Part shown: one piece after another, positions 1 through 64,000 of the stretch
Layout: every line of letters starts with the position of its first letter
Numbering within the stretch: the first letter of the stretch is position 1
The notes under the pieces: model-generated
The model's input: only the letters and a program-made list of their open reading frames with translations
The model's database searches: none
Told to the model about the DNA's origin: nothing
Assembly: GCF_007744075.1 (NCBI RefSeq)
Contig: NZ_CP036266.1
Span: forward strand, 4,697,748-4,761,747
Length of the DNA: 64,000 nucleotides
Direction of reading: 5' to 3'
Origin: Gimesia chilikensis
GTDB taxonomy: Bacteria; Planctomycetota; Planctomycetia; Planctomycetales; Planctomycetaceae
Translations under genes and position numbers: made by a program

Positions 1-1
1 A

Positions 2-832
2 GAAAGCCAACTCATGTACGGCACCATTCAGGACATCACCGAAAAAGTTGAGGCCAGCAGAATTGCCCAGGAATATCGGGATGAACTGGCCCATGTTTCC
101 CGTCTGGTCGTGAAAGGGGAACTCATCGCCGGGCTGTCACATGAACTGAATCAACCTCTCACAGCGATCGCCAATTACTGTGGTGCGATGAAGACACTGA
201 TGGAACAGGGAGAAGATGTCAGTCAACTCCGCGATAAAATTGAAAGACAGGCACTGCGTTCCGGCGAGATTATCCACAGACTCAAAGCATTCACTCAAAA
301 ACAGCCGCAACAAAAGTTTCTGTTTAATATTCACGACAGCATCCGCAGCGCTCTGCAGATCATCAACTACCAGATCCGCCTGAAACAGATCGAAGTCAAA
401 ACCTGCTTCAAGCATAAGTTTACGACCGTCTATGCTGACCGTGTGCAGATTGAACAGGTGCTGGTCAACCTCTTTAAAAACGCGGTAGAAGCCATGGAAC
501 ATTCCCCGGCTCCCCGCACGTTGACCATTTCGACGGCTTCCACCCCTGACAGAATGATTCAAATCTCCGTCTCAGATACCGGCTGCGGCGTTCCCGAAAG
601 CTTCCGCAGTAAGCTGTTTACTCCTTTCGCGACAAGTAAACAGTCCGGACTGGGAATCGGCCTGTCACTCAGCCGCTCACTGATCCAGGCCGCGGAGGGA
701 AAAATGTGGTTTCTTCCCAACCCCCGCAAGGGAGCAACCTTCTGTATCCAGTTGCCTGCCTGTCAGAAGCCCCTCGAACGTCCTCGTACTGAGCTCAATC
801 GGCATTTCAGAGCCGACGCGGCTCACGACTGA
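2..832 (+). CDS. FixL/DctB-type sensor histidine kinase, C-terminal part (5' end outside window)
   Basis: The reading frame is open from the first bases and reads ESQL-MYGTIQDIT, the usual end of a PAS/PAC domain, so the Met at base 14 is internal and the sensor part lies upstream of the window. What remains is the dimerisation/phospho-acceptor helix with an H-box (GLSHELNQPL, His at about residue 47 of the visible part). After it come the ATP-binding N box (VNLFKNAVEAM), the G1 box (DTGCGVP) and the G2 box (GLGIGLSLS). This is the FixL/DctB class of orthodox kinase, which phosphorylates a separate response regulator. The FixJ-like gene at 2890-3531 is the obvious candidate partner by proximity (inference). 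It converges on the hybrid kinase with only 13 bases between stops. No transmembrane segment is visible in this part. Confidence 0.9.
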   Translation, partial: ESQLMYGTIQDITEKVEASRIAQEYRDELAHVSRLVVKGELIAGLSHELNQPLTAIANYCGAMKTLMEQGEDVSQLRDKIERQALRSGEIIHRLKAFTQKQPQQKFLFNIHDSIRSALQIINYQIRLKQIEVKTCFKHKFTTVYADRVQIEQVLVNLFKNAVEAMEHSPAPRTLTISTASTPDRMIQISVSDTGCGVPESFRSKLFTPFATSKQSGLGIGLSLSRSLIQAAEGKMWFLPNPRKGATFCIQLPACQKPLERPRTELNRHFRADAAHD

Positions 833-845
833 AGCGAATTCCAGC

Positions 846-2537
846 TCAGTTATGATTCAGTTGCAGCATCGCCCGGGCGGGAAGGTAGCGTTGCACCATC
901 TCATACAGGACATCGAATTTGACCGGTTTGCTGAGATAGTCAGTGCAGCCGGCAGCAAGGCATTTTTCCCGGTCGGCAACCAGGGCATGCGCCGTGATCG
1001 CAATCACGGGAACCGGTATTTCCTGTTCCCGTAAAAGCCGTACCGCCTCATAACCGCTCATCACAGGCATCTGCATGTCCATCAGAATCAGATCGAATGC
1101 AGCATTCTGTGCCACAGCGGTTCGAATCTGATCCACGGCCTCTTTTCCATTGGATGCCGTTTTGACATTCAACCCCATCTTGTTTAACAAATATGTAAAC
1201 AGACGACGGATCTCCGGAGTATCATCGACCAGCAGAATCTTCTCCGCATTACCACAGGACCGCTGGTCCATTTCAGGGCTTGTGATGTCCTTCCTGTTTG
1301 AGTCAGCAGTTTCGAACTGGAATCCCAGTCCATGAGACAAGAGCTGATCTTCATCCGGTTCCAGATGCAAGGTGACGGTGAAGACACTGCCCCGATCCAG
1401 GGTAGACTGCACGGTCAGATTACCGCCCAGGATCTGTACCAGCTTGCGACTCAGCGTCAGTCCCAGTCCGGTACCACCATAGTTTCGCGATGTTGAACTG
1501 TCGGCTTGGGTAAATGGCTCGAAGATGGTTTTCAGTTTCTCAGCAGGGATTCCGATCCCTGTATCACTCACACTGAACTGCAGAATCCGATCCAGGGGAG
1601 ACTGAGCAGACATCCGCACATCCAGTTCAATATGCCCTGTATTCGTAAACTTGATGGCATTACTGATCAGATTCGCCAGAACCTGTTTCAATCGCGCCGG
1701 ATCAGTCTGAATCGACTCGGGTATTGATTTCTGGTACCGCGTCTGAAGACTGAGCCCCTTCTGAGATGCCTGGGGCTGATATTCGTCAATCACTTCCCTC
1801 AGGACCCGTAGCGGAGAACAGTGAACTTTCCGGATGGCGAAGTCCCCCATTTCGATCTTGGAGAGGTCCAGGATATCGTTGATGACCTGCAGCAGATGCG
1901 CGCCATTATTCTGAATAATCTCAATCAGTTCCTGCTGCTCCTGACCGTTGGAATGCGCTTTCAGGAGATCGGAGTATCCCAGAATGGCCGTCATTGGAGT
2001 GCGTATTTCGTGACTCATGTTCGCCAGAAATTCACTCTTAGCCTGATTGGCCCGATCAACGATACTCATGGCGGATTTGAGCTGAAAATCCTTGCGTTTC
2101 ATCTCTCTGCGAGACTGTTTGAGCCGCTCGACGTATTCATCCAGTTTGTTCTGCGACTTGCGTTGCTCGCTGCAGTCTCGGAAAACACCGATGAATTGAA
2201 TCTGGTCTGCGGGGTCATCAACGGGCTTCAGAGTCAGCTCGGTGGCGAAACAGGAGCCATCTTTTCGCCTGGCCATCATATTCCGGGCAGTTCCGGATGC
2301 TGTCCCCAGTGATTCGACAACATAATGGTCGAACTGTTCGAGACTGGACTCAGAAATCAGTTCTCGAATATTCTGCCCGCTCGCGTCTTCGCGGCTCCAA
2401 CCGAAGAGATCACTGATTGAATTCGTCGCAGCTAAAATGATGCCCCGCTCATCGACTGCGATGGAAACATCAATACTCAGTAGTAACAGCTGACTGGCAA
2501 ATTGATCCTCAACGGATCGACTTTGTCTGGATGTCAT
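846..2537 (-). CDS. Hybrid histidine kinase (PAS-HisKA-HATPase-receiver)
   Basis: A 563-residue cytoplasmic hybrid kinase. In order: PAS domain (about 15-125), short coiled coil (125-165), HisKA with the H-box SHEIRTPM (His176), HATPase_c (about 275-395; NLISNAIKF, DTGIGIP, GGTGLGL) and a C-terminal receiver (about 430-555) with acidic pair LVDD, phospho-acceptor Asp487 (LILMDMQMP) and Lys537 (LSKPV). No membrane segment or signal peptide is seen, so the PAS domain probably senses an internal signal. The frame can be extended to a GTG at 2633. The ATG at 2537 is chosen because AAGGG sits six bases upstream and PAS homology begins soon after. A 19-bp motif at 2695-2713, also found before the receiver gene at 4378, lies 158 bp upstream. 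There is no Hpt domain, so the next relay partner is not visible here. Confidence 0.9.
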   Translation of the reverse strand: MTSRQSRSVEDQFASQLLLLSIDVSIAVDERGIILAATNSISDLFGWSREDASGQNIRELISESSLEQFDHYVVESLGTASGTARNMMARRKDGSCFATELTLKPVDDPADQIQFIGVFRDCSEQRKSQNKLDEYVERLKQSRREMKRKDFQLKSAMSIVDRANQAKSEFLANMSHEIRTPMTAILGYSDLLKAHSNGQEQQELIEIIQNNGAHLLQVINDILDLSKIEMGDFAIRKVHCSPLRVLREVIDEYQPQASQKGLSLQTRYQKSIPESIQTDPARLKQVLANLISNAIKFTNTGHIELDVRMSAQSPLDRILQFSVSDTGIGIPAEKLKTIFEPFTQADSSTSRNYGGTGLGLTLSRKLVQILGGNLTVQSTLDRGSVFTVTLHLEPDEDQLLSHGLGFQFETADSNRKDITSPEMDQRSCGNAEKILLVDDTPEIRRLFTYLLNKMGLNVKTASNGKEAVDQIRTAVAQNAAFDLILMDMQMPVMSGYEAVRLLREQEIPVPVIAITAHALVADREKCLAAGCTDYLSKPVKFDVLYEMVQRYLPARAMLQLNHN

Positions 2538-2889
2538 GACAGGCCCTTCTGTCTGGCAGAATGATAATACGCTTAAGTTAGATTTTTCCCCTTCAGATAA
2601 TTCAGCTTGTGAAAGACCCCGATTTCTTGTCACTCACTGAGAGAGTTAAAATATGCTGATGTTCGGTTTATCGACTTTCGATCAGTCAAAATCGATGGGG
2701 GAATCTCCCCAATCCAGCTTAGGGACAGGCAGATCGCGCCTCACAAATCAAAGGTAACAGGTCACAAACAGAGTGGTTAAGCAAGAATGTCAGCAGACAG
2801 GGATAGCCTTTGAAAGGCTTAGTTAAGTCTGAACGATCAGGCAGATTATCCTGCCGCTCAGTGGCTGGTTAAGTATGACAGAATGGAAC
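2538..2889. other. Intergenic region between the hybrid kinase and FixJ-like genes
   Basis: This 352-base gap holds the shared 19-bp motif (2695-2713). It also has a short perfect palindrome, AGCCTTT-G-AAAGGCT (2805-2819), and a GGCAG/CTGCC stem (2840-2855). Neither stem is followed by a T-run on either strand, so I do not call a terminator. The octamer TGGTTAAG occurs twice, near 2774 and 2868. No convincing gene is present. Confidence 0.5.
2695..2713 (-). promoter_or_regulatory. Candidate operator: 19-bp motif shared with 4261-4279
   Basis: Read on the minus strand, towards the hybrid kinase, this is ATTGGGGAGATTCCCCCAT. The site at 4261-4279, read towards its own gene, is ATTGGGTAATATCCCCCAT. 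The left six and right eight bases are identical and the hexamer/octamer spacing is the same; 15 of 19 positions match. G-run and C-run arms give dyad symmetry, as expected for a dimeric regulator such as a LuxR/NarL-type response regulator. The FixJ-like gene lies between the two sites. Binding is inference. Confidence 0.45.
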
Positions 2890-3531
2890 TCAGGCGTCGT
2901 TTCCGTCTTTCTGAAAACCGGGCAGGTCTTTGATTTTATATAGAATATGCACGATATCCGTCGCACTCGAGATGCCCAGCTTGTTCAACACATTGGCTTT
3001 ATGTTTTTCCATGGTGCGGTAGCTGATGGACATCGCATTCGCAATCTGTTTTCCCGCCTGACCGTCTGCAATCAGGTGAAAGACCTGTTTTTCGCGACGG
3101 GTTAAGTTGTCGTAGAGTCCGAGATATTCCTGACTGTCCGCATCGGCCGGACCGCCTTCCTCGTTGAGTTGTGATCTCGCGTATTCGATCGCTTTGATGC
3201 ACTTCTCTTTCTCAAACGGCTTTTCCAGGTAGTCGCAGGCCCCAAGCTTGACTGCAGAAACCGCTTTTTCAATATCTCCATAGGCACTCATCATCACGAC
3301 CGGATAGTACAACCGCTGCTTGCGAATCAGTTCCATTGATTCAATGCCGCAGATTTCGGGCATGACCAGATCGATCAGCACACAACCCGGAGTGGAATTC
3401 TCTTTCGATTCCAGAAATGCGTAGACGTTGTGATACGTTTTTACTTCATAACCTGATGTGGAAAGTAGTGTTGCAATAGAATCCAGCACGTCGAGATCAT
3501 CATCGATCACATACACGACAAAATCGCTCAT
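2890..3531 (-). CDS. FixJ-family response regulator (receiver + LuxR-type HTH)
   Basis: A 213-residue two-domain transcription regulator. The N-terminal receiver (about 4-118) has an acidic pocket at VIDDD, phospho-acceptor Asp54 (VLIDLVMP), a Ser/Ala switch region (MMSAYGD) and Lys104 (YLEKPF). The C-terminal domain (about 137-203) is a GerE/LuxR HTH: LTRREKQVFHLIADGQAGKQIA followed by the recognition helix SYRTMEKHKANVLNKLG. All key residues are present, so it should be phosphorylatable. It lies between a FixL-like kinase, a hybrid kinase and a degenerate receiver, which suggests one local phosphorelay (inference). It is a plausible binder of the motif shared by the genes on either side. 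The cognate signal is unknown; the name FixJ denotes family, not nitrogen fixation. Confidence 0.9.
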   Translation of the reverse strand: MSDFVVYVIDDDLDVLDSIATLLSTSGYEVKTYHNVYAFLESKENSTPGCVLIDLVMPEICGIESMELIRKQRLYYPVVMMSAYGDIEKAVSAVKLGACDYLEKPFEKEKCIKAIEYARSQLNEEGGPADADSQEYLGLYDNLTRREKQVFHLIADGQAGKQIANAMSISYRTMEKHKANVLNKLGISSATDIVHILYKIKDLPGFQKDGNDA

Positions 3532-4377
3532 TCGGGCCTCTAAAAGTGTGTCTGTTCAAAGTTGTCCAAGCATCTAATAGAGAGTCGTAGAATCACGCCG
3601 TTCAATTTCAACCTGAACGAGGAACGCGTTCCCGCCAAAGACTCTCATTCGCAAGCCACAGATCTCAGTTACTCTGTTAAATCCATTAAGAAAGCAAAAG
3701 TGCTTTCAGATAAGGGCAGGCAAAATAATTCCCCCCTCTGCAAGCTCATGGCCCGCATTCCTTACTTGTCTATCTCCTTGTCTATATTAAACACGTGATG
3801 GTTAGGAGCAGATCGACTGTGTTTTCTTCAAGTTATTTAGTTTGAGATACTTGCCAGATTTTTTTTATAGATCAAGCAGTACCGATTTCCAGTGTGGTTC
3901 TGTATCCAGGAATTAAAGGACACAACAAGAACCAACTGAATGTAGAGGGGAGAAATACCGAGGAAACGATCCGTCGTCTCGAACTTCAGTTCTGTTCAAA
4001 ATGCGGCTGAAATATAGCGTCTATCGCCCGCGGGCACGCTGATGATCAGCTTGAACGCAGCCCTGATAACAGGAATGCTGGCTAAAACAGGTATGACCGG
4101 CTCAATTTAGCTGGTATCAGAATCGATTTGTCTTGGAATAAGATAAAGGAGTGAAATAGGCCCAATTACGTATAAACATAGCACCTGAACACACCCTATG
4201 CCACCTGTTTTACCTATACACAAGATCGAATTCAATAAGGAGGTGAATACTCTACCTGCAATTGGGTAATATCCCCCATTTTTATTTTATTTCGAGAAGG
4301 CGATAGATGATTAAGTGAAAGACCCCCAAATCAAGTAGCTGACAGCGAATGATTTTAATTCACAGCAGGAATCGAAA
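3532..4377. other. 846-base intergenic region upstream of the degenerate receiver gene
   Basis: I find no supportable gene here. The longest frame (3562-3798, +) starts at TTG, lacks a ribosome-binding site and has no recognisable domain. The right end holds the 19-bp motif at 4261-4279. The sequence is A/T-rich with several short T-runs (3870-3877, 4278-4290), consistent with a promoter region. An unusually long non-coding stretch between regulatory genes could hide a small RNA, but I see no well-formed hairpin plus T-run to support one. Confidence 0.5.
4261..4279 (+). promoter_or_regulatory. Candidate operator: 19-bp motif shared with 2695-2713
   Basis: ATTGGGTAATATCCCCCAT, 99 bp upstream of the start of the receiver gene at 4378 and in the same orientation relative to that gene as the copy upstream of the hybrid kinase. 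The arms ATTGGG and TCCCCCAT are identical in both copies. An AT-rich tract that could carry a -10 element follows directly. Confidence 0.45.
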
Positions 4378-4971
4378 ATGAAAATACTGATTGTCGATGA
4401 AATCGGGTTCATACGTCAGAGTTTGAACCAGAAACTCTCCCGCCACAATTTTGACACGGTATCTGCAGAGAGTGGGGAAGAAGCGCTCGCCATTCTCAAA
4501 ACAGATTTTTCCGTCGACGCCGTGCTCACCAGCCTCTTCCTGCCCTCCATGAATGCCATCGATCTCTACAAAGCCGCCTCAAAAATTGAACGTTTCAATG
4601 ACGAAGGGATCATCCCCCCGCTTAACTTCTTCCTGATGGTCACTCGGGAGCATGGAACCTCCTCTCCCCGCATGAAAGAAATGACCAGGGACGCACTGGC
4701 GATCGGGTTTAAAGATATGTTGATCAAACCCATTGATACGGAACTGCTCGTCACCAAATTACGTGGGTCCGTGCGCTCTTCAGAACCACCACCGGAAATT
4801 GCAGAGCCGGAACCAGTTGTTGCCGCCAGCACAACAGAAGAGACTCGACAGAGTACTCAGCGCATCGACGGCCTGGCCGTCATGCAAAACAGTCTGCATG
4901 CGCTGAAAAAGGAGATGTGTGAATCCATCGATATTCTACTGGAAGAAGTGAACCGCAAAGTCAGCAAATGA
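4378..4971 (+). CDS. Degenerate receiver-domain protein (phospho-acceptor Asp replaced by Ser)
   Basis: 197 residues with a CheY-like fold and a short C-terminal extension. The start is supported by AGGA ten bases upstream. The first strand keeps the acidic pocket (LIVDE, Asp7/Glu8), the switch Thr is present (LMVTR, Thr89) and the conserved Lys is kept (LIKP, Lys117). At the end of beta-3, where receivers have Asp, the sequence is VDAVLTSLFLP, placing Ser52 there. The domain should therefore not take phosphate in the usual way. Between alpha-3 and beta-4 it carries extra residues (KIERFNDEGIIPP). The tail (about 135-197) is Pro/Glu-rich, then a possible coiled coil (QNSLHALKKEMCESIDILLEEV). 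No DNA-binding domain is seen. It probably works as a protein-interaction adaptor in the neighbouring signalling system (inference). Confidence 0.8.
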   Translation: MKILIVDEIGFIRQSLNQKLSRHNFDTVSAESGEEALAILKTDFSVDAVLTSLFLPSMNAIDLYKAASKIERFNDEGIIPPLNFFLMVTREHGTSSPRMKEMTRDALAIGFKDMLIKPIDTELLVTKLRGSVRSSEPPPEIAEPEPVVAASTTEETRQSTQRIDGLAVMQNSLHALKKEMCESIDILLEEVNRKVSK

Positions 4972-4977
4972 CGTGTG

Positions 4978-5007
4978 GAGTGCCTGGAGTCTCTGCTCCC
5001 GGCACTC
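4978..5007. terminator. Hairpin between convergent genes
   Basis: GAGTGCCTGGAG (4978-4989) pairs with CTCCCGGCACTC (4996-5007) with one mismatch and a six-base loop. It sits between the convergent stops at 4971 (+) and 5019 (-). It lacks a clear T-run on either side, so it may be a weak or bidirectional terminator. Confidence 0.45.
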
Positions 5008-5018
5008 TGGTTCAGACA

Positions 5019-6059
5019 TCAAGGCGCACAACGGGCAGGAGGCTGGCTGACCAGATCCCGCAGTACTTCGCGTACGCGAATCGCCTGTTCGGAATTCATT
5101 TCCAGGTAACGGTCGCGTCCCAGTTCTTCCGGCTGGAATTTCAGAAAACCGTCGTCTTCTACGGTCACCCGTCCTGGCTGTGACAACGTGAAATATCCGT
5201 CATCCGGCCGAACCGCGTAGAGCACACTGGTCAGATCCCAACTGGGCCGATCGTGCTCGGGACCACTGTGCAACAGATAGGCTTCGCGCACGATATGATG
5301 TGAACGGTAGCTGAAATCCCGCGCAATGCTCTCCCGCGGATATCGAACCGCGATGCCAATTTCAAAACCGCTCCAGATCACGGGGACCTCCCGGGGCCAC
5401 TGGTTGACGAAGCGCTGCATCGACTTGATTCCGTTGCGAATATTGGCTTCCAGGAAGTGCTGATTGCCGTCAATCGGTTCAAACGCGCCAGCCATCACGG
5501 ACACCAGACTCACTTTCTGGCGGATCAGTTCCTTTCCACTCAGAGGGCTGATCTCATCGGCCTTCGATTCCACCAGATCTGCGAGATTCGCCGCTAACCC
5601 GACCTGAATCAAGACCACCGAATGATCCGGCTGTGCCATCAGCGTCTTACGCAGCACTGTCACCGCATCTGGTAAATCTTCATTGGAGCGAACATCATGT
5701 GGATAGCGCCACTCCTCTTCGTCCTTTTCATTTACCAGTTTCAGGTAACGGCTCTCGCGACGTTGTGCATCCCGGGTCACTCCAATCGGAATCTCACCCC
5801 GCCCGTAAAACGTATTCACAGCGTCTGTAAAGGGACCGGTCAACGGGTTGATCTTGGAGATTGTGACAGCCAGCAGTTCGCATTCCCCTCGATCAGCCAG
5901 TGTATGCAGCATGGCCAGGGCCAGCACATCATCCACGTCTCCGGAAATATCGGTATCAAAAATGACCCGCACCGGCTCTCGGGCAACGCTCACTTCAGAC
6001 AGGAGCAGCAGCGCCAGTACGATTCCACAAATTGATCTCAAACTCATTTCGTTAACCAT
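5019..6059 (-). CDS. Secreted inosine/uridine-preferring nucleoside hydrolase family protein
   Basis: 346 residues. A signal peptide is clear (SICGIVLALLLLSEVSVA, about 8-26), followed by the family's N-terminal metal-binding signature, here FDTDISGDVDDVLAL (Asp35, Asp37, Asp43, Asp44). Nucleoside hydrolases cleave the N-glycosidic bond of ribonucleosides using a Ca-bound water held by these Asp residues. The exported location suggests a periplasmic or extracellular scavenging role, or another N-glycoside substrate. The gene is the last of six minus-strand genes for exported proteins, 64 bases after the DUF1080 gene. Start choice (ATG 6059 or 6047) is not settled by a ribosome-binding site; both keep the signal peptide. 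Substrate is unknown. Confidence 0.85.
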   Translation of the reverse strand: MVNEMSLRSICGIVLALLLLSEVSVAREPVRVIFDTDISGDVDDVLALAMLHTLADRGECELLAVTISKINPLTGPFTDAVNTFYGRGEIPIGVTRDAQRRESRYLKLVNEKDEEEWRYPHDVRSNEDLPDAVTVLRKTLMAQPDHSVVLIQVGLAANLADLVESKADEISPLSGKELIRQKVSLVSVMAGAFEPIDGNQHFLEANIRNGIKSMQRFVNQWPREVPVIWSGFEIGIAVRYPRESIARDFSYRSHHIVREAYLLHSGPEHDRPSWDLTSVLYAVRPDDGYFTLSQPGRVTVEDDGFLKFQPEELGRDRYLEMNSEQAIRVREVLRDLVSQPPARCAP

Positions 6060-6122
6060 TCACTTCAGCAATTAAGAATACGTTTCCACCGGGAGCAACC
6101 AGAAGGTTGTAGCAAGGCCTGC

Positions 6123-6917
6123 TTATTTCTGCTTCTGCTGTTGCCGGGACCGGTTCTCCATGATCCGCTGCAGTTTCCGCTGCTCAGCCGCCAGAGCCTC
6201 ATCAGAAATAGTGGCCGGCTTGACCGGACTACGATCCAGCGATTCATCTCCGGGAATCGTACGGAGTTTGATACCGCGATACCAGACCGGATCACCATGA
6301 TCCTGCAGATAAAGTACACCTCCCCGGTCCGTCAGTTGGGCACCCCGGTTTGCCAGCAGTTCCACATGCCAGGCATAACGGGGATCGGTGTAATCAAAGT
6401 CGATCACTTTCTTCCCGTTCAACCAGTGCTGAATAACAGTCCCTTTGCAGACAATTCGCCCCTGGTTCCACTCGCCAACCGGACGCGTCGCATCCTGCGA
6501 AGGGGGCATACAGAAGTAAAGCGAGGCGGCACTCGTGCGGGGATTTTTCCCATCCGCATGTTTCTCATTATCCAGAATCTGGTACTCATATTGTCCGGGT
6601 CGATAGTACACGCCGCTGTTACTTCCTTCGCCCACTTTCCACTCAAACTTAAGTTCGAAGTCGTCCGGCAGAGGTTGCTGCTTCAAAGTCAGACTTCCCC
6701 CTTTACCGGTTCGGGCAATCACCCCTTCCTGAACTTCCCAGTTACCACTCTGGTCCCAGTTCTTCAAATCTTTGCCATTGAACAGTAACTCAAAGCCCTG
6801 CTCCTGTTCCTGCTTTGTCAGTTGATTGGGTGAACCGGGCTCTGCTGCACACCCCCAGGTACAAAACTGAAAGAGGCACAAACAGGTTAAGATCGCGCTG
6901 GGTTGCAATAAATTCAT
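6123..6917 (-). CDS. Secreted DUF1080 (3-keto-disaccharide hydrolase-like) protein
   Basis: 264 residues with an N-terminal hydrophobic signal (residues 6-24, ending WGCAAEP; a degenerate lipobox around Cys23 is possible). The body is one DUF1080 concanavalin-like domain: it opens with GFELLFNGKDLKNWDQSG and has the family motifs EFKWKVGEGSNSGVYYR (here FEWKVGEGSNSGVYYR), EYQILDN and GDPVWYRGIKLRTI. Some members of this family act on 3-keto-glycosides; many planctomycete copies are uncharacterised. The C-terminus (about 225-264) is charged and Gln-rich and probably disordered. It lies 18 bases after the ceramidase-like gene, suggesting co-transcription. The family call is firm and the substrate is not known. 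Confidence 0.85.
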   Translation of the reverse strand: MNLLQPSAILTCLCLFQFCTWGCAAEPGSPNQLTKQEQEQGFELLFNGKDLKNWDQSGNWEVQEGVIARTGKGGSLTLKQQPLPDDFELKFEWKVGEGSNSGVYYRPGQYEYQILDNEKHADGKNPRTSAASLYFCMPPSQDATRPVGEWNQGRIVCKGTVIQHWLNGKKVIDFDYTDPRYAWHVELLANRGAQLTDRGGVLYLQDHGDPVWYRGIKLRTIPGDESLDRSPVKPATISDEALAAEQRKLQRIMENRSRQQQKQK

Positions 6918-6935
6918 CTCGATTCCTCAAACTGA

Positions 6936-8360
6936 TTATTCTTGTTTCTGATCCACTTGTTTCAACATCGACAGTACCTGTTCGGTGATTTTGACCGAAG
7001 CATCCACTTCAAGATAGCTCCAACTCGACCGCCAGGTTTCATAGCCTTGCAGGATGTGTTGTTCCGGTGTCGGCAGATAACCGTTATAGCCGTTGGCCAG
7101 GGCAATCACAAAGGTTGGCTTGAGCGGACTTTTCTGTTTGATTTCCAGGCCGATCTCTGCAAACACTTCGCAGGGAATCGCGACGATCCCCAAATCGCCA
7201 ATCCGCAAGGCCTGCAATTTCAGATTCACACTGCCGGGCCATTGGTCTATATTAACTGTCTCCCGGGCATAGACTTCATTTGTCGTCAACTTCTCCGGAT
7301 CTTTCGCAGCCGCCAATAACGCTTTCGCATATTTGACTTCTTCCGCATTCGGCTTCCGAATTCCCAGGTCCAGTGTGCGTTCTTCCATCGCGAGCGTTAC
7401 GTCCCGGCGGTACTTGAGATCTTTGACCGCCCGATAAGTCCGATCCGCGATTACTTTCGCGACGGCGGTGATGCGTTCAAACACGCCGGCCCGTGGACGC
7501 GGTTCTCTGAAATTGATGTTATTGATATCGCCGCTGGAACCGTTGGACATAATGCCGACAAACGTCTCATCGCCCCCCAGTCGTTCCTTGACCTGACGGG
7601 CGAATTCACCGAAATAGTCAGCCGAGACCTGGTTCGGCGGCAGTCCTCCTACATAATGCAGCGAGTAATTCGCCAGCAGTGCCAGCGGACGCCCGTCGGC
7701 GTGTTGTACCGACAGGATTGAAATATCCGGGTCGGTCGGCCCCGCCGGTTTGATCAACAAGTCACTGCCCCGGGGCGGATTCATCCGCACCTTATCGGTC
7801 GTCTTTCCGAACGGATTCGGCCTGATTCCCCCCTCTTTGACGTACCAGCGTCGATTATTCACCTCCGCCGGCTCCGGCACGACGGCCCAGGCTATCTGCG
7901 CGGACGCCAGCCGTGAATTGGCTTTGATAATCGCCTGTGCGATACTTTCCGTCAGGAACTGCACATATTCAGGACTTGGCGTGCATTGTGCGAGTGGAGT
8001 CACTGCGGGAGCGGTGTGCGTGTGTGTCGCGGAGGTCAGCATGTGGCTGGTGGGGATCCCGGTTTTCTGAGCGGCGATTGCTTTCGCAGCATCAAAGATC
8101 TCCCGCGAAATCAGACAGATATCACAGACCACAAACGCCACGCGCGTGTCACCATTCTTTAAGACCAGTGCCCGTGCATGCAAGGTGTCATGCGCCCCTG
8201 TCGCCTGTCGATCCTGAAAACTGCCCACCATCGAAACCGGATACTTCGGCGGGTTGATATTCACTTTCACCGCTCCCGCCTGGAGCAAATCATCCGCCGC
8301 TGCAGATACAGTCAGCGAGCAGGTCAGCAGCAGAGTGAAACACAAAATCAGTCGATACAT
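6936..8360 (-). CDS. Secreted neutral/alkaline ceramidase-like hydrolase
   Basis: 474 residues from ATG 8360. An in-frame ATG at 8372 exists, but GGAG lies six bases before 8360, which favours the shorter form. The signal peptide is MYRLILCFTLLLTCSLTVSAAA. The body matches the neutral/alkaline non-lysosomal ceramidase N-terminal domain: it begins LLQAGAVKVNINPPKYPVSM and has the zinc-site motif SATHTHTAP. It also has VAFVVCDICLISREIFDAAK and the NYSLHYVGG region with a metal His. Planctomycete members are common and usually uncharacterised; substrates other than ceramide are likely. It lies 24 bases downstream of the sulfatase gene and 18 bases upstream of the DUF1080 gene on the same strand. 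Confidence 0.85.
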   Translation of the reverse strand: MYRLILCFTLLLTCSLTVSAAADDLLQAGAVKVNINPPKYPVSMVGSFQDRQATGAHDTLHARALVLKNGDTRVAFVVCDICLISREIFDAAKAIAAQKTGIPTSHMLTSATHTHTAPAVTPLAQCTPSPEYVQFLTESIAQAIIKANSRLASAQIAWAVVPEPAEVNNRRWYVKEGGIRPNPFGKTTDKVRMNPPRGSDLLIKPAGPTDPDISILSVQHADGRPLALLANYSLHYVGGLPPNQVSADYFGEFARQVKERLGGDETFVGIMSNGSSGDINNINFREPRPRAGVFERITAVAKVIADRTYRAVKDLKYRRDVTLAMEERTLDLGIRKPNAEEVKYAKALLAAAKDPEKLTTNEVYARETVNIDQWPGSVNLKLQALRIGDLGIVAIPCEVFAEIGLEIKQKSPLKPTFVIALANGYNGYLPTPEQHILQGYETWRSSWSYLEVDASVKITEQVLSMLKQVDQKQE

Positions 8361-8384
8361 GAGAGACTCCATTTAGAGGGTCGT

Positions 8385-9719
8385 TTATTTTTCCGGTTGT
8401 GGTGTTGCGGACTGGGTGACATCCTTTTTCCAGACCTCGAAAGCAGTCCGCAGGCTGTCAACACGCTCAGGCTGCTGCTCAGCCAGGTTCTTTGATTCAG
8501 AAAGGTCTTCACTGAGGTTAAACAGTTCCACCGGTGATTTCCGATTCTGATTCAGAACCAGCTTCCAGGGCCCCTGTCTTACCGCCGAATTGCCGCGGTA
8601 GTCCCAGTATATTTTTCGTGACAGTAGTTGCTTTTGTGCGGTTAACAATCCCGCCAGACTCACGCCGTCCAGTTGATGTCCCTGCGGAACGCGAACCCGG
8701 GTCAGTTCCAGAATCGTGGGCATGACATCGATACTGATCGTGGTCTGATCACAGACCGTTCCCGGGGAAATCTTGCCCGGCCAGCAGGCAATCGCCGGCA
8801 CGCGGTGTCCGCCCTCCCAGACGCTCCCTTTAAAACCGCGCAAAGCCCCGTTGGACCCTTTGTTATTGGCCCCGTTGTCCGACAGAAAGAAGATCAGGGT
8901 ATTATCGGTCAGATCGAGTTCCTCGAGGACGGCGACCACTTTACCGATGCCCTTGTCCATTTCGGTATTCATTTCCCGGTAGGCATTCGCGATATCCTCG
9001 CGCTTGGCCGATTTAATTTCGCCGCCCCCCGCTTTACGCATCGCTGGATCGTCCGGTCCCTGGTAGGGGTAGTGCACCGCTTCATGTGCAATATAGACAA
9101 AGAAAGGCTGCTCATGCTGCGCGCGGATAAACTTGACCGCATGCTCTGTAATCAGATGCGTCGAATACCCCTGCTCTTCCCGGTTGAGCTCGGCACCATG
9201 CCACCAGTCAAAAACGCCCGTCTGATCGAGATGGGCGACGTAATCCACATTGCCGCTGACGTACCCTACAAACTGTTGGAAGCCGCGAAATGTCGGATTG
9301 TACTGCCGCTGATAACCCAGATGCCATTTGCCGAACATGGCTGTCCGGTATCCGGCATCCAGCAGGCACTGCCCCAGGGTAATCTCATTCTTCTGTAGAC
9401 CATGGTGTCGATTCTTCTTTGGATCGGCATACACGACGCCATCAATGCCGGCCCGCTGCTGATAGCGTCCCGTCAACAGTCCCGCGCGTGTCGGACTGCA
9501 GACCGCACCGCTGGAATGAAAATCGGTAAACTTCATGCCGCGAGCTGCCAGCTGGTCCAGATGGGGTGTCTGACAGTTCTTACTACCGTAACAACTCAAG
9601 TCGCCATACCCCAGATCATCGGCCATGATCAATACGATATTGGGCCGCTGCGATGTTTCGTCAGCGATTGCCAACGCAGGAAGGAGTAACGTGATTAGAA
9701 TCAGCAATGATTTCAGCAA
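8385..9719 (-). CDS. Secreted sulfatase (arylsulfatase family)
   Basis: 444 residues from TTG 9719, chosen because AGAGGTG lies five bases upstream. A TTG at 9734 adds five residues but has no ribosome-binding site. Signal peptide: LLKSLLILITLLLPALAIA. The alkaline-phosphatase-fold sulfatase domain starts NIVLIMADDLGYGDLSCYG (metal Asp pair). The formylglycine motif is complete: CSPTRAGLLTGR with Cys about 74, as needed for Cys-type maturation. Further signatures are GKWHLGY, the AHEAVHYPY region and FLSDNGANNKGSNG. The enzyme would hydrolyse sulfate esters, plausibly on marine sulfated polysaccharides (inference). It is 24 bases upstream of the ceramidase-like gene. A SUMF1-domain protein at 33.1 kb lacks one catalytic Cys and is unlikely to be its maturase. 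Confidence 0.9.
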   Translation of the reverse strand: MLKSLLILITLLLPALAIADETSQRPNIVLIMADDLGYGDLSCYGSKNCQTPHLDQLAARGMKFTDFHSSGAVCSPTRAGLLTGRYQQRAGIDGVVYADPKKNRHHGLQKNEITLGQCLLDAGYRTAMFGKWHLGYQRQYNPTFRGFQQFVGYVSGNVDYVAHLDQTGVFDWWHGAELNREEQGYSTHLITEHAVKFIRAQHEQPFFVYIAHEAVHYPYQGPDDPAMRKAGGGEIKSAKREDIANAYREMNTEMDKGIGKVVAVLEELDLTDNTLIFFLSDNGANNKGSNGALRGFKGSVWEGGHRVPAIACWPGKISPGTVCDQTTISIDVMPTILELTRVRVPQGHQLDGVSLAGLLTAQKQLLSRKIYWDYRGNSAVRQGPWKLVLNQNRKSPVELFNLSEDLSESKNLAEQQPERVDSLRTAFEVWKKDVTQSATPQPEK

Positions 9720-9890
9720 GAGCGCACCTCTCAATCAGTCAAAGCGAGTTTGAATCAGCAAAGCCGTCTCACTGTTACCGAAAGTAATCAACGTAGGGGA
9801 AGATTAACCGTAACGGCGCAGACTTTACCATCGCTTTATTAGACTGGAGTGAGTGTCTGAAATCAATCGCACAGCGCGCTATCGCATGTC

Positions 9891-11189
9891 TCAGGCAAAG
9901 AGTTCATGCATAATCCGACCGTGGGGCACCAGCATCGTCGGTCGCCCGGTGTTGGTGTAATACTCTTTCAGTGGATCAATACCCAGTGCGTGATAGATCG
10001 TGGCGGCAATGTCATCCGGTGTGATCTCGGTCTGGTCATCCGGTGCATCGCCGGCTTTGGTCGTCCCGCCGATCATCTGTCCCGGTTGCACTCCCCCGCC
10101 AGTCATCAGGCACCAGTTCACACGGGGATAGTGATCGCGGCCCGCGTTCTCATTGATCTTTGGCGTCCGCCCGAATTCGCCCATGATCACCACCAGCGTC
10201 CGTTCCCAGAGTCCCTTCTGCTTGAGCATTTCCAGCCCTGCGGTCATCCCCGAATCCAGCGGCGGTATCAGGCGTCGATGCCCGGCAAAGTTTTCGGTAT
10301 GCGTGTCCCACCCCTGGTAGGTCACGGTTACAAAAGGCACGCCATATTCGATCAGGCGACAGCCCAGAAAGACAGACTGGCTGAATTCATCGGCACCAAA
10401 CATCTGGCGTAATCTGGGTGATTCCTGCTCGACATCAAAGGCAGCCCTGGCCCGTTTGGAAGTAATCATGTGATAGGCCTGCGAACCAAACTGATCGAGT
10501 GCGTCCAGTAACTGGCTCTCGGTCTGTTCCCCTTTGAACCGGCGGTCCAGCTTGTTGAGCAGCTGCTGCCGCTGATTGACTTTTTCCAGCGTCAGACCTT
10601 CCGGCAGCGAAATCCCCCGCACCTGGAAGGGCTTTCCAGGTTGAGGCACTGTGTTCGTCTTAAAAGGCGCAAAGGCATCTCCCATATAGCCGGCGTTCCA
10701 CTCCGTTTTGGGAATTGCGACATAGCCGGGCAGATCGGGGCGGCTGGGAATCTCTTTGGTGATCACCGATCCCAGTGAAGGATAGATCAGCGCTGGCACA
10801 GGTCGATTTCCGGTCGAAATCCAGGACTGCCCCTGGGGATGTGCTCCCGCGGAATGCGAAATCCCGCGCAGCAGTGTGAACTGATCGGCCACTTTTGCGT
10901 ATTTCGGCAGATACTCACACACCTGATGCCCCGGCATGCAGGTTTGAATGGATTTGAACTCCCCCTGCGTCTCCACCGGCGCCTCGGGTTTCATGTCCAG
11001 CGTATCGAGATGCGATACCCCACCCGCCAGATTCAGAAACAGGACCGCATCTGCCGACGATTTCTTCCGGACGGGAGCCTCTGACTGGGCGGCTGACAGT
11101 TTCAGGAATCCGGGCAATGACAGTCCCAGTCCTCCCAGGAACCCCGCCTGCAGGACATCTCGCCGCTTAATCTGTTTCCGTTGTTTCAT
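9891..11189 (-). CDS. DUF1501 protein with twin-arginine leader
   Basis: 432 residues from ATG 11189, preceded by GAGG eight bases upstream. An ATG at 11231 is also in frame, but the shorter form begins directly with MKQRKQIKRRDVLQAGFLGGLGLSLPG, a Tat-type leader typical of DUF1501. The body carries the family pattern AVLFLNLAGGVSHLDTLDMKPEAP, SWISTGNRP, VTYQGWDTHTENF, VVIMGEFGRTPKINENAGRDHYPRVNW and GGGVQPGQMIGGTTKAGD. DUF1501 is related to the alkaline-phosphatase/sulfatase fold and has no established reaction. In planctomycetes it is nearly always paired with a DUF1549/DUF1553 gene, as here, where that gene lies 51 bases upstream. The two are likely exported and function together (inference). 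Confidence 0.9.
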   Translation of the reverse strand: MKQRKQIKRRDVLQAGFLGGLGLSLPGFLKLSAAQSEAPVRKKSSADAVLFLNLAGGVSHLDTLDMKPEAPVETQGEFKSIQTCMPGHQVCEYLPKYAKVADQFTLLRGISHSAGAHPQGQSWISTGNRPVPALIYPSLGSVITKEIPSRPDLPGYVAIPKTEWNAGYMGDAFAPFKTNTVPQPGKPFQVRGISLPEGLTLEKVNQRQQLLNKLDRRFKGEQTESQLLDALDQFGSQAYHMITSKRARAAFDVEQESPRLRQMFGADEFSQSVFLGCRLIEYGVPFVTVTYQGWDTHTENFAGHRRLIPPLDSGMTAGLEMLKQKGLWERTLVVIMGEFGRTPKINENAGRDHYPRVNWCLMTGGGVQPGQMIGGTTKAGDAPDDQTEITPDDIAATIYHALGIDPLKEYYTNTGRPTMLVPHGRIMHELFA

Positions 11190-11240
11190 AATTCCGTCCT
11201 CATGCGCTCTGTCGATCGCAAATTTTTCCATTCCGCGGGT

Positions 11241-14200
11241 CTAATGATTCGTAATGAACTCCTGCGTGTTGAGCAGCGCCCACATCAGGTCCTGAAGTCC
11301 TTCCTGAATCGTTTTCGTCGTCTGAAGGTACTCCAGGCTGTCTTGCAGTTCCGATTCTTCCGGCAGACGGGAGAGTGTCCGCAGATAGGCTTCCTGAATA
11401 AGCTCTTTCCGAACCGCATCATCAAAAGTCTGTTGTTTCATTTCTGCCAGCCAGCCATCCGGGCGGGTCAGTTGACTCAGCATCTCGGCATCATTCCGCA
11501 CATAGAGCGACTGTAACAGCGTCGGCTGATCCTGGCGTTCACAGTCACAGTTGGTGGTCCGCAAAGGTTTGCCGAAAACCAGCAAAGAAAAATCAATCGA
11601 ACGTGCCTGGAACGAAAGCGGGTGCTGTGTAATCTTACGTCCGTCCATTTTGCTGACGTGCTGCAGTAACTTCCTGTCTCCCGCCGTTGCCTGTTGAATC
11701 GCATCGATGGCCACTTCCGCCGGGAGTCTCCGCAGCACAGCATGACTGAAATTGCGGGTATCTTTCCGATTGCTCTCATTGGGTCGCCAGCTGAGCTGAT
11801 ACGTCCGACTGTTGGCAATCGTCCGATGCAGCCACTTCATATCGTAACCGCTCTCAATGAAACCCTGCACCAGATAGTCCAGCAGGGCCTTGTTACTGGG
11901 AGGATTCGCCTGATTCAGATCATCCGGCGGATTGATAATCCCCACGTTGAAGTAATGCGCCCAGATCCGGTTCACGAATGCTTTCGCAAAATAATGATTG
12001 GGCTCATTCAGCATCCACGCCATCAGCACTTCACGCGGATCCTGAATCTGACTGATGTCGATCTCTTCTCCCCCCAGCAGTTTGGCAAGCTGCTGGTCCC
12101 CCTGCGCGGGTTCAATGTAAACTTCCCGCCAGGGAATCGACCGTCCCTCAGCCGCAATCCGCAGATAACTCTGTCTGCGTAACGCAGCGGTATTGAGCTT
12201 CACCGGCACGCCCAGCATGTTCCGCGTCTCTTCATGCAGGACGCGGGCATCGGGGGGCACACCGAATTTGATGCGCGTGAAAAACTCGGTAAACAGCTTG
12301 AAATCCTGCTGCGACCACTCGTCGAAGGGATGCTTGTGGCACTGGGCACAATCCAGCCGCATGCCCAGAAACGTATAACCAAAGGCGAGCGCCTTATCGG
12401 AGGGTACCGTCATGTTCGAACGCGCCCAGTAGTGGGGCATCGTATTGTCCAGCGCGGTGAAGTCGGCCCGGTCTTTGACGCTGGTGAATTCACTCTGTTG
12501 TGCCATGAACTCTTCGAAAGTCTGTCCCGGCAGTCGACTCGTACCCAAAATGATCCCCGAGACAATTTTATCCCAGCCGACATTATCTTCCACCCGTCGC
12601 CGAATCCAGGCATTCCACTGACCGGCCACGGGTTGTGCCATTTCGGTCCCGCCCAGGTAGCCCGCGTTACTGCCTGTCAGATCAGACAGCTTCAAACTCC
12701 ACCAGGCCACGTAACCGGGCCGTGCGAGCAGTTCCTCGATCTTCTGACTGCGTTTCTCGGTAGACGGATCTTTGAGAAAATCCCGAATCTCGTCCGGCGT
12801 GGGCAGCGTGCCCGTCATATCCAGGCTGACGCGTCTCAGAAATTCTTCGTCCGTACATAATTCAGAGGGTTGGATGCCCAGCTTCTGCAGCTTGTTAAGC
12901 ACATGACGATCTACGACGGTCGGCGTCGGGACCTTGGGATATTCTCCCGGCTGATACTCCCGCACCGGTTGCAGGACCTGCGTGGAAAAGATCCCGTTAT
13001 CGTAATACGAAATGACATAAGTATCGCCGGGAGCTTTCGCTCGTATTACACCTTCCGTCGTGACTTCCGCGACACTGTCGTCTTTGGATTCAAAGCGGGT
13101 CAGGCAGGTCACATCTTCTCGCGTCCCATCCGACCAGACGGCAATCGCTTTCAACGTCGCCGATTCTCCCTTTTTCTTAAAGACGATCTGTCGGGGCGTC
13201 ACATCCAGCCTTACAAAACGGGGGCCTTCTGGAGAAACGGACGCGGCTCCCGCAGCAATCCAGTCGTGCAGCAGCTGTTGTTCCCAACCGCCGGGAGGCA
13301 GGCGCAGCCCCCCTTCATGTTCGTCTTCCGAGGTCGGCTTGTTCAATACCAGGCTTTGCTTCGGGTGCTGTTTGTCGATCCGCTCCAGCAGATTGTCATG
13401 GTCCAGCTTGAAGTCATAGCCGAACATCGACAGTTGAAACCCGCCCCGCCCCTGAAACGACCCGTGACAGTTGCGACTGTTGCACCCCAGTCGCCCCAGC
13501 AACGGGATCACATGCTTTTGAAAATCGGGAACCAGCTTCTCCCCCGCTGCGATCCGTTCTTGAATCGGTTTCAGCAGCGGTTGCTCTGTGGTCGGAACCA
13601 GCTGTTTCTGCTCAGTCAATGCAGCCAGTGTCTCTGGTGTGGTTAAATCATCGGTGAACAAAGCTGTCTTCGAAAGTTGAGTTTTCAGTTCTGACAGAGC
13701 CTCCGAGGTCAGCCCCGTGTGATAGACTTCCAGGCCTTTCAGATGTGAAAGTTTTGAAAGTGCACCTGCCGCTTCAGGACCGAGTGTGCAACGATTGAGA
13801 CAGAGGTATTCCAGTGCAGGCAGCTTCAATTCTGCCAGCTGTGTGCCCCTGACCTTCGTTCGTGCCAGGTAGAGCGTCTTCAACTGCGGAAATGCGTTGA
13901 GCGCAGACAAACCTGCATCGCTGACCTGGGTTCCCGAGAGCAGCAGAACTTCCAGGTGCTGCAGTCCTTTCAGAGAAACCAGTCCCTGGTCGGTAATCTT
14001 TGTATTACGCAGTGACAGTACTTTGAGCTGCGTCAGTTGTGCGAGCTGTTTCAGTCCCGCATCGGTGAGCTGCGTATTGTCGAGGTAAAGTCGCTCCAGA
14101 CGATTCAACTTCCGGAGGTACTGCAACCCTGCATCCGTGACCTTCGATTCCGAAAGTAATAAGGTATCCAGGTTGGTCAGATCCTGAAGATGGGGTAGTA

Positions 14201-14486
14201 CTTCATCCCCGAGGTGCGGGCAGACCAGGGCCAGGTAATCCAGCTGATGAAACTGTTCGAGGTGAGCCAGCTTTTCGGCGGTGACGTGCGGTTTACTGAA
14301 CCGTACGAGACGGACCGTGCCATCTTTGTTCTGCTGTAGATTCGTATAAATCCCACGCAGCTCCCTGATGGCGAGCTCCTCGGGCGTCTGCGCCACAACG
14401 GGAGCCTCTGTTTCCGCTGCAACCACCTGCAACGGCAGCGTCAGCAATAACAGCCACAAGGATCGGGTCGGACGTGGAACGCGCAT
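11241..14486 (-). CDS. LRR - planctomycete cytochrome C-like - Big2 - DUF1549 - DUF1553 protein
   Basis: A 1081-residue secreted multidomain protein (signal peptide about 1-24; GAGGTG five bases before the ATG). Residues about 75-285 are leucine-rich repeats of the VTDAGLxxL type, roughly eight copies. Next is a PSCyt1-like domain (about 320-420) with CNSRNCHG and GGFQLSMFGYD. A Big2-type Ig domain follows (about 425-510; RFVRLDVTPRQIVFKKKGE). DUF1549 (about 520-740) has CAQCHKHPFDEWSQQDF near its end, and DUF1553 (about 790-1060) has FVNRIWAHYF and LRRLPAEVAIDAI. The cysteine pairs resemble haem-c sites, but CNSRNCH has four residues between Cys rather than two, so haem attachment there is uncertain, while CAQCH is canonical. 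It is the first gene of the minus-strand exported-protein set. Function is unknown. Confidence 0.88.
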   Translation of the reverse strand: MRVPRPTRSLWLLLLTLPLQVVAAETEAPVVAQTPEELAIRELRGIYTNLQQNKDGTVRLVRFSKPHVTAEKLAHLEQFHQLDYLALVCPHLGDEVLPHLQDLTNLDTLLLSESKVTDAGLQYLRKLNRLERLYLDNTQLTDAGLKQLAQLTQLKVLSLRNTKITDQGLVSLKGLQHLEVLLLSGTQVSDAGLSALNAFPQLKTLYLARTKVRGTQLAELKLPALEYLCLNRCTLGPEAAGALSKLSHLKGLEVYHTGLTSEALSELKTQLSKTALFTDDLTTPETLAALTEQKQLVPTTEQPLLKPIQERIAAGEKLVPDFQKHVIPLLGRLGCNSRNCHGSFQGRGGFQLSMFGYDFKLDHDNLLERIDKQHPKQSLVLNKPTSEDEHEGGLRLPPGGWEQQLLHDWIAAGAASVSPEGPRFVRLDVTPRQIVFKKKGESATLKAIAVWSDGTREDVTCLTRFESKDDSVAEVTTEGVIRAKAPGDTYVISYYDNGIFSTQVLQPVREYQPGEYPKVPTPTVVDRHVLNKLQKLGIQPSELCTDEEFLRRVSLDMTGTLPTPDEIRDFLKDPSTEKRSQKIEELLARPGYVAWWSLKLSDLTGSNAGYLGGTEMAQPVAGQWNAWIRRRVEDNVGWDKIVSGIILGTSRLPGQTFEEFMAQQSEFTSVKDRADFTALDNTMPHYWARSNMTVPSDKALAFGYTFLGMRLDCAQCHKHPFDEWSQQDFKLFTEFFTRIKFGVPPDARVLHEETRNMLGVPVKLNTAALRRQSYLRIAAEGRSIPWREVYIEPAQGDQQLAKLLGGEEIDISQIQDPREVLMAWMLNEPNHYFAKAFVNRIWAHYFNVGIINPPDDLNQANPPSNKALLDYLVQGFIESGYDMKWLHRTIANSRTYQLSWRPNESNRKDTRNFSHAVLRRLPAEVAIDAIQQATAGDRKLLQHVSKMDGRKITQHPLSFQARSIDFSLLVFGKPLRTTNCDCERQDQPTLLQSLYVRNDAEMLSQLTRPDGWLAEMKQQTFDDAVRKELIQEAYLRTLSRLPEESELQDSLEYLQTTKTIQEGLQDLMWALLNTQEFITNH

Positions 14487-14623
14487 ACTTCACCTCATCA
14501 CACAAGTCGGGTAAGGTGTTCTGTGAGCCGCTTACATAAGCACACTCTAATGCGTCACGTCCCTGTTAGCAATGTTAAATAATTGCCCGCCCGGTAAAAA
14601 CGGAGATCAGGCCATTAACCGGG

Positions 14624-15391
14624 CTATTGGGCCGTCCAGCCGCCATCGATGGTCCAGCAGGCACCGGTGATGGATTTGGCCTGCTCCGAACAGAGATAAC
14701 TCACCATCGACGCCACCTCAGAAGGCTCAATCATACGGCCCGTCGCAGACGCTTTCAGGAAGACCTGACTTTCCACCTCTTCAATGCTGATCCCCAGTGT
14801 CTCCGCCTGGGCGGCGATCTGCTGTTCGACCAGGGGCGTTCGCACATAGGCGGGACAAATCACATTGGCAGTGATCTGAAACGGTCCCCCTTCCAGGGCC
14901 GTCGTTTTCGTCAATCCGACCAGTCCATGCTTGGCGGCAATGTACCCCGCTTTATTGAGTGAGGCCACCTGGGAATGAATCGAGCCCATGTTGATGATGC
15001 GTCCCCACCGCCGCTCTTTCATTCCGGGCAGGACATACTTTGTCAGCAGAAAGGGCGCTGTCAGCATCACCTGCAGCATCTTCTCCCAGACCGCTTCCGG
15101 AAAATCTTCCAATGGCGAGACATGCTGAAAGCCCGCATTGTTGACCAGGATATCCACGCCACCCCATTCCCGGGTCACCCGCTCCACCAGCGACTGACAC
15201 TGCTCTACCTGCGAGAGATCGGTGGAGATAAACAGCGTCCGCTGTCCTTCCGCAGACAGCTCCGTGAGATATTCAGGCGCGTGCAGATCGGCGATCGCCA
15301 CATCACAGCCCTCATGGAACAGCGTCCGGGCAATTTCCGCCCCGATGCCGCTGGCAGCGCCGGTGATCAAAGCGACTTTGGCTTGTGTCAT
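14624..15391 (-). CDS. 3-hydroxybutyrate dehydrogenase-like SDR
   Basis: 255 residues, classical short-chain dehydrogenase. Cofactor motif TGAASGIGAEIA (about 11-22), NNAG at about 89-92, catalytic Ser in GRIINMGSIHSQ and YIAAK with the catalytic Tyr/Lys (YxxxK). The long helix after the active site (TALEGGPFQITANVICPAYVRTPLVEQQI) and the C-terminus (SITGACWTIDGGWTAQ) closely resemble bacterial D-3-hydroxybutyrate dehydrogenase, which interconverts 3-hydroxybutyrate and acetoacetate with NAD. It is the last gene of the four-gene operon, three bases after the upstream stop. Its ribosome-binding site (GAGG) overlaps the end of the preceding gene, a sign of translational coupling. The substrate assignment rests on similarity and the ligase/thiolase neighbours. 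Confidence 0.85.
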   Translation of the reverse strand: MTQAKVALITGAASGIGAEIARTLFHEGCDVAIADLHAPEYLTELSAEGQRTLFISTDLSQVEQCQSLVERVTREWGGVDILVNNAGFQHVSPLEDFPEAVWEKMLQVMLTAPFLLTKYVLPGMKERRWGRIINMGSIHSQVASLNKAGYIAAKHGLVGLTKTTALEGGPFQITANVICPAYVRTPLVEQQIAAQAETLGISIEEVESQVFLKASATGRMIEPSEVASMVSYLCSEQAKSITGACWTIDGGWTAQ

Positions 15392-15394
15392 GAT

Positions 15395-16327
15395 TTATTC
15401 CTCTTTCAGAATCTGCTGAATCCGCGCCAGCTTCTCATCGCGCCAGGCAGCCCACTCGGCTCGCCCCTGTTGTTCCAGGTACTTCTGCGTCCCCGCCACC
15501 GCTTTCTCTTTGGCTGACTCGGGAATCCGGGTCCAGGTCTGCATGTCTTCCCAGTACGCTTCGAACGAAGCCCCGATGGTATCGAAGAACTTCTGGTAAC
15601 CGCCTTCCCCACCCCCCAGCTCATAAATCAGGTGCTGTCCCATCAGCGCCCAGCGCAGACCCGGTCCCTGGCAGAGGGCCGCATCAATGTCTTCGACACT
15701 GGCGACCCCTTCATCCAGTAATGCCAGCGACTCGCGCCAGATCGCCGCCGCCAGTCGGTTGGCGATGTGACCCGGGACCTCTTTATTGAGGATCACGGGA
15801 TACTTGCCCAGTTGCTGAAAAAAGTCGCGTACCCGTTCGACGGTCTCTGGCGCTGTCTGTTCGCCGGGCACCAGTTCCACCAGCGGGATCAGGTGCGGCG
15901 GATTGAAGGGATGCGCAATCAGCGCGCGTCCGGGGTGCTGCATGACTGACTGCATTCGCGTCATTAACAGCCCCGAAGAACTGCTGGCCAGAATGGCGGT
16001 CTCGGGAGCAGACTGCTCGAACTGCCGATAGACGTCGGCCTTGATCTCGTAATCTTCAATCACCGATTCCTGCACGTATTCTACATTGGTTAACAACTCC
16101 TGCATCGAGTCAACCTGTTGCAGATTCTGGAGACCGACGGCTTTCGCTTCTTCGCTGAGCAGTTCCAGTTTGACCAGCCGCTGCAGATTGTTCTCCGCTA
16201 CGCCGAGGGCCTGCTGTTTGACTTCCTCGTTCACATCGTAGATCCGAACATTCAGCCCCTGAGCCGCGAAAAAAGAGGCCCAGCTCGCCCCGATCAAACC
16301 TGCTCCCAGAATCCCAATTTCCTGCAT
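15395..16327 (-). CDS. 3-hydroxyacyl-CoA / L-carnitine dehydrogenase-type oxidoreductase
   Basis: 310 residues from ATG 16327, preceded by AGAGG. The frame is open further upstream to 16450, but that part overlaps the thiolase gene and precedes the dinucleotide motif. The N-terminus is a Rossmann fold, IGILGAGLIGASWASFFAAQGLNVRIYDVNEE. The NAD domain ends with ASSSSGLLMTRMQ, and PGRALIAHPFNPPHLIPLVELVPG contains the catalytic His of the family. The C-terminal helical domain has GHIANRLAAAIWRESLALLDEGVAS. At this length and with these motifs it resembles L-carnitine dehydrogenase and lambda-crystallin-like enzymes more than long fatty-oxidation proteins. It lies between thiolase (31 bases) and SDR (3 bases) genes. 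The true substrate could be a 3-hydroxyacid rather than a CoA ester. Confidence 0.82.
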   Translation of the reverse strand: MQEIGILGAGLIGASWASFFAAQGLNVRIYDVNEEVKQQALGVAENNLQRLVKLELLSEEAKAVGLQNLQQVDSMQELLTNVEYVQESVIEDYEIKADVYRQFEQSAPETAILASSSSGLLMTRMQSVMQHPGRALIAHPFNPPHLIPLVELVPGEQTAPETVERVRDFFQQLGKYPVILNKEVPGHIANRLAAAIWRESLALLDEGVASVEDIDAALCQGPGLRWALMGQHLIYELGGGEGGYQKFFDTIGASFEAYWEDMQTWTRIPESAKEKAVAGTQKYLEQQGRAEWAAWRDEKLARIQQILKEE

Positions 16328-16358
16328 GCTAAAACGCCCTCTTTCTTCAATAGTCACT

Positions 16359-17558
16359 TCAAGCGGACTCAAATAACATGGCGATTCCCATTCCGCCTCC
16401 AATGCAGAGCGAGGCAATGCCGCGGGCAGCCTGCTGTTTCCGCATCTCATGCAGCAGCGTTACTGCCACGCGGGCCCCGCTGGCTCCCAGAGGATGTCCC
16501 AGGGCAATCGCTCCGCCGTTGACGTTCACGCGGGCTTCATCCCAGCTCAGCTTCTTGCCCACCGCGAGTGCCTGTGCCGCAAACGCTTCATTGACTTCCA
16601 GCAGATCGATGTCCGCGAGTTTCAGCCCTGCATCCTGTAACAGATCTTCAATCGCATTGGCCGGCCCCATGCCCATAAACTGTGGATCCAGTCCCACATT
16701 CGAAAAGCTGCGAATCCAGGCCAGCGGTTGCAGCTTCTGTTCGACGACAAACGCTTCCTCCGCGATCAGCAGCGTCGCGGCTCCATCGTTGATCCCCGAG
16801 GAATTCGCTGCGGTCACGGTCCCCCCCTCTTTTTTGAAGGAGGGACGCAGGCACGAGATGGCTTCCAGGCTTGTCTCTTTCCGCGGGTGTTCGTCGACGG
16901 AAACCAGCTGCGGTTCCCCTTTGCGCTGTGGCACCGAGACGCCCACGATTTCCTCGTCAAACTTTCCCGCTTCCAAAGCGGCCTGGTAACGTTGCTGGCT
17001 CTGTACCGCATAACGGTCCTGGTCCTCCCGCGTCACCTCGTATTTCTCAGCCAGGTTCTCGGCGGTAATCCCCATGTGACAATCATAAAAGGCATCCCAC
17101 AAGGCATCGTGGATCATGGAATCGACGAGCTGCTGATCGCCCATCCTGAATCCGCTGCGAGCCCCTTTTAACAGATAGGGAGTGTTGCTCATGCTCTCCA
17201 TCCCGCCCGCCAGAACGACACGCGACTTGCCACACAGAATGGACTGCATTCCCAAAGCGACCGACTTCAGACCGGACCCGCAGACCATGTTCACGGTCGT
17301 CGCCGGGACATGATAGGGAATGCCCGCGTGCACGGCCGCCTGTCGCGCCGGGTTCATACCGCAGCCGGCAGTGAAGACCTGCCCCAGGATGACTTCATCC
17401 ACCTGCAGTGCGGTCAGGTGACTCCGCTTGAGTGTCTCCTTGATGGCGGTCGTACCCAACTGGACTGCCGACAGATTCTGAAAGGCGCCGTTGAAGGCAC
17501 CAATGGGTGTGCGGACGGCTCCCAGAACGGCAACCCGCTGTTCTCCCTGCTGACTCAT
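16359..17558 (-). CDS. Acetyl-CoA C-acetyltransferase (thiolase)
   Basis: 399 residues, the usual thiolase length. The nucleophile Cys lies in NMVCGSGLKSVALG (about residue 90), the second catalytic site has NVNGGAIALGHPLGASGARV (His about 353), and the C-terminal Cys is in GIASLCIGGGMGIAMLFE. The N-terminal AVRTPIGAFNGAFQ is typical of biosynthetic/degradative acetoacetyl-CoA thiolases. It would cleave acetoacetyl-CoA to two acetyl-CoA, or run the reverse. The start ATG overlaps the stop of the ligase gene (ATGA, 17555-17558), so the two are translationally coupled. Confidence 0.9.
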   Translation of the reverse strand: MSQQGEQRVAVLGAVRTPIGAFNGAFQNLSAVQLGTTAIKETLKRSHLTALQVDEVILGQVFTAGCGMNPARQAAVHAGIPYHVPATTVNMVCGSGLKSVALGMQSILCGKSRVVLAGGMESMSNTPYLLKGARSGFRMGDQQLVDSMIHDALWDAFYDCHMGITAENLAEKYEVTREDQDRYAVQSQQRYQAALEAGKFDEEIVGVSVPQRKGEPQLVSVDEHPRKETSLEAISCLRPSFKKEGGTVTAANSSGINDGAATLLIAEEAFVVEQKLQPLAWIRSFSNVGLDPQFMGMGPANAIEDLLQDAGLKLADIDLLEVNEAFAAQALAVGKKLSWDEARVNVNGGAIALGHPLGASGARVAVTLLHEMRKQQAARGIASLCIGGGMGIAMLFESA

Positions 17559-19594
17559 GTTTCTGAACCTTGAAATAAATCCCGTAATTTCCGCCGCATC
17601 ACTTTGTTGGATGCCGTGCGGGGCAACTGTTCGATCTCACGCACCGCCTGTATTTTAAACAGCGGATTGAGCTGACTGCGAATGATCTGCTGCATGCCGG
17701 ACTGCAGTGACTCTGCCTCGAAGTTCGCTTCCGGCTGCATGACGACATAAATCACCAATAGACTCGGACCGCCGCCCGCCGGTGGGACCGCAATCGCGGC
17801 CACTTCCCGCACGCCCTCCGCCTGGGTGAGCAGCTCCTCAATCTGCACGGAGCTGACTTTGATGCCTCCCAGGTTCATCGCATCGTCAATCCGGCCCTGC
17901 GCCCGGAAATAACCGTCGGGCAACGCTTCAATCTGATCGCCGTGCCGACGCAAGAGTTCCCCCTCCGGTCCCGGCGGGATGTCGGCAAAGTAGACTTCAT
18001 GGTGATCGCGGTTGATCAGGCGGGTCGACAATCCAATCACGGGAGGCACGAAGAGGACTTCGCCGTTTTCAGTCAGGTGACCTGCTTCATCCAGTAGCAG
18101 CCAGTCGAAGCCGACAGCCGGACAGGCAAACAGGCCGGGCACACCCGGCTTCAAGACTGTGCCCGTAATGTAACCGCCGCCGGTCTCGGTTCCGCCACAG
18201 TATTCGATCACGGGACGATAACCGGCCCGCGACATCAGCCAGAGCATATCGTCCGGATTCGAACATTCCCCGGTCGAACTGAAAACCTTGATTTGCGTCC
18301 AGTCCAGCCCGGCGACACTATCCTGGCTCCGCCAGGCAGAGACGATACTGGGGACCAGCCCCAGCATGGTCACACGGGCGTTCTGTACGAACTCACAAAA
18401 CCCACGACTGGTCGGCACCGCATCGCTCAATGCAAGGGTCGCATCGTTGATCAGCGTGGCATACACCAGCCAGGGGCCCATCATCCAGCCCAGATTGGTC
18501 GGCCAGCAGACGACATCGCCGGCCTGAATATCATGATGCAGAAACCCGTCGCCGGCGGATTTGATCGGCGTGGTCTGATCCCAGGGAATCCCTTTGGGAT
18601 TGCCCGTCGTTCCGGAAGAAAAGAGAATCGTGGTTTCATCGTGCGGATTGCGGGGTTCACAGGTCAGCCCCCGGTTCTCCGAGAGAAATTCCGACCAGGG
18701 CCGGTCCCCTTCCCGGAGCGGCCCCTGTAGCGTCTCCTGTTCGGGTAGCACAATTGCAGGGAGCCGTTGTTCCTGGCCGAGTTTGGTATAGAGGGGCAAC
18801 TGCCTGCTGCCGCGGGAGATGACATCCTGGATGAAGATGAGTTCCGGCTCGGTAATCTTCAGCCGGACCTGCATCTCTTCGGCAGAGAAGCTGTCGGCAA
18901 TAGTCACCACCACACAACCGGCGGCGATGATTCCCAGAAAAATCGCCACCGATTCCACTGTCATCGGCATCATGACGGCGATCCGGGTTCCGGGTTCGTA
19001 ACCCGCTGCCCGCAGTCCATTGGCCACCTGCGCGGTCAGCTGTTTCAATTCGGTATAGCTGAGTTGCTGCAGTTCCGAACTTCCTTTCTGGAAGCAGACG
19101 GCTGTCTCGTCGGATTTATCGCGAAAACAACTCTCGACGATATTCAAGCGCGCCCCGGTCAACCACTGGACCTGTTCGATCCCTGCCTCAACGTTCATGA
19201 CCTCATGCGGCGGTTCCTGGAACCGGATCCGCAGGGAATCGATCAGCTTCTGCGTAAAATGGTCTCGATCGTGCACCGACCAGGAGTGCAGGTCTTCCAT
19301 ACTGTGCAGATTCAACTCATTCAGCCAGCCTGCCAGATTGGATTCCGCCAGTTCCCGCTCCCCCGGAAACCAGGCTGGGGCGGGCGTACCACTTTCGAGC
19401 TGACTCTGATAGACGCTGTGATACAACAGTTGATGGACGGCGAACGGGAGTTCGGGAGTGAGGAAATCTGTGACCAGCGTCTGCCAGAGTTCATTTTCGT
19501 GCTGTGAAGGTAGGGCCTGCAGTCTCTGTTGCAGCTGAACCGCTGTTTCAGGCGAGAGACCACAGTTTTCGAGCGCTGCCGCTGTGATGTCCAT
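17555..19594 (-). CDS. AMP-dependent acyl-CoA ligase (acetoacetyl-CoA synthetase/AAE17-18-like)
   Basis: 679 residues from ATG 19594 (GGGA nine bases upstream; a TTG at 19612 is also in frame). It has a long N-terminal extension (about 1-150) before the adenylation core. The P-loop-like motif is FSSGTTGNPKGIPW, followed by WPTNLGWMMGPW, the hinge GRIDDAMNLGGIKVSSVQIEELL and the C-terminal Lys in RTASNKVMRRKLRDLF. The GIPW and MNLGGIKVSS variants resemble plant peroxisomal acyl-activating enzymes AAE17/18 and related bacterial ligases more than the standard acetoacetyl-CoA synthetase. As first gene of an operon with thiolase and hydroxybutyrate-type dehydrogenases, a short 3-oxo- or hydroxy-acid is the likely substrate (inference). 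No signal peptide. Confidence 0.82.
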   Translation of the reverse strand: MDITAAALENCGLSPETAVQLQQRLQALPSQHENELWQTLVTDFLTPELPFAVHQLLYHSVYQSQLESGTPAPAWFPGERELAESNLAGWLNELNLHSMEDLHSWSVHDRDHFTQKLIDSLRIRFQEPPHEVMNVEAGIEQVQWLTGARLNIVESCFRDKSDETAVCFQKGSSELQQLSYTELKQLTAQVANGLRAAGYEPGTRIAVMMPMTVESVAIFLGIIAAGCVVVTIADSFSAEEMQVRLKITEPELIFIQDVISRGSRQLPLYTKLGQEQRLPAIVLPEQETLQGPLREGDRPWSEFLSENRGLTCEPRNPHDETTILFSSGTTGNPKGIPWDQTTPIKSAGDGFLHHDIQAGDVVCWPTNLGWMMGPWLVYATLINDATLALSDAVPTSRGFCEFVQNARVTMLGLVPSIVSAWRSQDSVAGLDWTQIKVFSSTGECSNPDDMLWLMSRAGYRPVIEYCGGTETGGGYITGTVLKPGVPGLFACPAVGFDWLLLDEAGHLTENGEVLFVPPVIGLSTRLINRDHHEVYFADIPPGPEGELLRRHGDQIEALPDGYFRAQGRIDDAMNLGGIKVSSVQIEELLTQAEGVREVAAIAVPPAGGGPSLLVIYVVMQPEANFEAESLQSGMQQIIRSQLNPLFKIQAVREIEQLPRTASNKVMRRKLRDLFQGSET

Positions 19595-19919
19595 GAGTGA
19601 TTCCCAGTTCAATTGTGCATCCCGTCAGCAGCATGGTCCATGTGCTCACGGTGGGGTTCTCTTTTAGACTCTACCCGTTCCGCCGGCAATTCGCCAGTTC
19701 AGGCCGCTGCTTCGTAAACGCAACAACAAAAAAGAGTTGGGAACAAATATGTTTTTTGATTTATCTTTATTAACAGGCTTCCATTCAGCACGGGAATTGC
19801 GAAAATGATAATATCGGGTGCGCGCCTTAGAGTAGTGCGTCCCGCTTCCAACAGTCTTCCAGACGAACACGTAAAGACAACAGGCCCCCTTTTCAGAAAC
19901 CTGTGGAGAAAGAGGTTAT
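19595..19919. other. Divergent intergenic region (ligase operon / M28 peptidase)
   Basis: A 325-base gap between divergent genes, so it must hold promoters in both directions. An AT-rich block lies at 19730-19785 and ATGATAATAT, a possible -10, at about 19804-19813. I see no gene, hairpin terminator or clear operator. Confidence 0.4.
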
Positions 19920-21992
19920 ATGTCTGTTCTGAACTCGAACCGGATTTCCAGATTACTCGCAACCGGATACGGTCTGCTTTTCGTATGTGGCGTCAGCCTC
20001 TCACTGATTACCGGCCCTGCCAGCCTGCGGGCCGAAACTCCTACCAAACCCGCCAGCGCCAAAGCCAAAACGGAAGTTGATACCGCCAGCGGCAAACGGA
20101 TGCTGGACGCGATCAAATACCTGGCCTCCGATGAACTTGAAGGGCGTGGGGTCGACACACAGGGCATCAACCTCGCTGCGGACTATATCGTCAAAGAATT
20201 CAAAGCAGCCGGCCTGGATGTGACAACGGTCGAAGAAAGTGCCTTTCAGAAATTCACCATCAACACCGGCAGCAAACTGGGACCGACCAACGAACTGCAG
20301 TTGACCGGACCGGATGGAAAAACAATTCCCCTCGCCTACGACAAAGATTTCCGTTCCTGCTCGTTCGGCGGCTCGGGAAAATTTGATGCGGAAATCGTCT
20401 TCTGCGGATACGGCATCGATGCCCAGGACGCGAAATACAATGACTATGCCAACGTCGATGTGAAAGACAAGGTCGTCATCATCATGCGTCGCACGCCTCA
20501 GCAGGGCGATAAAGAGAGCCCGTTCGCAGGGGCCCATGGAATTTCGCGTTACGCAGCTCTCCGCTACAAAGTGAGCACCGCATTCGGCAAAGGGGCCAAA
20601 GCGATCCTGTTCGTCAACGATTACTATTCTACGCAGGAACACAAAAAAGAGGCCCGCGAACTGGAACAGGACGCGATTGAAGAACTGATTCTCGCTACCG
20701 AAAAATGGGAAAAAGCAGCGAAGGATAAAGAGGAAACCAGTGCTGTTTCACTGAAGAAAGCTCTGCACGACGTGCAGCAGGCACGCAAGAATCTCAAAGA
20801 GGCGCATTTCGACCGGCTGATGGAATTTGGTTATGCCGGCAGCGGAGATGGCCGTTCGATTCCAATCGCTCACATCACGATCGAAAAGTGTAACGAACTC
20901 TTCAAGGACGCAGGGAAACCAACGCTGCAGGAACTGGAAGGTAAAATCGACGAAACTTTCAAGCCGGAAAGTTTCGCGTTACCCCAGTGGAAAGCCCGGG
21001 GCGAAATTTCGGTCGAACAGATTCGCACAGAAGTCAAAAACGTGATTGGCGTGCTGGAAGGCAAAGGGCCTCACGCTGATGAAACCATCGTCATCGGCGC
21101 CCACTATGATCACGTCGGTTATGGCGGTGAAGGTTCACTGGCCCCCGGTTCGACCGATGTCCACAACGGTGCTGACGACAATGCCTCGGGAACCGTGGCC
21201 CTGATCGAGCTGGCCCGCAAGCTGGCAGCCCGCAAGGAGCCCCTGCCTCGCCGCCTGGTCTTTATCGCCTTTACGGGTGAAGAACGGGGACTGATCGGTT
21301 CAGCACATTACGTCAAAAATCCCGTGTTTGACCTGAAGAACACCGTGGCGATGCTCAACATGGATATGGTCGGACGTTTAACTGACGACAAGCTGACCGT
21401 CTTCGGTACCGGCACCGCCCCCCGCTGGAAACAACTGGTAGAAAATACCGCGAAAGCCTATGATCTGAAACTCTCACTCAAGCCGGAAGGGTTCGGTCCC
21501 AGCGATCACAGCTCCTTTTACGGCAAGCAGATTCCGGTACTGCACCTCTTTACGGGAACTCACAGCGACTACCATCGCCCCTCCGATGACTGGGACAAAA
21601 TCAACATCCCGGGCATGGAACGGATCATCGGGTTTCTGGAAGAGATCGCTATCGCGACTGCAGAGAACCCCGACCGTCCTCAATATGTGAAGATCGAGCG
21701 TCCTGCCGCGACCATGCGTTCCGGTAACCGGCCTTACTTCGGCAGTATTCCGGACTTCGGTGGAGAAGGCCCCGGCTATCACATTTCGGGAGCTTCTCCC
21801 GGCAGTCCGGCTGACAAAGCGGGCCTCAAAGCCGGCGATGCCATCATCAAGATGGGCAAGACGAAAATCGATGGTCTGGATGACTTCGACCTGGCCCTGC
21901 GGATGTTTTCCGCCGGCGAGGAGGTAGAGGTCACTGTCCTGCGGGACGGAAAGCGAGTCAAACTGACCGTGAAGCTGGGTAAACCCAAATAA
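19920..21992 (+). CDS. Secreted M28-family metallopeptidase with PA and PDZ domains
   Basis: 690 residues; GAGG four bases before ATG 19920. Signal peptide about 1-38 (ATGYGLLFVCGVSLSLITGPASLRA). A protease-associated domain is inserted at about 130-300. The M28 core (about 365-570) has all five zinc ligands: GAHYDHVG (His), GADDNASG (Asp), the catalytic Glu and zinc-ligand Glu in FTGEERG, NMDMVGR (Asp) and SDYHRPSDDWDKI (His). A PDZ domain ends the protein (about 610-688; SPGSPADKAGLKAGDAIIKMG). M28 enzymes of this layout are aminopeptidases acting outside the cytoplasm. A helical, charged stretch at about 240-300 (EREL/KKEAREL type, with QDAIEELILATEKWEKAAKDK) is an unusual insertion inside the PA region. 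The gene stands alone, convergent with the DUF481 gene 11 bases downstream. Confidence 0.9.
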   Translation: MSVLNSNRISRLLATGYGLLFVCGVSLSLITGPASLRAETPTKPASAKAKTEVDTASGKRMLDAIKYLASDELEGRGVDTQGINLAADYIVKEFKAAGLDVTTVEESAFQKFTINTGSKLGPTNELQLTGPDGKTIPLAYDKDFRSCSFGGSGKFDAEIVFCGYGIDAQDAKYNDYANVDVKDKVVIIMRRTPQQGDKESPFAGAHGISRYAALRYKVSTAFGKGAKAILFVNDYYSTQEHKKEARELEQDAIEELILATEKWEKAAKDKEETSAVSLKKALHDVQQARKNLKEAHFDRLMEFGYAGSGDGRSIPIAHITIEKCNELFKDAGKPTLQELEGKIDETFKPESFALPQWKARGEISVEQIRTEVKNVIGVLEGKGPHADETIVIGAHYDHVGYGGEGSLAPGSTDVHNGADDNASGTVALIELARKLAARKEPLPRRLVFIAFTGEERGLIGSAHYVKNPVFDLKNTVAMLNMDMVGRLTDDKLTVFGTGTAPRWKQLVENTAKAYDLKLSLKPEGFGPSDHSSFYGKQIPVLHLFTGTHSDYHRPSDDWDKINIPGMERIIGFLEEIAIATAENPDRPQYVKIERPAATMRSGNRPYFGSIPDFGGEGPGYHISGASPGSPADKAGLKAGDAIIKMGKTKIDGLDDFDLALRMFSAGEEVEVTVLRDGKRVKLTVKLGKPK

Positions 21993-22003
21993 GCGTTATC
22001 TGT

Positions 22004-23137
22004 TTATTTTCGCGTGTAAACCAGGGAGACCGTTCCGGTAAAATCGTTCTTCTTACGGCCCGCGTTGGGATAAGAGTTGTAGACCTGCAGCAGTCCCAGT
22101 CGCAGGTTCCAGCGGTCTTTGTTGTCCAGCTTGAACAGGATCCCCGTTTCGCTTGTCAGACGGAGAATCTGGATATTGTCCACACTGGGAGTCCAGGTCT
22201 GTTTGTGCTCGAGTTTCGCATGGTCCCCTAAGGGCCAGTGGAATTCGATTTCGGCAAAGACGTCGAGTGTGGTTCGTCGCATACTGGGATCGTTATAAAT
22301 TTCGTGCGTACCACCAGGACCAACACGCACGATCAATCGGCGATCTTTTTCATTGACAAAACGGTAACCAAGACCACTGGAAATCGTACCCCGCCAGTCC
22401 AGATTCTCAAACTCGTCGTAAACGTTCTTATTCGTTACGAAGACAATCCACTTCGTGGTGCGCGCCACGTCCAGAGTCGCATTACCGTACCAGCGGTTGG
22501 CATCGCGAATACCATTGGACTGCCCCCAGCGACCGCCGATCTCAAACAGAAACTGGTTATCATCATCGGACTTCTCCAGTTGCAGTGCGGTGGTGACATA
22601 GTCCCGCTGCGTATTTCCAGCCAGAAAAGTTCCGCCGATCTCCATCCGCTTGGTCCAGATTTCAGCGTATTCCCAGCAGGTGTCATAATAGTTTTCCACC
22701 CGATCCCAGGGAGACGTATTTTCATCTTCAACATCACCGAACTCCGGTGAAACGCCAATCGGCTGGGGAACTGGTGTCTGATTGATCATGGCCGGCAGCG
22801 GGGGAAGTTCCACGTTCTCATTGCTGACCAGCAGTTCTTCACCCGGGGGTGGAGCATCGGGGTCGGTCGCCAGCTCGGCGTATTCGAGCCGATCCACATC
22901 TTCCAGCAAAACCTTACGGACACTTCCATCAGTCAGCTGGAACAGGATCTTGCCCGACTCAAAACCGACGCTTTCTCCCGCCAGGAACTCCCCACTTTTA
23001 AGATAGAGCGTTTCTGCCGGTACCGGTTCTGCAGCAGACAGCACATTACCCAGGCTACAGACCATCAGCCAGAGCATCATTATTCGCAGGCTGTACCAGC
23101 GATATTTTCTTCCTGTAATGAGGTGGAAACAACCCAT
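22004..23137 (-). CDS. DUF481-family putative outer-membrane protein
   Basis: 377 residues with a signal peptide (RIMMLWLMVCSLGNVLSAAEP, about 18-38). Residues about 40-95 form a small domain common in planctomycetes (TLYLKSGEFLAGESVGFESGKILFQLTDGSVRKVLLEDVDRLEY), reminiscent of an SH3-like 'location' domain. The rest (about 150-377) alternates polar and aromatic residues as in a beta-barrel: GGTFLAGNTQRDYVTTALQLEK, RWYGNATLDVARTTKWIVFVTN and a C-terminal FTGTVSLVYTRK. This matches DUF481, a putative salt-stress/outer-membrane barrel family. Function is unknown. Alternative Met starts at residues 20-21 would still leave the signal. Confidence 0.75.
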   Translation of the reverse strand: MGCFHLITGRKYRWYSLRIMMLWLMVCSLGNVLSAAEPVPAETLYLKSGEFLAGESVGFESGKILFQLTDGSVRKVLLEDVDRLEYAELATDPDAPPPGEELLVSNENVELPPLPAMINQTPVPQPIGVSPEFGDVEDENTSPWDRVENYYDTCWEYAEIWTKRMEIGGTFLAGNTQRDYVTTALQLEKSDDDNQFLFEIGGRWGQSNGIRDANRWYGNATLDVARTTKWIVFVTNKNVYDEFENLDWRGTISSGLGYRFVNEKDRRLIVRVGPGGTHEIYNDPSMRRTTLDVFAEIEFHWPLGDHAKLEHKQTWTPSVDNIQILRLTSETGILFKLDNKDRWNLRLGLLQVYNSYPNAGRKKNDFTGTVSLVYTRK

Positions 23138-23758
23138 TAGACCATCCGTGGCTGGATTACTCAGTGATAAGTAGTTGAAGTTTGGTGTAGATTTGCGCGA
23201 CAGGGGTTAAGAAGGGACCGGGATTTTAGTTAGGACGGCGAATCAGTGCAATGTGTATCTCTGAGTACGTTCATTTGATCACCAGAGCGAATCCCCGATT
23301 TATCACAGGTTGTTTTTTTGCATCTAACTCCTTTTAAAACAGAAATTTATATAAACAATACCTGATTACATCGTCTGATTTTTTTCAAGCCGCCCCCTGT
23401 CCTGACGATCGAGCCCGTCTGATCGATTTTAGCGATTCTCGATCCCGCAAAACGGATCTGAAAATTACCTGATCGCTATAAACGGATCTTTTCCCTGTCT
23501 GGAACTCTTTCCTTATTTCCTGCTGCCCGCTCTTTTGGCTTCGACTCGCTGAAAAAGCAGATCAGATCAGGACTACTTCGGACCTCCCCTCATTTCGCAT
23601 GCTAGAGTTTTTTTGATTCCCGCTCGTTTCGGGCCTGCAAGAGCGAGCAGCGGATCAAGTTAAAAGCAAACATCAATTCATATCAAAGAGTATAAAACGG
23701 CACTTCAAGCCAACGGCGATCACAGAATCGCCTCTCGTGAGGGGGAGAAGATTTAATC
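23138..23758. other. 621-base divergent intergenic region
   Basis: It lies between the minus-strand DUF481 gene and the plus-strand gene at 23759. I find no supportable gene. There is a direct repeat AACGGATCT (near 23451 and 23480) and AT-rich tracts at 23306-23360. The gene at 23759 is preceded by GGGGGAG eleven bases upstream. No terminator or RNA is recognised. Confidence 0.45.
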
Positions 23759-24445
23759 ATGGGATTCTTGAAACGATTTTTGAAGACGACCTATCGAGAC
23801 AATACTGCGGGGAAATCGCGCAGCAGTTTCGAAAGTCTTTCAGAAGACCAGCTGGAAACGCATTTAAATATCGCCAAGTACGGTGATTTCATGCTGACCG
23901 ATGCGATCCGTCCTTCCTACGATCTGGAAGTAGTGCCGCAGGCCGGTTACCGACATGACGTTTACACCGACAAGGAATCCGGAATCAAAATTCCGGTTCT
24001 GATGGCTTCCGCTTCCCGCGAAGTTCTGTTCGACCTGTTTATCGATCTCCTCGATCCGCTGGGTCATGAAGTCGATGTTGTACTGGAAACCAGTCACGAC
24101 GGTGGCCACAATCAGCACCAGGACCTCTATCGGGAACACATGGACCTGCCCGTCCTGAAAAGTACACTTTATGATTACGAAGATCTGTTACTCAACGATG
24201 GCTGTGCCGGCATTGCTGTGCTCAATCCATTGATTCCATTGGAAGTACAATTCGACGAGCATAAGCTGCTCATCATGTACGGCCAGGGAATTGATCAGTT
24301 TGAGAGCATTCTGGATGAATATGGGATTCCCCACGATCCGGAACTCAAATTTATCACCGAAGCAGAACACGTCCACTCATCAAGTGATGAAGCGATCGAA
24401 GAACTGGATCAGTTGAAATACCGGCTCGGCATTGATTTTGAATAA
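23759..24445 (+). CDS. Conserved-looking cytosolic protein of unknown function
   Basis: 228 residues, acidic, without signal peptide or membrane segment. Codon use is like its neighbours and a G-rich ribosome-binding site lies upstream, so it is a real gene. It begins MGFLKRFLKTTYRDN, an amphipathic basic helix that could associate with membrane. It continues with a mixed alpha/beta region containing VDVVLETSHDGGHNQHQDLYREHMDLP and DYEDLLLNDGCAGIAVLNPLIPLEVQFDEHKLLIMYGQ. The alternation suggests one compact domain of about 180 residues. I do not recognise the family. It is convergent with the TPR/FG-GAP gene, with six bases between stops. Confidence 0.75.
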   Translation: MGFLKRFLKTTYRDNTAGKSRSSFESLSEDQLETHLNIAKYGDFMLTDAIRPSYDLEVVPQAGYRHDVYTDKESGIKIPVLMASASREVLFDLFIDLLDPLGHEVDVVLETSHDGGHNQHQDLYREHMDLPVLKSTLYDYEDLLLNDGCAGIAVLNPLIPLEVQFDEHKLLIMYGQGIDQFESILDEYGIPHDPELKFITEAEHVHSSSDEAIEELDQLKYRLGIDFE

Positions 24446-24451
24446 GCGATC

Positions 24452-27400
24452 TTATTCATAGCTGCGGATCCGAAATGGTTCTGCCTGTCCTTCGATCAGA
24501 TGCAGTTCCTGATTCGCAGCGATTCCGGTAAAGCGTTGTTTTAGTCCGGATGGCCAGTTGACCTCCAGTTCTGAAACCTGCTGGTCAGGCCCCAGACCAA
24601 ATACCAGCGATCGCTGATTACTCGCCTGGTATCCGTCTCCCGCGGTCAACTGACGCATCAGCGTCTGCCCGCTTGTTTTCAGGCGGACTGTCGTGCCGAT
24701 GGCATCCCGATTCGATTCGGTCCCCGTCAATCGCACTACCAGCCGGTTTCCTGCGTCCTTTGTTCGGTTCTCCAGCAACACCACCGGTTGATCGAGACTC
24801 GATACAGCAACTTCCGCGCGACCATCCCGGTTCCAGTCCAGCCGCGCCATGCCCCTTCCCAGTCGTGGTTTTTGAAAGAACGCGCCCAGTTTGTCTGCCT
24901 TCAGTTCTTCAAATCTCCCCTGCCCCTGATTTTTCAGAAACTGGGGTCGCATCTGCCAGGGTGTCTCCATTTTGCGCAAGTCTTCGACATGCCCGTTAAC
25001 GACGACCAGATCCTGCAGGCCATCCAGGTCGGCATCCAGGAACTGTGTGCCGAACCCGAGCAGGTACAGACTCGATTCCGCCAGATTCGCGGACTGGGTT
25101 GCATCTACGAATTCATCCGGGCCGATCTGCCGATAGAGTGTATTCGTCTCCCGATAATAGTTGGTGATGAACAGATCCAGCAGTCCATCCGCGTCCGCAT
25201 CCCCGGCGGCAATGCCCATGCAGGCTTCAGTACGTCCCTGGGCATTCAGAGCCAAACCCGACAAAAGTGCCTGCTCAGTAAAGTGAAGTTTTTCAGTGCC
25301 TTGATTCACGAAGAAGAAATTCGCTACTGCATCATTGGCAATGAACAGACTGGGATAGCCGTTACCTGTAAAGTCGGCGGCGACAATGCCCAGACCTTTC
25401 CCGGCGGGTACTTCAATCCCTGTGTCCGTGGTGACATTTTTCAGGCTACCATCTTTTGAATTCAGATAGAGCTGATCCTGGGCAGCAGGAAAATTCAAGG
25501 GCATGCACGAGCGACTGCTCCCATCTGCATTCTGACAGACTCTATCAAAGACATCGGCGCCCGAGAGATAATTGACCGCGTAGATTTCAGGAGCTGCATC
25601 GCCATTCAGATCCGCCATCAGACAACTCGTAGTCCAGTCATTCGCGGAACCACGGGCCTCTTCCACTTCGGAGAACGTGCCGTCACCGTTATTCAGGTAG
25701 AGTCGGTTCTGACCAATGTTACCGATGTAAACATCATCAAAACCATCCTGGTTCAGATCGCCGATTGTCACTCCCTGGCTGAACCCGTTTTCCTGGATAC
25801 CGGTTTGTTTTGTCACATCGCGGAAAGTGCCATCCCCCTGATTCAGGTAGATCCGATCGAGGAATTCGGTCGCCCGCTCATCAACGGGCCACCGCGTACC
25901 CTGCGTCAGGTACAGATCGGGCCAGCCATCCCCATTCAAATCGAGCACTCCCACTCCGCCGCCGGTGAACTCGTACATCTTGTGCTGCGTCTCGGGCCAG
26001 GGATGTCCGTTAAAATATTGAAATTCAATCCCCGCGTCCGTGGTAACATCGGTAAACGCGATCTGTGAATCGGTTTTAGCAGCTTCCTTACCGGATTTTT
26101 GAGCTTCCATGTCTGGCGTTGTTTCTGATGATTCCGGCAGGGACAGATCACGAATGGGATTCAGTCCGGGGTCCGTTCGCACCAGAGGCAGTTTTTTGAG
26201 TTCCCCCTGGAGTTCGTCTATAGTCTGTTTCGCCCAGCTGAGATGAGGGTCGAGCAGTAAGGCGGCCCGGCTCCAGCCATAGGCCTCCCAGACCAGCCCC
26301 AGTTCACGGGCCAGTTGAACGGTTTTCTCAGCGGCGGGCAGTTCTTTGTCACCGTAAACGACTTTGACCAGTCCTTCATAGGTCTGCAGTTTTTGTGAAT
26401 ATTCGAGCAGCTGTTCCGCCGCTTTGGTATCTCCGGTCTGCTTCAACAGCTGTCCCAGCTGATAACAGGCGGTAGGGTTCGTTGCATCCCGTTTGAGTGT
26501 CTGTGCAAAGCAGTGAATCGCTGCCTGCTGATTTCCCTGCTGCTGATACCACTGCCCTTCGACATTCCAGATGTCCGGGTGTTCGCGGACTGGTTCCGGT
26601 AATTCAGACTGCCACTTTTGAAAGGTATTGGGCGTCTGTAACTTAAGCAGAGTCTGACCGAGCAGCACCTGGGCCTGACTCAATTCAGGCTGGATTTGAA
26701 TCAGTTTCAGCAGTCGCTGCTGTGCCGCTGCATATTTCTGTTCATCCACATCGAGTCGGGCCAGCATGAGTTGCACGAGAGGATCGTGAGGCGCGGCCTG
26801 TTCGTAGTCGGCGAAGAGTTGCGGGTTCTCTAATGAACGGTCACTCATCGACAGCAGATACAGCACGACGGGATTCAGCTCTTTCTGCTGGAGCAGTTTG
26901 ATGCGAATCGGTACCGCCTTCCAGGTCTGCGTGGACAATCCGTAAATGAATGAGAGCCGTTCGAGAATCAGCCCGTCATCGGGAAAAAACTGGTAGGCCC
27001 GCTCGAACTGATCGAGGGCGAGTGACAACTGCTTTAACTGAAACAGATAGTACTCTCCGGAACGGGTGCGTGCCTGGTAACAATCGCGGCTCTGATTATC
27101 GGGAATGCGATCATAGTACTGAATCGCAGCTTCGAAATCGCCCTCTTTAATAGCAATTTCTGCGAGCAGCATTGCCGCATCGTCAGCGTGTGAGGGAGAC
27201 TCCAGCACCGGGAGCAGTTCTCGTTTCGCTTCAGCATACTGCTGCTCACGAAAGGCGTGCGCGCCTCGTTTCAATTGTGCGGACGGATCAGGTTCGAACA
27301 CTCCGGCGAACCAGAGTGCCAGCCCGATCGTGATCAAAACCAGGAGAATTACAGTCAGTCGCAACAACTCGATGTGCCTTTTCTGTGCCACCAACCATCT

Positions 27401-27478
27401 GGGTTGTGGGCTGCCAGTGTCAGTAAAAGGGTCAGCTCCCCCATTGTAAAGGGGAGTCTGACCTGACACCATGGGCAC
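24452..27478 (-). CDS. TPR - FG-GAP/VCBS - ASPIC/UnbV protein (CRTAC1-like)
   Basis: Up to 1008 residues. One membrane anchor (about 37-58, LTVILLVLITIGLALWFAGVF) is followed by about ten TPR units (70-430). A seven-blade-type FG-GAP/VCBS region (about 475-900) follows, with Ca-binding loops such as DLNGDGWPDLYL, DLNQDGFDDVYI, DADADGLLDLFI and DADLDGLQDLVV. It ends with an ASPIC/UnbV domain (about 930-1000; IGTTVRLKTSGQ, QLTAGDGYQASNQ). Such proteins are membrane-anchored and exported, with unknown function. It lies directly after the RND pump gene. The first about 25 codons are made from a REP-like palindrome (27417-27469), and no ribosome-binding site is evident before GTG 27478 or ATG 27472. 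The true start may be the TTG/GTG pair at about residues 28-29. Confidence 0.85.
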   Translation of the reverse strand: MPMVSGQTPLYNGGADPFTDTGSPQPRWLVAQKRHIELLRLTVILLVLITIGLALWFAGVFEPDPSAQLKRGAHAFREQQYAEAKRELLPVLESPSHADDAAMLLAEIAIKEGDFEAAIQYYDRIPDNQSRDCYQARTRSGEYYLFQLKQLSLALDQFERAYQFFPDDGLILERLSFIYGLSTQTWKAVPIRIKLLQQKELNPVVLYLLSMSDRSLENPQLFADYEQAAPHDPLVQLMLARLDVDEQKYAAAQQRLLKLIQIQPELSQAQVLLGQTLLKLQTPNTFQKWQSELPEPVREHPDIWNVEGQWYQQQGNQQAAIHCFAQTLKRDATNPTACYQLGQLLKQTGDTKAAEQLLEYSQKLQTYEGLVKVVYGDKELPAAEKTVQLARELGLVWEAYGWSRAALLLDPHLSWAKQTIDELQGELKKLPLVRTDPGLNPIRDLSLPESSETTPDMEAQKSGKEAAKTDSQIAFTDVTTDAGIEFQYFNGHPWPETQHKMYEFTGGGVGVLDLNGDGWPDLYLTQGTRWPVDERATEFLDRIYLNQGDGTFRDVTKQTGIQENGFSQGVTIGDLNQDGFDDVYIGNIGQNRLYLNNGDGTFSEVEEARGSANDWTTSCLMADLNGDAAPEIYAVNYLSGADVFDRVCQNADGSSRSCMPLNFPAAQDQLYLNSKDGSLKNVTTDTGIEVPAGKGLGIVAADFTGNGYPSLFIANDAVANFFFVNQGTEKLHFTEQALLSGLALNAQGRTEACMGIAAGDADADGLLDLFITNYYRETNTLYRQIGPDEFVDATQSANLAESSLYLLGFGTQFLDADLDGLQDLVVVNGHVEDLRKMETPWQMRPQFLKNQGQGRFEELKADKLGAFFQKPRLGRGMARLDWNRDGRAEVAVSSLDQPVVLLENRTKDAGNRLVVRLTGTESNRDAIGTTVRLKTSGQTLMRQLTAGDGYQASNQRSLVFGLGPDQQVSELEVNWPSGLKQRFTGIAANQELHLIEGQAEPFRIRSYE
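27417..27469. repeat. REP-like palindromic element
   Basis: The 53-base element has perfect 7-bp terminal inverted repeats, GTGTCAG (27417-27423) and CTGACAC (27463-27469). An inner inverted pair, GGTCAGCTCCCC and GGGGAGTCTGACC, matches with one bulge and encloses an A/T-rich loop. The AAAAGGGTCAG motif resembles REP sequences linked to REP-associated tyrosine transposases. Only one copy is in this window and no such transposase is seen. The type is inferred from structure. Confidence 0.5.
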
Positions 27479-27483
27479 GTTGT

Positions 27484-30400
27484 TTAAACCGTGACATTCT
27501 CCTTTTCCTGCGCATCGACATCAGATGCAGTTGCAGGCTGGGTTTTGAACTGCTGAGCGACACTGGGCCTGAACAGATTGATGACCGAATGCTTGGCATC
27601 CATCGTCAGACTGAACAGCGTCGGCACGAGGACCAGCGTAAACAGCGTCGAAACAATCAGGCCCCCCAGCACCACACTTCCCAGACCGCGATAAAGTTCA
27701 CTCCCGGCACCGGGAAACAGCACCAGGGGCAGCAGCCCGAGTACCGTAGTGGTCGTCGTCATGAAAATCGGTCGGATACGTGTGCGGATACTTTCCAGAA
27801 TTGCTTCGCGAGGCGTCATCCCATCTTCATTGATATGGTTCAACGACTGGTGAATGATCAGAATCGGGTTATTCACCACGGTACCAATCAGGATCACGAA
27901 GCCGAGCATCGTCAGCACATCCAGGGTCTGCAGCATAAACAGGTTCAATACACTGAGCCCCAGAATTCCACCGACTGCCCCCAGGGGGACACTGAAAATA
28001 ATCACGAACGGATACAGCCACGATTCGAACAATGCTGCCATCAACAGATAAGTAATCATCAATGCCAGCAGCACGTTGAACTGTAGTGCCGCCCAGGTAT
28101 CGCGGAGCTTATCAGCGGTCCCTGAGAGCATAATCCGGTAACCGCCATCCAGTTGACCACTGTCCCGCATAGGCTGGACAATTTCATCCTGGATTCTCTG
28201 CATCGCATCTTCCAGTGCCATCGCTTCAGGCGGAGAAACTTCGATAGTAATTGCCCGTTGTCGTTCGCGGTGATTCACCTGTTCCGGACCGCTGGTGATT
28301 TCTACATTCGCTAATGCTTCCAGTGGGACCAGAGATCCCATTGGCGTCGCGACCGAAAGGGCTTTCACGTCCTGGGTATTCTGAATGTGGCGGGACTGCC
28401 CAACGATCGAGAGATCAATTTTATCGCCGCCCAGGTAATAGTCACCGGCAAAAGCACCATCGACCAGCGCGTTGGCTGTATATCCCAGATCGGCACTGCT
28501 TACTCCCATTTCTGCAGCCTGCACCAGTTTGGGCTGAATGTGCACTTCAGGACTGGACAGGTCCAGACTGGGAACGGGACGCACCTGGGCGTCGGGAATC
28601 ATCCCCTTAACTTTCCCCAGAATCTGCCCCCCCATGCCGACCAGCTTCTGCAGATCGGGCCCGATGATTTCAACTTCGACAGTACGGCCGCCTGTCAAAC
28701 CCTGTTCGAACAGACTCGATTGCTTGGCAACCGCGAAAGTTCCTTCCAGCTTGGCTCCCGCCTGCTGGACCAGAGGAATCAGTTCACCTACGCGTTGGGA
28801 ATCATGGGCGCGAATCCCCATAAAGACCATGCGTCCGCGGGCCACGAAAAAGAAATCGCCGATCACCGGATAATCCAGGCTTTTAGCTTCTTCGCTTTCG
28901 GGGTCAACAATATCCCAGTAAGGCCGCAGGTCCGATTCGACCGCTTCCCCCAGTTCCATCAACTGGTTCATGTTGTAGCCGGGAGGGGGAAGCAGAATAC
29001 AGAAAATCAGATTACGGTTACCTGTCGGCAGGTATTCCACTTTTGGCCAGAGCTGCCAGCTGATACCGAAGGCGGCTCCCACCAGAACGCCGGTTACTAC
29101 CAGGCGTCTCAACAATCCTTTCTGAATCCAGCTGTTCATTCCCACAACGGATTTCACAAACAGAGCGCCCGCAGATTCGATCGGAGTGATAATCACTCTC
29201 TGCAAGCGGCCTTTTCTCACCGGTTGCTCGGGTTCGGGATTGTCGACAACCCGCATATCCTCAATGTCCTGTCCCTCCCGTTTGTGTAACAGACGGGCCG
29301 AGGCAGTGGAAATCAATGTCATCGAGACCAGCAGCGAAAGTCCGACTGCGGCACTGATCGCCAGGGCAATATCCTGGAACAGTTGACCGGCTTCTTCCTG
29401 AATGAAGACCACCGGCAGGAAGACGGCAATCGTGGTCAGAGTGGAAGCCAGCACCGCGCCCCAGACTTCCTGGGTCCCTTTGATGGCCGCCCGGAAGGGA
29501 GACTCACCCAATGAGTATCTGCGGAAAATATTTTCCAGAACCACCACCGCGTTATCCACAAGCATCCCGACGGCAAACGCCAGACCAGCCAGACTGATCA
29601 CGTTCAACGAACGTCCCATCAGTCCCAGAATCAGGAAGGTGCCGATAATACTGGTGGGAATTGCCAGCCCCACCACCAGGGCCCCGCGGGCAAACCAGAA
29701 GCCGGCCCCAATGATCAGCGCCAGACAGACTGCGAAAAACCAGGGGGAGATATAAGCAGCAGCGACGGCAGACAAAATAATAAACGGCACCACAATCAGG
29801 GTGCGAATTCCCAGATGCAGAAACGACATCAGAACGATCATCGTCAAAGCACCACCGATAAAGATGTTGTTCTTCACCAGGTCGACTGAGGAATAGATAT
29901 AGTCGGTTTCATCATAAACCTGAACCAGCTGTAAGCCACGGGCTTTGAGAATTGTTTCATCAATCTCTTTAGCGGCTTCGCGGAGTCCGTTCATAATATC
30001 CAGCACGTTGGCGCCGGTTTCGCGGATACAGTTCACCGCGATACTCGATTCGCCAAAACGTCGTACCAGGCCATCCGGTTTTTTGTAACCCAGGCGGACT
30101 TCTGCAACGTCCCGTACATAGACTGGCGCGCCATCGCGAACCGCCAGCAGCTGATTTTCCACTTCTTCAATATTGCGGAACTGCCCCAGAGTACGCACCA
30201 CCCAGCGACGTTTGCCTTCCCAGAAATCACCGGCGGAAGTGTCTTCATTCTGGCCGCGCAACACGCGACGCACATCGGCGATCGTCAACTGGCGCGCGGC
30301 GAGTTGTTCGGAGTCGACAACCACCTGCAGTTCATCTTCCAGCCCCCCCAGCACGTTTGACTGGGAAACGCCGGCCACACGTTCGAAGCGGGCTTCAATT

Positions 30401-31041
30401 TCATCTTCCGCGAAACGCCGCAGCTTGGTGACCTCAATATCTTCCTTGGGCAGAATTTCTCCGCGGACATCAGGATATTCATCAGACAGCATTCGCAGGC
30501 GCAACATCGCCAGTCCGGGATTGGGAGTTTTTCGAATCACTTCCAGACGGTCTTTGAGTTCCGGATGCTTCTCTCCAAACGCGACAATTTTTTCTTCAGA
30601 GGGAAGACGGCTGCTGAGAATGAACCAGGCAATCGGACGGTCCGCAGCGTTCGCAGTACTGATGATGGGCTGATCGGCGTCTTCCGGGTATTCGGGAACC
30701 TGCTGCAGGCGCGAGTTGACCTTAAGCAGGGCTTCGTCCATGTTGGTGCCAACCAGGAACTCCAGCGTAATGGTTCCCTTGGAGTCGGCACTTTCCGAAC
30801 TCAGTTTGGTGATGCCTTCCACACTCTTGAGCTGTTCTTCCTGTTCCAGCACAATTTCGCGTTCGACTTCCTGGGGACTGGCACCGGGCCAGCGTGTTTC
30901 GACGGTGATGGTGGGCCGCTGAACTTCGGGCGTCAGCTGCATCGGCATACGAGTCAGAGCGACCAGACCGAAGAGGACCGTCATCAGCACACCAACGGTC
31001 ACTTTAACCGGATTATGGACAATGGCTGTAATCAAATTCAT
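27484..31041 (-). CDS. RND-family efflux pump permease
   Basis: 1185 residues, longer than the usual 1020-1050, with extra hydrophobic segments after TM2-3 (around 390-460). The N-terminal TM1 is VHNPVKVTVGVLMTVLFGLVAL. The first porter domain follows (about 45-335), then TM2-6 with the proton-relay region LAFAVGMLVDNAVVVLENIFRR, where the usual Asp-Asp pair is Asp-Asn. The second porter domain spans about 680-925 and TM8-12 follow, with GFVILIGTVVNNPILIIHQSLNHI. The C-terminus is a 45-residue soluble tail. It would export organic compounds using proton motive force with the adaptor upstream (12 bases) and an unlinked outer-membrane channel. The start has GAGGAA eight bases upstream. The substrate is not known. 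Confidence 0.92.
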   Translation of the reverse strand: MNLITAIVHNPVKVTVGVLMTVLFGLVALTRMPMQLTPEVQRPTITVETRWPGASPQEVEREIVLEQEEQLKSVEGITKLSSESADSKGTITLEFLVGTNMDEALLKVNSRLQQVPEYPEDADQPIISTANAADRPIAWFILSSRLPSEEKIVAFGEKHPELKDRLEVIRKTPNPGLAMLRLRMLSDEYPDVRGEILPKEDIEVTKLRRFAEDEIEARFERVAGVSQSNVLGGLEDELQVVVDSEQLAARQLTIADVRRVLRGQNEDTSAGDFWEGKRRWVVRTLGQFRNIEEVENQLLAVRDGAPVYVRDVAEVRLGYKKPDGLVRRFGESSIAVNCIRETGANVLDIMNGLREAAKEIDETILKARGLQLVQVYDETDYIYSSVDLVKNNIFIGGALTMIVLMSFLHLGIRTLIVVPFIILSAVAAAYISPWFFAVCLALIIGAGFWFARGALVVGLAIPTSIIGTFLILGLMGRSLNVISLAGLAFAVGMLVDNAVVVLENIFRRYSLGESPFRAAIKGTQEVWGAVLASTLTTIAVFLPVVFIQEEAGQLFQDIALAISAAVGLSLLVSMTLISTASARLLHKREGQDIEDMRVVDNPEPEQPVRKGRLQRVIITPIESAGALFVKSVVGMNSWIQKGLLRRLVVTGVLVGAAFGISWQLWPKVEYLPTGNRNLIFCILLPPPGYNMNQLMELGEAVESDLRPYWDIVDPESEEAKSLDYPVIGDFFFVARGRMVFMGIRAHDSQRVGELIPLVQQAGAKLEGTFAVAKQSSLFEQGLTGGRTVEVEIIGPDLQKLVGMGGQILGKVKGMIPDAQVRPVPSLDLSSPEVHIQPKLVQAAEMGVSSADLGYTANALVDGAFAGDYYLGGDKIDLSIVGQSRHIQNTQDVKALSVATPMGSLVPLEALANVEITSGPEQVNHRERQRAITIEVSPPEAMALEDAMQRIQDEIVQPMRDSGQLDGGYRIMLSGTADKLRDTWAALQFNVLLALMITYLLMAALFESWLYPFVIIFSVPLGAVGGILGLSVLNLFMLQTLDVLTMLGFVILIGTVVNNPILIIHQSLNHINEDGMTPREAILESIRTRIRPIFMTTTTTVLGLLPLVLFPGAGSELYRGLGSVVLGGLIVSTLFTLVLVPTLFSLTMDAKHSVINLFRPSVAQQFKTQPATASDVDAQEKENVTV

Positions 31042-31053
31042 GATGGTTCCTCA

Positions 31054-32352
31054 TTAACCCTTGATGTCGATGGCTTTGGACTTGGGTTCTGCATCGGGAG
31101 ACAGAACTTCAGAAATCACCACGTCCTGACCGGGGCGCAGACGCTCGTTACCACGGATCACAACCTGCTGCCCCGGTTTCAGATCTCCCTTAACCTGAAT
31201 CAGGCGGCCTTGTGCCACCCCAACCTGCACCGGCACTGCCCGGGCTTTGCCCTGCTTTTTATTATCTGCAGCAGGATCGACGACATAGACCATTGGTGTC
31301 GGGCCGCCCAATACCAGGGCATCCTTGGAAACCAGCAGCGCTGACTGCTGAGGTCCGGTAGGCAGAACCGCACGGGCCAGCATCCCTGATTTCAACAGGG
31401 GACCGCCATCCTTAGTAATTGTATTTTTCAGACGGACTTTGACGGGAAACGTACGGGCACGGACATCGGCCTGCGGTACGATTAAGGCAACTTTTCCCGT
31501 AAAGACCTGGTTGGGAATCGCGGGGACTTCCACCCGGACTTCCATTCCCAGCCGCACGTGGGGGACGTGATTTTCCAGCACCTGCACACTGACATCGACC
31601 TGATCCAGAGCGATGACTTCAGCCACAAGTTCGCCAGAGTTCACCCACTGACCGACTTCGGTATGTTCGGCGACCACGTATCCATCAAAGGGAGTAATGA
31701 TCGTGTGTTTGACCACTTTACTTTCAAGTTCATCGACGAGCGCCTGCTGCATGGCTACGCGGGCCCGGGCCTGATCAATTTTCTCTTTGCGAGGCCCCTC
31801 GACAGCCAGTTGATAAGCGGACTGTGCTTCTTCGAACATTTCGTCAGCACGAATCGATTCGGAAACAACCTGCTGAATGTCATCATCGTTAACAGCTTTG
31901 CGGGCATACAGGGATTCCAGACGTTTACGGCGTTTCGTCTGGTATTCGCTCTCGGCCCGGGCCGCCTGCATCAGTGCACGGGCCCGTTTGATTTCATCCG
32001 GACGCGAACCGTTCTCCATCTCTTCCAGTTCGTGCTTCCTCAGTTGCAGTTCTGCCTTTTCTGCAGCCACTTCCAGCTTAATCGTATTCGTCAACAGCTG
32101 GGCCAGCGGTTGTTTCGCTTTGACAAAATCCCCTTCATTGACGGGGAACTCAGCCACACGCCCGCCGACGGCACTGCCGATCACACTGCGTTTAATGGGG
32201 AGTACGGTTCCGACAAACGTCTGTCCCGAAGCAAGATCCTTCTGGACGACTTCTGCCACCGCAACAGGGGCCGGCCCCCGCTGGGCACAGACAGTCTGTG
32301 CATTGATGATCAATACAGCGAGTGCTGCGACTATTCCGGTTGCAAATCTCAT
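31054..32352 (-). CDS. RND efflux periplasmic adaptor (membrane-fusion protein)
   Basis: 432 residues from ATG 32352. The in-frame ATG at 32370 is less likely because GAGGAAG lies three bases before 32352. Signal peptide MRFATGIVAALAVLIINAQTVCA, then a lipoyl/barrel-sandwich half (VAEVVQKDLASGQTFVGTVLP, SVIGSAVGGRVAEFPVNEGDFVKAKQPLAQL). A long alpha-hairpin coiled coil (about 90-210) follows, then the second lipoyl half (HTIITPFDGYVVAEHTEVGQWVNSGELVAEV), a beta-barrel and a membrane-proximal domain ending LKPGQQVVIRGNERLRPGQDVVI. It links the inner-membrane pump to the outer membrane. It is the middle gene of marR-adaptor-pump on the minus strand, 60 bases after the regulator. Confidence 0.9.
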   Translation of the reverse strand: MRFATGIVAALAVLIINAQTVCAQRGPAPVAVAEVVQKDLASGQTFVGTVLPIKRSVIGSAVGGRVAEFPVNEGDFVKAKQPLAQLLTNTIKLEVAAEKAELQLRKHELEEMENGSRPDEIKRARALMQAARAESEYQTKRRKRLESLYARKAVNDDDIQQVVSESIRADEMFEEAQSAYQLAVEGPRKEKIDQARARVAMQQALVDELESKVVKHTIITPFDGYVVAEHTEVGQWVNSGELVAEVIALDQVDVSVQVLENHVPHVRLGMEVRVEVPAIPNQVFTGKVALIVPQADVRARTFPVKVRLKNTITKDGGPLLKSGMLARAVLPTGPQQSALLVSKDALVLGGPTPMVYVVDPAADNKKQGKARAVPVQVGVAQGRLIQVKGDLKPGQQVVIRGNERLRPGQDVVISEVLSPDAEPKSKAIDIKG

Positions 32353-32412
32353 AAACTTCCTCAACGTCATATCAAGTAGTCGTAAGTAGTCAGCTTCATC
32401 CTGAATCTTGTT

Positions 32413-32868
32413 TCAGACCGCCTCAAACTCAGGGAGTTTGACTCCCAGATTTTCCTGCACCTGCATCAACAGGGATTTCAGTGTCTCCACCTGTTCGGCG
32501 GTCATGCCTTTGGTTGCTTTTTTTCTGAGCCGCTTCAGACAGGAAACCATCTTGGACCAGATCGGTTTCGCTTCCGGCAGAACCTGTAGAACCTTCCGCC
32601 GCCGGTCTTCCGGATCACTTTCGCGTTTGATCCACTGATCGCGTTCCATTCGATCCAGAATCCGCACGAGGGTCGGAGGTTCGATCATCATTCGCTCAGC
32701 GAGTTCCACCTGGGACAGGGGACCTGCATAGACCAGCCAGCCAATCACCTGAAACTGTCGGAAGGTGATCCCGTAAGGAATCAATTCCTGATTCAACGCA
32801 TCCTGATAGGAATGCGAAGTCATCGTAATCCAGTAACCGATGCTCTCTTCAAAATCGTATTGCAACAT
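32413..32868 (-). CDS. MarR-family transcriptional regulator
   Basis: 151 residues from ATG 32868. A strong ribosome-binding site AAGGAGGTG precedes it; a GTG at 32874 falls inside that site and cannot be the start. MarR fold: N-terminal dimer helix (SIGYWITMTSHSYQDALNQELIPYG), winged HTH (about 55-110) with the recognition region SQVELAERMMIEPPTLVRILDRMERDQWIKRESDPEDRRRKVLQVL, the typical DxRR wing, and a C-terminal dimer helix. It heads the efflux operon and a palindrome overlaps its promoter (32902-32916). It is therefore likely an autorepressor of the pump, released by small aromatic or lipophilic ligands (inference from family). Confidence 0.9.
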   Translation of the reverse strand: MLQYDFEESIGYWITMTSHSYQDALNQELIPYGITFRQFQVIGWLVYAGPLSQVELAERMMIEPPTLVRILDRMERDQWIKRESDPEDRRRKVLQVLPEAKPIWSKMVSCLKRLRKKATKGMTAEQVETLKSLLMQVQENLGVKLPEFEAV

Positions 32869-32901
32869 CAGCACCTCCTTCGGAGTGAACGCCCCTGATT
32901 G

Positions 32902-32916
32902 ATTAGCCAGGCTAAT
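32902..32916. promoter_or_regulatory. MarR-type operator palindrome
   Basis: ATTAGCC-A-GGCTAAT, a perfect 7+1+7 inverted repeat 34 bases upstream of the marR start. A further half-site ATTAGCC follows at 32918-32924. The arms resemble the SlyA/MarR-type box (TTAGC...GCTAA). It lies at the expected transcription start of the minus-strand promoter, so binding would block initiation. Confidence 0.7.
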
Positions 32917-32926
32917 TATTAGCCCT

Positions 32927-32956
32927 GTTATAATATTCAGGCATACCCTGTCGCAA
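32927..32956 (-). promoter_or_regulatory. Predicted promoter of the marR-efflux operon
   Basis: On the minus strand, TTGCGA (-35, 32951-32956) and TATAAC (-10, 32927-32932) are separated by 18 bases. The predicted start falls near 32919, next to the MarR-type palindrome. Confidence 0.5.
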
Positions 32957-33105
32957 TAGCGAATCGCCGGGATACAAGGGCTTTAGGCCGATTGCTGCTG
33001 AAATCAAGCGGAAAATGCGAGGCAAAGCGGGTAGCTCAAAGTGGACATTAAGGGCATCTATCAATGCCCTGAACAGTTTCAGGCGGGAGACACTGCAAAA
33101 AAGAA

Positions 33106-34341
33106 TTAAAACGCGTTCGCGGGGCGGGCGTTTTTGTCAGGCTGCTGGCCTGCAGCGGAAAGGTTCAAGACACAGCGAAAACCAACATCCGGGCTGGGAG
33201 TCCGCATGTTTTCTCCGGCCCTTTTCCAGGCTTTCCAGGAATCTTTCGCGCCACGGGCCACTCGTTCCCCCGATACAACCGGCAGCTTGGGACCGGTCCA
33301 GTCACGGACGACGCCGGCATCGGAGCGGGCCAGCGCCGCTTTGTAGGCATCGGGAGAATACCAGTCATCGCACCATTCCCGGGCGTTGCCCGCCATGTCG
33401 TAAACTCCGTAGGGACTCTTGTCTCCCGGAAAACTTTTCACCGGATCTATTTGTCCGGGTTGACGGTTCTTGTGCCAGAGCGGGCGACCATCACCCCAGG
33501 GATACTGAAATCCCAGTTCGCCCCGCGCGGCTTTCTCCCACTGCGTTTCCAGGGGCAACTGCTTGCCCATGGTTCGCGCGTAATTGATGGCGTCGGTATA
33601 CGCGATGCCCATGGCCGGGATGTTCCCTTCCGCCTGATCATTACCCGCCGGTTCGGGAATTTTGCCTTTCGCGGCGATCATTTCCGAACGCCAGCGGCGA
33701 TATTGTTCGAGTGTGACTTCATGCAGATCGATATAAAACGCGTTCTGAAAAATCGAAAACTGCGGCTGTGCATTCGGATCGCCGGATTCGACTCCCTGAA
33801 TCGAAACGCCGGCAGGGACCAGCGCCATCTCGGAGTAATCGCGGTCACAGCGAATCCGCCGGGGAAAGCCTTCTGCAGAATAGCCATATTCTGGCAACGC
33901 AGTGAATCCCTTGGGAAGTTTAAATGTAGAACTGGGCTGGGTTGTCTCACCCGTCGCCTCCGGCTGAATGACGGTAAAAGTGGAAGCATTCAATCCCGGT
34001 TCGGCAGGGGGTACCACTGCGAACTCTTCTCCGCGGGCGCGATTGGGATCGGGCTTCTGAATCTGGTAATTGTGCAGATAATCGACTAACTCAAAATGAT
34101 CTTCCGGGTCTCCCTCCAGTTCCGCCGGCTGTGTAGACCGGGAAGGCTGCGGTTCCACTTTACGAGGCTTTAACTGCGGTGCCCGCATATTGGAACGATT
34201 TGAGGAAGGTGACCTGGCTTTGTCCTCTTCTGTAAAGCTCCCCACCTTGCCTCCACCGTCACCACAACTGGTCAGCAGCAGTGCAAGCAGACAACATGAC
34301 ACAGAAAAGCGAAATCCGGCGGTCTTCGATAACAGAGGCAT
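33106..34341 (-). CDS. Lipoprotein with SUMF1/FGE-like domain
   Basis: 411 residues from ATG 34341; a TTG at 34371 is in frame but less likely. The signal peptide ends LLALLLTSCGDGGG, a lipobox with Cys at about 26, so it is probably membrane-anchored. A Pro/Ser-rich linker (about 30-160) leads to a SUMF1-type domain (about 180-400): MALVPAGVSIQGVESG, FYIDLHEVTLEQYRRW, GKQLPLETQWEKAARGELGFQYPWGD, YDMAGNAREWCDDWY and VGFRCVLNL. True formylglycine-generating enzymes need two Cys near the C-terminus. Here only the GFRC one is present, and the position of the other holds Lys/Trp (KDSWKAWKRAG). It is therefore more likely a binding or other non-FGE member. It is the last gene after the deoxyribosyltransferase and HD genes. 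Confidence 0.8.
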   Translation of the reverse strand: MPLLSKTAGFRFSVSCCLLALLLTSCGDGGGKVGSFTEEDKARSPSSNRSNMRAPQLKPRKVEPQPSRSTQPAELEGDPEDHFELVDYLHNYQIQKPDPNRARGEEFAVVPPAEPGLNASTFTVIQPEATGETTQPSSTFKLPKGFTALPEYGYSAEGFPRRIRCDRDYSEMALVPAGVSIQGVESGDPNAQPQFSIFQNAFYIDLHEVTLEQYRRWRSEMIAAKGKIPEPAGNDQAEGNIPAMGIAYTDAINYARTMGKQLPLETQWEKAARGELGFQYPWGDGRPLWHKNRQPGQIDPVKSFPGDKSPYGVYDMAGNAREWCDDWYSPDAYKAALARSDAGVVRDWTGPKLPVVSGERVARGAKDSWKAWKRAGENMRTPSPDVGFRCVLNLSAAGQQPDKNARPANAF

Positions 34342-34438
34342 GATCAGTACCAGGGAAGCAGAGTGAGTCAAATGAAAAGAGACAGACTATCCTGATTCTA
34401 ACAACCACGAGACAGATTAACAGCCCTTTTCAGGCCGT

Positions 34439-35776
34439 TCAGCCGTTTTCCCGGACTGCGTCGATCAGCAGCGATTTGAAATCACTCATCGTTTTACATT
34501 CAGTCGCAATCCGGGGATGCGCAAAAACGCGCACCCGTTTGACGAAATCATCAAACTGCTTGCGCGCCAGCGTATCTACCACGGGAGAGACGACGTGCAG
34601 CGGCTGATATTGTGCTTCGCGCGGCGAATAGATCTCCACGTTGAATTCCACTTCCCGATGCGTGGGCGGTGCGTCGATCAGAACGTCGGTCGCATCGACC
34701 TGCTGATTTAACCGCTGTGTGAGGCGCGCTGCCAGTTGTTCGCTCCAGTGGACCAGTGAAGAGACCGGCCGATGCGCAATCAGTTCGAAGACTTCAGACG
34801 ACTCGTAGAAACTGAATTCAGCCACCCGTTTATAGAGCACACGTTTGTTACTGAAAATCCCTTCCACAAGTCGTTCGCAGTCAGTCCCCTGTGCTTCCTT
34901 GCGGAGTACGGAAATGGAATCGGACTCGGTGAGTTGGAAATACTCGGCGAGATCCAGCCTGGGATAGAGATGATAAAATGCGCGGGCAAACATCGTACTC
35001 GCCGCACGAACCGCGTGATGCCAGTAGACTTCACTGAACATCACATAACGGGCAAACACCATCAACTCGGCTGCCGTTTTGCCCTTGGAACCAATCGCCA
35101 GTCCATCACCGCACTCGTTAACCATCAACGACTGGATCAGTCGCTTTTTATCGTAGTTACGACCATAAGGCACGCCCGCGTGGAGACTGTCGCGATCGAG
35201 GTAGTCCATCTTGTCGATGTCAATCGGGCCGGAGAGAATCGAACGCACCAGTCGCATGCGGGGTGTATCCGAACTCGGTACCAGAATATCCAGCACTTCG
35301 GAAGGTTCAATGCCCCACTCTTCCCGCAGGATCTTCGGCAGTTCGTGTCCTTCCGAGAGAAACTCCCGGGCAAACTGCTCGTGCCGGGGAATGCCTTCCA
35401 GTGACATATCTTCAATCAGATGACAAAACGGCCAGTGCCCCAGATCGTGCAGCAGGGCCGCTGCAATCAGCACTTCCGCCGTATGCACGTCCACGGTCGC
35501 CGCGAAACGTTCGTCCCGTCCCAGTTGCCAGAGATACTGCAGCGCATTCTGATAAACGCCCAGCGCGTGTTCAAAACGCGTGTGCGTGGCTCCGGGATAA
35601 ACGAGCGCCGTGAAACCCAGTTGGGTGATGTGCGACAGGCGACGGAACTCGGGTGTATCGACCAGGGCCCGGACGCGACCGGTAAAAGGCACGTCCTGCT
35701 GGTAGGGAATCCGCACCAGGCCACTGCCTGACTGCAGGTTGGAGAGTTCAGGAATCTCGACATACGGGTGGTTCAT
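34439..35776 (-). CDS. HD-domain protein, SAMHD1/dGTPase-like
   Basis: 445 residues, cytosolic. The HD metal site is complete: HTRFEHALGVY (His), then LIAAALLHDLGHWPFCHLIED (His-Asp) and the distal Asp in GPIDIDKMDYLDRDS. The sequence around RLSHITQLGFTALVYPGATHTRFEH and YLDRDSLHAGVPYG is the SAMHD1-like pattern, a family of dNTP triphosphohydrolases and related phosphohydrolases. It would hydrolyse deoxynucleoside triphosphates or a related phosphate, lowering the dNTP pool (inference). It lies 36 bases downstream of a nucleoside 2-deoxyribosyltransferase-like gene on the same strand, which fits a nucleotide-salvage or nucleotide-damage role. Allosteric nucleotide sites cannot be judged by eye. 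Confidence 0.85.
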   Translation of the reverse strand: MNHPYVEIPELSNLQSGSGLVRIPYQQDVPFTGRVRALVDTPEFRRLSHITQLGFTALVYPGATHTRFEHALGVYQNALQYLWQLGRDERFAATVDVHTAEVLIAAALLHDLGHWPFCHLIEDMSLEGIPRHEQFAREFLSEGHELPKILREEWGIEPSEVLDILVPSSDTPRMRLVRSILSGPIDIDKMDYLDRDSLHAGVPYGRNYDKKRLIQSLMVNECGDGLAIGSKGKTAAELMVFARYVMFSEVYWHHAVRAASTMFARAFYHLYPRLDLAEYFQLTESDSISVLRKEAQGTDCERLVEGIFSNKRVLYKRVAEFSFYESSEVFELIAHRPVSSLVHWSEQLAARLTQRLNQQVDATDVLIDAPPTHREVEFNVEIYSPREAQYQPLHVVSPVVDTLARKQFDDFVKRVRVFAHPRIATECKTMSDFKSLLIDAVRENG

Positions 35777-35812
35777 GAAACGTCAATTCCGTTTTACGAT
35801 TTCGTGAGCCGT

Positions 35813-36475
35813 TCAGGCGAGCAGCGAAGAACGATCGTTCGGCGCAAACAACTCCTCGACGACAGACGCGATCATTTCGTTATCTTCCTGCGCCCCTTCG
35901 GAGCACATGGCCTTCCACAGTACCTGACCGGCCTGCACTGCTTTCTGAACCTTGGCGGGCAACGCGTCCACTTCCAAAGGAGGACGCAGATCATGATTCA
36001 GGATCGCCGTGGAGAGAGCATGCGGAATCTGTTCGATTTCATCGACCGATTCAAATTCGACCATACCCACCAGCAGCGGATTGTAGCGTCCCTGAATCAA
36101 CGAGCGGACATCATCTTTATAGGCGATCAGCGGCTTGCCCAGCATCCAGGCCATGGCTGCTTCGGACACAGCGCCTTCATCGGGAACGCGTCCGTTGAGG
36201 TTCCAGACCATCGCCTCACATTCCACAACCAGCTGGTAGACATCCAGCGAGAAAATGGCTTCATGCAGAAATTGAGCAGCCGTGGGTGCATCCCAGTTGC
36301 GTTCGACCAGCACATCCAGGATCAGTCGAAATTCCATCCCGTCGCGGTGAGGCAGGTAGACGGTATAGCCGGTTTTGGTTAAGAGATCTGCAATCTCTTT
36401 CATCTCGTCCCGTTCGGTCCGATTAAACAGAGGACCTGCGCAGTACACGCGCATCTGTTCGTTAGAATGTTTCAT
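35813..36475 (-). CDS. Nucleoside 2-deoxyribosyltransferase-like protein
   Basis: 220 residues from ATG 36475; the ATG at 36514 only adds residues with no family match. The fold opens MRVYCAGPLFNRTERDEMKEIADLLTKTGYTVYLPHRDGMEF, the typical first motif. It also has VVECEAMVWNLNGRVPDEGAVSEAAMAWMLGKPLIAYKDD, with the conserved Asn-Gly-Arg and the Glu/Gly acid motif. These enzymes transfer 2-deoxyribose between bases or hydrolyse the N-glycosidic bond of (deoxy)nucleotides. Next to the HD phosphohydrolase gene it suggests a deoxynucleotide-salvage or cleaning function (inference). It is first in the minus-strand trio. The ribosome-binding site is weak. Confidence 0.8.
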   Translation of the reverse strand: MKHSNEQMRVYCAGPLFNRTERDEMKEIADLLTKTGYTVYLPHRDGMEFRLILDVLVERNWDAPTAAQFLHEAIFSLDVYQLVVECEAMVWNLNGRVPDEGAVSEAAMAWMLGKPLIAYKDDVRSLIQGRYNPLLVGMVEFESVDEIEQIPHALSTAILNHDLRPPLEVDALPAKVQKAVQAGQVLWKAMCSEGAQEDNEMIASVVEELFAPNDRSSLLA

Positions 36476-36691
36476 GGTCAAACCTGTAATGCTTCCCTGC
36501 TGAAAGAAAACCATTTAGAATAGTGAGATAGAGGGGATTCGGAGTTCATTGTAACAACGTCCTGTTTTTTTTCACCCAAACCGGATTCTTTTCCGCCAGC
36601 ATCTCCCAAATTTGTCAGAGCAGCGCTCAACAGCGCTGCCTGAATCGTCGCAAGCCAGTTAGAACATACCCAGACAGTCTGCTCCAAATTC

Positions 36692-38803
36692 ATGAATCAA
36701 AGCGCCCCTACTCCTCCCACGATCGACAGCCGCCGATTTACTTATGCGCTGCTCTGCGTGTTGCTGGGCCCCGGTGCGGTGACACTCGCCCTGCAGACGA
36801 TCTTCAGCAGTCAGGACCTGGCCGGAATGTATGTCAGCGTTCCGCTCTGGGAAGCACTGCTTTCAAGCTGGGGCGCGACGCTCGATCCGACCACACAAAC
36901 AGTCGCCATTCCCTTTTTCCCACTGATGGGATACCTGCTCCTCACCGCAGCACTGACCTGGCTGGCGGGGGGCTTCCTGATTTCCCGCCTGCAGAAGTCT
37001 GCGTTCGCTGCTGCGCTGACGGACTGGGGCTGCCTGGGTTATCGCTGGTGGTTTCTGCCCGGCGTCTGGGAGCTGCTCAGAATCCTGCTGTTTATTATCG
37101 GCTGGAGTAGTGGCGAGGGTCTGCTGCTGGCCACCTCACAGTTCTGGTTCGCGATTACGATCGCGGGCTGGCTGGCCACACTGGTGACGCTGCTGTTTCC
37201 TGCTTCTTTGAGTGAAGCCCCGGCCGAAGAACTTTCCACGGAACCAAAGTCCTCCCTGCCCGTCACTGTCTGGCTGCTGATGGGCGTTTTCGTATTGATC
37301 TTCACCTGGATGAACTGGCGGCTTTACCAGGGCCTGCTGATTCCCCACGGCGATTCCGCCATGTATGAAGAACATCTCTGGAATGTCCTGCACGGAAAAG
37401 GGTTTCGCAGTTATCTGGATCAGGGACTGTTCTGGGGGGAACATATTCAATTCATTCACCTGCTGCTCTCGCCGCTGTACCTGATCTGGCCGTCCCACCT
37501 GCTGCTCGAATTGAGTGAAACCGTGGCCCTGGCATGCGGAGCAATACCGCTATACCGTATGGCGACGCGACACAGCGGTTCTAAAACCGTGGGCACTGCA
37601 ATCGTTGCAGCCTATCTCTGCTACTTCCCCCTGCAGTTTCTGGACATCGCCATCGATCTCAAAACATTCCGACCGATCTCCTTCGGCGTTCCCCTGCTGC
37701 TGTTCGCCCTGGAGGCGATCGATCGGAAGCGCTGGAAATCTGCGATCGTCCTGCTGCTGCTCTGCCTGGCTGCCAAGGAAGACTATGCGATTATCCTGGG
37801 ACCTTTGGGGCTCTGGATCGCCTGGCGCGCGTTTCAGGAAAATAAACCGGAATCGAAAGCGAATAAATCCGTGCTGCTGAAAAGCATCGCCCCGGGCATC
37901 GGTCTGTCAGTGTTCGCGGTCGTTTATCTGGCACTGGTTGTGAAAGTTTTGATCCCCTGGTTCCGCGGTGGCACACAGGTGCATTACGTCGGTTACTTTC
38001 AGAAATTCGGGAATTCCCTGGGCGAAGTCGTCAGCAACATTCTGTTCAATCCGGGACTGCTGCTGGGCGAACTGATTCAGCCCGATACGTTCATCTATGC
38101 CCTCGCACTGCTCGTCCCCCTCGGCCTGCTGCCCCTGTTCTCACCGGGACGGCTGCTGGTGGGGCTGCCTCTGTTCGGACTACTCTGTCTGAACGAACTG
38201 GCTCACGATCCACGACACCATTTCCACGCTCCCATTGTCCCCATTCTCTGCTGGGCTGCGGCTTATGGAATCGGCAATGTCACGACGGTGCTGCGTCGCT
38301 GGAAATCGGAACCCGTATCTCTGGCACAGACACAGACCTGGGCGACGCATTTCCTCTGGAGCTCCTCCCTGGCGACCGGTCTCTTTTTCAGCCTGGGTCC
38401 CGCCGGCCTGGTCTTCTGGGACTCCGGTTCCAGCTGGTACTGGGGACGGCTGTACGTACCCGGAGAGCGGGCGCGTCAGTTTGAAAAAATCGCGGACCTG
38501 ATTCCCCCGGAGAGCAGGGTCGCCTCGACCGATTTCGTGCATCCCCGCTATACCCACCATGCCCGCTCTTACGATTACAGTAATTACCGGCGGAAAGTAA
38601 ACGACTACGAAGCAGGGGTGCCGGAGGACACCGATTATATCGTCATCGACACCCAGCACCCTTACAGCGAGATCAAAACCCCTGATCAGATCCCCGAATA
38701 TCACGATCACCCTGACGAATGGGAATTGCTGCCGGACAAGACCGATGGATATTTCATCGTCCTGAAACGAAAACAGCCCCCGAAACCCGCTGCCAGCGAG
38801 TGA
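36692..38803 (+). CDS. DUF2079 polytopic membrane protein
   Basis: 703 residues with about 12-13 hydrophobic segments, beginning at TYALLCVLLGPGAVTLALQTIF. The DUF2079 part (about 205-560) starts MNWRLYQGLLIPHGDSAMYEEHLWNVLHGKGFRS. Its periplasmic motif has Asp and His (HGDSAMYEEHLW, GEHIQFIHLLLSPLYLIWPS), resembling GT-C glycosyltransferases. The C-terminus (about 590-703) is a soluble domain ending PEYHDHPDEWELLPDKTDGYFIVLKRK. Members are suspected glycosyltransferases of the inner membrane with unknown acceptors. It is divergent from the deoxyribosyltransferase gene and stands alone. The function is inference. Confidence 0.8.
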   Translation: MNQSAPTPPTIDSRRFTYALLCVLLGPGAVTLALQTIFSSQDLAGMYVSVPLWEALLSSWGATLDPTTQTVAIPFFPLMGYLLLTAALTWLAGGFLISRLQKSAFAAALTDWGCLGYRWWFLPGVWELLRILLFIIGWSSGEGLLLATSQFWFAITIAGWLATLVTLLFPASLSEAPAEELSTEPKSSLPVTVWLLMGVFVLIFTWMNWRLYQGLLIPHGDSAMYEEHLWNVLHGKGFRSYLDQGLFWGEHIQFIHLLLSPLYLIWPSHLLLELSETVALACGAIPLYRMATRHSGSKTVGTAIVAAYLCYFPLQFLDIAIDLKTFRPISFGVPLLLFALEAIDRKRWKSAIVLLLLCLAAKEDYAIILGPLGLWIAWRAFQENKPESKANKSVLLKSIAPGIGLSVFAVVYLALVVKVLIPWFRGGTQVHYVGYFQKFGNSLGEVVSNILFNPGLLLGELIQPDTFIYALALLVPLGLLPLFSPGRLLVGLPLFGLLCLNELAHDPRHHFHAPIVPILCWAAAYGIGNVTTVLRRWKSEPVSLAQTQTWATHFLWSSSLATGLFFSLGPAGLVFWDSGSSWYWGRLYVPGERARQFEKIADLIPPESRVASTDFVHPRYTHHARSYDYSNYRRKVNDYEAGVPEDTDYIVIDTQHPYSEIKTPDQIPEYHDHPDEWELLPDKTDGYFIVLKRKQPPKPAASE

Positions 38804-39183
38804 TCAACGTTGATTTCTCTCAAAATTCAGGAAAATGGGGGCTTCACCCGGTGAAATGAACGGTAATAATAGCCTGTGAACCCACCACGAGACTGACAGG
38901 CGGCTGTTTCCCAGTCTCTCGAAAATTGACCTGTTCCAGGTCATCCGACTTTCCCGAATTCCCATTCCCGATTTCAAAAAATCGCTTCTGGAGCGGTGTT
39001 TTTTGAATATTTCGCAAGTCTGCCCCTGTTTCGAGTGACTTGCGAACCTGGTCCAGCTATGGTATCTCGCGTGTGGCAGACCGGTTTTCCGCTGAGGAAA
39101 GCGGACCTGATTCTCACAAATGCGTTCTCACTATTTTCATTGGTCACTGTTAGCAGAAGTCCCACAGGGCAAGAGACGGAGAC
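38804..39183. other. 380-base intergenic region before ettA
   Basis: No supportable gene. A short stem CCGCT-GAGGAA-AGCGG sits near 39091-39106. A G/A-rich stretch (GGGCAAGAGACGGAGAC) just before ATG 39184 provides the ribosome-binding site. No clear promoter or terminator was identified. Confidence 0.4.
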
Positions 39184-40857
39184 ATGGCACAACAATACAT
39201 CATGCAACTGGAAGGCGTTACCAAAGTCTTTGAACAGAAAGAGATTCTGAAAGACATTTGGCTCTCATTCTTCCCTGGCGCAAAAATTGGTGTTCTGGGG
39301 GTCAACGGTGCTGGTAAAAGTACCCTGCTGAAAATCATGTCGGGGGAAGACACCAGCTTCCAGGGGGATGTCCGCCCTGCCAAAGGCATCAAGATCGGTT
39401 ACTTCAAGCAGGAACCGGATCTGAATCCTGAACAGACCGTGGAAGAATGTATCGCTGAAGCGGTAGCTGAATCCCAGTCGATCCTCGACCGCTATAACGA
39501 AGTCAACATGAAGTTCGGAGAAGACCCTTCTCCTGAAGAGATGGAAAAGCTGATCGAAGAACAGGCGACACTGCAGGACCAGATCGATGCAGCCAACCTC
39601 TGGGAACTGGATCGTACCCTGGAAATCGCCATGGACGCCATGCGTGTTCCGCCGGGAGACGCCATCATTGGCAGTCTGTCCGGGGGTGAGCAGCGGCGTG
39701 TTGCCCTCTGTAAAATCCTGCTGCAGAACCCTGACCTGCTGCTGCTGGACGAACCGACCAACCACCTGGACGCCGAATCGGTAGCCTGGTTGGAGCGTTA
39801 CCTGCACGACTTCCAGGGAACCGTTGTGGCGATTACCCACGACCGCTACTTCCTCGATAACGTCGCCGGCTGGATTCTGGAACTGGAACGGGGCCGTGGT
39901 CTGCCCTTCGAAGGGAACTACTCTTCGTGGCTGGAACAGAAACAGGCACGTCTGAAAGTCGAAGAAAAACAGGAATCGAAACGGCAGAAGTTCCTCAAAC
40001 GCGAACTCGAGTGGGTCCGCATGTCACCCAAGGCACAGGCTTCGAAAAACAAGGCCCGTGTGCAACGCTACCAGGAACTGGCTGCGGAAGAGTACGAAAA
40101 ACGCGACGATGCCTCCGACATTCAGATTCCGGTTTCCCGGTCGCTGGGCAGCAAGGTCCTCATCGCGAATAACCTTACCAAAGGCTTCGGCGACAAACTG
40201 CTGTTTGAGAATTTCACCTTCGAACTGCCCCCCGGTGGGATTGTCGGCGTGATTGGTCCGAACGGGGCGGGTAAAACGACGCTCTTTAAAATGATCATGG
40301 GACTCGAAGAGCCGGACAGCGGGACCCTGGAAATCGGCGAATCGGTTGAACTCTCTTATGTCGACCAGAGCCGCGATGCTCTCGATCCGAAGAAAACCGT
40401 TTACGAAGAAATTTCCCAGGGACACGATCACCTGGTCGTCGGTAAATCGAGCGTGCATTCCCGTACTTATGTCGGCCGATTCAACTTTAAAGGACCTGAT
40501 CAGCAGAAACTGGTCGGCGAACTCTCCGGCGGGGAACGTAACCGCGTGCATATGGCAAAACTGCTCCGCTCGGGTGGTAACCTGCTGCTGCTGGACGAAC
40601 CGACCAACGACCTCGACGTGGATACCCTGCGTTCGCTGGAAGAAGGGCTCGAGCACTTCAGTGGCTGTGCCCTGGTTGTCAGCCACGACCGCTGGTTCCT
40701 TGATCGTCTGGCGACACACATCATTGCCTTTGAAGGTGACAGCAAAGTCCGCTTCTTTGAAGGCAACTACAAAATGTACGAAGCCCGTCGTCACGAAGAG
40801 CTGGGAGCCGATGCCGACTCTCCGCACCGGATTCAGTACAAACCACTGTCACGTTAA
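39184..40857 (+). CDS. ettA: Energy-dependent translational throttle protein EttA (ABC-F ATPase)
   Basis: 557 residues, the usual EttA length. Two ABC domains: the first has Walker [13 protein letters not shown], signature [12 protein letters not shown] and Walker [17 protein letters not shown]. The second has [25 protein letters not shown] and [15 protein letters not shown]. The linker between them (about 245-320; [40 protein letters not shown]) is the P-site-tRNA-interaction motif seen in ABC-F proteins. An insert at about 90-140 ([30 protein letters not shown]) corresponds to the EttA arm. No membrane domain is present, so it acts on the ribosome, gating entry to the elongation cycle according to ADP/ATP. 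A strong bidirectional hairpin follows at 40888-40920. Confidence 0.93.
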
Positions 40858-40887
40858 ACGACAACTGACAGTTGAGACATCAAAAAC

Positions 40888-40920
40888 AAAAGGGGCAGTC
40901 TTATTAAGACTGCCCCTTTT
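40888..40920. terminator. Strong bidirectional terminator
   Basis: AAAAGGGGCAGTCTT and AAGACTGCCCCTTTT form a perfect 15-bp stem with a 3-base loop (ATT). It lies between the convergent ettA (+) and the secreted hypothetical (-). The A- and T-rich ends give U-tails in both directions. Confidence 0.85.
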
Positions 40921-40938
40921 GTTGGTATACGGGTTGAA

Positions 40939-41814
40939 TCAGCGGCGCTCGCCTCGAACGCGACTCAGAGTTGCTTCCTGAGTGGATTTCGTTTCCTGAT
41001 CCGAAAATGGATTACGATCTGCCACGGTCTGGCGATGCACTTCAGTGCGGGCCACTTCTACGACTTTGCGTGCAGCGATGAGTTGCTCCGGTTTGAAGTA
41101 AGGCACACCACCACCCACGATTTTGTGTTTTCTTTTGCTGGCCAGGTCCTGCCAGTCCAGGTGGCTGGAGAGGTGCCAGGCGATGGCCTGCATCATTTCC
41201 CAGTCGTCGCGACGGGGATTGAATTTCTTGAGCAGAAGCACCAGTGCTTTGTCCTCTACCTGCGATTCGATGGGCCGCAGCTCATAGGTTTTTCTGCTGG
41301 AAGGGCACGGCTTGCCATGTTCCAGGCAGACAGAACGCAGTCGCAGGCGTACGGTCTTTTCCGGAGGAATGGTAAAGAAGCCCTGGAAATCAAAATTCTG
41401 ATTGTTGCTCATCGGTGCCAGATTGCCACCGACCGCCTGGGAATCTCCCGTCATCGGTTGATTGAGTCCCTGCAGGTCCTGTAATAATCCCTGACCGAGT
41501 CCCGGTTGTTGTCCCGGACCAGCCTGCGCCAGAATGTGCACGGAAGAAACCGCGGGAGGTACTTTGACCGTCAGTGGCTCGGAAGTCTTATTAGTAATGA
41601 AGACTGAGGAATTATAGGCGCTGATGGGATAGACCCGTGCCGACAGGGTCTGTTTCTTCAGCCCCTCAAACAGTTCAACCTGGGGGGCATCCTTACTCAA
41701 TGAGAGTTTCGTGATGATATCTCGCCGTGGTGTTCCTTCCACTGAGGGAGCCGTCGCGCCACCTATGGTCAGTAAGGCGCAGGCAATTGCTAACATCTGT
41801 ATCCGTTTGGTCAT
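40939..41814 (-). CDS. Secreted protein of unknown function
   Basis: 291 residues. AGGAG lies six bases before the ATG. Signal peptide MTKRIQMLAIACALLTIGGATAP (1-23). The middle (about 100-140) is Gly/Gln/Leu-rich (QPGLGQGLLQDLQGLNQPM). The body looks like a beta-sandwich (SSVFITNKTSEPLTVKVPPAVSSVHIL, FFTIPPEKTVRLRLRSVCLEHGKPCPSSRKTYELRPIE), with a Cys pair (SVCLEHGKPC). A helical domain follows with DWEMMQAIAWHLSSHLDWQDLASK. I do not recognise the family. A 7-bp palindrome (41867-41885) lies in its upstream region. It is convergent with ettA and shares the terminator. Confidence 0.75.
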   Translation of the reverse strand: MTKRIQMLAIACALLTIGGATAPSVEGTPRRDIITKLSLSKDAPQVELFEGLKKQTLSARVYPISAYNSSVFITNKTSEPLTVKVPPAVSSVHILAQAGPGQQPGLGQGLLQDLQGLNQPMTGDSQAVGGNLAPMSNNQNFDFQGFFTIPPEKTVRLRLRSVCLEHGKPCPSSRKTYELRPIESQVEDKALVLLLKKFNPRRDDWEMMQAIAWHLSSHLDWQDLASKRKHKIVGGGVPYFKPEQLIAARKVVEVARTEVHRQTVADRNPFSDQETKSTQEATLSRVRGERR

Positions 41815-41866
41815 TTTAACTCCTGTCTACCAGATTCTGCCCGCCTGAACCCGGAATAGTGTTCAA

Positions 41867-41885
41867 TGCTAGCCTATTGCTAGCA
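41867..41885. promoter_or_regulatory. Inverted repeat upstream of the secreted hypothetical
   Basis: TGCTAGC-CTATT-GCTAGCA, a perfect 7-bp inverted repeat with a 5-base spacer, 53-71 bases upstream of the minus-strand start. The spacing and symmetry suit a repressor site or a small stem in the leader. No regulator gene is adjacent. Confidence 0.35.
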
Positions 41886-42114
41886 GGCATATGTACAACG
41901 AAATGCACACAAGAAACGTGTCCACTTCTTTGAGCGTCAAAATAGAGATGTTATCTGGAGCGCGATACGAAAACTGACAGGTAAACTGAACGACGAACAC
42001 TTTACAGAGTCCAAAAACTCTGTGATATTGAGCAAAACTTTCTCAGGCATCGAAAGATAGAAAAGAAATGAAATAACAGAAAAAGCTGCTCAGCCTCAAC
42101 GATAACGACTTGGT

Positions 42115-42142
42115 TTGAAGATTTCAAATTTTTTTTCATAAA
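42115..42142 (+). promoter_or_regulatory. Predicted promoter of the Gfo/Idh/MocA gene
   Basis: TTGAAG (-35, 42115-42120) and CATAAA (-10, 42137-42142) with a 16-base, T-rich spacer. It lies 33 bases upstream of the start codon. Confidence 0.4.
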
Positions 42143-42174
42143 TCTTACTACCTGGATTCATTGGACCGCCGACT

Positions 42175-43194
42175 ATGAAAGACTCAAACCGGACTGTGCG
42201 CTGGGGCATCCTGGGTACAGCCCGTATCGCCGAGAAGATCAGCATTGCAATTCACCAGGCAGAGAATGCCGAGTTGACCTGCATCGCCAGCCGCGATGCC
42301 ACCCGCGCTGCCGACTGGGCAGAAAAGCATCACGTCAAACGCAGCGTTGCCAGCTATGACGCATTGATCCACGATCCCGATATCGATGCCGTCTACATTC
42401 CACTCCCTCCGGCACTGCATGGTGAGTGGACCGTTCGCGCCGCCCGCGCGGGTAAACACGTGTTATGTGAAAAGCCCCTGGCACTCAATGTGAATCAGGC
42501 ACGCGAAATGCGACGCGTCTGTCTGGAAAACGAAGTTCAGCTGATGGATGGCGTGATGTGGTATCACCATCCCCGTGCGCATGAGATGCTCGAACTGATT
42601 CGCAGCGACGCGCTGGGCGAACACCGCAGGATCACTTCCGCTTTCACCTTCAACTGGGATACCGTCCCCGAAGGAGACCTCCGTCTGCAGCGCGATCTGG
42701 GAGGCGGTTCCTTAGGTGACCTGGGCTGGTACTGTATTGGAGTCGCCCTCTGGGCTTTCAATGAACTGCCCACTAAAGTCTTCGGCACCGCACGACCTTA
42801 TAATGACGTCGATTATAATTTCTCCGGAATCATGTGGTTCAGCAAAGATCGCATTGCCTCCTTTGATTGTGGTTTTGATGTCAACATGCGGAAGTGGTTT
42901 GAACTGGCCGGCACAAAAGCCTCACTGATTTGTGATGACTTCACACGCCCCTGGGAAAACACCAAACCCGCCTATGAAGTCAAAGACTCGCAGGGAAACC
43001 GTACCCGACACGAAACGGCGAATCCCCTGCAGGAAACGTGCATGATCAACCATTTCTGCGACATTATCCGTTCGGGACGACTGGAGCAGCAGTGGCCTGA
43101 CCTGGGCATCAACACTCAGCGGGTACTCAACGCGTTGGACTACTCGGCGCGTACGGAAACCGTCGTCAACCTGGCCGACTTCTTTCCCAAATAA
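42175..43194 (+). CDS. Gfo/Idh/MocA-family oxidoreductase
   Basis: 339 residues. The N-terminal Rossmann domain is WGILGTARIAEKISIAIHQAENAELTCIASRD (dinucleotide site) with the conserved Glu-Lys-Pro in HVLCEKPLALN (about 94-104). The C-terminal alpha/beta domain has LQRDLGGGSLGDLGWYCIGVALWAF, typical of NAD(P)-dependent sugar or cyclitol dehydrogenases. There is no signal peptide, unlike many planctomycete relatives with a Tat leader, so it is cytosolic. The substrate cannot be read from the sequence. It has its own promoter and no clear operon partner; the next gene downstream is on the other strand. Confidence 0.88.
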   Translation: MKDSNRTVRWGILGTARIAEKISIAIHQAENAELTCIASRDATRAADWAEKHHVKRSVASYDALIHDPDIDAVYIPLPPALHGEWTVRAARAGKHVLCEKPLALNVNQAREMRRVCLENEVQLMDGVMWYHHPRAHEMLELIRSDALGEHRRITSAFTFNWDTVPEGDLRLQRDLGGGSLGDLGWYCIGVALWAFNELPTKVFGTARPYNDVDYNFSGIMWFSKDRIASFDCGFDVNMRKWFELAGTKASLICDDFTRPWENTKPAYEVKDSQGNRTRHETANPLQETCMINHFCDIIRSGRLEQQWPDLGINTQRVLNALDYSARTETVVNLADFFPK

Positions 43195-43213
43195 ACGCTC
43201 CCGCACCGCGCAT

Positions 43214-43251
43214 AAAAAAAGCACCCTGACCAGATTCGCTGATCAGGGTGC
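43214..43251 (-). terminator. Rho-independent terminator for the pilin-like genes (minus strand)
   Basis: GCACCCTGA (43221-43229) and TCAGGGTGC (43243-43251) form a perfect 9-bp stem. On the minus strand it is followed by seven Ts (43214-43220 read as A on the plus strand), so it ends minus-strand transcription from 43338. There is no T-run in the plus direction. Confidence 0.75.
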
Positions 43252-43337
43252 CTGAGGTGGAGACCTCCGCCTCGATGCATGCCTGCTTCCCGTTGAGGAA
43301 ACATTATGTGTGAGCAGAACTGCTGTTCCGCGATAGT

Positions 43338-43658
43338 TTAATTGTAGTAGCCGTTCCCTTCGCTGCGGGGCGGACGATCACAGACGATGTCATTCTCGCC
43401 GTCACAGAAGTCCGCCTGATCGCGGAAACTGCTGCCGTCCGTGCAGGCCTTGTGGCCATGTGCCCCTGCGACATAGAAACTCTGATTGATGCGGCCAAAC
43501 GCCGAGCCGACGTCTTCCAGTTCCTGGTTAATACCATGGGCGACTTCACTTAGCCCCACGATCATCGCCAGAACGGCGATCGTTGAGATCAGTACCAGTT
43601 CGGCAGAGACAATAAAGCCCGCCTCCTCGTTCATGAAACGGATCAGCACACTATTCAT
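43338..43658 (-). CDS. Flp-pilin-like small protein, copy 1
   Basis: 106 residues from ATG 43658 (GGAG nine bases upstream; the GTG at 43664 lies closer to it). The N-terminus is short and polar, then EEAGFIVSAELVLISTIAVLAMIVGLSEV, a hydrophobic helix after a Gly and followed by a Glu at +6. This resembles Flp/TadE-type prepilins, which have Gly then Glu at +5. The C-terminal tail (about 60-106) carries three Cys and ends with a Gly/Asn/Tyr segment. The paralogue at 43796-44074 shares the helix and the pattern FRD..DFC.G..DI. Likely processed by a prepilin peptidase and assembled, or a membrane-anchored small protein (inference). No tad genes are nearby. Confidence 0.7.
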   Translation of the reverse strand: MNSVLIRFMNEEAGFIVSAELVLISTIAVLAMIVGLSEVAHGINQELEDVGSAFGRINQSFYVAGAHGHKACTDGSSFRDQADFCDGENDIVCDRPPRSEGNGYYN

Positions 43659-43795
43659 GTTCACAGACTCCAGAGATTAAGAGATTTTGGTTTTGTTTCG
43701 GGTGACCGGATGCCCGCAGGGGTGGTGAATCCCTGCAGGCGGTCGTCTTCGGAAAGAAAGCAGTTTCGGGTAGAGTTGTTTTCAGAGCGTCAGGC

Positions 43796-44074
43796 TTAGT
43801 AGATGTCCCACTGACCTGAGCAGAAGTCGGGGCAGTCACGGAAATTGCTGCCGCTGAGTTCCCCTTTGTGACCTGAGACTTCACAGAGGTTGTAAGTCTG
43901 GTTGATGCTGGAGAAAGCGGATCCGACATCTTCCAGTTCCTGGTTCACGTTATTAGCGACTTCAGACAGTCCGACGATCATGGCCAGTACGGCGATCGAG
44001 GAAATCAGAACCAGTTCTGCAGAAACAATGAAACCGGCTTCGTCGTTGATCAGTGAGTTGATGATGTTTTTCAT
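43796..44074 (-). CDS. Flp-pilin-like small protein, copy 2
   Basis: 92 residues from ATG 44074 (GGAG upstream; an earlier Met at 44116 would add a Thr/Gln-rich stretch). It shares with copy 1 the block DEAGFIVSAELVLIS.IAVLAMIVGLSEVA..., the block NQELEDVGSAF and the tail pattern S.NFRD..DFC.G..DIY. Differences lie in the tail, where Cys positions are altered (NLCEVSGHK, FRDCPDFC). This is a tandem duplication with divergence in the surface-exposed end, as expected of pilins or other exposed proteins. It is transcribed before copy 1 with 137 bases between them. Function is inferred only. Confidence 0.7.
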   Translation of the reverse strand: MKNIINSLINDEAGFIVSAELVLISSIAVLAMIVGLSEVANNVNQELEDVGSAFSSINQTYNLCEVSGHKGELSGSNFRDCPDFCSGQWDIY

Positions 44075-44566
44075 AGTTGTGGTCTCCAAAGTTGTTTGAT
44101 TAAGAGTTGTTTGCATCGAGTCAACGTTTCAAAGTTGATACTGGGATGTAAAGCAAGCTGAATACCAAACGTGCCGGAGCGTAAAAAAGTTTTTACAAAC
44201 TGTTCACAGCAGTGATCACAACCTGTTGAAATATAAGAAGATAAAAATAGTCCGCCCGTTGAAAGAATTCTTGCGGCACGCGGCACACCGTCTGGGCGGG
44301 TTGTGGTGAAAAATCAACACGATCTGAGGGGCGAGGAGCAGAGAGGCCTTAACCCGCTGTTATCAGGGCAGTTAGCGTGATGTTGTTTCAATGCAACACG
44401 TGGCGAATCGGCAACAGGGCCCCAAAACAGTCCACCTGGATTGTGAGAGCGTCCGTAAAATCCCATCAATCCGTAGAGTCAGCCGTAAACAGCAGGCTCA
44501 GAGAGGATACGAAGAGAAAAAATGAAAAAAGTCTCTGATATCCATGATTTACTTCTTGTCGTACCC
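44075..44566. other. Intergenic region between the pilin-like genes and the tRNA promoter
   Basis: About 490 bases without a supportable gene. It includes a perfect palindrome GTAAAAA-AG-TTTTTAC (44181-44196) and the nearby dyad GTGATCAC (44211-44218), both upstream of the pilin-like genes. It must hold the promoter for the minus-strand pilin pair; I do not see a strong -35/-10 pair. Confidence 0.4.
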
Positions 44567-44594
44567 TTGACCTCAGCGGATAAGATTACATAAT
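44567..44594 (+). promoter_or_regulatory. Predicted tRNA-Gly promoter with dyad over the -10
   Basis: TTGACC (-35, 44567-44572), 16 bases, CATAAT (-10, 44589-44594); each hexamer matches five of six consensus bases. A perfect palindrome AAGATTA-CA-TAATCTT (44582-44597) covers the -10. The tRNA begins 69 bases after the -10. Confidence 0.6.
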
Positions 44595-44663
44595 CTTCAC
44601 ACACAGCAAGCACGTGTTGCTTCTGAAAGTGATCTTCACTCTCAGTCCAATACATGCCAGCTC

Positions 44664-44735
44664 GCGGGTGTAGCTCAGTGGTAGAGCACCACGTTGCCAA
44701 CGTGGCTGTCGAGGGTTCAAATCCCTTCACCCGCT
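44664..44735 (+). tRNA. tRNA-Gly (anticodon GCC)
   Basis: A 72-base cloverleaf. The acceptor stem GCGGGTG pairs with CACCCGC and the discriminator is T. The D arm contains AGCTCAGTGGTAGAGC. The anticodon stem CCACG/CGTGG encloses TTGCCAA, giving anticodon GCC (Gly). The T arm is GAGGG-TTCAAAT-CCCTT. The CCA end is not encoded. A T-run follows directly and a hairpin terminator lies at 44773-44802. Confidence 0.95.
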
Positions 44736-44772
44736 CTTTTTTTCGCATGCAAAATCTCAGGGATTGAATCAG

Positions 44773-44802
44773 AGCCCCCATCTTCTTGAATGTGGGGCTT
44801 TT
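44773..44802 (+). terminator. Terminator after tRNA-Gly
   Basis: AGCCCC (44773-44778) pairs with GGGGCT (44794-44799). Neighbouring CA/TG extends the stem with one bulged T, and TTTT follows. It lies 38 bases after the tRNA. Confidence 0.6.
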
Positions 44803-44932
44803 CATACTTTAAGTAGTATCGCTATCAGAATCAGCTCCGCAGTGTGCAACTGCCACCCTCAGATTGAGTGCAGTGATTTGGTAAAGCCCCCATTGCTGTT
44901 TTCCACACAACGTAAAAGAAAAGGATTGGACC

Positions 44933-46405
44933 GTGTCTGACGATCTCGCAACGACAGAAGAAACCGTCTCCACAGAAGGCGAGTATAAAATGTCTGCGAC
45001 CGCCGATATTAAAGAGGTGGGTCCCTGTAAGAAACATGTGACTGTATCAGTCCCCCGTTCTGACATTGAGCACTTCTACTCTGAGTCTGTCTCTGAACTG
45101 GGCGATCAGGCAACAGTTCCCGGTTTCCGCGTTGGCCACGTTCCCAAGAAGCTGATCGAAAAACGTTTCCGTCAGGAACTCAACGATCAGGTCAAACAGC
45201 GGGTCCTGATGGAAAGCCTGGAACTGATCGCGGAAGACAATGATCTGGATCCGATCAACGAGCCAACCATTGATGTCGAAAGCCTGGAAATTCCTGAAGA
45301 CGGCGAATTCACCTTCGAATTTGAAGTCGAAGTTCGTCCTGATTTCAAACTGCCCGAATACAAAGGGCTGTCGCTGGAACGCCCTGTCCGCGAGATCAGC
45401 GATAAGGACATTGAAGAGTACCTGAACCGCTTCCTCGGCCAGTACGGCGAAATGGAAGAACGGAAAGGTGCTGCTGAAAAAGAAGATTACCTCGAACTGT
45501 CAATCAAGTTCGAACACGACGGCAAGCCACTCAGCGAAATCGCCGAACTGGTAGTTCCGCTCCGTCCGATCCTGCGTCTGCGTGATGCCGAAATCAAAGA
45601 CTTCGGCGAAGTCATGGCTGACGTCAAAGCCGGCGACACTCGCGAAACCGAACTCGAAGTTTCTGCAGAAGCCGACCAGATCGAAATGCGTGGCGAAAAA
45701 GTCAAAGCGACTTTCACCGTGAAGACCGTCAAGTTCATCCAGCCTCCGGAAATCAACGAAGAGCTGCTGGAACGGATCGGTGCCGAATCGGAAGAAGAAC
45801 TCCGCGAAGAAATCAAAAACATCCTGGAACGTCAGGTGACTTACGAGCAGCGTCAGTCTACCCGTACCCAGGTTCTGGAAAAGATCACCGAGTCTGCCGA
45901 CTGGGATCTGCCGGAAACACTGGTTTCCAAGCAGGTGGAAAACGCACTGCGTCGGGAAATCCTCGAAATGCAGCAGGCCGGTTTCTCCCGCCAGGATATT
46001 CAGGCTCGCGAAAACGAACTGCGTCAGCAGGCGATTTCCAGCACACGTCAGGCACTCAAAGAGCACTTCGTGCTGGACAAGATTGCCACGACTGAAAACC
46101 TGATGGTCGATCCTTCCGAAATCGACATGGAAATCTACTACATGGCGATGCAGCAGGGTGAAAGCCCCCGTCGCGTTCGGGCTCGGATGGTCAAATCCGG
46201 CATGATTGAAAACCTGGAAGCTCAGTTGCGTGAGCGTAAAGCGGTTGACGTCATCCTGGAAAAAGCTGAATACAAAGAAACCGAGATGAAGAAGCCAGAG
46301 GAAAACAAAGTCTCTGCCATCGCTCGCTCGGTCTGCTCCAGCTTCGCCGGCTCCGCTGCGGAAGCTGAAGAGGAAGAAGAAGCCGAAGGCGAAGGGGAAG
46401 ACTAA
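44933..46405 (+). CDS. tig: Trigger factor (ribosome-associated chaperone)
   Basis: 490 residues from GTG 44933 (AAGGA seven bases upstream). The N-terminal ribosome-binding domain (about 20-145) carries the signature PGFRVGHVPKKLIEKRF. A divergent FKBP-like PPIase region (about 165-255) and a long helical C-terminal chaperone domain (about 280-450) follow. The protein is longer than E. coli trigger factor (432): an N-terminal 20-residue acidic lead and a C-terminal Glu-rich tail (EAEEEEEAEGEGED) are extra. It binds nascent chains at the ribosome exit. It follows tRNA-Gly, and a strong hairpin (46436-46466) ends it. No clpP/clpX genes are adjacent, although tig-clpP-clpX is a frequent order in other bacteria. 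Confidence 0.92.
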   Translation: MSDDLATTEETVSTEGEYKMSATADIKEVGPCKKHVTVSVPRSDIEHFYSESVSELGDQATVPGFRVGHVPKKLIEKRFRQELNDQVKQRVLMESLELIAEDNDLDPINEPTIDVESLEIPEDGEFTFEFEVEVRPDFKLPEYKGLSLERPVREISDKDIEEYLNRFLGQYGEMEERKGAAEKEDYLELSIKFEHDGKPLSEIAELVVPLRPILRLRDAEIKDFGEVMADVKAGDTRETELEVSAEADQIEMRGEKVKATFTVKTVKFIQPPEINEELLERIGAESEEELREEIKNILERQVTYEQRQSTRTQVLEKITESADWDLPETLVSKQVENALRREILEMQQAGFSRQDIQARENELRQQAISSTRQALKEHFVLDKIATTENLMVDPSEIDMEIYYMAMQQGESPRRVRARMVKSGMIENLEAQLRERKAVDVILEKAEYKETEMKKPEENKVSAIARSVCSSFAGSAAEAEEEEEAEGEGED

Positions 46406-46435
46406 TCCCCCCGCTTCTCATTCCAAATAGAATCA

Positions 46436-46466
46436 AGGCACCATCAAATCGATGGTGCCTTTTTTT
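46436..46466 (+). terminator. Rho-independent terminator after tig
   Basis: AGGCACCATC (46436-46445) and GATGGTGCCT (46451-46460) form a perfect 10-bp stem with a five-base loop, followed by T(6). It is 30 bases after the stop. Confidence 0.9.
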
Positions 46467-46567
46467 ATGCGCGAGCATTCCTCTGCTTATAAATCAGTGC
46501 GAGTGTAAATTTCTCTTTCTGAAATACCTGATCTCGCTAAAATAGAAAGATTCCTTTCACATACATC

Positions 46568-47401
46568 ATGATACCCGGGATAATTACTTCCATGCCTGAA
46601 CTCACTGCTCCAGAGCCACAGTCCGGCGGACGTCCGGTGATTCTGCTGGGAGCAAGTAATCTGACCAGAGACTTTCCTTTGATTCTGCGTCTCCTGCAGC
46701 CGAGCATAGGGGTTCCCTGCGACATCTACACCGCCCTCGGTCATGGACGCTCATACGGAACCTGGAGTCGTCTCCTGCACCGTGCCCTGCCCGGCATCTC
46801 CCGCTGTGATTTGTGGCAGGCATTACCCACATCGGATCGCATTTCGGAACAACCCCTCGCGCTGTTGACTGATATCGGCAATGATCTGATTTATGGTCAA
46901 TCGGTTGATGCCATCTTCAGCTGGGTCAGGCTCTGCCTGGATCAATTACAGGCGATCGATGCCCGGGTGACGATTACGCTGCTGCCCGAGTTCACACTCG
47001 CGAAACTCTCGAATCTGCGTTTTGAGATGACACGACGGCTGTTCTTCCCGAAAAATCCGGCTTCACTTCCCGATCTGATTCAGAAAGTCGGCCAGTTGAA
47101 TCAGCGACTCACCGAACTGGCTGGAGATCCCCGCATCCGGATTGTGGCTCCCCAGCCTGAGTGGTATGGCTTTGACCCCATCCACTACCGCGCCTCTCAA
47201 CGGGCCCGGTTATGGAAAACTATTCTGACCAGTTGGGAACTCGAGAATCTGGAACAACAGACAGTCCGCAATCGCCTGCTGGACGGCTGGTATGCCTTCA
47301 CCTATCTGCCCCCCGCAGTCAGGCGTCGCTGGGGAAAAGAGATCCGGAGCAGTCAGCCGACACGGATGTTCGCTGATGGCACCCGCATTTCCGTTTATTA
47401 A
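46568..47401 (+). CDS. SGNH-hydrolase-like protein with variant block I
   Basis: 277 residues, or 269 if the Met at 46592 is used; neither has a strong ribosome-binding site. The SGNH blocks are in order: block I is VILLGASNLTR, with Ala replacing Asp in the GDS motif but the Ser kept. Block II is LGHGRSYG, block III LTDIGNDLIYG (Gly-Asn-Asp) and block V FDPIHY (Asp..His). So Ser, Gly, Asn, Asp and His are all present. This suggests an active esterase-type hydrolase. The body has no signal peptide and is cytosolic. An unlinked 2049-residue membrane protein follows on the same strand after 166 bases. The substrate is unknown. Confidence 0.65.
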   Translation: MIPGIITSMPELTAPEPQSGGRPVILLGASNLTRDFPLILRLLQPSIGVPCDIYTALGHGRSYGTWSRLLHRALPGISRCDLWQALPTSDRISEQPLALLTDIGNDLIYGQSVDAIFSWVRLCLDQLQAIDARVTITLLPEFTLAKLSNLRFEMTRRLFFPKNPASLPDLIQKVGQLNQRLTELAGDPRIRIVAPQPEWYGFDPIHYRASQRARLWKTILTSWELENLEQQTVRNRLLDGWYAFTYLPPAVRRRWGKEIRSSQPTRMFADGTRISVY

Positions 47402-47412
47402 ATATCATTGCC

Positions 47413-47433
47413 CTAATCCATTTTCTGGATTAG
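47413..47433 (+). terminator. Possible terminator after the SGNH-like gene
   Basis: CTAATCCA (47413-47420) and TGGATTAG (47426-47433) form a perfect 8-bp stem with a five-base loop, just after the stop at 47401. No T-run follows, so it may be only a stem. Confidence 0.4.
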
Positions 47434-47567
47434 AGTTAAGAAATGACATCTTAATTTTTGAATGAAAATTCCAAATTGAGGAGTGATATCGCTCAAGAGA
47501 ATCCGCCCGTAAAAAAGCCGAGGTAAGGCTGGATGTTTGATCTTCCGCTGCAACAGGGACCCACCCC

Positions 47568-50500
47568 ATGGAATTCGTGCTGGTATTGATTCTTTTGACA
47601 CTCTTCGCTTCCTTCATCCACGGAATCTGGGTGATTGGTCACTTCCTCACGAAACTGTTCTCGCCGGAAGCGCCCCCAAACGACGTCCATTCCTCTCATC
47701 AACTTGCCGAAGAACGAAAGACGACAGAGAGTACTCGCGAGCAGGAACGTCAGACAGCCGAACGCTACCTCCGCCGACTATATAATCAGGGCGTCATCCC
47801 GGAAGAAGATTTCGTCCGCCTCTTCAAATATACAGCAGCCAAGCAACCGGCGCCCGCTCCTCCTGAAGTCGTGCCACCGAAACCCGAGCCAAAACCCTCA
47901 CCCGAGCCCAAGCCTGTCCCCGAACCACCGACGCAGAAACCAGTCCCGCAAACGACGCCTGAAAAAGAACCGGTTCTCGAAATCTCCGATTTTCTGGACG
48001 AGAGTGCCTTTGAACCAGAGACCAGGACCGAACAGATTGAGCCTGTCTCTCCGGCACGAACTTCCCCAAGTCCTGCGATGCCCGTCGAAGAGCAGAAACG
48101 TCCGCTGGGTTCACTGCTGCAGGCGTTCATGGAAGAGAAAAACATTCGCTGGGGGGAACTGGTCAGCGGTCTGCTGATTGTCGGCAGTGCCATTGGCCTG
48201 GTGGTCAGTCTCTGGTCGACATTGAAAAATCAGATTCCCTATCTGCCAGCCCTGCTGTTCCTGCTGGCCACCGCCGCCATCCATGGTGCGGGGCTTTACA
48301 CGTTTAAACGCTGGAAACTGGAAGCCACCAGTCGCGGCCTGTTACTGATTACGGTGCTACTGGTGCCTCTCAACTTCCTGGCAGCCATTCGCCTGTCCGA
48401 TCACAGGCCTGCGACCGACCCGCTCTTCATACTTGCACTCGGTGTCGGCTTTGCCGCGTTCGGGTGGATGGTCCATTCGTCCAGCCGCATCCTGCTCAGT
48501 TTCGGACGCTGGCCTTTACTGGCGATCGTCCTGGGTACCTCAGCCGGGCAGATTCTGATCTCCCGCCTCGGGGATCACGCTACGACGTTTCTGCAAATCA
48601 ATTTCCTCGCACTGTTACCGGTCGGCTGCTTTGTCGGTGGATTGGTGTATGTGCTGCGCAATACGTTCGACTGGGAAGAAATATCTGATTCCCGCGCCCG
48701 CGAACTGGTTACGCTGCTCGGGCTGGCGGTCTTTTCCGTGCTGGCTCCCTGCTGGCTGATGATCTGGAATGCCCCCGAACGCCTGGAAACCTTTGCGAGA
48801 CTGACGCCGCTGTTCAGCCTGATGGAAAGTCTGCTGGTCGGATTCGGTCTGCTGCTCCATCACCGGAAAGGGAAAGACGAATCGCCGCACTGGTCCCTGA
48901 CGGGCTCGTCCCTCGCGATCTTTGCTGCGATCATGCTGCTGGTTAACTTCGCGATCGCCTGGCCGCGCGTCGACATTCTGATCGCCCTGGGAATCGTCAA
49001 CGCCATTAGTCTGACACTGCTCGCCTTTCGCGGACGTTTTCCTTTGTGCCATGTACCGGCACTCGCATCGCTTACGATTTCAGTCCTGCTCGGATTTCAC
49101 GTTCTGGGCGGTACCCTGCCTCTGGAAGGTGTCACACAGCGGATGCTGATGGAAGCGATGCTGCTGGGCCGTTCTGCCATCGTATTACTGGCATTGGCGA
49201 TCGGTGCGGGAATCGGAGCGATGCTCCTTAAGAACAAATCGCACCGGGAGGCAGCGGAATACTACCTGTATGCCGCAGTTGGGCTGGCCTGCGGCTCCAG
49301 CCTGATCGCGGTCTACGCAGGCTTTTATACCCGCACGGATGTCATGTGGACTACGGTGGCTTTACTGTTGAACTCCGTTCTGTTCCTGACAGCGAACTGG
49401 CACGTTCGTCGTCAGGTGCTTTCCAGTATCGGATCATTTCTCTGGTTCCTGACACTGCAACACGCACTCTGCCTCAACGGCCCCATCCGCGAGTTGCTGC
49501 AGAGCATGCATCTGCGTCCCGATGGTCCCTTCGCCTGGGGCTGTCTGATCCACGCTTCGACCAGCCTGCTGTTTTTACTTGCCCTGCAATTCTGGTCCCA
49601 AACTCGACAAAAGTCACAGAACAGCTGGTCGCTGCTGCCCGCTGAGGGTAATTCGTATACCAGCCCCCTCACCGCAGGTGCCATGATCACGTCGGTCCTA
49701 ATGATCCCTTATGCCCTGCTGCAGATCATGCCGGCCCACATGCATGCGTTTTACTCGTTCTGGTTGATGTTGATCTGGCTGGGCATTGCGTTGATCCTGC
49801 GTTCCGAAGTCTGGTTTCTGTGTGCCCAGTTCGCGGGGACAGCCGGCACGCTCTACACCGCGACTGCGGTCGGCCAGCGTTTTGATCTCTGGACGGGCAA
49901 TGGTTACCATTCTCCCCGTTACTGGCTGTTCCATATCCTGGCGATTGCCCTCTGGAATGGCCTGAACTCCCTGATCCGTTCCCAAAAATTCTCACGCAAC
50001 ATGCTGGGATCACTGGCCCGCGCCAGTCGTCTGAATCTGCAACCGATTCTACTGGGCGGTGCCATCCTTGCTACAGGTCTCGTATTTGCATTTGCCCTGT
50101 TACCCCTGGTCGGAGCCGAGTTCAGCCAGGCTTACCGGATGAGTGCGGTCTGGAAATATCTGGCTCCCGCCATGTTCGGCCTGTTCGTGTACCTGATGGG
50201 ATTGACGGCCATTACCATCACGCGGCCCCGGGAACACAGCCTCTGGACACAAGGTGCCCTCTCCTGCACGCTGGTTGTACTGTTTTCCCTGTTTGTTATT
50301 TTCAATTCCGCATTGAAAGAATTCTCGGTCGGCTTTCCTTTACAACTGGCACCAGAGGCCTTCAGTATCTGGAGCTGGCTCTGTCTGGGCCTGTTGATGC
50401 TGGGATGTCTGACTTTTCTCAACAGTCGCCTGCAGAAACTCGCCTCGCTGGGCATGCTGTTAATCAGCTACCTGATTCCCTTTTTGCTCGCCGGATATTT

Positions 50501-53500
50501 CAACCAGACTCAGCATGTGGCGGGGGCTCTCCGCTGGTGCCTGAGCCTGCATGCCGTGGTTATATTTGTGGTTGTCTGGAAAGCAGAATCGGTGCTGCAG
50601 ACTTTCCAGTCGCAGCTGGTCCGCTTGGGGTACCTTACGCGACTGCTGGAAGACAAACCGTCGTGGCGTGACTTGAGCATGCTGGGGGTCGGTCTGCCTG
50701 TCCTGTTCCTGACAATGTGCCAGGTACTGGGAACGGGGCTGGGACAGGTCGCAACTCTTGATGTTGCAGACCGGTTACTCGCTTTCACACAATTTGGTCT
50801 GCCGCTGCTGATACTGCTGGGAACGATTATCTGTTATGCAGTGCTGTTCCGCTCCAACGGCTGGATGCTACTCGCATCCCATCTTCTGCTGGTGACAACG
50901 CTGGCGGGAACCATTCTGATGTTTTCGACACCCCTCGATCAATATGATACCGCCGAGTTTCTGCAGACTCTTACCTGGCTGGGACTCGCGGCTGCCGGTT
51001 TCGGGATCTTCTGGCTGGCGTGCGAACGCTGGATTCATCCCGAGTTCCAGAAATACCAGCTGCTCACGTCTTCCGAGTGGCCACCATTACGGATTCACCT
51101 GGCGACGATGCTCAGCCTGGTCGTCTCTCCTTACCTGCTCCCCTTCCTGTTCAACCTGTTCGATCCCGCTGGCTCATGGGGGCCACGTTTCTCACAAGCC
51201 CCGTGGGTGACTCTGCCTGCGGTCGGAGTCTCTACGATCTGCATTCAGTATTTTGCCCGCAGGTACTCCAGCAGTATGCAGGTCAATGGTCTGAGTTTCC
51301 TGAGTCTGGCACTGATTGGACTGGCAGCGGTCCTGGGCTGGCATCATACGGACTGGAACGCCTGGCAGGTCAATCTGTTGCTCGAAGGGGGCCTGCTTCT
51401 GGTGCTTACTTTTCACGCGTTCCGCTTTGCGCAAACCTGGCGTCGCTCAGCCAGCGATATCGAACTACAGGCTGACACACAACGACATCTCTACTGGTCT
51501 CAGTTGCTCTTTGGTCTGTTACTGCTGTTCGGACTGCGAGGAGGCTGGTCTGACCTCTATCGCCCCTGGCCGGGACTGACGATCGCAGCGACAGGGACGG
51601 CCCTGTATTTCACGCTGGGACTCTGTCTGCGAAAACAAATCATGGCTTGGACTTCACTAGCGACGGCGCTGGTCGGCACCGTGCTGGTCTTCACCGCGTT
51701 CTGGACCGACACGAATGTAATCGTGACGACTCAGAATCAGATGGACCTCTTGAAGTGGCTGATCACAGTCGCGTCAGGTATCGCTGCCTGCTGGCTGGCG
51801 GTGGACGTCTATCGGCAGCGTGTCTCAACTGACGAAGAGCTCGGACTGTCTGAATTCAGGTTGCAGCACATCGTGGCGGGGGCGCTGTCGGGAGTCGTCC
51901 TGCTCTACACGCTGACAATCACCGTTTCCCGGACATTGCTGACAGTAGAAGGTCTTCCCGTCATTCGTGACATTCAGGGGTGGATTGCCCTGGCATCGGT
52001 GACCGTACTGTTGACGGCACTGCTCTGGGACCGAAACAGCCGATATGGGCTGTCGCCACTGTTCATGATGGGATTATGTGCGATCGGCACCTTCCTGAGT
52101 AATGAGACTGAATTGCAGATCCTGGTACAGCAATCGGGCATCGCGTTGTCTGTCTATGCCTGCCTGATCGGGATTCTATGGAGACTGCGCTCACAGCTGG
52201 GTCAAGCTGGCAACCGTCTGGCGATTGCCAACGCGGACCGCATCTGGGAGCAGGCACGCAGCTGGGTCCCGCAAGCGGTTTCCGTGATGACGCTCTCGAC
52301 AATTCTGGCATTGCTGCACAGCGTATTGCGATTTGAAGATCAGACACTCCGCTGGTGGTCGGTGGTGGGGACCTTCCTCACGGTTCCGGCACTGCTGGCT
52401 GTGGGTGATTTGACAGCACTTTCCGAACGGTTCAAACACCGTGCTCTGTTAGCACTGGGCGCCGCATCCATCTATTTCAGCTGGGCCCTGTTGCCCGTTA
52501 AAGGGAACTTCTACTGGCTCGACCATCTGATTCGCTTACTGGAGGCAGTCTCCGTTCTGAGCCTGCTGACCACGGTTGTGCTTGCGAAATGGTCGCGTCT
52601 CACTCCGGACTGGACGCAAGCGATTCGCAAAAGCGCACGAACCTTCCTGACCGCTGCTGGTGTCGCACTGTTATCCATCCTGGCTTCGGAGATCGGACTG
52701 CAACTCACCGGAGTCCGACTGCAATTGAATCCCGCGAGAATTGGCGTTGTTTCTGCGGCGCTGGTGCTGCTCTCCGCAGCCCTGATTGTGATGGCTGCCA
52801 TTCCCAAATATGATCCGTTCCAGCTCCCTTTGAAACGCAGAATGCTGTATGTCTATGCGTCTGAAATCGTACTGGCCCTGCTGTTCCTGCATATTTACCT
52901 GACAGTGCCGGAACTGTTCCGAGGCTACCTGCTGCCTTACTGGCCTTATATCGTCATCGCGATTGCCTTTGCCGGTGCGGGGGTCGGTGAGTTCTTCGAC
53001 CGCATCGGGCTGCAGGTGTTGTCTGAACCGCTCCAGCGGACGGGTGTCTTCCTCCCGCTGTTGCCTGCACTGAGCTTCTGGATGCATGGTGCTTCGACTC
53101 AGACCTCTCCGGTGGTTGGCGAGTATTCCCTGGTGCTGCTGTTGATCAGCCTGGTCTACGTGGTGATGAGCCTCTGGAGAAAGTCGTTCGTCTATACCAC
53201 GCTGGCTGCTCTGGCCGGTAACGGTGCCTTGTGGGCTTTCTGGGTGGAACAGGGACAGTTACTCACGCAGCATCCTCAGCTCTGGCTGATTCCGCCGGCA
53301 TTGTCGGTACTGGTCGCGACACATCTGAATCGTGAAAAACTGAGCGATTCCCAGCTGACTTCGATCCGGTACTTTTCCACGATTGCCATTTATGTCAGTT
53401 CGACCGGGGACATGTTCATCACCGGAGTAGCGGAAAGTATTGCGCTACCGATGATTCTATGTGGCCTGTCTGTCGTGGGAATCTTCGCCGGGATGCTGCT

Positions 53501-53717
53501 GCGAGTGCGGGCCTTCCTGTATGTCGGCACTTCGTTCCTGGTGCTTTCGATCGTGAGCATGATCTGGCACGCGTCGCAGTCACTGGGACACGTCTGGCCC
53601 TGGTGGGCGTTTGGGATTGGCCTGGGGATCTGTATCCTGGCCCTGTTCGGGCTGTTTGAAAAGCGGCGCAATGAAATGCTGGATCTGGTGGGTAAATTAA
53701 AAACCTGGGACCGGTAA
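47568..53717 (+). CDS. Giant polytopic membrane protein (2049 residues), DUF2339-like architecture
   Basis: A 2049-residue protein with an N-terminal membrane segment (MEFVLVLILLTLFASFIHGIWVIG). A charged helix follows (about 40-80), then a Pro/Glu/Lys-rich disordered region (about 95-185, with PKPEPKPSPEPKPVPEPP). From about 195 to the C-terminus there are roughly 45-50 hydrophobic segments separated by short loops, with no soluble domain. The first of these, after FMEEKNIRWGELVSGLLIVGSAIGLVVSLWS, resembles the entry to DUF2339/DUF2157-type membrane proteins, which have unknown function. The open frame is undisturbed, with codon use like the rest of the window. The gene is alone and ends in a hairpin (53703-53730). 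Transport or envelope roles are possible; nothing in the sequence proves either. Confidence 0.85.
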   Translation: MEFVLVLILLTLFASFIHGIWVIGHFLTKLFSPEAPPNDVHSSHQLAEERKTTESTREQERQTAERYLRRLYNQGVIPEEDFVRLFKYTAAKQPAPAPPEVVPPKPEPKPSPEPKPVPEPPTQKPVPQTTPEKEPVLEISDFLDESAFEPETRTEQIEPVSPARTSPSPAMPVEEQKRPLGSLLQAFMEEKNIRWGELVSGLLIVGSAIGLVVSLWSTLKNQIPYLPALLFLLATAAIHGAGLYTFKRWKLEATSRGLLLITVLLVPLNFLAAIRLSDHRPATDPLFILALGVGFAAFGWMVHSSSRILLSFGRWPLLAIVLGTSAGQILISRLGDHATTFLQINFLALLPVGCFVGGLVYVLRNTFDWEEISDSRARELVTLLGLAVFSVLAPCWLMIWNAPERLETFARLTPLFSLMESLLVGFGLLLHHRKGKDESPHWSLTGSSLAIFAAIMLLVNFAIAWPRVDILIALGIVNAISLTLLAFRGRFPLCHVPALASLTISVLLGFHVLGGTLPLEGVTQRMLMEAMLLGRSAIVLLALAIGAGIGAMLLKNKSHREAAEYYLYAAVGLACGSSLIAVYAGFYTRTDVMWTTVALLLNSVLFLTANWHVRRQVLSSIGSFLWFLTLQHALCLNGPIRELLQSMHLRPDGPFAWGCLIHASTSLLFLLALQFWSQTRQKSQNSWSLLPAEGNSYTSPLTAGAMITSVLMIPYALLQIMPAHMHAFYSFWLMLIWLGIALILRSEVWFLCAQFAGTAGTLYTATAVGQRFDLWTGNGYHSPRYWLFHILAIALWNGLNSLIRSQKFSRNMLGSLARASRLNLQPILLGGAILATGLVFAFALLPLVGAEFSQAYRMSAVWKYLAPAMFGLFVYLMGLTAITITRPREHSLWTQGALSCTLVVLFSLFVIFNSALKEFSVGFPLQLAPEAFSIWSWLCLGLLMLGCLTFLNSRLQKLASLGMLLISYLIPFLLAGYFNQTQHVAGALRWCLSLHAVVIFVVVWKAESVLQTFQSQLVRLGYLTRLLEDKPSWRDLSMLGVGLPVLFLTMCQVLGTGLGQVATLDVADRLLAFTQFGLPLLILLGTIICYAVLFRSNGWMLLASHLLLVTTLAGTILMFSTPLDQYDTAEFLQTLTWLGLAAAGFGIFWLACERWIHPEFQKYQLLTSSEWPPLRIHLATMLSLVVSPYLLPFLFNLFDPAGSWGPRFSQAPWVTLPAVGVSTICIQYFARRYSSSMQVNGLSFLSLALIGLAAVLGWHHTDWNAWQVNLLLEGGLLLVLTFHAFRFAQTWRRSASDIELQADTQRHLYWSQLLFGLLLLFGLRGGWSDLYRPWPGLTIAATGTALYFTLGLCLRKQIMAWTSLATALVGTVLVFTAFWTDTNVIVTTQNQMDLLKWLITVASGIAACWLAVDVYRQRVSTDEELGLSEFRLQHIVAGALSGVVLLYTLTITVSRTLLTVEGLPVIRDIQGWIALASVTVLLTALLWDRNSRYGLSPLFMMGLCAIGTFLSNETELQILVQQSGIALSVYACLIGILWRLRSQLGQAGNRLAIANADRIWEQARSWVPQAVSVMTLSTILALLHSVLRFEDQTLRWWSVVGTFLTVPALLAVGDLTALSERFKHRALLALGAASIYFSWALLPVKGNFYWLDHLIRLLEAVSVLSLLTTVVLAKWSRLTPDWTQAIRKSARTFLTAAGVALLSILASEIGLQLTGVRLQLNPARIGVVSAALVLLSAALIVMAAIPKYDPFQLPLKRRMLYVYASEIVLALLFLHIYLTVPELFRGYLLPYWPYIVIAIAFAGAGVGEFFDRIGLQVLSEPLQRTGVFLPLLPALSFWMHGASTQTSPVVGEYSLVLLLISLVYVVMSLWRKSFVYTTLAALAGNGALWAFWVEQGQLLTQHPQLWLIPPALSVLVATHLNREKLSDSQLTSIRYFSTIAIYVSSTGDMFITGVAESIALPMILCGLSVVGIFAGMLLRVRAFLYVGTSFLVLSIVSMIWHASQSLGHVWPWWAFGIGLGICILALFGLFEKRRNEMLDLVGKLKTWDR

Positions 53718-53730
53718 GCCGGCCCCAGGT
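53703..53730. terminator. Hairpin overlapping the stop of the giant membrane protein
   Basis: ACCTGGGACCGG (53703-53714) and CCGGCCCCAGGT (53719-53730) form a 12-bp stem with one mismatch; the loop holds the stop codon TAA. It lies between convergent genes, with the TypA gene stop at 53766. Confidence 0.5.
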
Positions 53731-53765
53731 TGGGAAGTCAAAATCATAGGGTGCGTTCTGCTGAA

Positions 53766-55586
53766 TTAAGCATTCGCACTGCGGTGCTGGCGTTTCCGCT
53801 CGTTTTCCGTGAGGTAGATCTTGCGGAGACGGATCAGCTTGGGAGTGATCTCTACATACTCGTCCTGTTCGATGTACTCCAGCGCGGCTTCGAGACTCAT
53901 ATCCCGTGCCGGCTTGAGGGCGACGTTTTCATCGGAACCTGAAGCACGCACGTTCGTCAGCTTTTTACCGCGGATCGGATTGACAACGAGGTCATTCTCA
54001 CGGGCGTTTTCGCCGATGATCATTCCTTCGTAGACATCATCTCCGGGAGAGACGAAGAATTCAGCCCGTTCCTGCAGTTTCCAGAGAGCATAGCCGACGG
54101 CCTGCCCTTTGGCCTGGGAGACCATCACACCATTCGCACGCCGGGGAACTTCCCCTTCGCTGGGCTTGTAGCCTTCGAAGCGGTGGTTGATGATCGCTTC
54201 CCCTTTGGTCGCGTTGAGCAGACGGGTTCGCAGACCGATCAGCCCGCGGGCGGGAATCGAAAACTTAAGGTGCGACATTCCGGTTTCGCCGGCGGTCATG
54301 TCGATAATCTGTCCTCGACGGGCACAGACCAGTTCCATCACGGAACCGACCGAATCCGCAGGGACGTCGACAACGAGTTCTTCGAACGGTTCATGCCATT
54401 TATCGTCGATCTTCTTGCGGATCACTTCAGGCTTACCGACTGAAAGCTCATAACCTTCGCGACGCATCTGTTCGATGAGTACGGAGAGGTGCAGCACGCC
54501 ACGACCGGAAACAGAGAACGAGTCTTTATCTTCCCGTTCGGTGACACGCAGAGCCACGTTCGATTCGAGCTCACGCATCAGACGTTCCCGCAGGTTACGG
54601 CTGGTGACGTATTTGCCATCCTGCCCTGCCAGCGGAGAACTGTTGATGGTAAACAGCATCGAGAGTGTCGGCTCATCGACGTCGATACGTTCCAGGGCTT
54701 CAGGTTTCAGTGCACAGGCAACGGTGTCGCCGATTTCAGGATTGTCCAGACCAACCAAAGCGACGATATCGCCGGCGGTGGCTTCTTCAACGGGAGCCCG
54801 CCCCAGGTTATTGAACAGTTCGACCGAATCGATGGTACAATTGATATGCTTTCCGCCGGCCTTGATCAGGGTTACCTTTTCACCGCGACGGACTTTACCG
54901 GTGCTGATACGACCGGTGGCTACGCGGCCCACGTATTCAGACCATTCGAGGGTCGTGACCATCATCTTCAGCGGGGCGTCGAATTCGACTTCCGGAGCGG
55001 GTACTTTCTCAAGCACCATGTCCAGCAGCGGGTGGATGCTGTCGCCGAAGTTGTCCAGATCGTGTGTAGCGAAGCCTTCACGGGCACTGGCGTAGATGTA
55101 AGGGAAGTCGAGCGTTTCGTCGTCTGCATCCAGATCGACGAACAGGTCGAACATTTCGCTCAGCACGTGATCGGGGCGGCAGTCGGGGCGGTCGATCTTG
55201 TTGATCACCACGAGAGGCTTCAGATGACACTCGAGGGCCTTTTTCAATACGAAGCGGGTCTGGGGACGGGGGCCTTCAAAGGCATCCACCAGAATCAGCA
55301 CACCATCGGCCATACGGAGCACGCGCTCGACTTCGCCACCGAAGTCGGCGTGGCCCGGGGTATCGATGATGTTGATTTTCACGCCCTTGTACATCAGGGC
55401 AATGTTCTTGGCCAGGATGGTGATTCCCCGTTCGCGTTCCAGATCGTTCGAATCCAGAATACAGTCACCTTTCAACTGGGAATCCCGGAACTGGCCGCTC
55501 TGGTGTAGCAGGGCGTCGACCAGCGTGGTCTTCCCGTGGTCCACGTGCGCAATGATAGCAATGTTCCGCACATCTTCTCGTTTCAT
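53766..55586 (-). CDS. typA: Ribosome-associated GTPase TypA/BipA
   Basis: 606 residues, the standard TypA length. G1 AHVDHGKTTLVDALL, switch region RERGITI, G3 DTPGHADFGGEVERVL and G4 NKIDRPDCRP are all present. Then come translation-factor domain II (about 205-290), domains III and V (about 300-480, with GRGVLHLSVLIEQMRREGYEL) and the TypA-specific C-terminal domain (about 480-600), which includes VSPGDDVYEGMIIGENARENDLVVNPIRGKKLTNVRASGSDE. It binds 70S ribosomes and supports growth under stress and low temperature in other bacteria. It is on its own, divergent from the deacylase gene 287 bases away. Confidence 0.95.
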   Translation of the reverse strand: MKREDVRNIAIIAHVDHGKTTLVDALLHQSGQFRDSQLKGDCILDSNDLERERGITILAKNIALMYKGVKINIIDTPGHADFGGEVERVLRMADGVLILVDAFEGPRPQTRFVLKKALECHLKPLVVINKIDRPDCRPDHVLSEMFDLFVDLDADDETLDFPYIYASAREGFATHDLDNFGDSIHPLLDMVLEKVPAPEVEFDAPLKMMVTTLEWSEYVGRVATGRISTGKVRRGEKVTLIKAGGKHINCTIDSVELFNNLGRAPVEEATAGDIVALVGLDNPEIGDTVACALKPEALERIDVDEPTLSMLFTINSSPLAGQDGKYVTSRNLRERLMRELESNVALRVTEREDKDSFSVSGRGVLHLSVLIEQMRREGYELSVGKPEVIRKKIDDKWHEPFEELVVDVPADSVGSVMELVCARRGQIIDMTAGETGMSHLKFSIPARGLIGLRTRLLNATKGEAIINHRFEGYKPSEGEVPRRANGVMVSQAKGQAVGYALWKLQERAEFFVSPGDDVYEGMIIGENARENDLVVNPIRGKKLTNVRASGSDENVALKPARDMSLEAALEYIEQDEYVEITPKLIRLRKIYLTENERKRQHRSANA

Positions 55587-55796
55587 GACTCTTCAATCTT
55601 CCCAAAATGTTTCAATCGGGAAACCTTCTTGATATTCGGACGTTCCTCACGGGGAACAGAGGGTCTCACCAGATAGCCGCCTCGCAGCGCGTCAGGCTAC
55701 TATAATAAGGGGCAAAATATATCAGCAATAGATTAGTAACGCAAAGCCCAGAAACCGTCATTCTTACTGGTAGTTCGAAGCGGTTTTAGCGATACT

Positions 55797-55826
55797 TTGA
55801 TCATGAGTACGTCAAATCTTCATAAT
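55797..55826 (+). promoter_or_regulatory. Predicted promoter of the N-acyl-D-amino-acid deacylase gene
   Basis: TTGATC (55797-55802), 18-base spacer, CATAAT (55821-55826), 48 bases before the ATG at 55874; GGGAG precedes the start by eight bases. Confidence 0.4.
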
Positions 55827-55873
55827 TTGCGAGCTCGTACCGTAAACCCAATTCAATTCAGGGAGTTCCACGC

Positions 55874-57466
55874 ATGAAACTGCTCCGTCTGCAAGTCAGC
55901 CTGTGCCTGTTGTTACTGGCTCTGATGCCCCTCAGAACGCTCTCCGCCCAGGAATCTGCCTCGTACGACCTGCTGCTCAAAGGGGGCACGATCATCGATG
56001 GAACAGGAAAAGCGGGTTTTACAGGAGATCTGGCAATCAAGGATGACCGGATCGTCAAAATTGCCCCGGAAATCGAAGCATCCGCCGATCAGGTCATTTC
56101 CTGCAAGGGACTGATCATCGCCCCGGGCTTCATCGACCTGCATAATCACAGCGATCGGCAGATTGTTTCCCCCCTGACCCGGGCGAATATGAACTTTATC
56201 ACCCAGGGATGTACCACCGTGGTCACGGGAAACTGCGGTAGTGGCCCGGTTGATACAGGAGAATATTATCGGCAGATTGACGCCGCGGGTAGCGGGACGA
56301 ATGTGATGCACCTGATTCCGCAGGGTTCTCTGCGAGACCATGTAATGGGCTCCGGTCAGCGGGAACCGACGGAAGCAGAACTGAAGAAGATGCAGGAGTT
56401 GGCCCGCCGTGCGATGCTGGACGGTGCCTGGGGAATGTCGACCGGTTTGATCTATGTGCCGAGCTCGTATGCAGATACGGATGAGCTGATTACGCTGGCG
56501 AAGATCGTCGCCGAGTATAACGGCATCTATGCCAGCCACATTCGGAATGAAAGTACGGAGCTGCTGGCAGCTGTCAATGAAGCTTTAAAGATCGGTCAGC
56601 AAGCCAAGTTGCCTGTACATATTTCTCATTTCAAATCGAGTGGTCGGGATGCCTGGGGGCTGGTTCTGCGCGCCGCAGCGATGATCGACGAAGCCCGCCA
56701 GCAGGGTCAGACTGTGACTGCGGACCAGTATCCTTATATCGCGTCCAGCACATCTCTGGGCGCCACCCTGATTCCAGCCTGGGCCCGGGCTGGAGGCAAC
56801 AAGGAACTGGTAGCCCGTCTGGAAGCCCCGGAGACCTCTAAGAAGATCATTAAACAGATCGAGAAGAACATTGAAAAACGCGAGGGTGGAAGTGCGGTTC
56901 GGATTGCCCGCTACGCGGATCGGCCCAACTGGGTGGGTAAGAACCTGCAGCAGATTGCGGATCAGGAGCAGAAAAGCATCCTGGAAATCGTGCTCGAGAT
57001 CACCCGGCACGGGGGCGCGTCGGTCGTTAACTTCAGCATGAACGAAGAGGACGTGCGTCAGATCATGAAAATCGACTGGGTTGCGACCGCGTCGGACGGA
57101 CGTGCTTATCTACCTGGTTCAGATCGTCCCCATCCCCGTAATTACGGAACCTTTCCCCGGAAACTCGGTTATTATTCGCTGCAGGAAAAAGTAATCCCGC
57201 TGGAAAAGGCCGTTCGCAGTGCCAGTGGCCTGCCGGCTGACATCCTGGGCTTAACGGACCGAGGCTATTTAAAAGAAGGCGCTTATGCGGATATTGTAGT
57301 CTTCGATCCCGCAAAGCTGATCGATCAGGCGACGTTTGACAATCCGCATCAGTATTCCGAGGGAATCCGTTACCTGTTTGTGAATGGGACACCTGCCATC
57401 AATGGTGGCTTTCCCACAGGCAGCCTGGCGGGCAAAGCACTCCGACGTCCGCAACCGGAAAAGTAA
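55874..57466 (+). CDS. Secreted N-acyl-D-amino-acid deacylase-family amidohydrolase
   Basis: 530 residues with a signal peptide (LRLQVSLCLLLLALMPLRTLSA, about 4-25). An amidohydrolase with a beta-sandwich collar (YDLLLKGGTIIDGTGKAGFTGDLAIKDDRIVKIAP) and the metal motif APGFIDLHNHSD (His-x-His). It continues with TTVVTGNCGSGP, SHIRNES, a conserved loop before the active site (WGMSTGLIYVPSSYADTDELI) and ATASDGRAYLPGSDRPHPRNYGTFPR near the C-terminus. The Cys in GNCGSG is typical of the D-aminoacylase family. It removes the acyl group from N-acyl-D-amino acids or hydrolyses a related amide outside the cytoplasm. The following gene (MfnB) starts 64 bases downstream on the same strand. Confidence 0.88.
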   Translation: MKLLRLQVSLCLLLLALMPLRTLSAQESASYDLLLKGGTIIDGTGKAGFTGDLAIKDDRIVKIAPEIEASADQVISCKGLIIAPGFIDLHNHSDRQIVSPLTRANMNFITQGCTTVVTGNCGSGPVDTGEYYRQIDAAGSGTNVMHLIPQGSLRDHVMGSGQREPTEAELKKMQELARRAMLDGAWGMSTGLIYVPSSYADTDELITLAKIVAEYNGIYASHIRNESTELLAAVNEALKIGQQAKLPVHISHFKSSGRDAWGLVLRAAAMIDEARQQGQTVTADQYPYIASSTSLGATLIPAWARAGGNKELVARLEAPETSKKIIKQIEKNIEKREGGSAVRIARYADRPNWVGKNLQQIADQEQKSILEIVLEITRHGGASVVNFSMNEEDVRQIMKIDWVATASDGRAYLPGSDRPHPRNYGTFPRKLGYYSLQEKVIPLEKAVRSASGLPADILGLTDRGYLKEGAYADIVVFDPAKLIDQATFDNPHQYSEGIRYLFVNGTPAINGGFPTGSLAGKALRRPQPEK

Positions 57467-57529
57467 TCGCATCAGAAACATCCAAAGCAGGCCGCCTGAT
57501 GGTCTGTCTCAATACAGGAAGGTCCTTAG

Positions 57530-58279
57530 TTGAATCCCTGCCGCGTCGAGTTACTGGTCAGTGTGCGTAATTGTGAAGAAATCGCTGCTGCGCTGGCCGG
57601 GGGTTGTGATCTGCTCGACTTCAAAGAGCCGGAGAACGGCGCACTGGGAATGGTCGATGCTGAATCCCTGCAGGCGATCACGGTCTACTGCGAACGCCAC
57701 AGCATCACTCAACCCCTCAGTATGGCACTGGGCGAACTGGTTGAGTGGAGAGAGCGTAGCTCAATGACCCGCATCCCCTCGGCCATGAAGTACCTGAAAC
57801 TGGGACTCTCCGAAACCCGGGCACTGCCCGACTGGAAGTCCTGCTGGCGGGAGTTGACCGAACGGATCGAAACGGAACATCAACGGCAGTTCGACTGGAT
57901 CGCGGTCGCTTATGCAGACTGGGAACAGGCATCGGCAGCCTCTCCCCTCGAAGTCCTGTCGGCTGCGATTGAGAGCCGATGCGCTGGTCTGCTGATTGAC
58001 ACTTTCCACAAGCAGGGCCCCGGGTTAACGGACCTGCTCTCTCTGGAGCTGCTGGACGAGCTCATTCAACGGGCGCATCGACACGGGTTGAAGGTCGCGC
58101 TGGCAGGTTCTATTCGCCTGGGTGACCTGGAGACACTCTCTCCCCTGCAACCGGATATCGTTGGAATTCGGGGGGCAGCCTGTACGAGAAATCGACGTAC
58201 CAGTTCGATCGAGTCGTCCGCAGTGCGCGAATTCAGAATGCAGCTGGAAGAACAGTTCCACTGTCATCCCTGGGGATGA
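57530..58279 (+). CDS. mfnB: (5-formylfuran-3-yl)methyl phosphate synthase MfnB-like
   Basis: 249 residues from TTG 57530 (AGGAAGG upstream). The N-terminal strand-loop is VELLVSVRNCEEIAAALAGGCDLLDFKEPENGALGM, matching the archaeal MfnB pattern, with the catalytic Lys in DFKEPENGALG (Lys32). The region LLIDTFHKQGPGLTDLL matches the second active-site strand (IDT.x.K). A TIM-barrel end follows (LKVALAGSIRLGDLETLSPLQPDIVGIRGAACTRNRRTSSI). The enzyme makes the furan precursor of methanofuran from glyceraldehyde 3-phosphate. Planctomycetes are known to carry methanofuran/H4MPT-type C1 genes, so this fits (inference). No other methanofuran gene is adjacent. The gene is convergent with the pseudo-protease gene, with ten bases between stops. 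Confidence 0.8.
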   Translation: MNPCRVELLVSVRNCEEIAAALAGGCDLLDFKEPENGALGMVDAESLQAITVYCERHSITQPLSMALGELVEWRERSSMTRIPSAMKYLKLGLSETRALPDWKSCWRELTERIETEHQRQFDWIAVAYADWEQASAASPLEVLSAAIESRCAGLLIDTFHKQGPGLTDLLSLELLDELIQRAHRHGLKVALAGSIRLGDLETLSPLQPDIVGIRGAACTRNRRTSSIESSAVREFRMQLEEQFHCHPWG

Positions 58280-58288
58280 ACGACGGTC

Positions 58289-59377
58289 TCAGGAAGCACT
58301 ACCGGCAGCGACGGTCTGTTCCTTATGATCCTTCTGGGGATTGTAAGGAGCATACTCTTTGAGCTTGAGTTTCTGAATCATGGGGATCACCTGATCGGCG
58401 GGAATCGCGAAGGACTTGGTTCTGCCAGCCCGGGCGATGTTCAAGCCAATGGCCTTCCCCTGCAGGTCAACAATGACGCCGCCACAGTCTTCGGGGCGAA
58501 GTACGGTATCGTGCTGCAGGACTTCAGAGAAACCGGTTTTACGGCGACTCAAGGCGCCTCCCATTTTCTTCTGCATTTCCCGCAGGCGATCGTAGATCAG
58601 CATCTGGGGATCGGTGAGGACCACCACTGCGTTGATTTCTTCTTCATCTCTCAGTAACCGGACCTGGACACGATCGCCGGGTAGAAACTTTCGGATGAAC
58701 CGCGAGAGTGAACTGGCACTGTCGATGTTTTCGCCGGCCACATTCAGAATCACATCGCCTGGTTTCAGGCCCGCTTCTTCGGCACCACTTTCGCGCATCA
58801 CCTGTTTGACCAGGGCGCCTCCGTTGGCATCATCGATCTGCACGCCCAGAACTCCCGGGGCGGGTTTGATATCGCGGCGTGTCACGCTGAGTACGCCGAC
58901 ACTCACGGGAGACATGCTCAGGCCGGGAGTGACCAGCCACTGACCGACTTTGGGGTCAGTTACTGACTGCCATTGAACTGTAGGCAGATTCCGGGCATCA
59001 ATTTTGAGCAGCGCCAGATCGAGCTTACCGTCGACGCCGATGATTTCGGCTTCGTAGCGTTCGGCGGTTGTGAGTTCGCAGGTCACTTTTCCTTCCAGCT
59101 GGCTGGCTTTGGTCAGGATCCAGCCATCAGATTCCACGATGGCTCCCAGTGAGGCCTCTCTGCCATTCACACGGACGCGGACCGTCCAGGAACGGGGAGT
59201 CGAAACGACAGACCGGAACGCGCGACGCATTTGAGAACCGCTGGTCAGCTGGCTCGGCTGCAGTTGATCGAAAGCGGAGGCACTGTCTGTCAGCCACCCA
59301 GCGCAGGTGGTGATGATTAAAGTCAGAGCGAACAGCCGGACTATCTGCGGAATGCGGTTTTTATGATCCTGGTTCAA
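58289..59377 (-). CDS. Pseudo-protease: trypsin-like fold with PDZ domain nested inside and altered triad
   Basis: 362 residues with a signal peptide (RLFALTLIITTCAGWLTDSASA, about 14-35). Residues about 55-170 form the first half of an HtrA-like trypsin fold. Where the catalytic His stands, the sequence is GWILTKASQLEG, so Ser92 replaces His; the Asp is kept (KLDLALLKID, Asp120). At about 174-255 a PDZ domain follows (GALVKQVMRESGAEEAGLKPGDVILNVAGENI). Only after it, at about 290-335, comes the Ser-loop half: RPEDCGGVIVDLQGKAIGLNIARAG...FAIPADQV, with Cys298 in place of the nucleophile Ser. The PDZ is therefore inserted within the fold and the triad is broken at two positions. It lies 74 bases downstream of the intact HtrA gene on the same strand, probably in one operon. 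It may be a regulator or substrate adaptor (inference). Confidence 0.8.
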   Translation of the reverse strand: MNQDHKNRIPQIVRLFALTLIITTCAGWLTDSASAFDQLQPSQLTSGSQMRRAFRSVVSTPRSWTVRVRVNGREASLGAIVESDGWILTKASQLEGKVTCELTTAERYEAEIIGVDGKLDLALLKIDARNLPTVQWQSVTDPKVGQWLVTPGLSMSPVSVGVLSVTRRDIKPAPGVLGVQIDDANGGALVKQVMRESGAEEAGLKPGDVILNVAGENIDSASSLSRFIRKFLPGDRVQVRLLRDEEEINAVVVLTDPQMLIYDRLREMQKKMGGALSRRKTGFSEVLQHDTVLRPEDCGGVIVDLQGKAIGLNIARAGRTKSFAIPADQVIPMIQKLKLKEYAPYNPQKDHKEQTVAAGSAS

Positions 59378-59451
59378 GAGCTTCTCCTCACATCACTTTA
59401 TTATCAGATCCGAACTACGAAGCAGTCATCCAGATCGCGATCAAGTTTGTA

Positions 59452-60531
59452 TTAATCCCGGGCGGCGAGTTGAACTTCAAACGACATGCTTTTGCCGTCA
59501 CGCGTCAGTTGAACCTGCACCGTCTGCCCCGGTTTGTATTGTTGAACGACTTCCGCCAGTTGTTCGATGCCGGTAATCTTCTCATCGTTCAGCTGGTAAA
59601 TAATGTCGTTCTCTTTCAGGCCGGCGATTTCTGCGGGAAATCCGCGGGTGACGCCGGTCACTTTACATCCTTGATCTGTCGTTTCGCCATTGACGCCGAG
59701 GACGGCATTCTGGCCGAGAGGCTTCGCCCCCCACATATCGCCGGAAACAAGTTTTTCCCAGTCGTCCTGAAATGCGGAGACGGGGATATGAAAATTCCAG
59801 CTGGTAGAGGGACCGATGCGGCTGTGAATGCCAACCACCTCTCCCTGCATATTATATAACGGGCCACCTGAGTCTCCGCCGATCAGCGTGCAATCAGTCT
59901 GGAGCAGATGTTTTTTCCGGGTCACGACCCGTCCCAGCCGTACGACAGGGGGACGCCCTGCCTGATAACCGTTCGGGTGTCCGGTGGCCATCACCCACTC
60001 ACCGGTTTTGATCTGGGAGATGTCTCCCATTTTGGCGGCTGTGAGTTTGCTGATATCGACTTCGTCATCTTCAATCAGTTTCACCAGTCCGGCATCGAGA
60101 CCGCGGTTCAGGCCCATGGTACGGCCTTTCAACGTGCGGCCATCGTGTAGGATGATGGTGGCATCTTTCTGAGCGAGTCCGATGACATGTGCGGCTGTGA
60201 GGATGTAGCCGGCTTTGTTATCAATGATTACCCCACTCCCCTGAGCATCGCCGACCCGTACGGAGACCGTACTGTGAATCGATTTTTCTGTCAGGGAAGT
60301 GACCTGCCGTTCAATCTCCTGGAGATCCTCCAGGGAATCGGGAACGGTCTTGAAAAAGACTTCGGAAAGTTTCGCTGGGGCGACAGGGGTAACAACGGGT
60401 TTACGTACCTCAACTTCCTGAGCGTTGGCGGGCGCCAGAGAAAGCAGGAAAAGGGCCATTGCACTGACGAGAGTGCGTTGCACCAAATCACCGGTTGTGG
60501 CTCTGAAGAAGATCAAGGGGCTCAAACTCAT
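59452..60531 (-). CDS. HtrA/DegQ-type serine protease with PDZ domain
   Basis: 359 residues. Signal peptide about 20-38 (LVSAMALFLLSLAPANAQ). The trypsin-like domain has an intact triad: His115 (LTAAHVIG), Asp146 (GLDAGLVKL) and Ser221 (GGDSGGPLYN). One PDZ domain (about 265-350; VTGVTRGFPAEIAGLKENDIIYQLNDEKI) ends the protein. It would act as a protease/chaperone in the periplasm, cutting misfolded exported proteins. GAGG lies just before ATG 60531. The pseudo-protease gene follows 74 bases downstream, so the two may form a pair in which the second partner regulates or extends the first (inference). Confidence 0.9.
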   Translation of the reverse strand: MSLSPLIFFRATTGDLVQRTLVSAMALFLLSLAPANAQEVEVRKPVVTPVAPAKLSEVFFKTVPDSLEDLQEIERQVTSLTEKSIHSTVSVRVGDAQGSGVIIDNKAGYILTAAHVIGLAQKDATIILHDGRTLKGRTMGLNRGLDAGLVKLIEDDEVDISKLTAAKMGDISQIKTGEWVMATGHPNGYQAGRPPVVRLGRVVTRKKHLLQTDCTLIGGDSGGPLYNMQGEVVGIHSRIGPSTSWNFHIPVSAFQDDWEKLVSGDMWGAKPLGQNAVLGVNGETTDQGCKVTGVTRGFPAEIAGLKENDIIYQLNDEKITGIEQLAEVVQQYKPGQTVQVQLTRDGKSMSFEVQLAARD

Positions 60532-60839
60532 ACCTCGTCAGCAGGAAACTTTGCGGGATGTATTTCTCAGGAAAGAAATACTGCATATAGAATACGCGAT
60601 GTACATGAGCATTTTCAAGAAAAAACAGGAAATTCCGCATGGATGGGCGTTTTTCTAAATTCCTTAAAAAAGGTGACTTGTGTCGTGTTTAGGGGTTAAG
60701 AAAGATTTTGAGAAATCCATAACTGGACTTTCTCAATCCTTATGAAATGGCCTTGAAATCGCTATGATCCGTATGATTGTTCCCCGCAAGAAGCGGTACA
60801 GATACGCCCTTTTTCACTCAGAGAGAGAAGTCACACCTC
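60532..60839. other. 308-base divergent intergenic region with a stem before rfbC
   Basis: No gene is seen. A stem TTGAGAAATCCA (60708-60719) / TGGACTTTCTCAA (60724-60736) forms with one bulged base and no T-run. It may be a leader structure or operator for the rfbC operon. TTGAAA at 60753 and TATGAT at 60772 are too close (13 bases) to be a good promoter pair. Confidence 0.4.
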
Positions 60840-61388
60840 ATGGAAGTAGAACAGACCGGTTTTCCCGGGTTACTGGTGATCACCCCCCGGGTCTTTTCTG
60901 ACGAACGTGGTTTTTTCAAAGAAACGTACCAGGAGGAGCGGTACAAGGAAGCTGGCGTCGATGCCTCTTTTGTACAGGATAATGCATCCCGCTCCACTGC
61001 CGGCATTCTCAGGGGACTGCATTACCAGATTCAGCACCCCCAGGCCAAACTGGTGCATGTCATGGAAGGGGAAATTCTGGACGTCTGTGTTGACCTGCGG
61101 AAGAATTCCCCCACGTTCGGCCAGTCCTACTCCATCCGCCTGACGGGCGAGAACCACAAGCAACTCTATGTGCCCCCGGGTTTTGCCCACGGTTTTTATG
61201 TCATGAGCCCCCAGGTTGATTTTGTGTATAAGTGTGGCGATTATTATTACCCCGAACACGACCGGACTCTGCTCTGGAACGATCCCGATCTGGGAATTGA
61301 CTGGCCGCTCTCAGGCGAGCCACTGCTCTCGGAGAAAGACCGTCGAGGGCTGCCGCTGAAAGAATGTGAAGTTTTCGAATCGCTATGA
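60840..61388 (+). CDS. rfbC: dTDP-4-dehydrorhamnose 3,5-epimerase
   Basis: 182 residues from ATG 60840, the normal length; the TTG at 60777 would add residues with no homology. The cupin fold begins FPGLLVITPRVFSDERGFFKETYQEERYKEAGV and carries the catalytic His in GILRGLHYQIQHPQAKLVHVMEGEILDVCVDLR. VPPGFAHGFYVMS and the C-terminal DIDWPLSGEPLLSEKDRRG (here GIDWPLSGEPLLSEKD) complete the pattern. It epimerises dTDP-4-keto-6-deoxyglucose in dTDP-L-rhamnose synthesis. rfbA, B and D are not adjacent. Its stop overlaps the next start (ATGA, 61385-61388), so it is coupled to pdxA. Confidence 0.93.
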   Translation: MEVEQTGFPGLLVITPRVFSDERGFFKETYQEERYKEAGVDASFVQDNASRSTAGILRGLHYQIQHPQAKLVHVMEGEILDVCVDLRKNSPTFGQSYSIRLTGENHKQLYVPPGFAHGFYVMSPQVDFVYKCGDYYYPEHDRTLLWNDPDLGIDWPLSGEPLLSEKDRRGLPLKECEVFESL

Positions 61389-62428
61389 AACAGCCGCGAA
61401 TCGCTCTGACAATGGGAGATGTCTCTGGCATCGGTCCCCAGTTACTGGATGCCCTGTGCGTTCAGCCAGAACTGAATGAACTCTGCTGCCCGGTCGTCTA
61501 TGGCAATGCGGAGGTTCTGCAGCGTGCTGCCCGCCATTCCGGGAGTGGACTGGAAGTCATTTCCGTCGATCAACTACCAGAAGAACTCTCATCCCGGCCG
61601 GGAGCAGTCTACTGCATTGACCGCGGACGCGCGGATGTGGCGGAAGCGACACCCTGCCAGGTCGATGCCCGCGCGGGTCGCGGCGCGTACGACTACCTGG
61701 TCAGCGCCATCGATGACTGTCTGGCGGGGAAAGTGGATGCGATCACCACGGCCCCCTTGAATAAGGAATCACTGCATCGAGGCGGCATTGATTATCCGGG
61801 ACATACTGAGATCCTGGCTGACCGGTGTCAGGTAGCAGACTTTGGAATGATGCTCTATCTACCGGGCAGTGATGTGATTCAATCACCGGCTGGTCTGGGA
61901 ATCGTGCATGCGACCCTGCATACTTCCATCGCCAGCGTTCCCGGCCTGTTGAAAACTGATGAGATCTTTGAGAAGACGCGGCTGATCGCAGAACTGATGC
62001 AGATCATGGGCGCGGAACCTCCCCGGGTCGCTGTCTGTGCATTGAACCCCCATGCGGGAGAACATGGTCTGTTTGGTGATGAGGAAGCGCGGATCATCGC
62101 CCCGGCCGTCGAACGGGCCCGGGCCTCTGGTCTGAATGCGACAGGTCCTCTACCGGCCGATACACTAATTCGTCGTGCCGTACATGGGGAGTTTGACGCG
62201 GTCGTCGCCATGTATCACGACCAGGGACACATCCCCTTTAAGCTGCTCGGCTTTGATCAGGCGGTCAATATTACGCTGGGATTGCCGATCGTCCGGACCA
62301 GCCCCAGTCATGGCACCGCGTTTGACATTGCCTGGAGCGACATCAAGCCTGAGACCAGAGGCATCATGGAAGCCGTCCGGGCCGCGGTCAAACTGGCCGC
62401 ACACCAGAAACAGATTCAAACCGATTAA
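61385..62428 (+). CDS. pdxA: 4-hydroxythreonine-4-phosphate dehydrogenase PdxA
   Basis: 347 residues. Starts MKQPRIALTMGDVSGIGPQL (substrate-binding region) and has the metal-binding His residues in YPGHTEILAD, the central LGIVHATLHTSIASVPGLL, and MYHDQGHIPFKLLGFDQAVN with GLPIVRTSPSHGTAFDIAW near the C-terminus. It oxidises 4-phosphooxy-threonine in pyridoxal 5'-phosphate synthesis (DXP-dependent route). It overlaps rfbC by four bases and is followed after 25 bases by a histidine-phosphatase gene. The rfbC-pdxA pairing has no known metabolic link, so co-transcription may be for convenience. All family motifs are present. Confidence 0.93.
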   Translation: MKQPRIALTMGDVSGIGPQLLDALCVQPELNELCCPVVYGNAEVLQRAARHSGSGLEVISVDQLPEELSSRPGAVYCIDRGRADVAEATPCQVDARAGRGAYDYLVSAIDDCLAGKVDAITTAPLNKESLHRGGIDYPGHTEILADRCQVADFGMMLYLPGSDVIQSPAGLGIVHATLHTSIASVPGLLKTDEIFEKTRLIAELMQIMGAEPPRVAVCALNPHAGEHGLFGDEEARIIAPAVERARASGLNATGPLPADTLIRRAVHGEFDAVVAMYHDQGHIPFKLLGFDQAVNITLGLPIVRTSPSHGTAFDIAWSDIKPETRGIMEAVRAAVKLAAHQKQIQTD

Positions 62429-62453
62429 AACCTTTCCTGACACAGGACTGAAC

Positions 62454-63122
62454 ATGGAAAAGCAACACTTTATCCCCCACCCTGAACCCGATGCGACCAA
62501 CCTGCTGCTGATTCGTCATGGAGCCACTCCCCCGAACGAACAGCGGCCCTATATTCTGCAGGGTTGCGGCATCAATCCCAGTCTGAGTGAATCGGGACAA
62601 AAGCAGGCTCAGGCCCTGGCGACTTTCCTAGCGGAGAACTGTTCGATCGACCATATCTACAGCAGTCCGATGATCCGTGCGAAAGAGACGGCCCAGGCGG
62701 TCTGTGCACATTTCAATCTGACTCCGCAGGAAGTCACGGAGATTCACGAATGCGATGTGGGTCTCTGGGAAGGAAAATCCTGGGACATCATTGAGCAGGA
62801 ATCGCCGGCCGCCTACAAAGCGTTCATGGATGACCCCTACCGGAACCGTTACGAAGGCGGAGAATCTTACGGCGATGTATTCAATCGTTGTGAGCCTGCA
62901 CTCCGGTCACTGCTGGAACGCCATACCGGCGAGACGATCGCGGTGGTCGCGCATAACGTAATCAACCGGGTCTATCTGGCCAGCCTGCTGGGACTTCCCA
63001 TCGAAAAAGCCAAGGACATCAAGCAAAACAATACCGGTATCAACATCATCCGCCATCATGCAGGGGAAACCAAAGTGGTGACGATGAATGCCATCTTCCA
63101 TTTGAGTAGTGTCCCCCATTAA
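62454..63122 (+). CDS. Histidine phosphatase family protein
   Basis: 222 residues from ATG 62454 (AGGA upstream). The frame is open back to 62175, but that part overlaps pdxA and has no family similarity. The RHG motif is LLIRHGATPPNEQRPYILQG (His about 19), SSPMIRAKETAQAV follows, then HECDVGLWEGKSWD (Glu of the acid/base) and the second His in TIAVVAHNVINRVYL. It resembles the phosphoglycerate-mutase-like alpha-ribazole-phosphatase/sugar-phosphatase group. The substrate is unknown. It is the third gene of the rfbC operon. Confidence 0.88.
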   Translation: MEKQHFIPHPEPDATNLLLIRHGATPPNEQRPYILQGCGINPSLSESGQKQAQALATFLAENCSIDHIYSSPMIRAKETAQAVCAHFNLTPQEVTEIHECDVGLWEGKSWDIIEQESPAAYKAFMDDPYRNRYEGGESYGDVFNRCEPALRSLLERHTGETIAVVAHNVINRVYLASLLGLPIEKAKDIKQNNTGINIIRHHAGETKVVTMNAIFHLSSVPH

Positions 63123-63146
63123 ACAGGACGCGGTTGTCACTCAGCA

Positions 63147-64000
63147 CTATTTCTGCTGCTGGAGATACTGACTGAGTGTCTCCAGATTGCTGCTGAAGCG
63201 ATCACTGGCGATGTACCTGGTATTCACCGGGAATTTGGGTTGCCCCACCAGGCGTTCGCCCGTACTGACGCTAATCCAACGTGCCTGATCGTCCAGGTCG
63301 TAGAGAATCGCTTTCACGCGGATCAGCAACTGCTTCGGAGTCAGCTCAGTCTTTAGTTCCCGACCTGCGCTGACGGCTTTAAACTCACGTTCGAGTTCTT
63401 TGACCTCTGAGTTGATCTTCCAGCCGTAGTGCCGGGGCAGATCGGAATCGTCGTAGGTCAGGCTGTACTTTTTTCCGCTGCGGTTCATGTAGAGCGGGCG
63501 ATTGGTCTGCAGTTCGTAGTAGCGGGCGAGCTGCCCATCGGGTAACTGGGAGCGTTTTAACCAGGCGAGTGCCCGGGGAATCGGTTCCAGATATTTTTTC
63601 TCGCCGCTGAAACGGTAGATCCGCATCAGGGTGGCAATCACATCCTGGGTCTCTCCCCCGGTAATGGCCGGTGGTTCGAAGCGACGGGCCCAGATGGGTT
63701 GCATATCGTAGTTATACTGCTGCGCCCAGGCGGGCTGTGGTTCGGGTAACTGAGACACAATCAGGAAGTCGCCCAGTTTGAGCACCGCCTGTTTCAGGCG
63801 TTCGTCTTTGTAGATTTCGTAGGCGTCCAGCAGTGTCGTGCAGACATAGCCGGCCAGACCGTCGTTGAGGGTATAATAGTCCCAGTAGTTTTTGATACGT
63901 CCTTCCGTCCGCCAGTCGTATTGGGGAAAGCTGGCCGGTTTCGCGGGGATCTGTGGCACCGGTTCGGTCCAGACCTGGGGAAAGGCCCCCACGGGAAACT
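63147..64000 (-). CDS. Pectate lyase-like (PL10/PelA) protein, C-terminal part (runs off window)
   Basis: The frame is open to the end of the window: codons read F-P-V before GTG 63992, so that GTG is internal and the start lies outside. The visible 284 residues hold motifs typical of alpha/alpha-barrel lyases: [78 protein letters not shown], and the C-terminus YRASD-like [24 protein letters not shown]. The Trp/Tyr-rich pattern resembles family 10 pectate lyases, which would depolymerise plant or algal pectin-type polysaccharide. It converges with the histidine phosphatase gene (24 bases between stops). Confidence 0.7.

Follow-up and report, generated by a model that had tools for sequence, protein, structure and literature searches.

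How is a protein to be understood in which the two halves of an HtrA-type protease fold lie on either side of a PDZ domain, and which is encoded directly downstream of an intact HtrA? Such a pair of genes is found in the planctomycete Gimesia chilikensis (genome size 8.29 Mb), on the minus strand of the 64-kb window, i.e., the whole stretch of DNA that was analyzed. A central issue in HtrA proteases is the communication from the PDZ domain via loop L3 to the active site, and in the downstream protein, referred to here as pseudo-HtrA, evolution has wired a PDZ domain directly into L3, removed catalysis and kept the resulting unit attached to a working HtrA. The features of the locus, with positions given for the window, are the following:

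59452-60531, minus strand: HtrA, the upstream partner; ORF of 359 aa with a protease part followed by a C-terminal PDZ domain, predicted to be exported
59378-59451, minus strand: intergenic gap of 74 bases with a GAGGAGA ribosome-binding-like site and without a terminator-like site
58289-59377, minus strand: pseudo-HtrA with nested PDZ domain; ORF of 362 aa with a TTG start
Residues 1-35 of the pseudo-HtrA, minus strand: putative signal peptide, read by eye
58868-59242, minus strand: first part of the pseudo-protease, residues 46-170, with Lys90, Ser92 and Asp120
59102-59110, minus strand: codons of Lys90-Ala91-Ser92, the invariant KxS motif at the site of the catalytic His
58610-58861, minus strand: nested PDZ domain, residues 173-256, at the position of HtrA loop L3
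58532-58609, minus strand: residues 257-282, a conserved helical linker plus the GGALSRRKTG segment, which connect the PDZ domain with the second part
58352-58531, minus strand: second part of the pseudo-protease, residues 283-342, with QHD, Cys298 and NIARAGR
58484-58486, minus strand: codon of Cys298, at the position of the catalytic Ser

The Gene Pair

The original prediction placed an HtrA with an intact triad 74 bases away from the pseudo-HtrA, and both the ORFs and the residues His115, Asp146 and Ser221, the latter within GDSGGP, agree with this. Pfam searches with the upstream protein yielded Trypsin_2 over its full profile at residues 98-235 and PDZ_2 at residues 277-355. With its complete triad and its C-terminal PDZ domain this protein is a member of the HtrA/Deg proteases, scoring 159.9 bits against the NCBIfam model degP_htrA_DO (TIGR02037) with its cut-off of 416. 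The partner HtrAs of the family are likewise found far below this DegP cut-off; they carry GDSGGP around the catalytic Ser, and the other HtrAs of the same genomes carry GNSGGP. As judged from such sequence features, the partner HtrAs form a distinct HtrA subgroup.

The TTG start of the pseudo-HtrA is plausible, since GAGGAGA is located 5 bases 5′ of it. A scan of the gap on the minus strand for terminator-like sites yielded none, and the flanking annotated-looking genes (57530-58279 and 60777-61388) are located on the plus strand, so that HtrA and pseudo-HtrA look like a two-gene unit. Apparent signal peptides ending in A-x-A, recognized by eye and not by a predictor, are present on both proteins, which are thus probably both exported.

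Two further loci were encountered besides this pair. The genome of G. chilikensis contains another back-to-back pair of degenerate HtrA-like ORFs (C1:1361563-1364883), of ordinary domain order, one of 671 aa with F-M-Y at the triad positions and two PDZ domains after the protease part, the other of 370 aa with S-D-A. Within the window, a long ORF ends in a C-terminal PDZ domain (about 21801-21998, plus strand) that gave a weak match to the query.

One Protease Domain Interrupted by a PDZ Domain

In the pseudo-HtrA, Pfam finds Trypsin_2 at residues 78-153, covering only positions 3-88 of the 144 positions of the profile, and subsequently PDZ_2 at residues 175-252. HtrA models match the protein in three pieces, with the Ser-loop part located after the PDZ domain, and HtrA chains from the PDB align with this Ser-loop part at residues 283-341. 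Following in silico excision of the PDZ domain (removal of residues 172-278), the Trypsin_2 match was unbroken, comprising profile positions 3-144 of 144 at 50.7 bits as compared to 43.1 bits for the uncut protein, and the shortened sequence could be aligned continuously with human HTRA1 and with a DegP-like chain.

An AlphaFold2 model calculated with 54 homologues (mean pLDDT 89.6, pTM 0.84) shows protease strands at residues 30-133, the PDZ domain at 144-218, a helix at 228-238 and further strands at 251-291, in the numbering of the mature protein, to which 35 has to be added for full-length residues. An ordinary order of protease and then PDZ domain is not present in this model of the 362-residue protein. 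When compared to known structures by VIA-align, DegS without its PDZ domain (2qf0_D) superimposes on residues 17-309 of the model over 177 residues at 2.2 Å with a Z-score of 24.1, and the best HtrA chains reach a Z-score of 25. Foldseek gave low TM-scores (about 0.3), presumably a consequence of its sequential alignment mixing the two protease halves, and VIA-align was preferred for the comparison.

Taken together, the Pfam matches, the excision, the AlphaFold2 model and the VIA-align superpositions point to a single protease domain that is completed across an inserted PDZ domain. The predicted structure thereby confirms that the pseudo-HtrA is one trypsin-like HtrA protease domain interrupted by a PDZ domain, as had been claimed initially from the sequence. 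The order of first half, PDZ domain and second half was found in 76 out of 76 homologous proteins, and the linker residues 257-278 are identical across the five Gimesia relatives compared. With regard to family membership, the pseudo-HtrA has the two-barrel trypsin-like domain of the HtrA type (S1C). Its 123.7 bits in three pieces are below the TIGR02037 cut-off of 416, the His-Asp-Ser triad of HtrA/Deg (S1C) is missing, and so is the C-terminal PDZ domain, which is nested instead in all 76 proteins. Because of its triad and its domain order, the pseudo-HtrA, although a homologue with an HtrA fold, is not an HtrA protease as far as catalysis is concerned.

The Degenerate Active Site

At the triad positions, the pseudo-HtrA contains Ser92 in place of the catalytic His, the retained Asp120, and Cys298 in place of the catalytic Ser. 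The replacement of His by Ser92, noted already in the original prediction, recurs in each of the 76 homologous proteins within a TK[A]S motif, and Lys90, Ser92 and Asp120 are invariant among them; for Lys90 and Ser92 this includes one row (L077) that was read by eye as TKLS. An apparent His in L077 was traced to the first half of the active HtrA fused to its nested unit. The position of the catalytic Ser is occupied by Cys in 58 of the 76 proteins and otherwise by Met, Gln, Ile, Val, Thr or Phe, the Phe stemming from one row that the alignment had left as a gap, and Ser does not occur. Accordingly, not one homologue keeps the catalytic His or Ser. Further residues are also nearly constant, namely Arg316 and Arg319 (74/76 each) and His289 (70/76), and the pattern KxS…NIARxxR reads as a conserved new signature as opposed to random decay. 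That the pseudo-HtrA is catalytically inactive is well supported by the residues found at these positions. The initial assumption that Cys298 serves as the nucleophile can be followed only in part: a Cys is indeed present at the Ser position, however, a nucleophilic role is unlikely, as the residue is replaced in about one quarter of the homologues and the His is gone.

For the pseudo-HtrA, dN/dS values of about 0.03-0.09 were obtained in comparisons with relatives that were restricted to unsaturated synonymous sites, and the values of the partner HtrA are about the same, indicating that the pseudo-HtrA is under purifying selection. This low dN/dS and the nested order in 76 homologues rule out a product of chance or an artefact of the gene model, and also a decaying pseudogene.

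Insertion at Loop L3

In the continuous alignment, the PDZ domain is inserted between the HTRA1 segments VSTTQR and YIQTD. Loop L3 of HTRA1 comprises Ser298-Leu307, and within the trimer its Arg302 touches loop LD of the adjacent monomer (PMC5666011). It follows from the location of the cut that the PDZ domain takes the place of L3, for which, as far as can be judged from the alignment, it stands in. Arg168 of the pseudo-HtrA aligns with HTRA1 Arg302, a position at which 41 of 54 homologues have an Arg. Among these 54 homologues, the LGV loop of the nested PDZ domain is conserved (Leu in 50/54, Gly in 54/54, Val or Ile in 51/54). As described in the literature, L3 in DegP and DegQ passes the signal of PDZ1 on to LD and L1 (PMC3575494, PMC3640471).

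Distribution and Pairing in Planctomycetota

When 392 genomes of the phylum were searched with profile A1, the nested protein was identified in 71 of them (our own count at E < 1e-35); weaker A1 matches (E > 1e-27) were mostly lone PDZ domains. At 34 of the 71 loci an HtrA is encoded directly upstream on the same strand, at 29 it is fused N-terminally within one ORF, and at eight neither is the case. For seven of the eight unpaired loci, none of them at a contig end, an orthologue of the partner HtrA is present elsewhere in the genome (E 2e-75 to 1e-65), the other HtrAs of these seven genomes matching at 6e-29 or weaker. The eighth is located at a contig end, and an HtrA-like match (4e-18) is found on another contig. 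In the opposite direction, a partner orthologue at E ≤ 1e-38 is present in 47 genomes, every one of which also encodes the nested protein, cut-offs for this co-occurrence having been set after the score gap was visible, and genomes of the same family that lack either the nested protein or the partner HtrA also lack the other. The paired and fused partner HtrAs keep His-Asp-Ser, the only exceptions being other paralogues and the extra N-terminal domain of a three-domain protein.

Outside of Gimesia, the pair is conserved and its neighbors are not, except for one locus sharing two more genes. Within the family, several genomes have the genes of the nested protein and the HtrA apart, which implies that a tight co-translation of the two is not required. 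Beyond the phylum, a plasmid search with the pseudo-HtrA yielded only partial HtrA-like matches, none of which covered 80%, and a contig scan gave matches only in Gimesia or other planctomycete relatives. All in all, it is well supported by these genomic distributions that the pseudo-HtrA is tied to an HtrA with intact triad. The original suggestion that the two proteins may act together gains in strength from the conserved adjacency, the fusion in many lineages and the strict co-occurrence.

Fused forms occur on several branches of a quick, weakly resolved tree, which requires at least six changes between fused and split states, a number depending on weakly supported branches; the starred branches alone are compatible with a single origin of the fusion. 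Some fusions consist of protease and nested unit without a PDZ domain in between, others of protease, PDZ domain and nested unit, and still others have a pair of PDZ domains behind the HtrA and another pair within the pseudo unit. To the latter belong five proteins of about 965-1007 aa (L074, L075, L076, L079 and L082, group f27), in which two PDZ domains follow the active HtrA part and two are nested. The nested domains of such two-PDZ fusions are more alike to each other than to the PDZ domains of the attached HtrA, and therefore the number of PDZ domains seems to have grown separately in the pseudo unit and the HtrA.

Additional variants were observed. Two proteins of one genome (G180), L080 and L081, with 1146 and 1085 aa, respectively, have four PDZ domains nested in one pseudo-protease fold. 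L070 (G291) and L083 (G087), both of about 820-840 aa, contain three protease-like units per chain, namely an extra N-terminal trypsin-like part, a unit with His-Asp-Ser and a pseudo unit with nested PDZ domain; in the extra N-terminal part of L070 the triad is lost.

Possible Function of the Pseudo-HtrA

Pairing, fusion and the lost catalysis argue for a subunit that regulates the partner HtrA or serves it as an adaptor. The reading that we prefer, giving it somewhat better than even credence, is that of a dedicated dead HtrA subunit by which the adjacent HtrA is controlled, the PDZ domain in L3 acting as the sensor. The dead subunit would dock on the active HtrA in a mixed oligomer or, in the fused forms, in an intramolecular equivalent thereof, and would control it or supply substrates to it. 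The location of the PDZ domain in L3 leads to the idea that a ligand of this domain could shift L3 directly and subsequently the activation domain of the adjacent active subunit, whose active site might thus be switched on or off without any proteolysis by the dead subunit. The sensor role is suggested by analogy to DegS and DegP, and we infer the physical complex, the sensing of a ligand and the direction of the effect. A structure prediction of one natural fusion (L022), based on 74 rows, reached a pLDDT of 94.5 and a pTM of only 0.76, scores that do not settle the docking. As the pair is kept together, and often fused, across the phylum, the dead twin might represent a built-in regulator of the live HtrA. 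The more extensive proposal of a phylum-wide two-component HtrA system, in which an active HtrA and an obligate pseudo-subunit with a PDZ domain grafted into L3 would form a mixed oligomer with the dead subunit as allosteric switch, is put forward tentatively, as a conceivable scenario that falls somewhat short of being probable.

It appears rather unlikely that the pseudo-HtrA is instead a substrate adaptor or chaperone, whose PDZ domain and former active-site groove would bind unfolded or tagged envelope proteins and pass them to the HtrA without allostery. Pairing and fusion fit such a role equally well, the conservation of the LGV loop is compatible with it, and the increase to two or four PDZ domains in some homologues fits a greater binding capacity; however, an adaptor leaves unexplained that the PDZ domain moved into L3 and never back to the C-terminus, and why the KxS…NIARxxR signature is nearly fixed. 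The same complex might also act with the opposite sign, as a stoichiometric inhibitor from which the partner HtrA would be freed only once a ligand occupies the PDZ domain, which we consider unlikely. The pairing evidence applies here as well, and the PDZ domain of DegS is reportedly inhibitory until a ligand is bound, according to work of the Sauer laboratory. Sequence data do not separate this version from an activator; the studied analogue MamO promotes the activity of MamE (PMC4794232). A stand-alone binding or sensing protein of the envelope, linked to the HtrA merely for historical reasons (tandem duplication, then domain shuffling), is quite improbable. It would account for the eight of 71 loci without an adjoining HtrA, and a pocket binding an anion or a ligand could be built from the basic and Ser residues that are conserved where the active site used to be, yet it is at odds with fused forms on several branches, with an adjacency that is kept while all other neighbors change and with co-occurrence even where the genes are apart. 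Finally, an active cysteine protease of chymotrypsin fold using Cys298 is highly improbable, since, despite the prevalence of Cys at the nucleophile position and the universal Asp120, the His is Ser in every homologue and the Cys is exchanged elsewhere with the remaining signature unchanged.

If it is true that a dead unit switches a live one, the pair would be a case in which sensor and enzyme have been taken apart by nature. Planctomycete envelope quality control would also gain a component that is missed by ordinary annotation, which splits it into two domain matches.

Comparison With Known Systems

The nested PDZ domain had been described in the original prediction as an unfamiliar domain order for HtrA, and the literature searched on planctomycete and Gimesia HtrA, on HtrA pseudoproteases and on PDZ insertion into L3 contained no description of such an architecture. 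The words “nested” and “inserted” are absent from the main text of a survey of 7,852 microbial PDZ proteins (PMC6411480). Already known are HtrA-type pseudoproteases, such as MamO, and HtrA pairs; what is new, as far as the literature searched is concerned, is a PDZ domain nested at L3 of the HtrA fold that, along with an intact partner HtrA, is fixed in a large part of a phylum.

The magnetosome pseudoprotease MamO is required for proteolysis by MamE, and its own triad is dispensable (PMC4794232), which provides a functional precedent for the arrangement of a pseudoprotease and an HtrA. In both cases an inactive HtrA-like protein stands beside an active HtrA, although for the pseudo-HtrA only pairing and fusion point to a functional link. 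As described, MamO differs from the pseudo-HtrA in having a Thr in its triad, no nested PDZ domain, a C-terminal TauE transporter domain and metal binding via two His (PMC4794232), and the NCBIfam MamO model matches the pseudo-HtrA only weakly (32.4 bits vs. a cut-off of 800), placing it outside the MamO family.

DegP, DegQ, DegS and HTRA1 (MEROPS S1C) have the protease fold and the type of PDZ domain in common with the pseudo-HtrA, as reflected in VIA-align Z-scores of about 24-25. Their PDZ domains are, however, C-terminal, whereas that of the pseudo-HtrA replaces L3, and the pseudo-HtrA has lost the His and Ser of the triad. In yeast Ynm3/Nma111, a single polypeptide combines an active HtrA repeat with a degenerate one behind it, resembling the fused planctomycete forms, except that its degenerate repeat is of ordinary domain order, unlike the nested planctomycete unit. 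PDZ domains that gate a protease domain, being placed either within it or in front of it, are found in site-2 proteases (RseP) and in S41 C-terminal processing proteases (CtpB), whose catalytic folds, in contrast to that of the pseudo-HtrA, are not trypsin-like and are unrelated to it.
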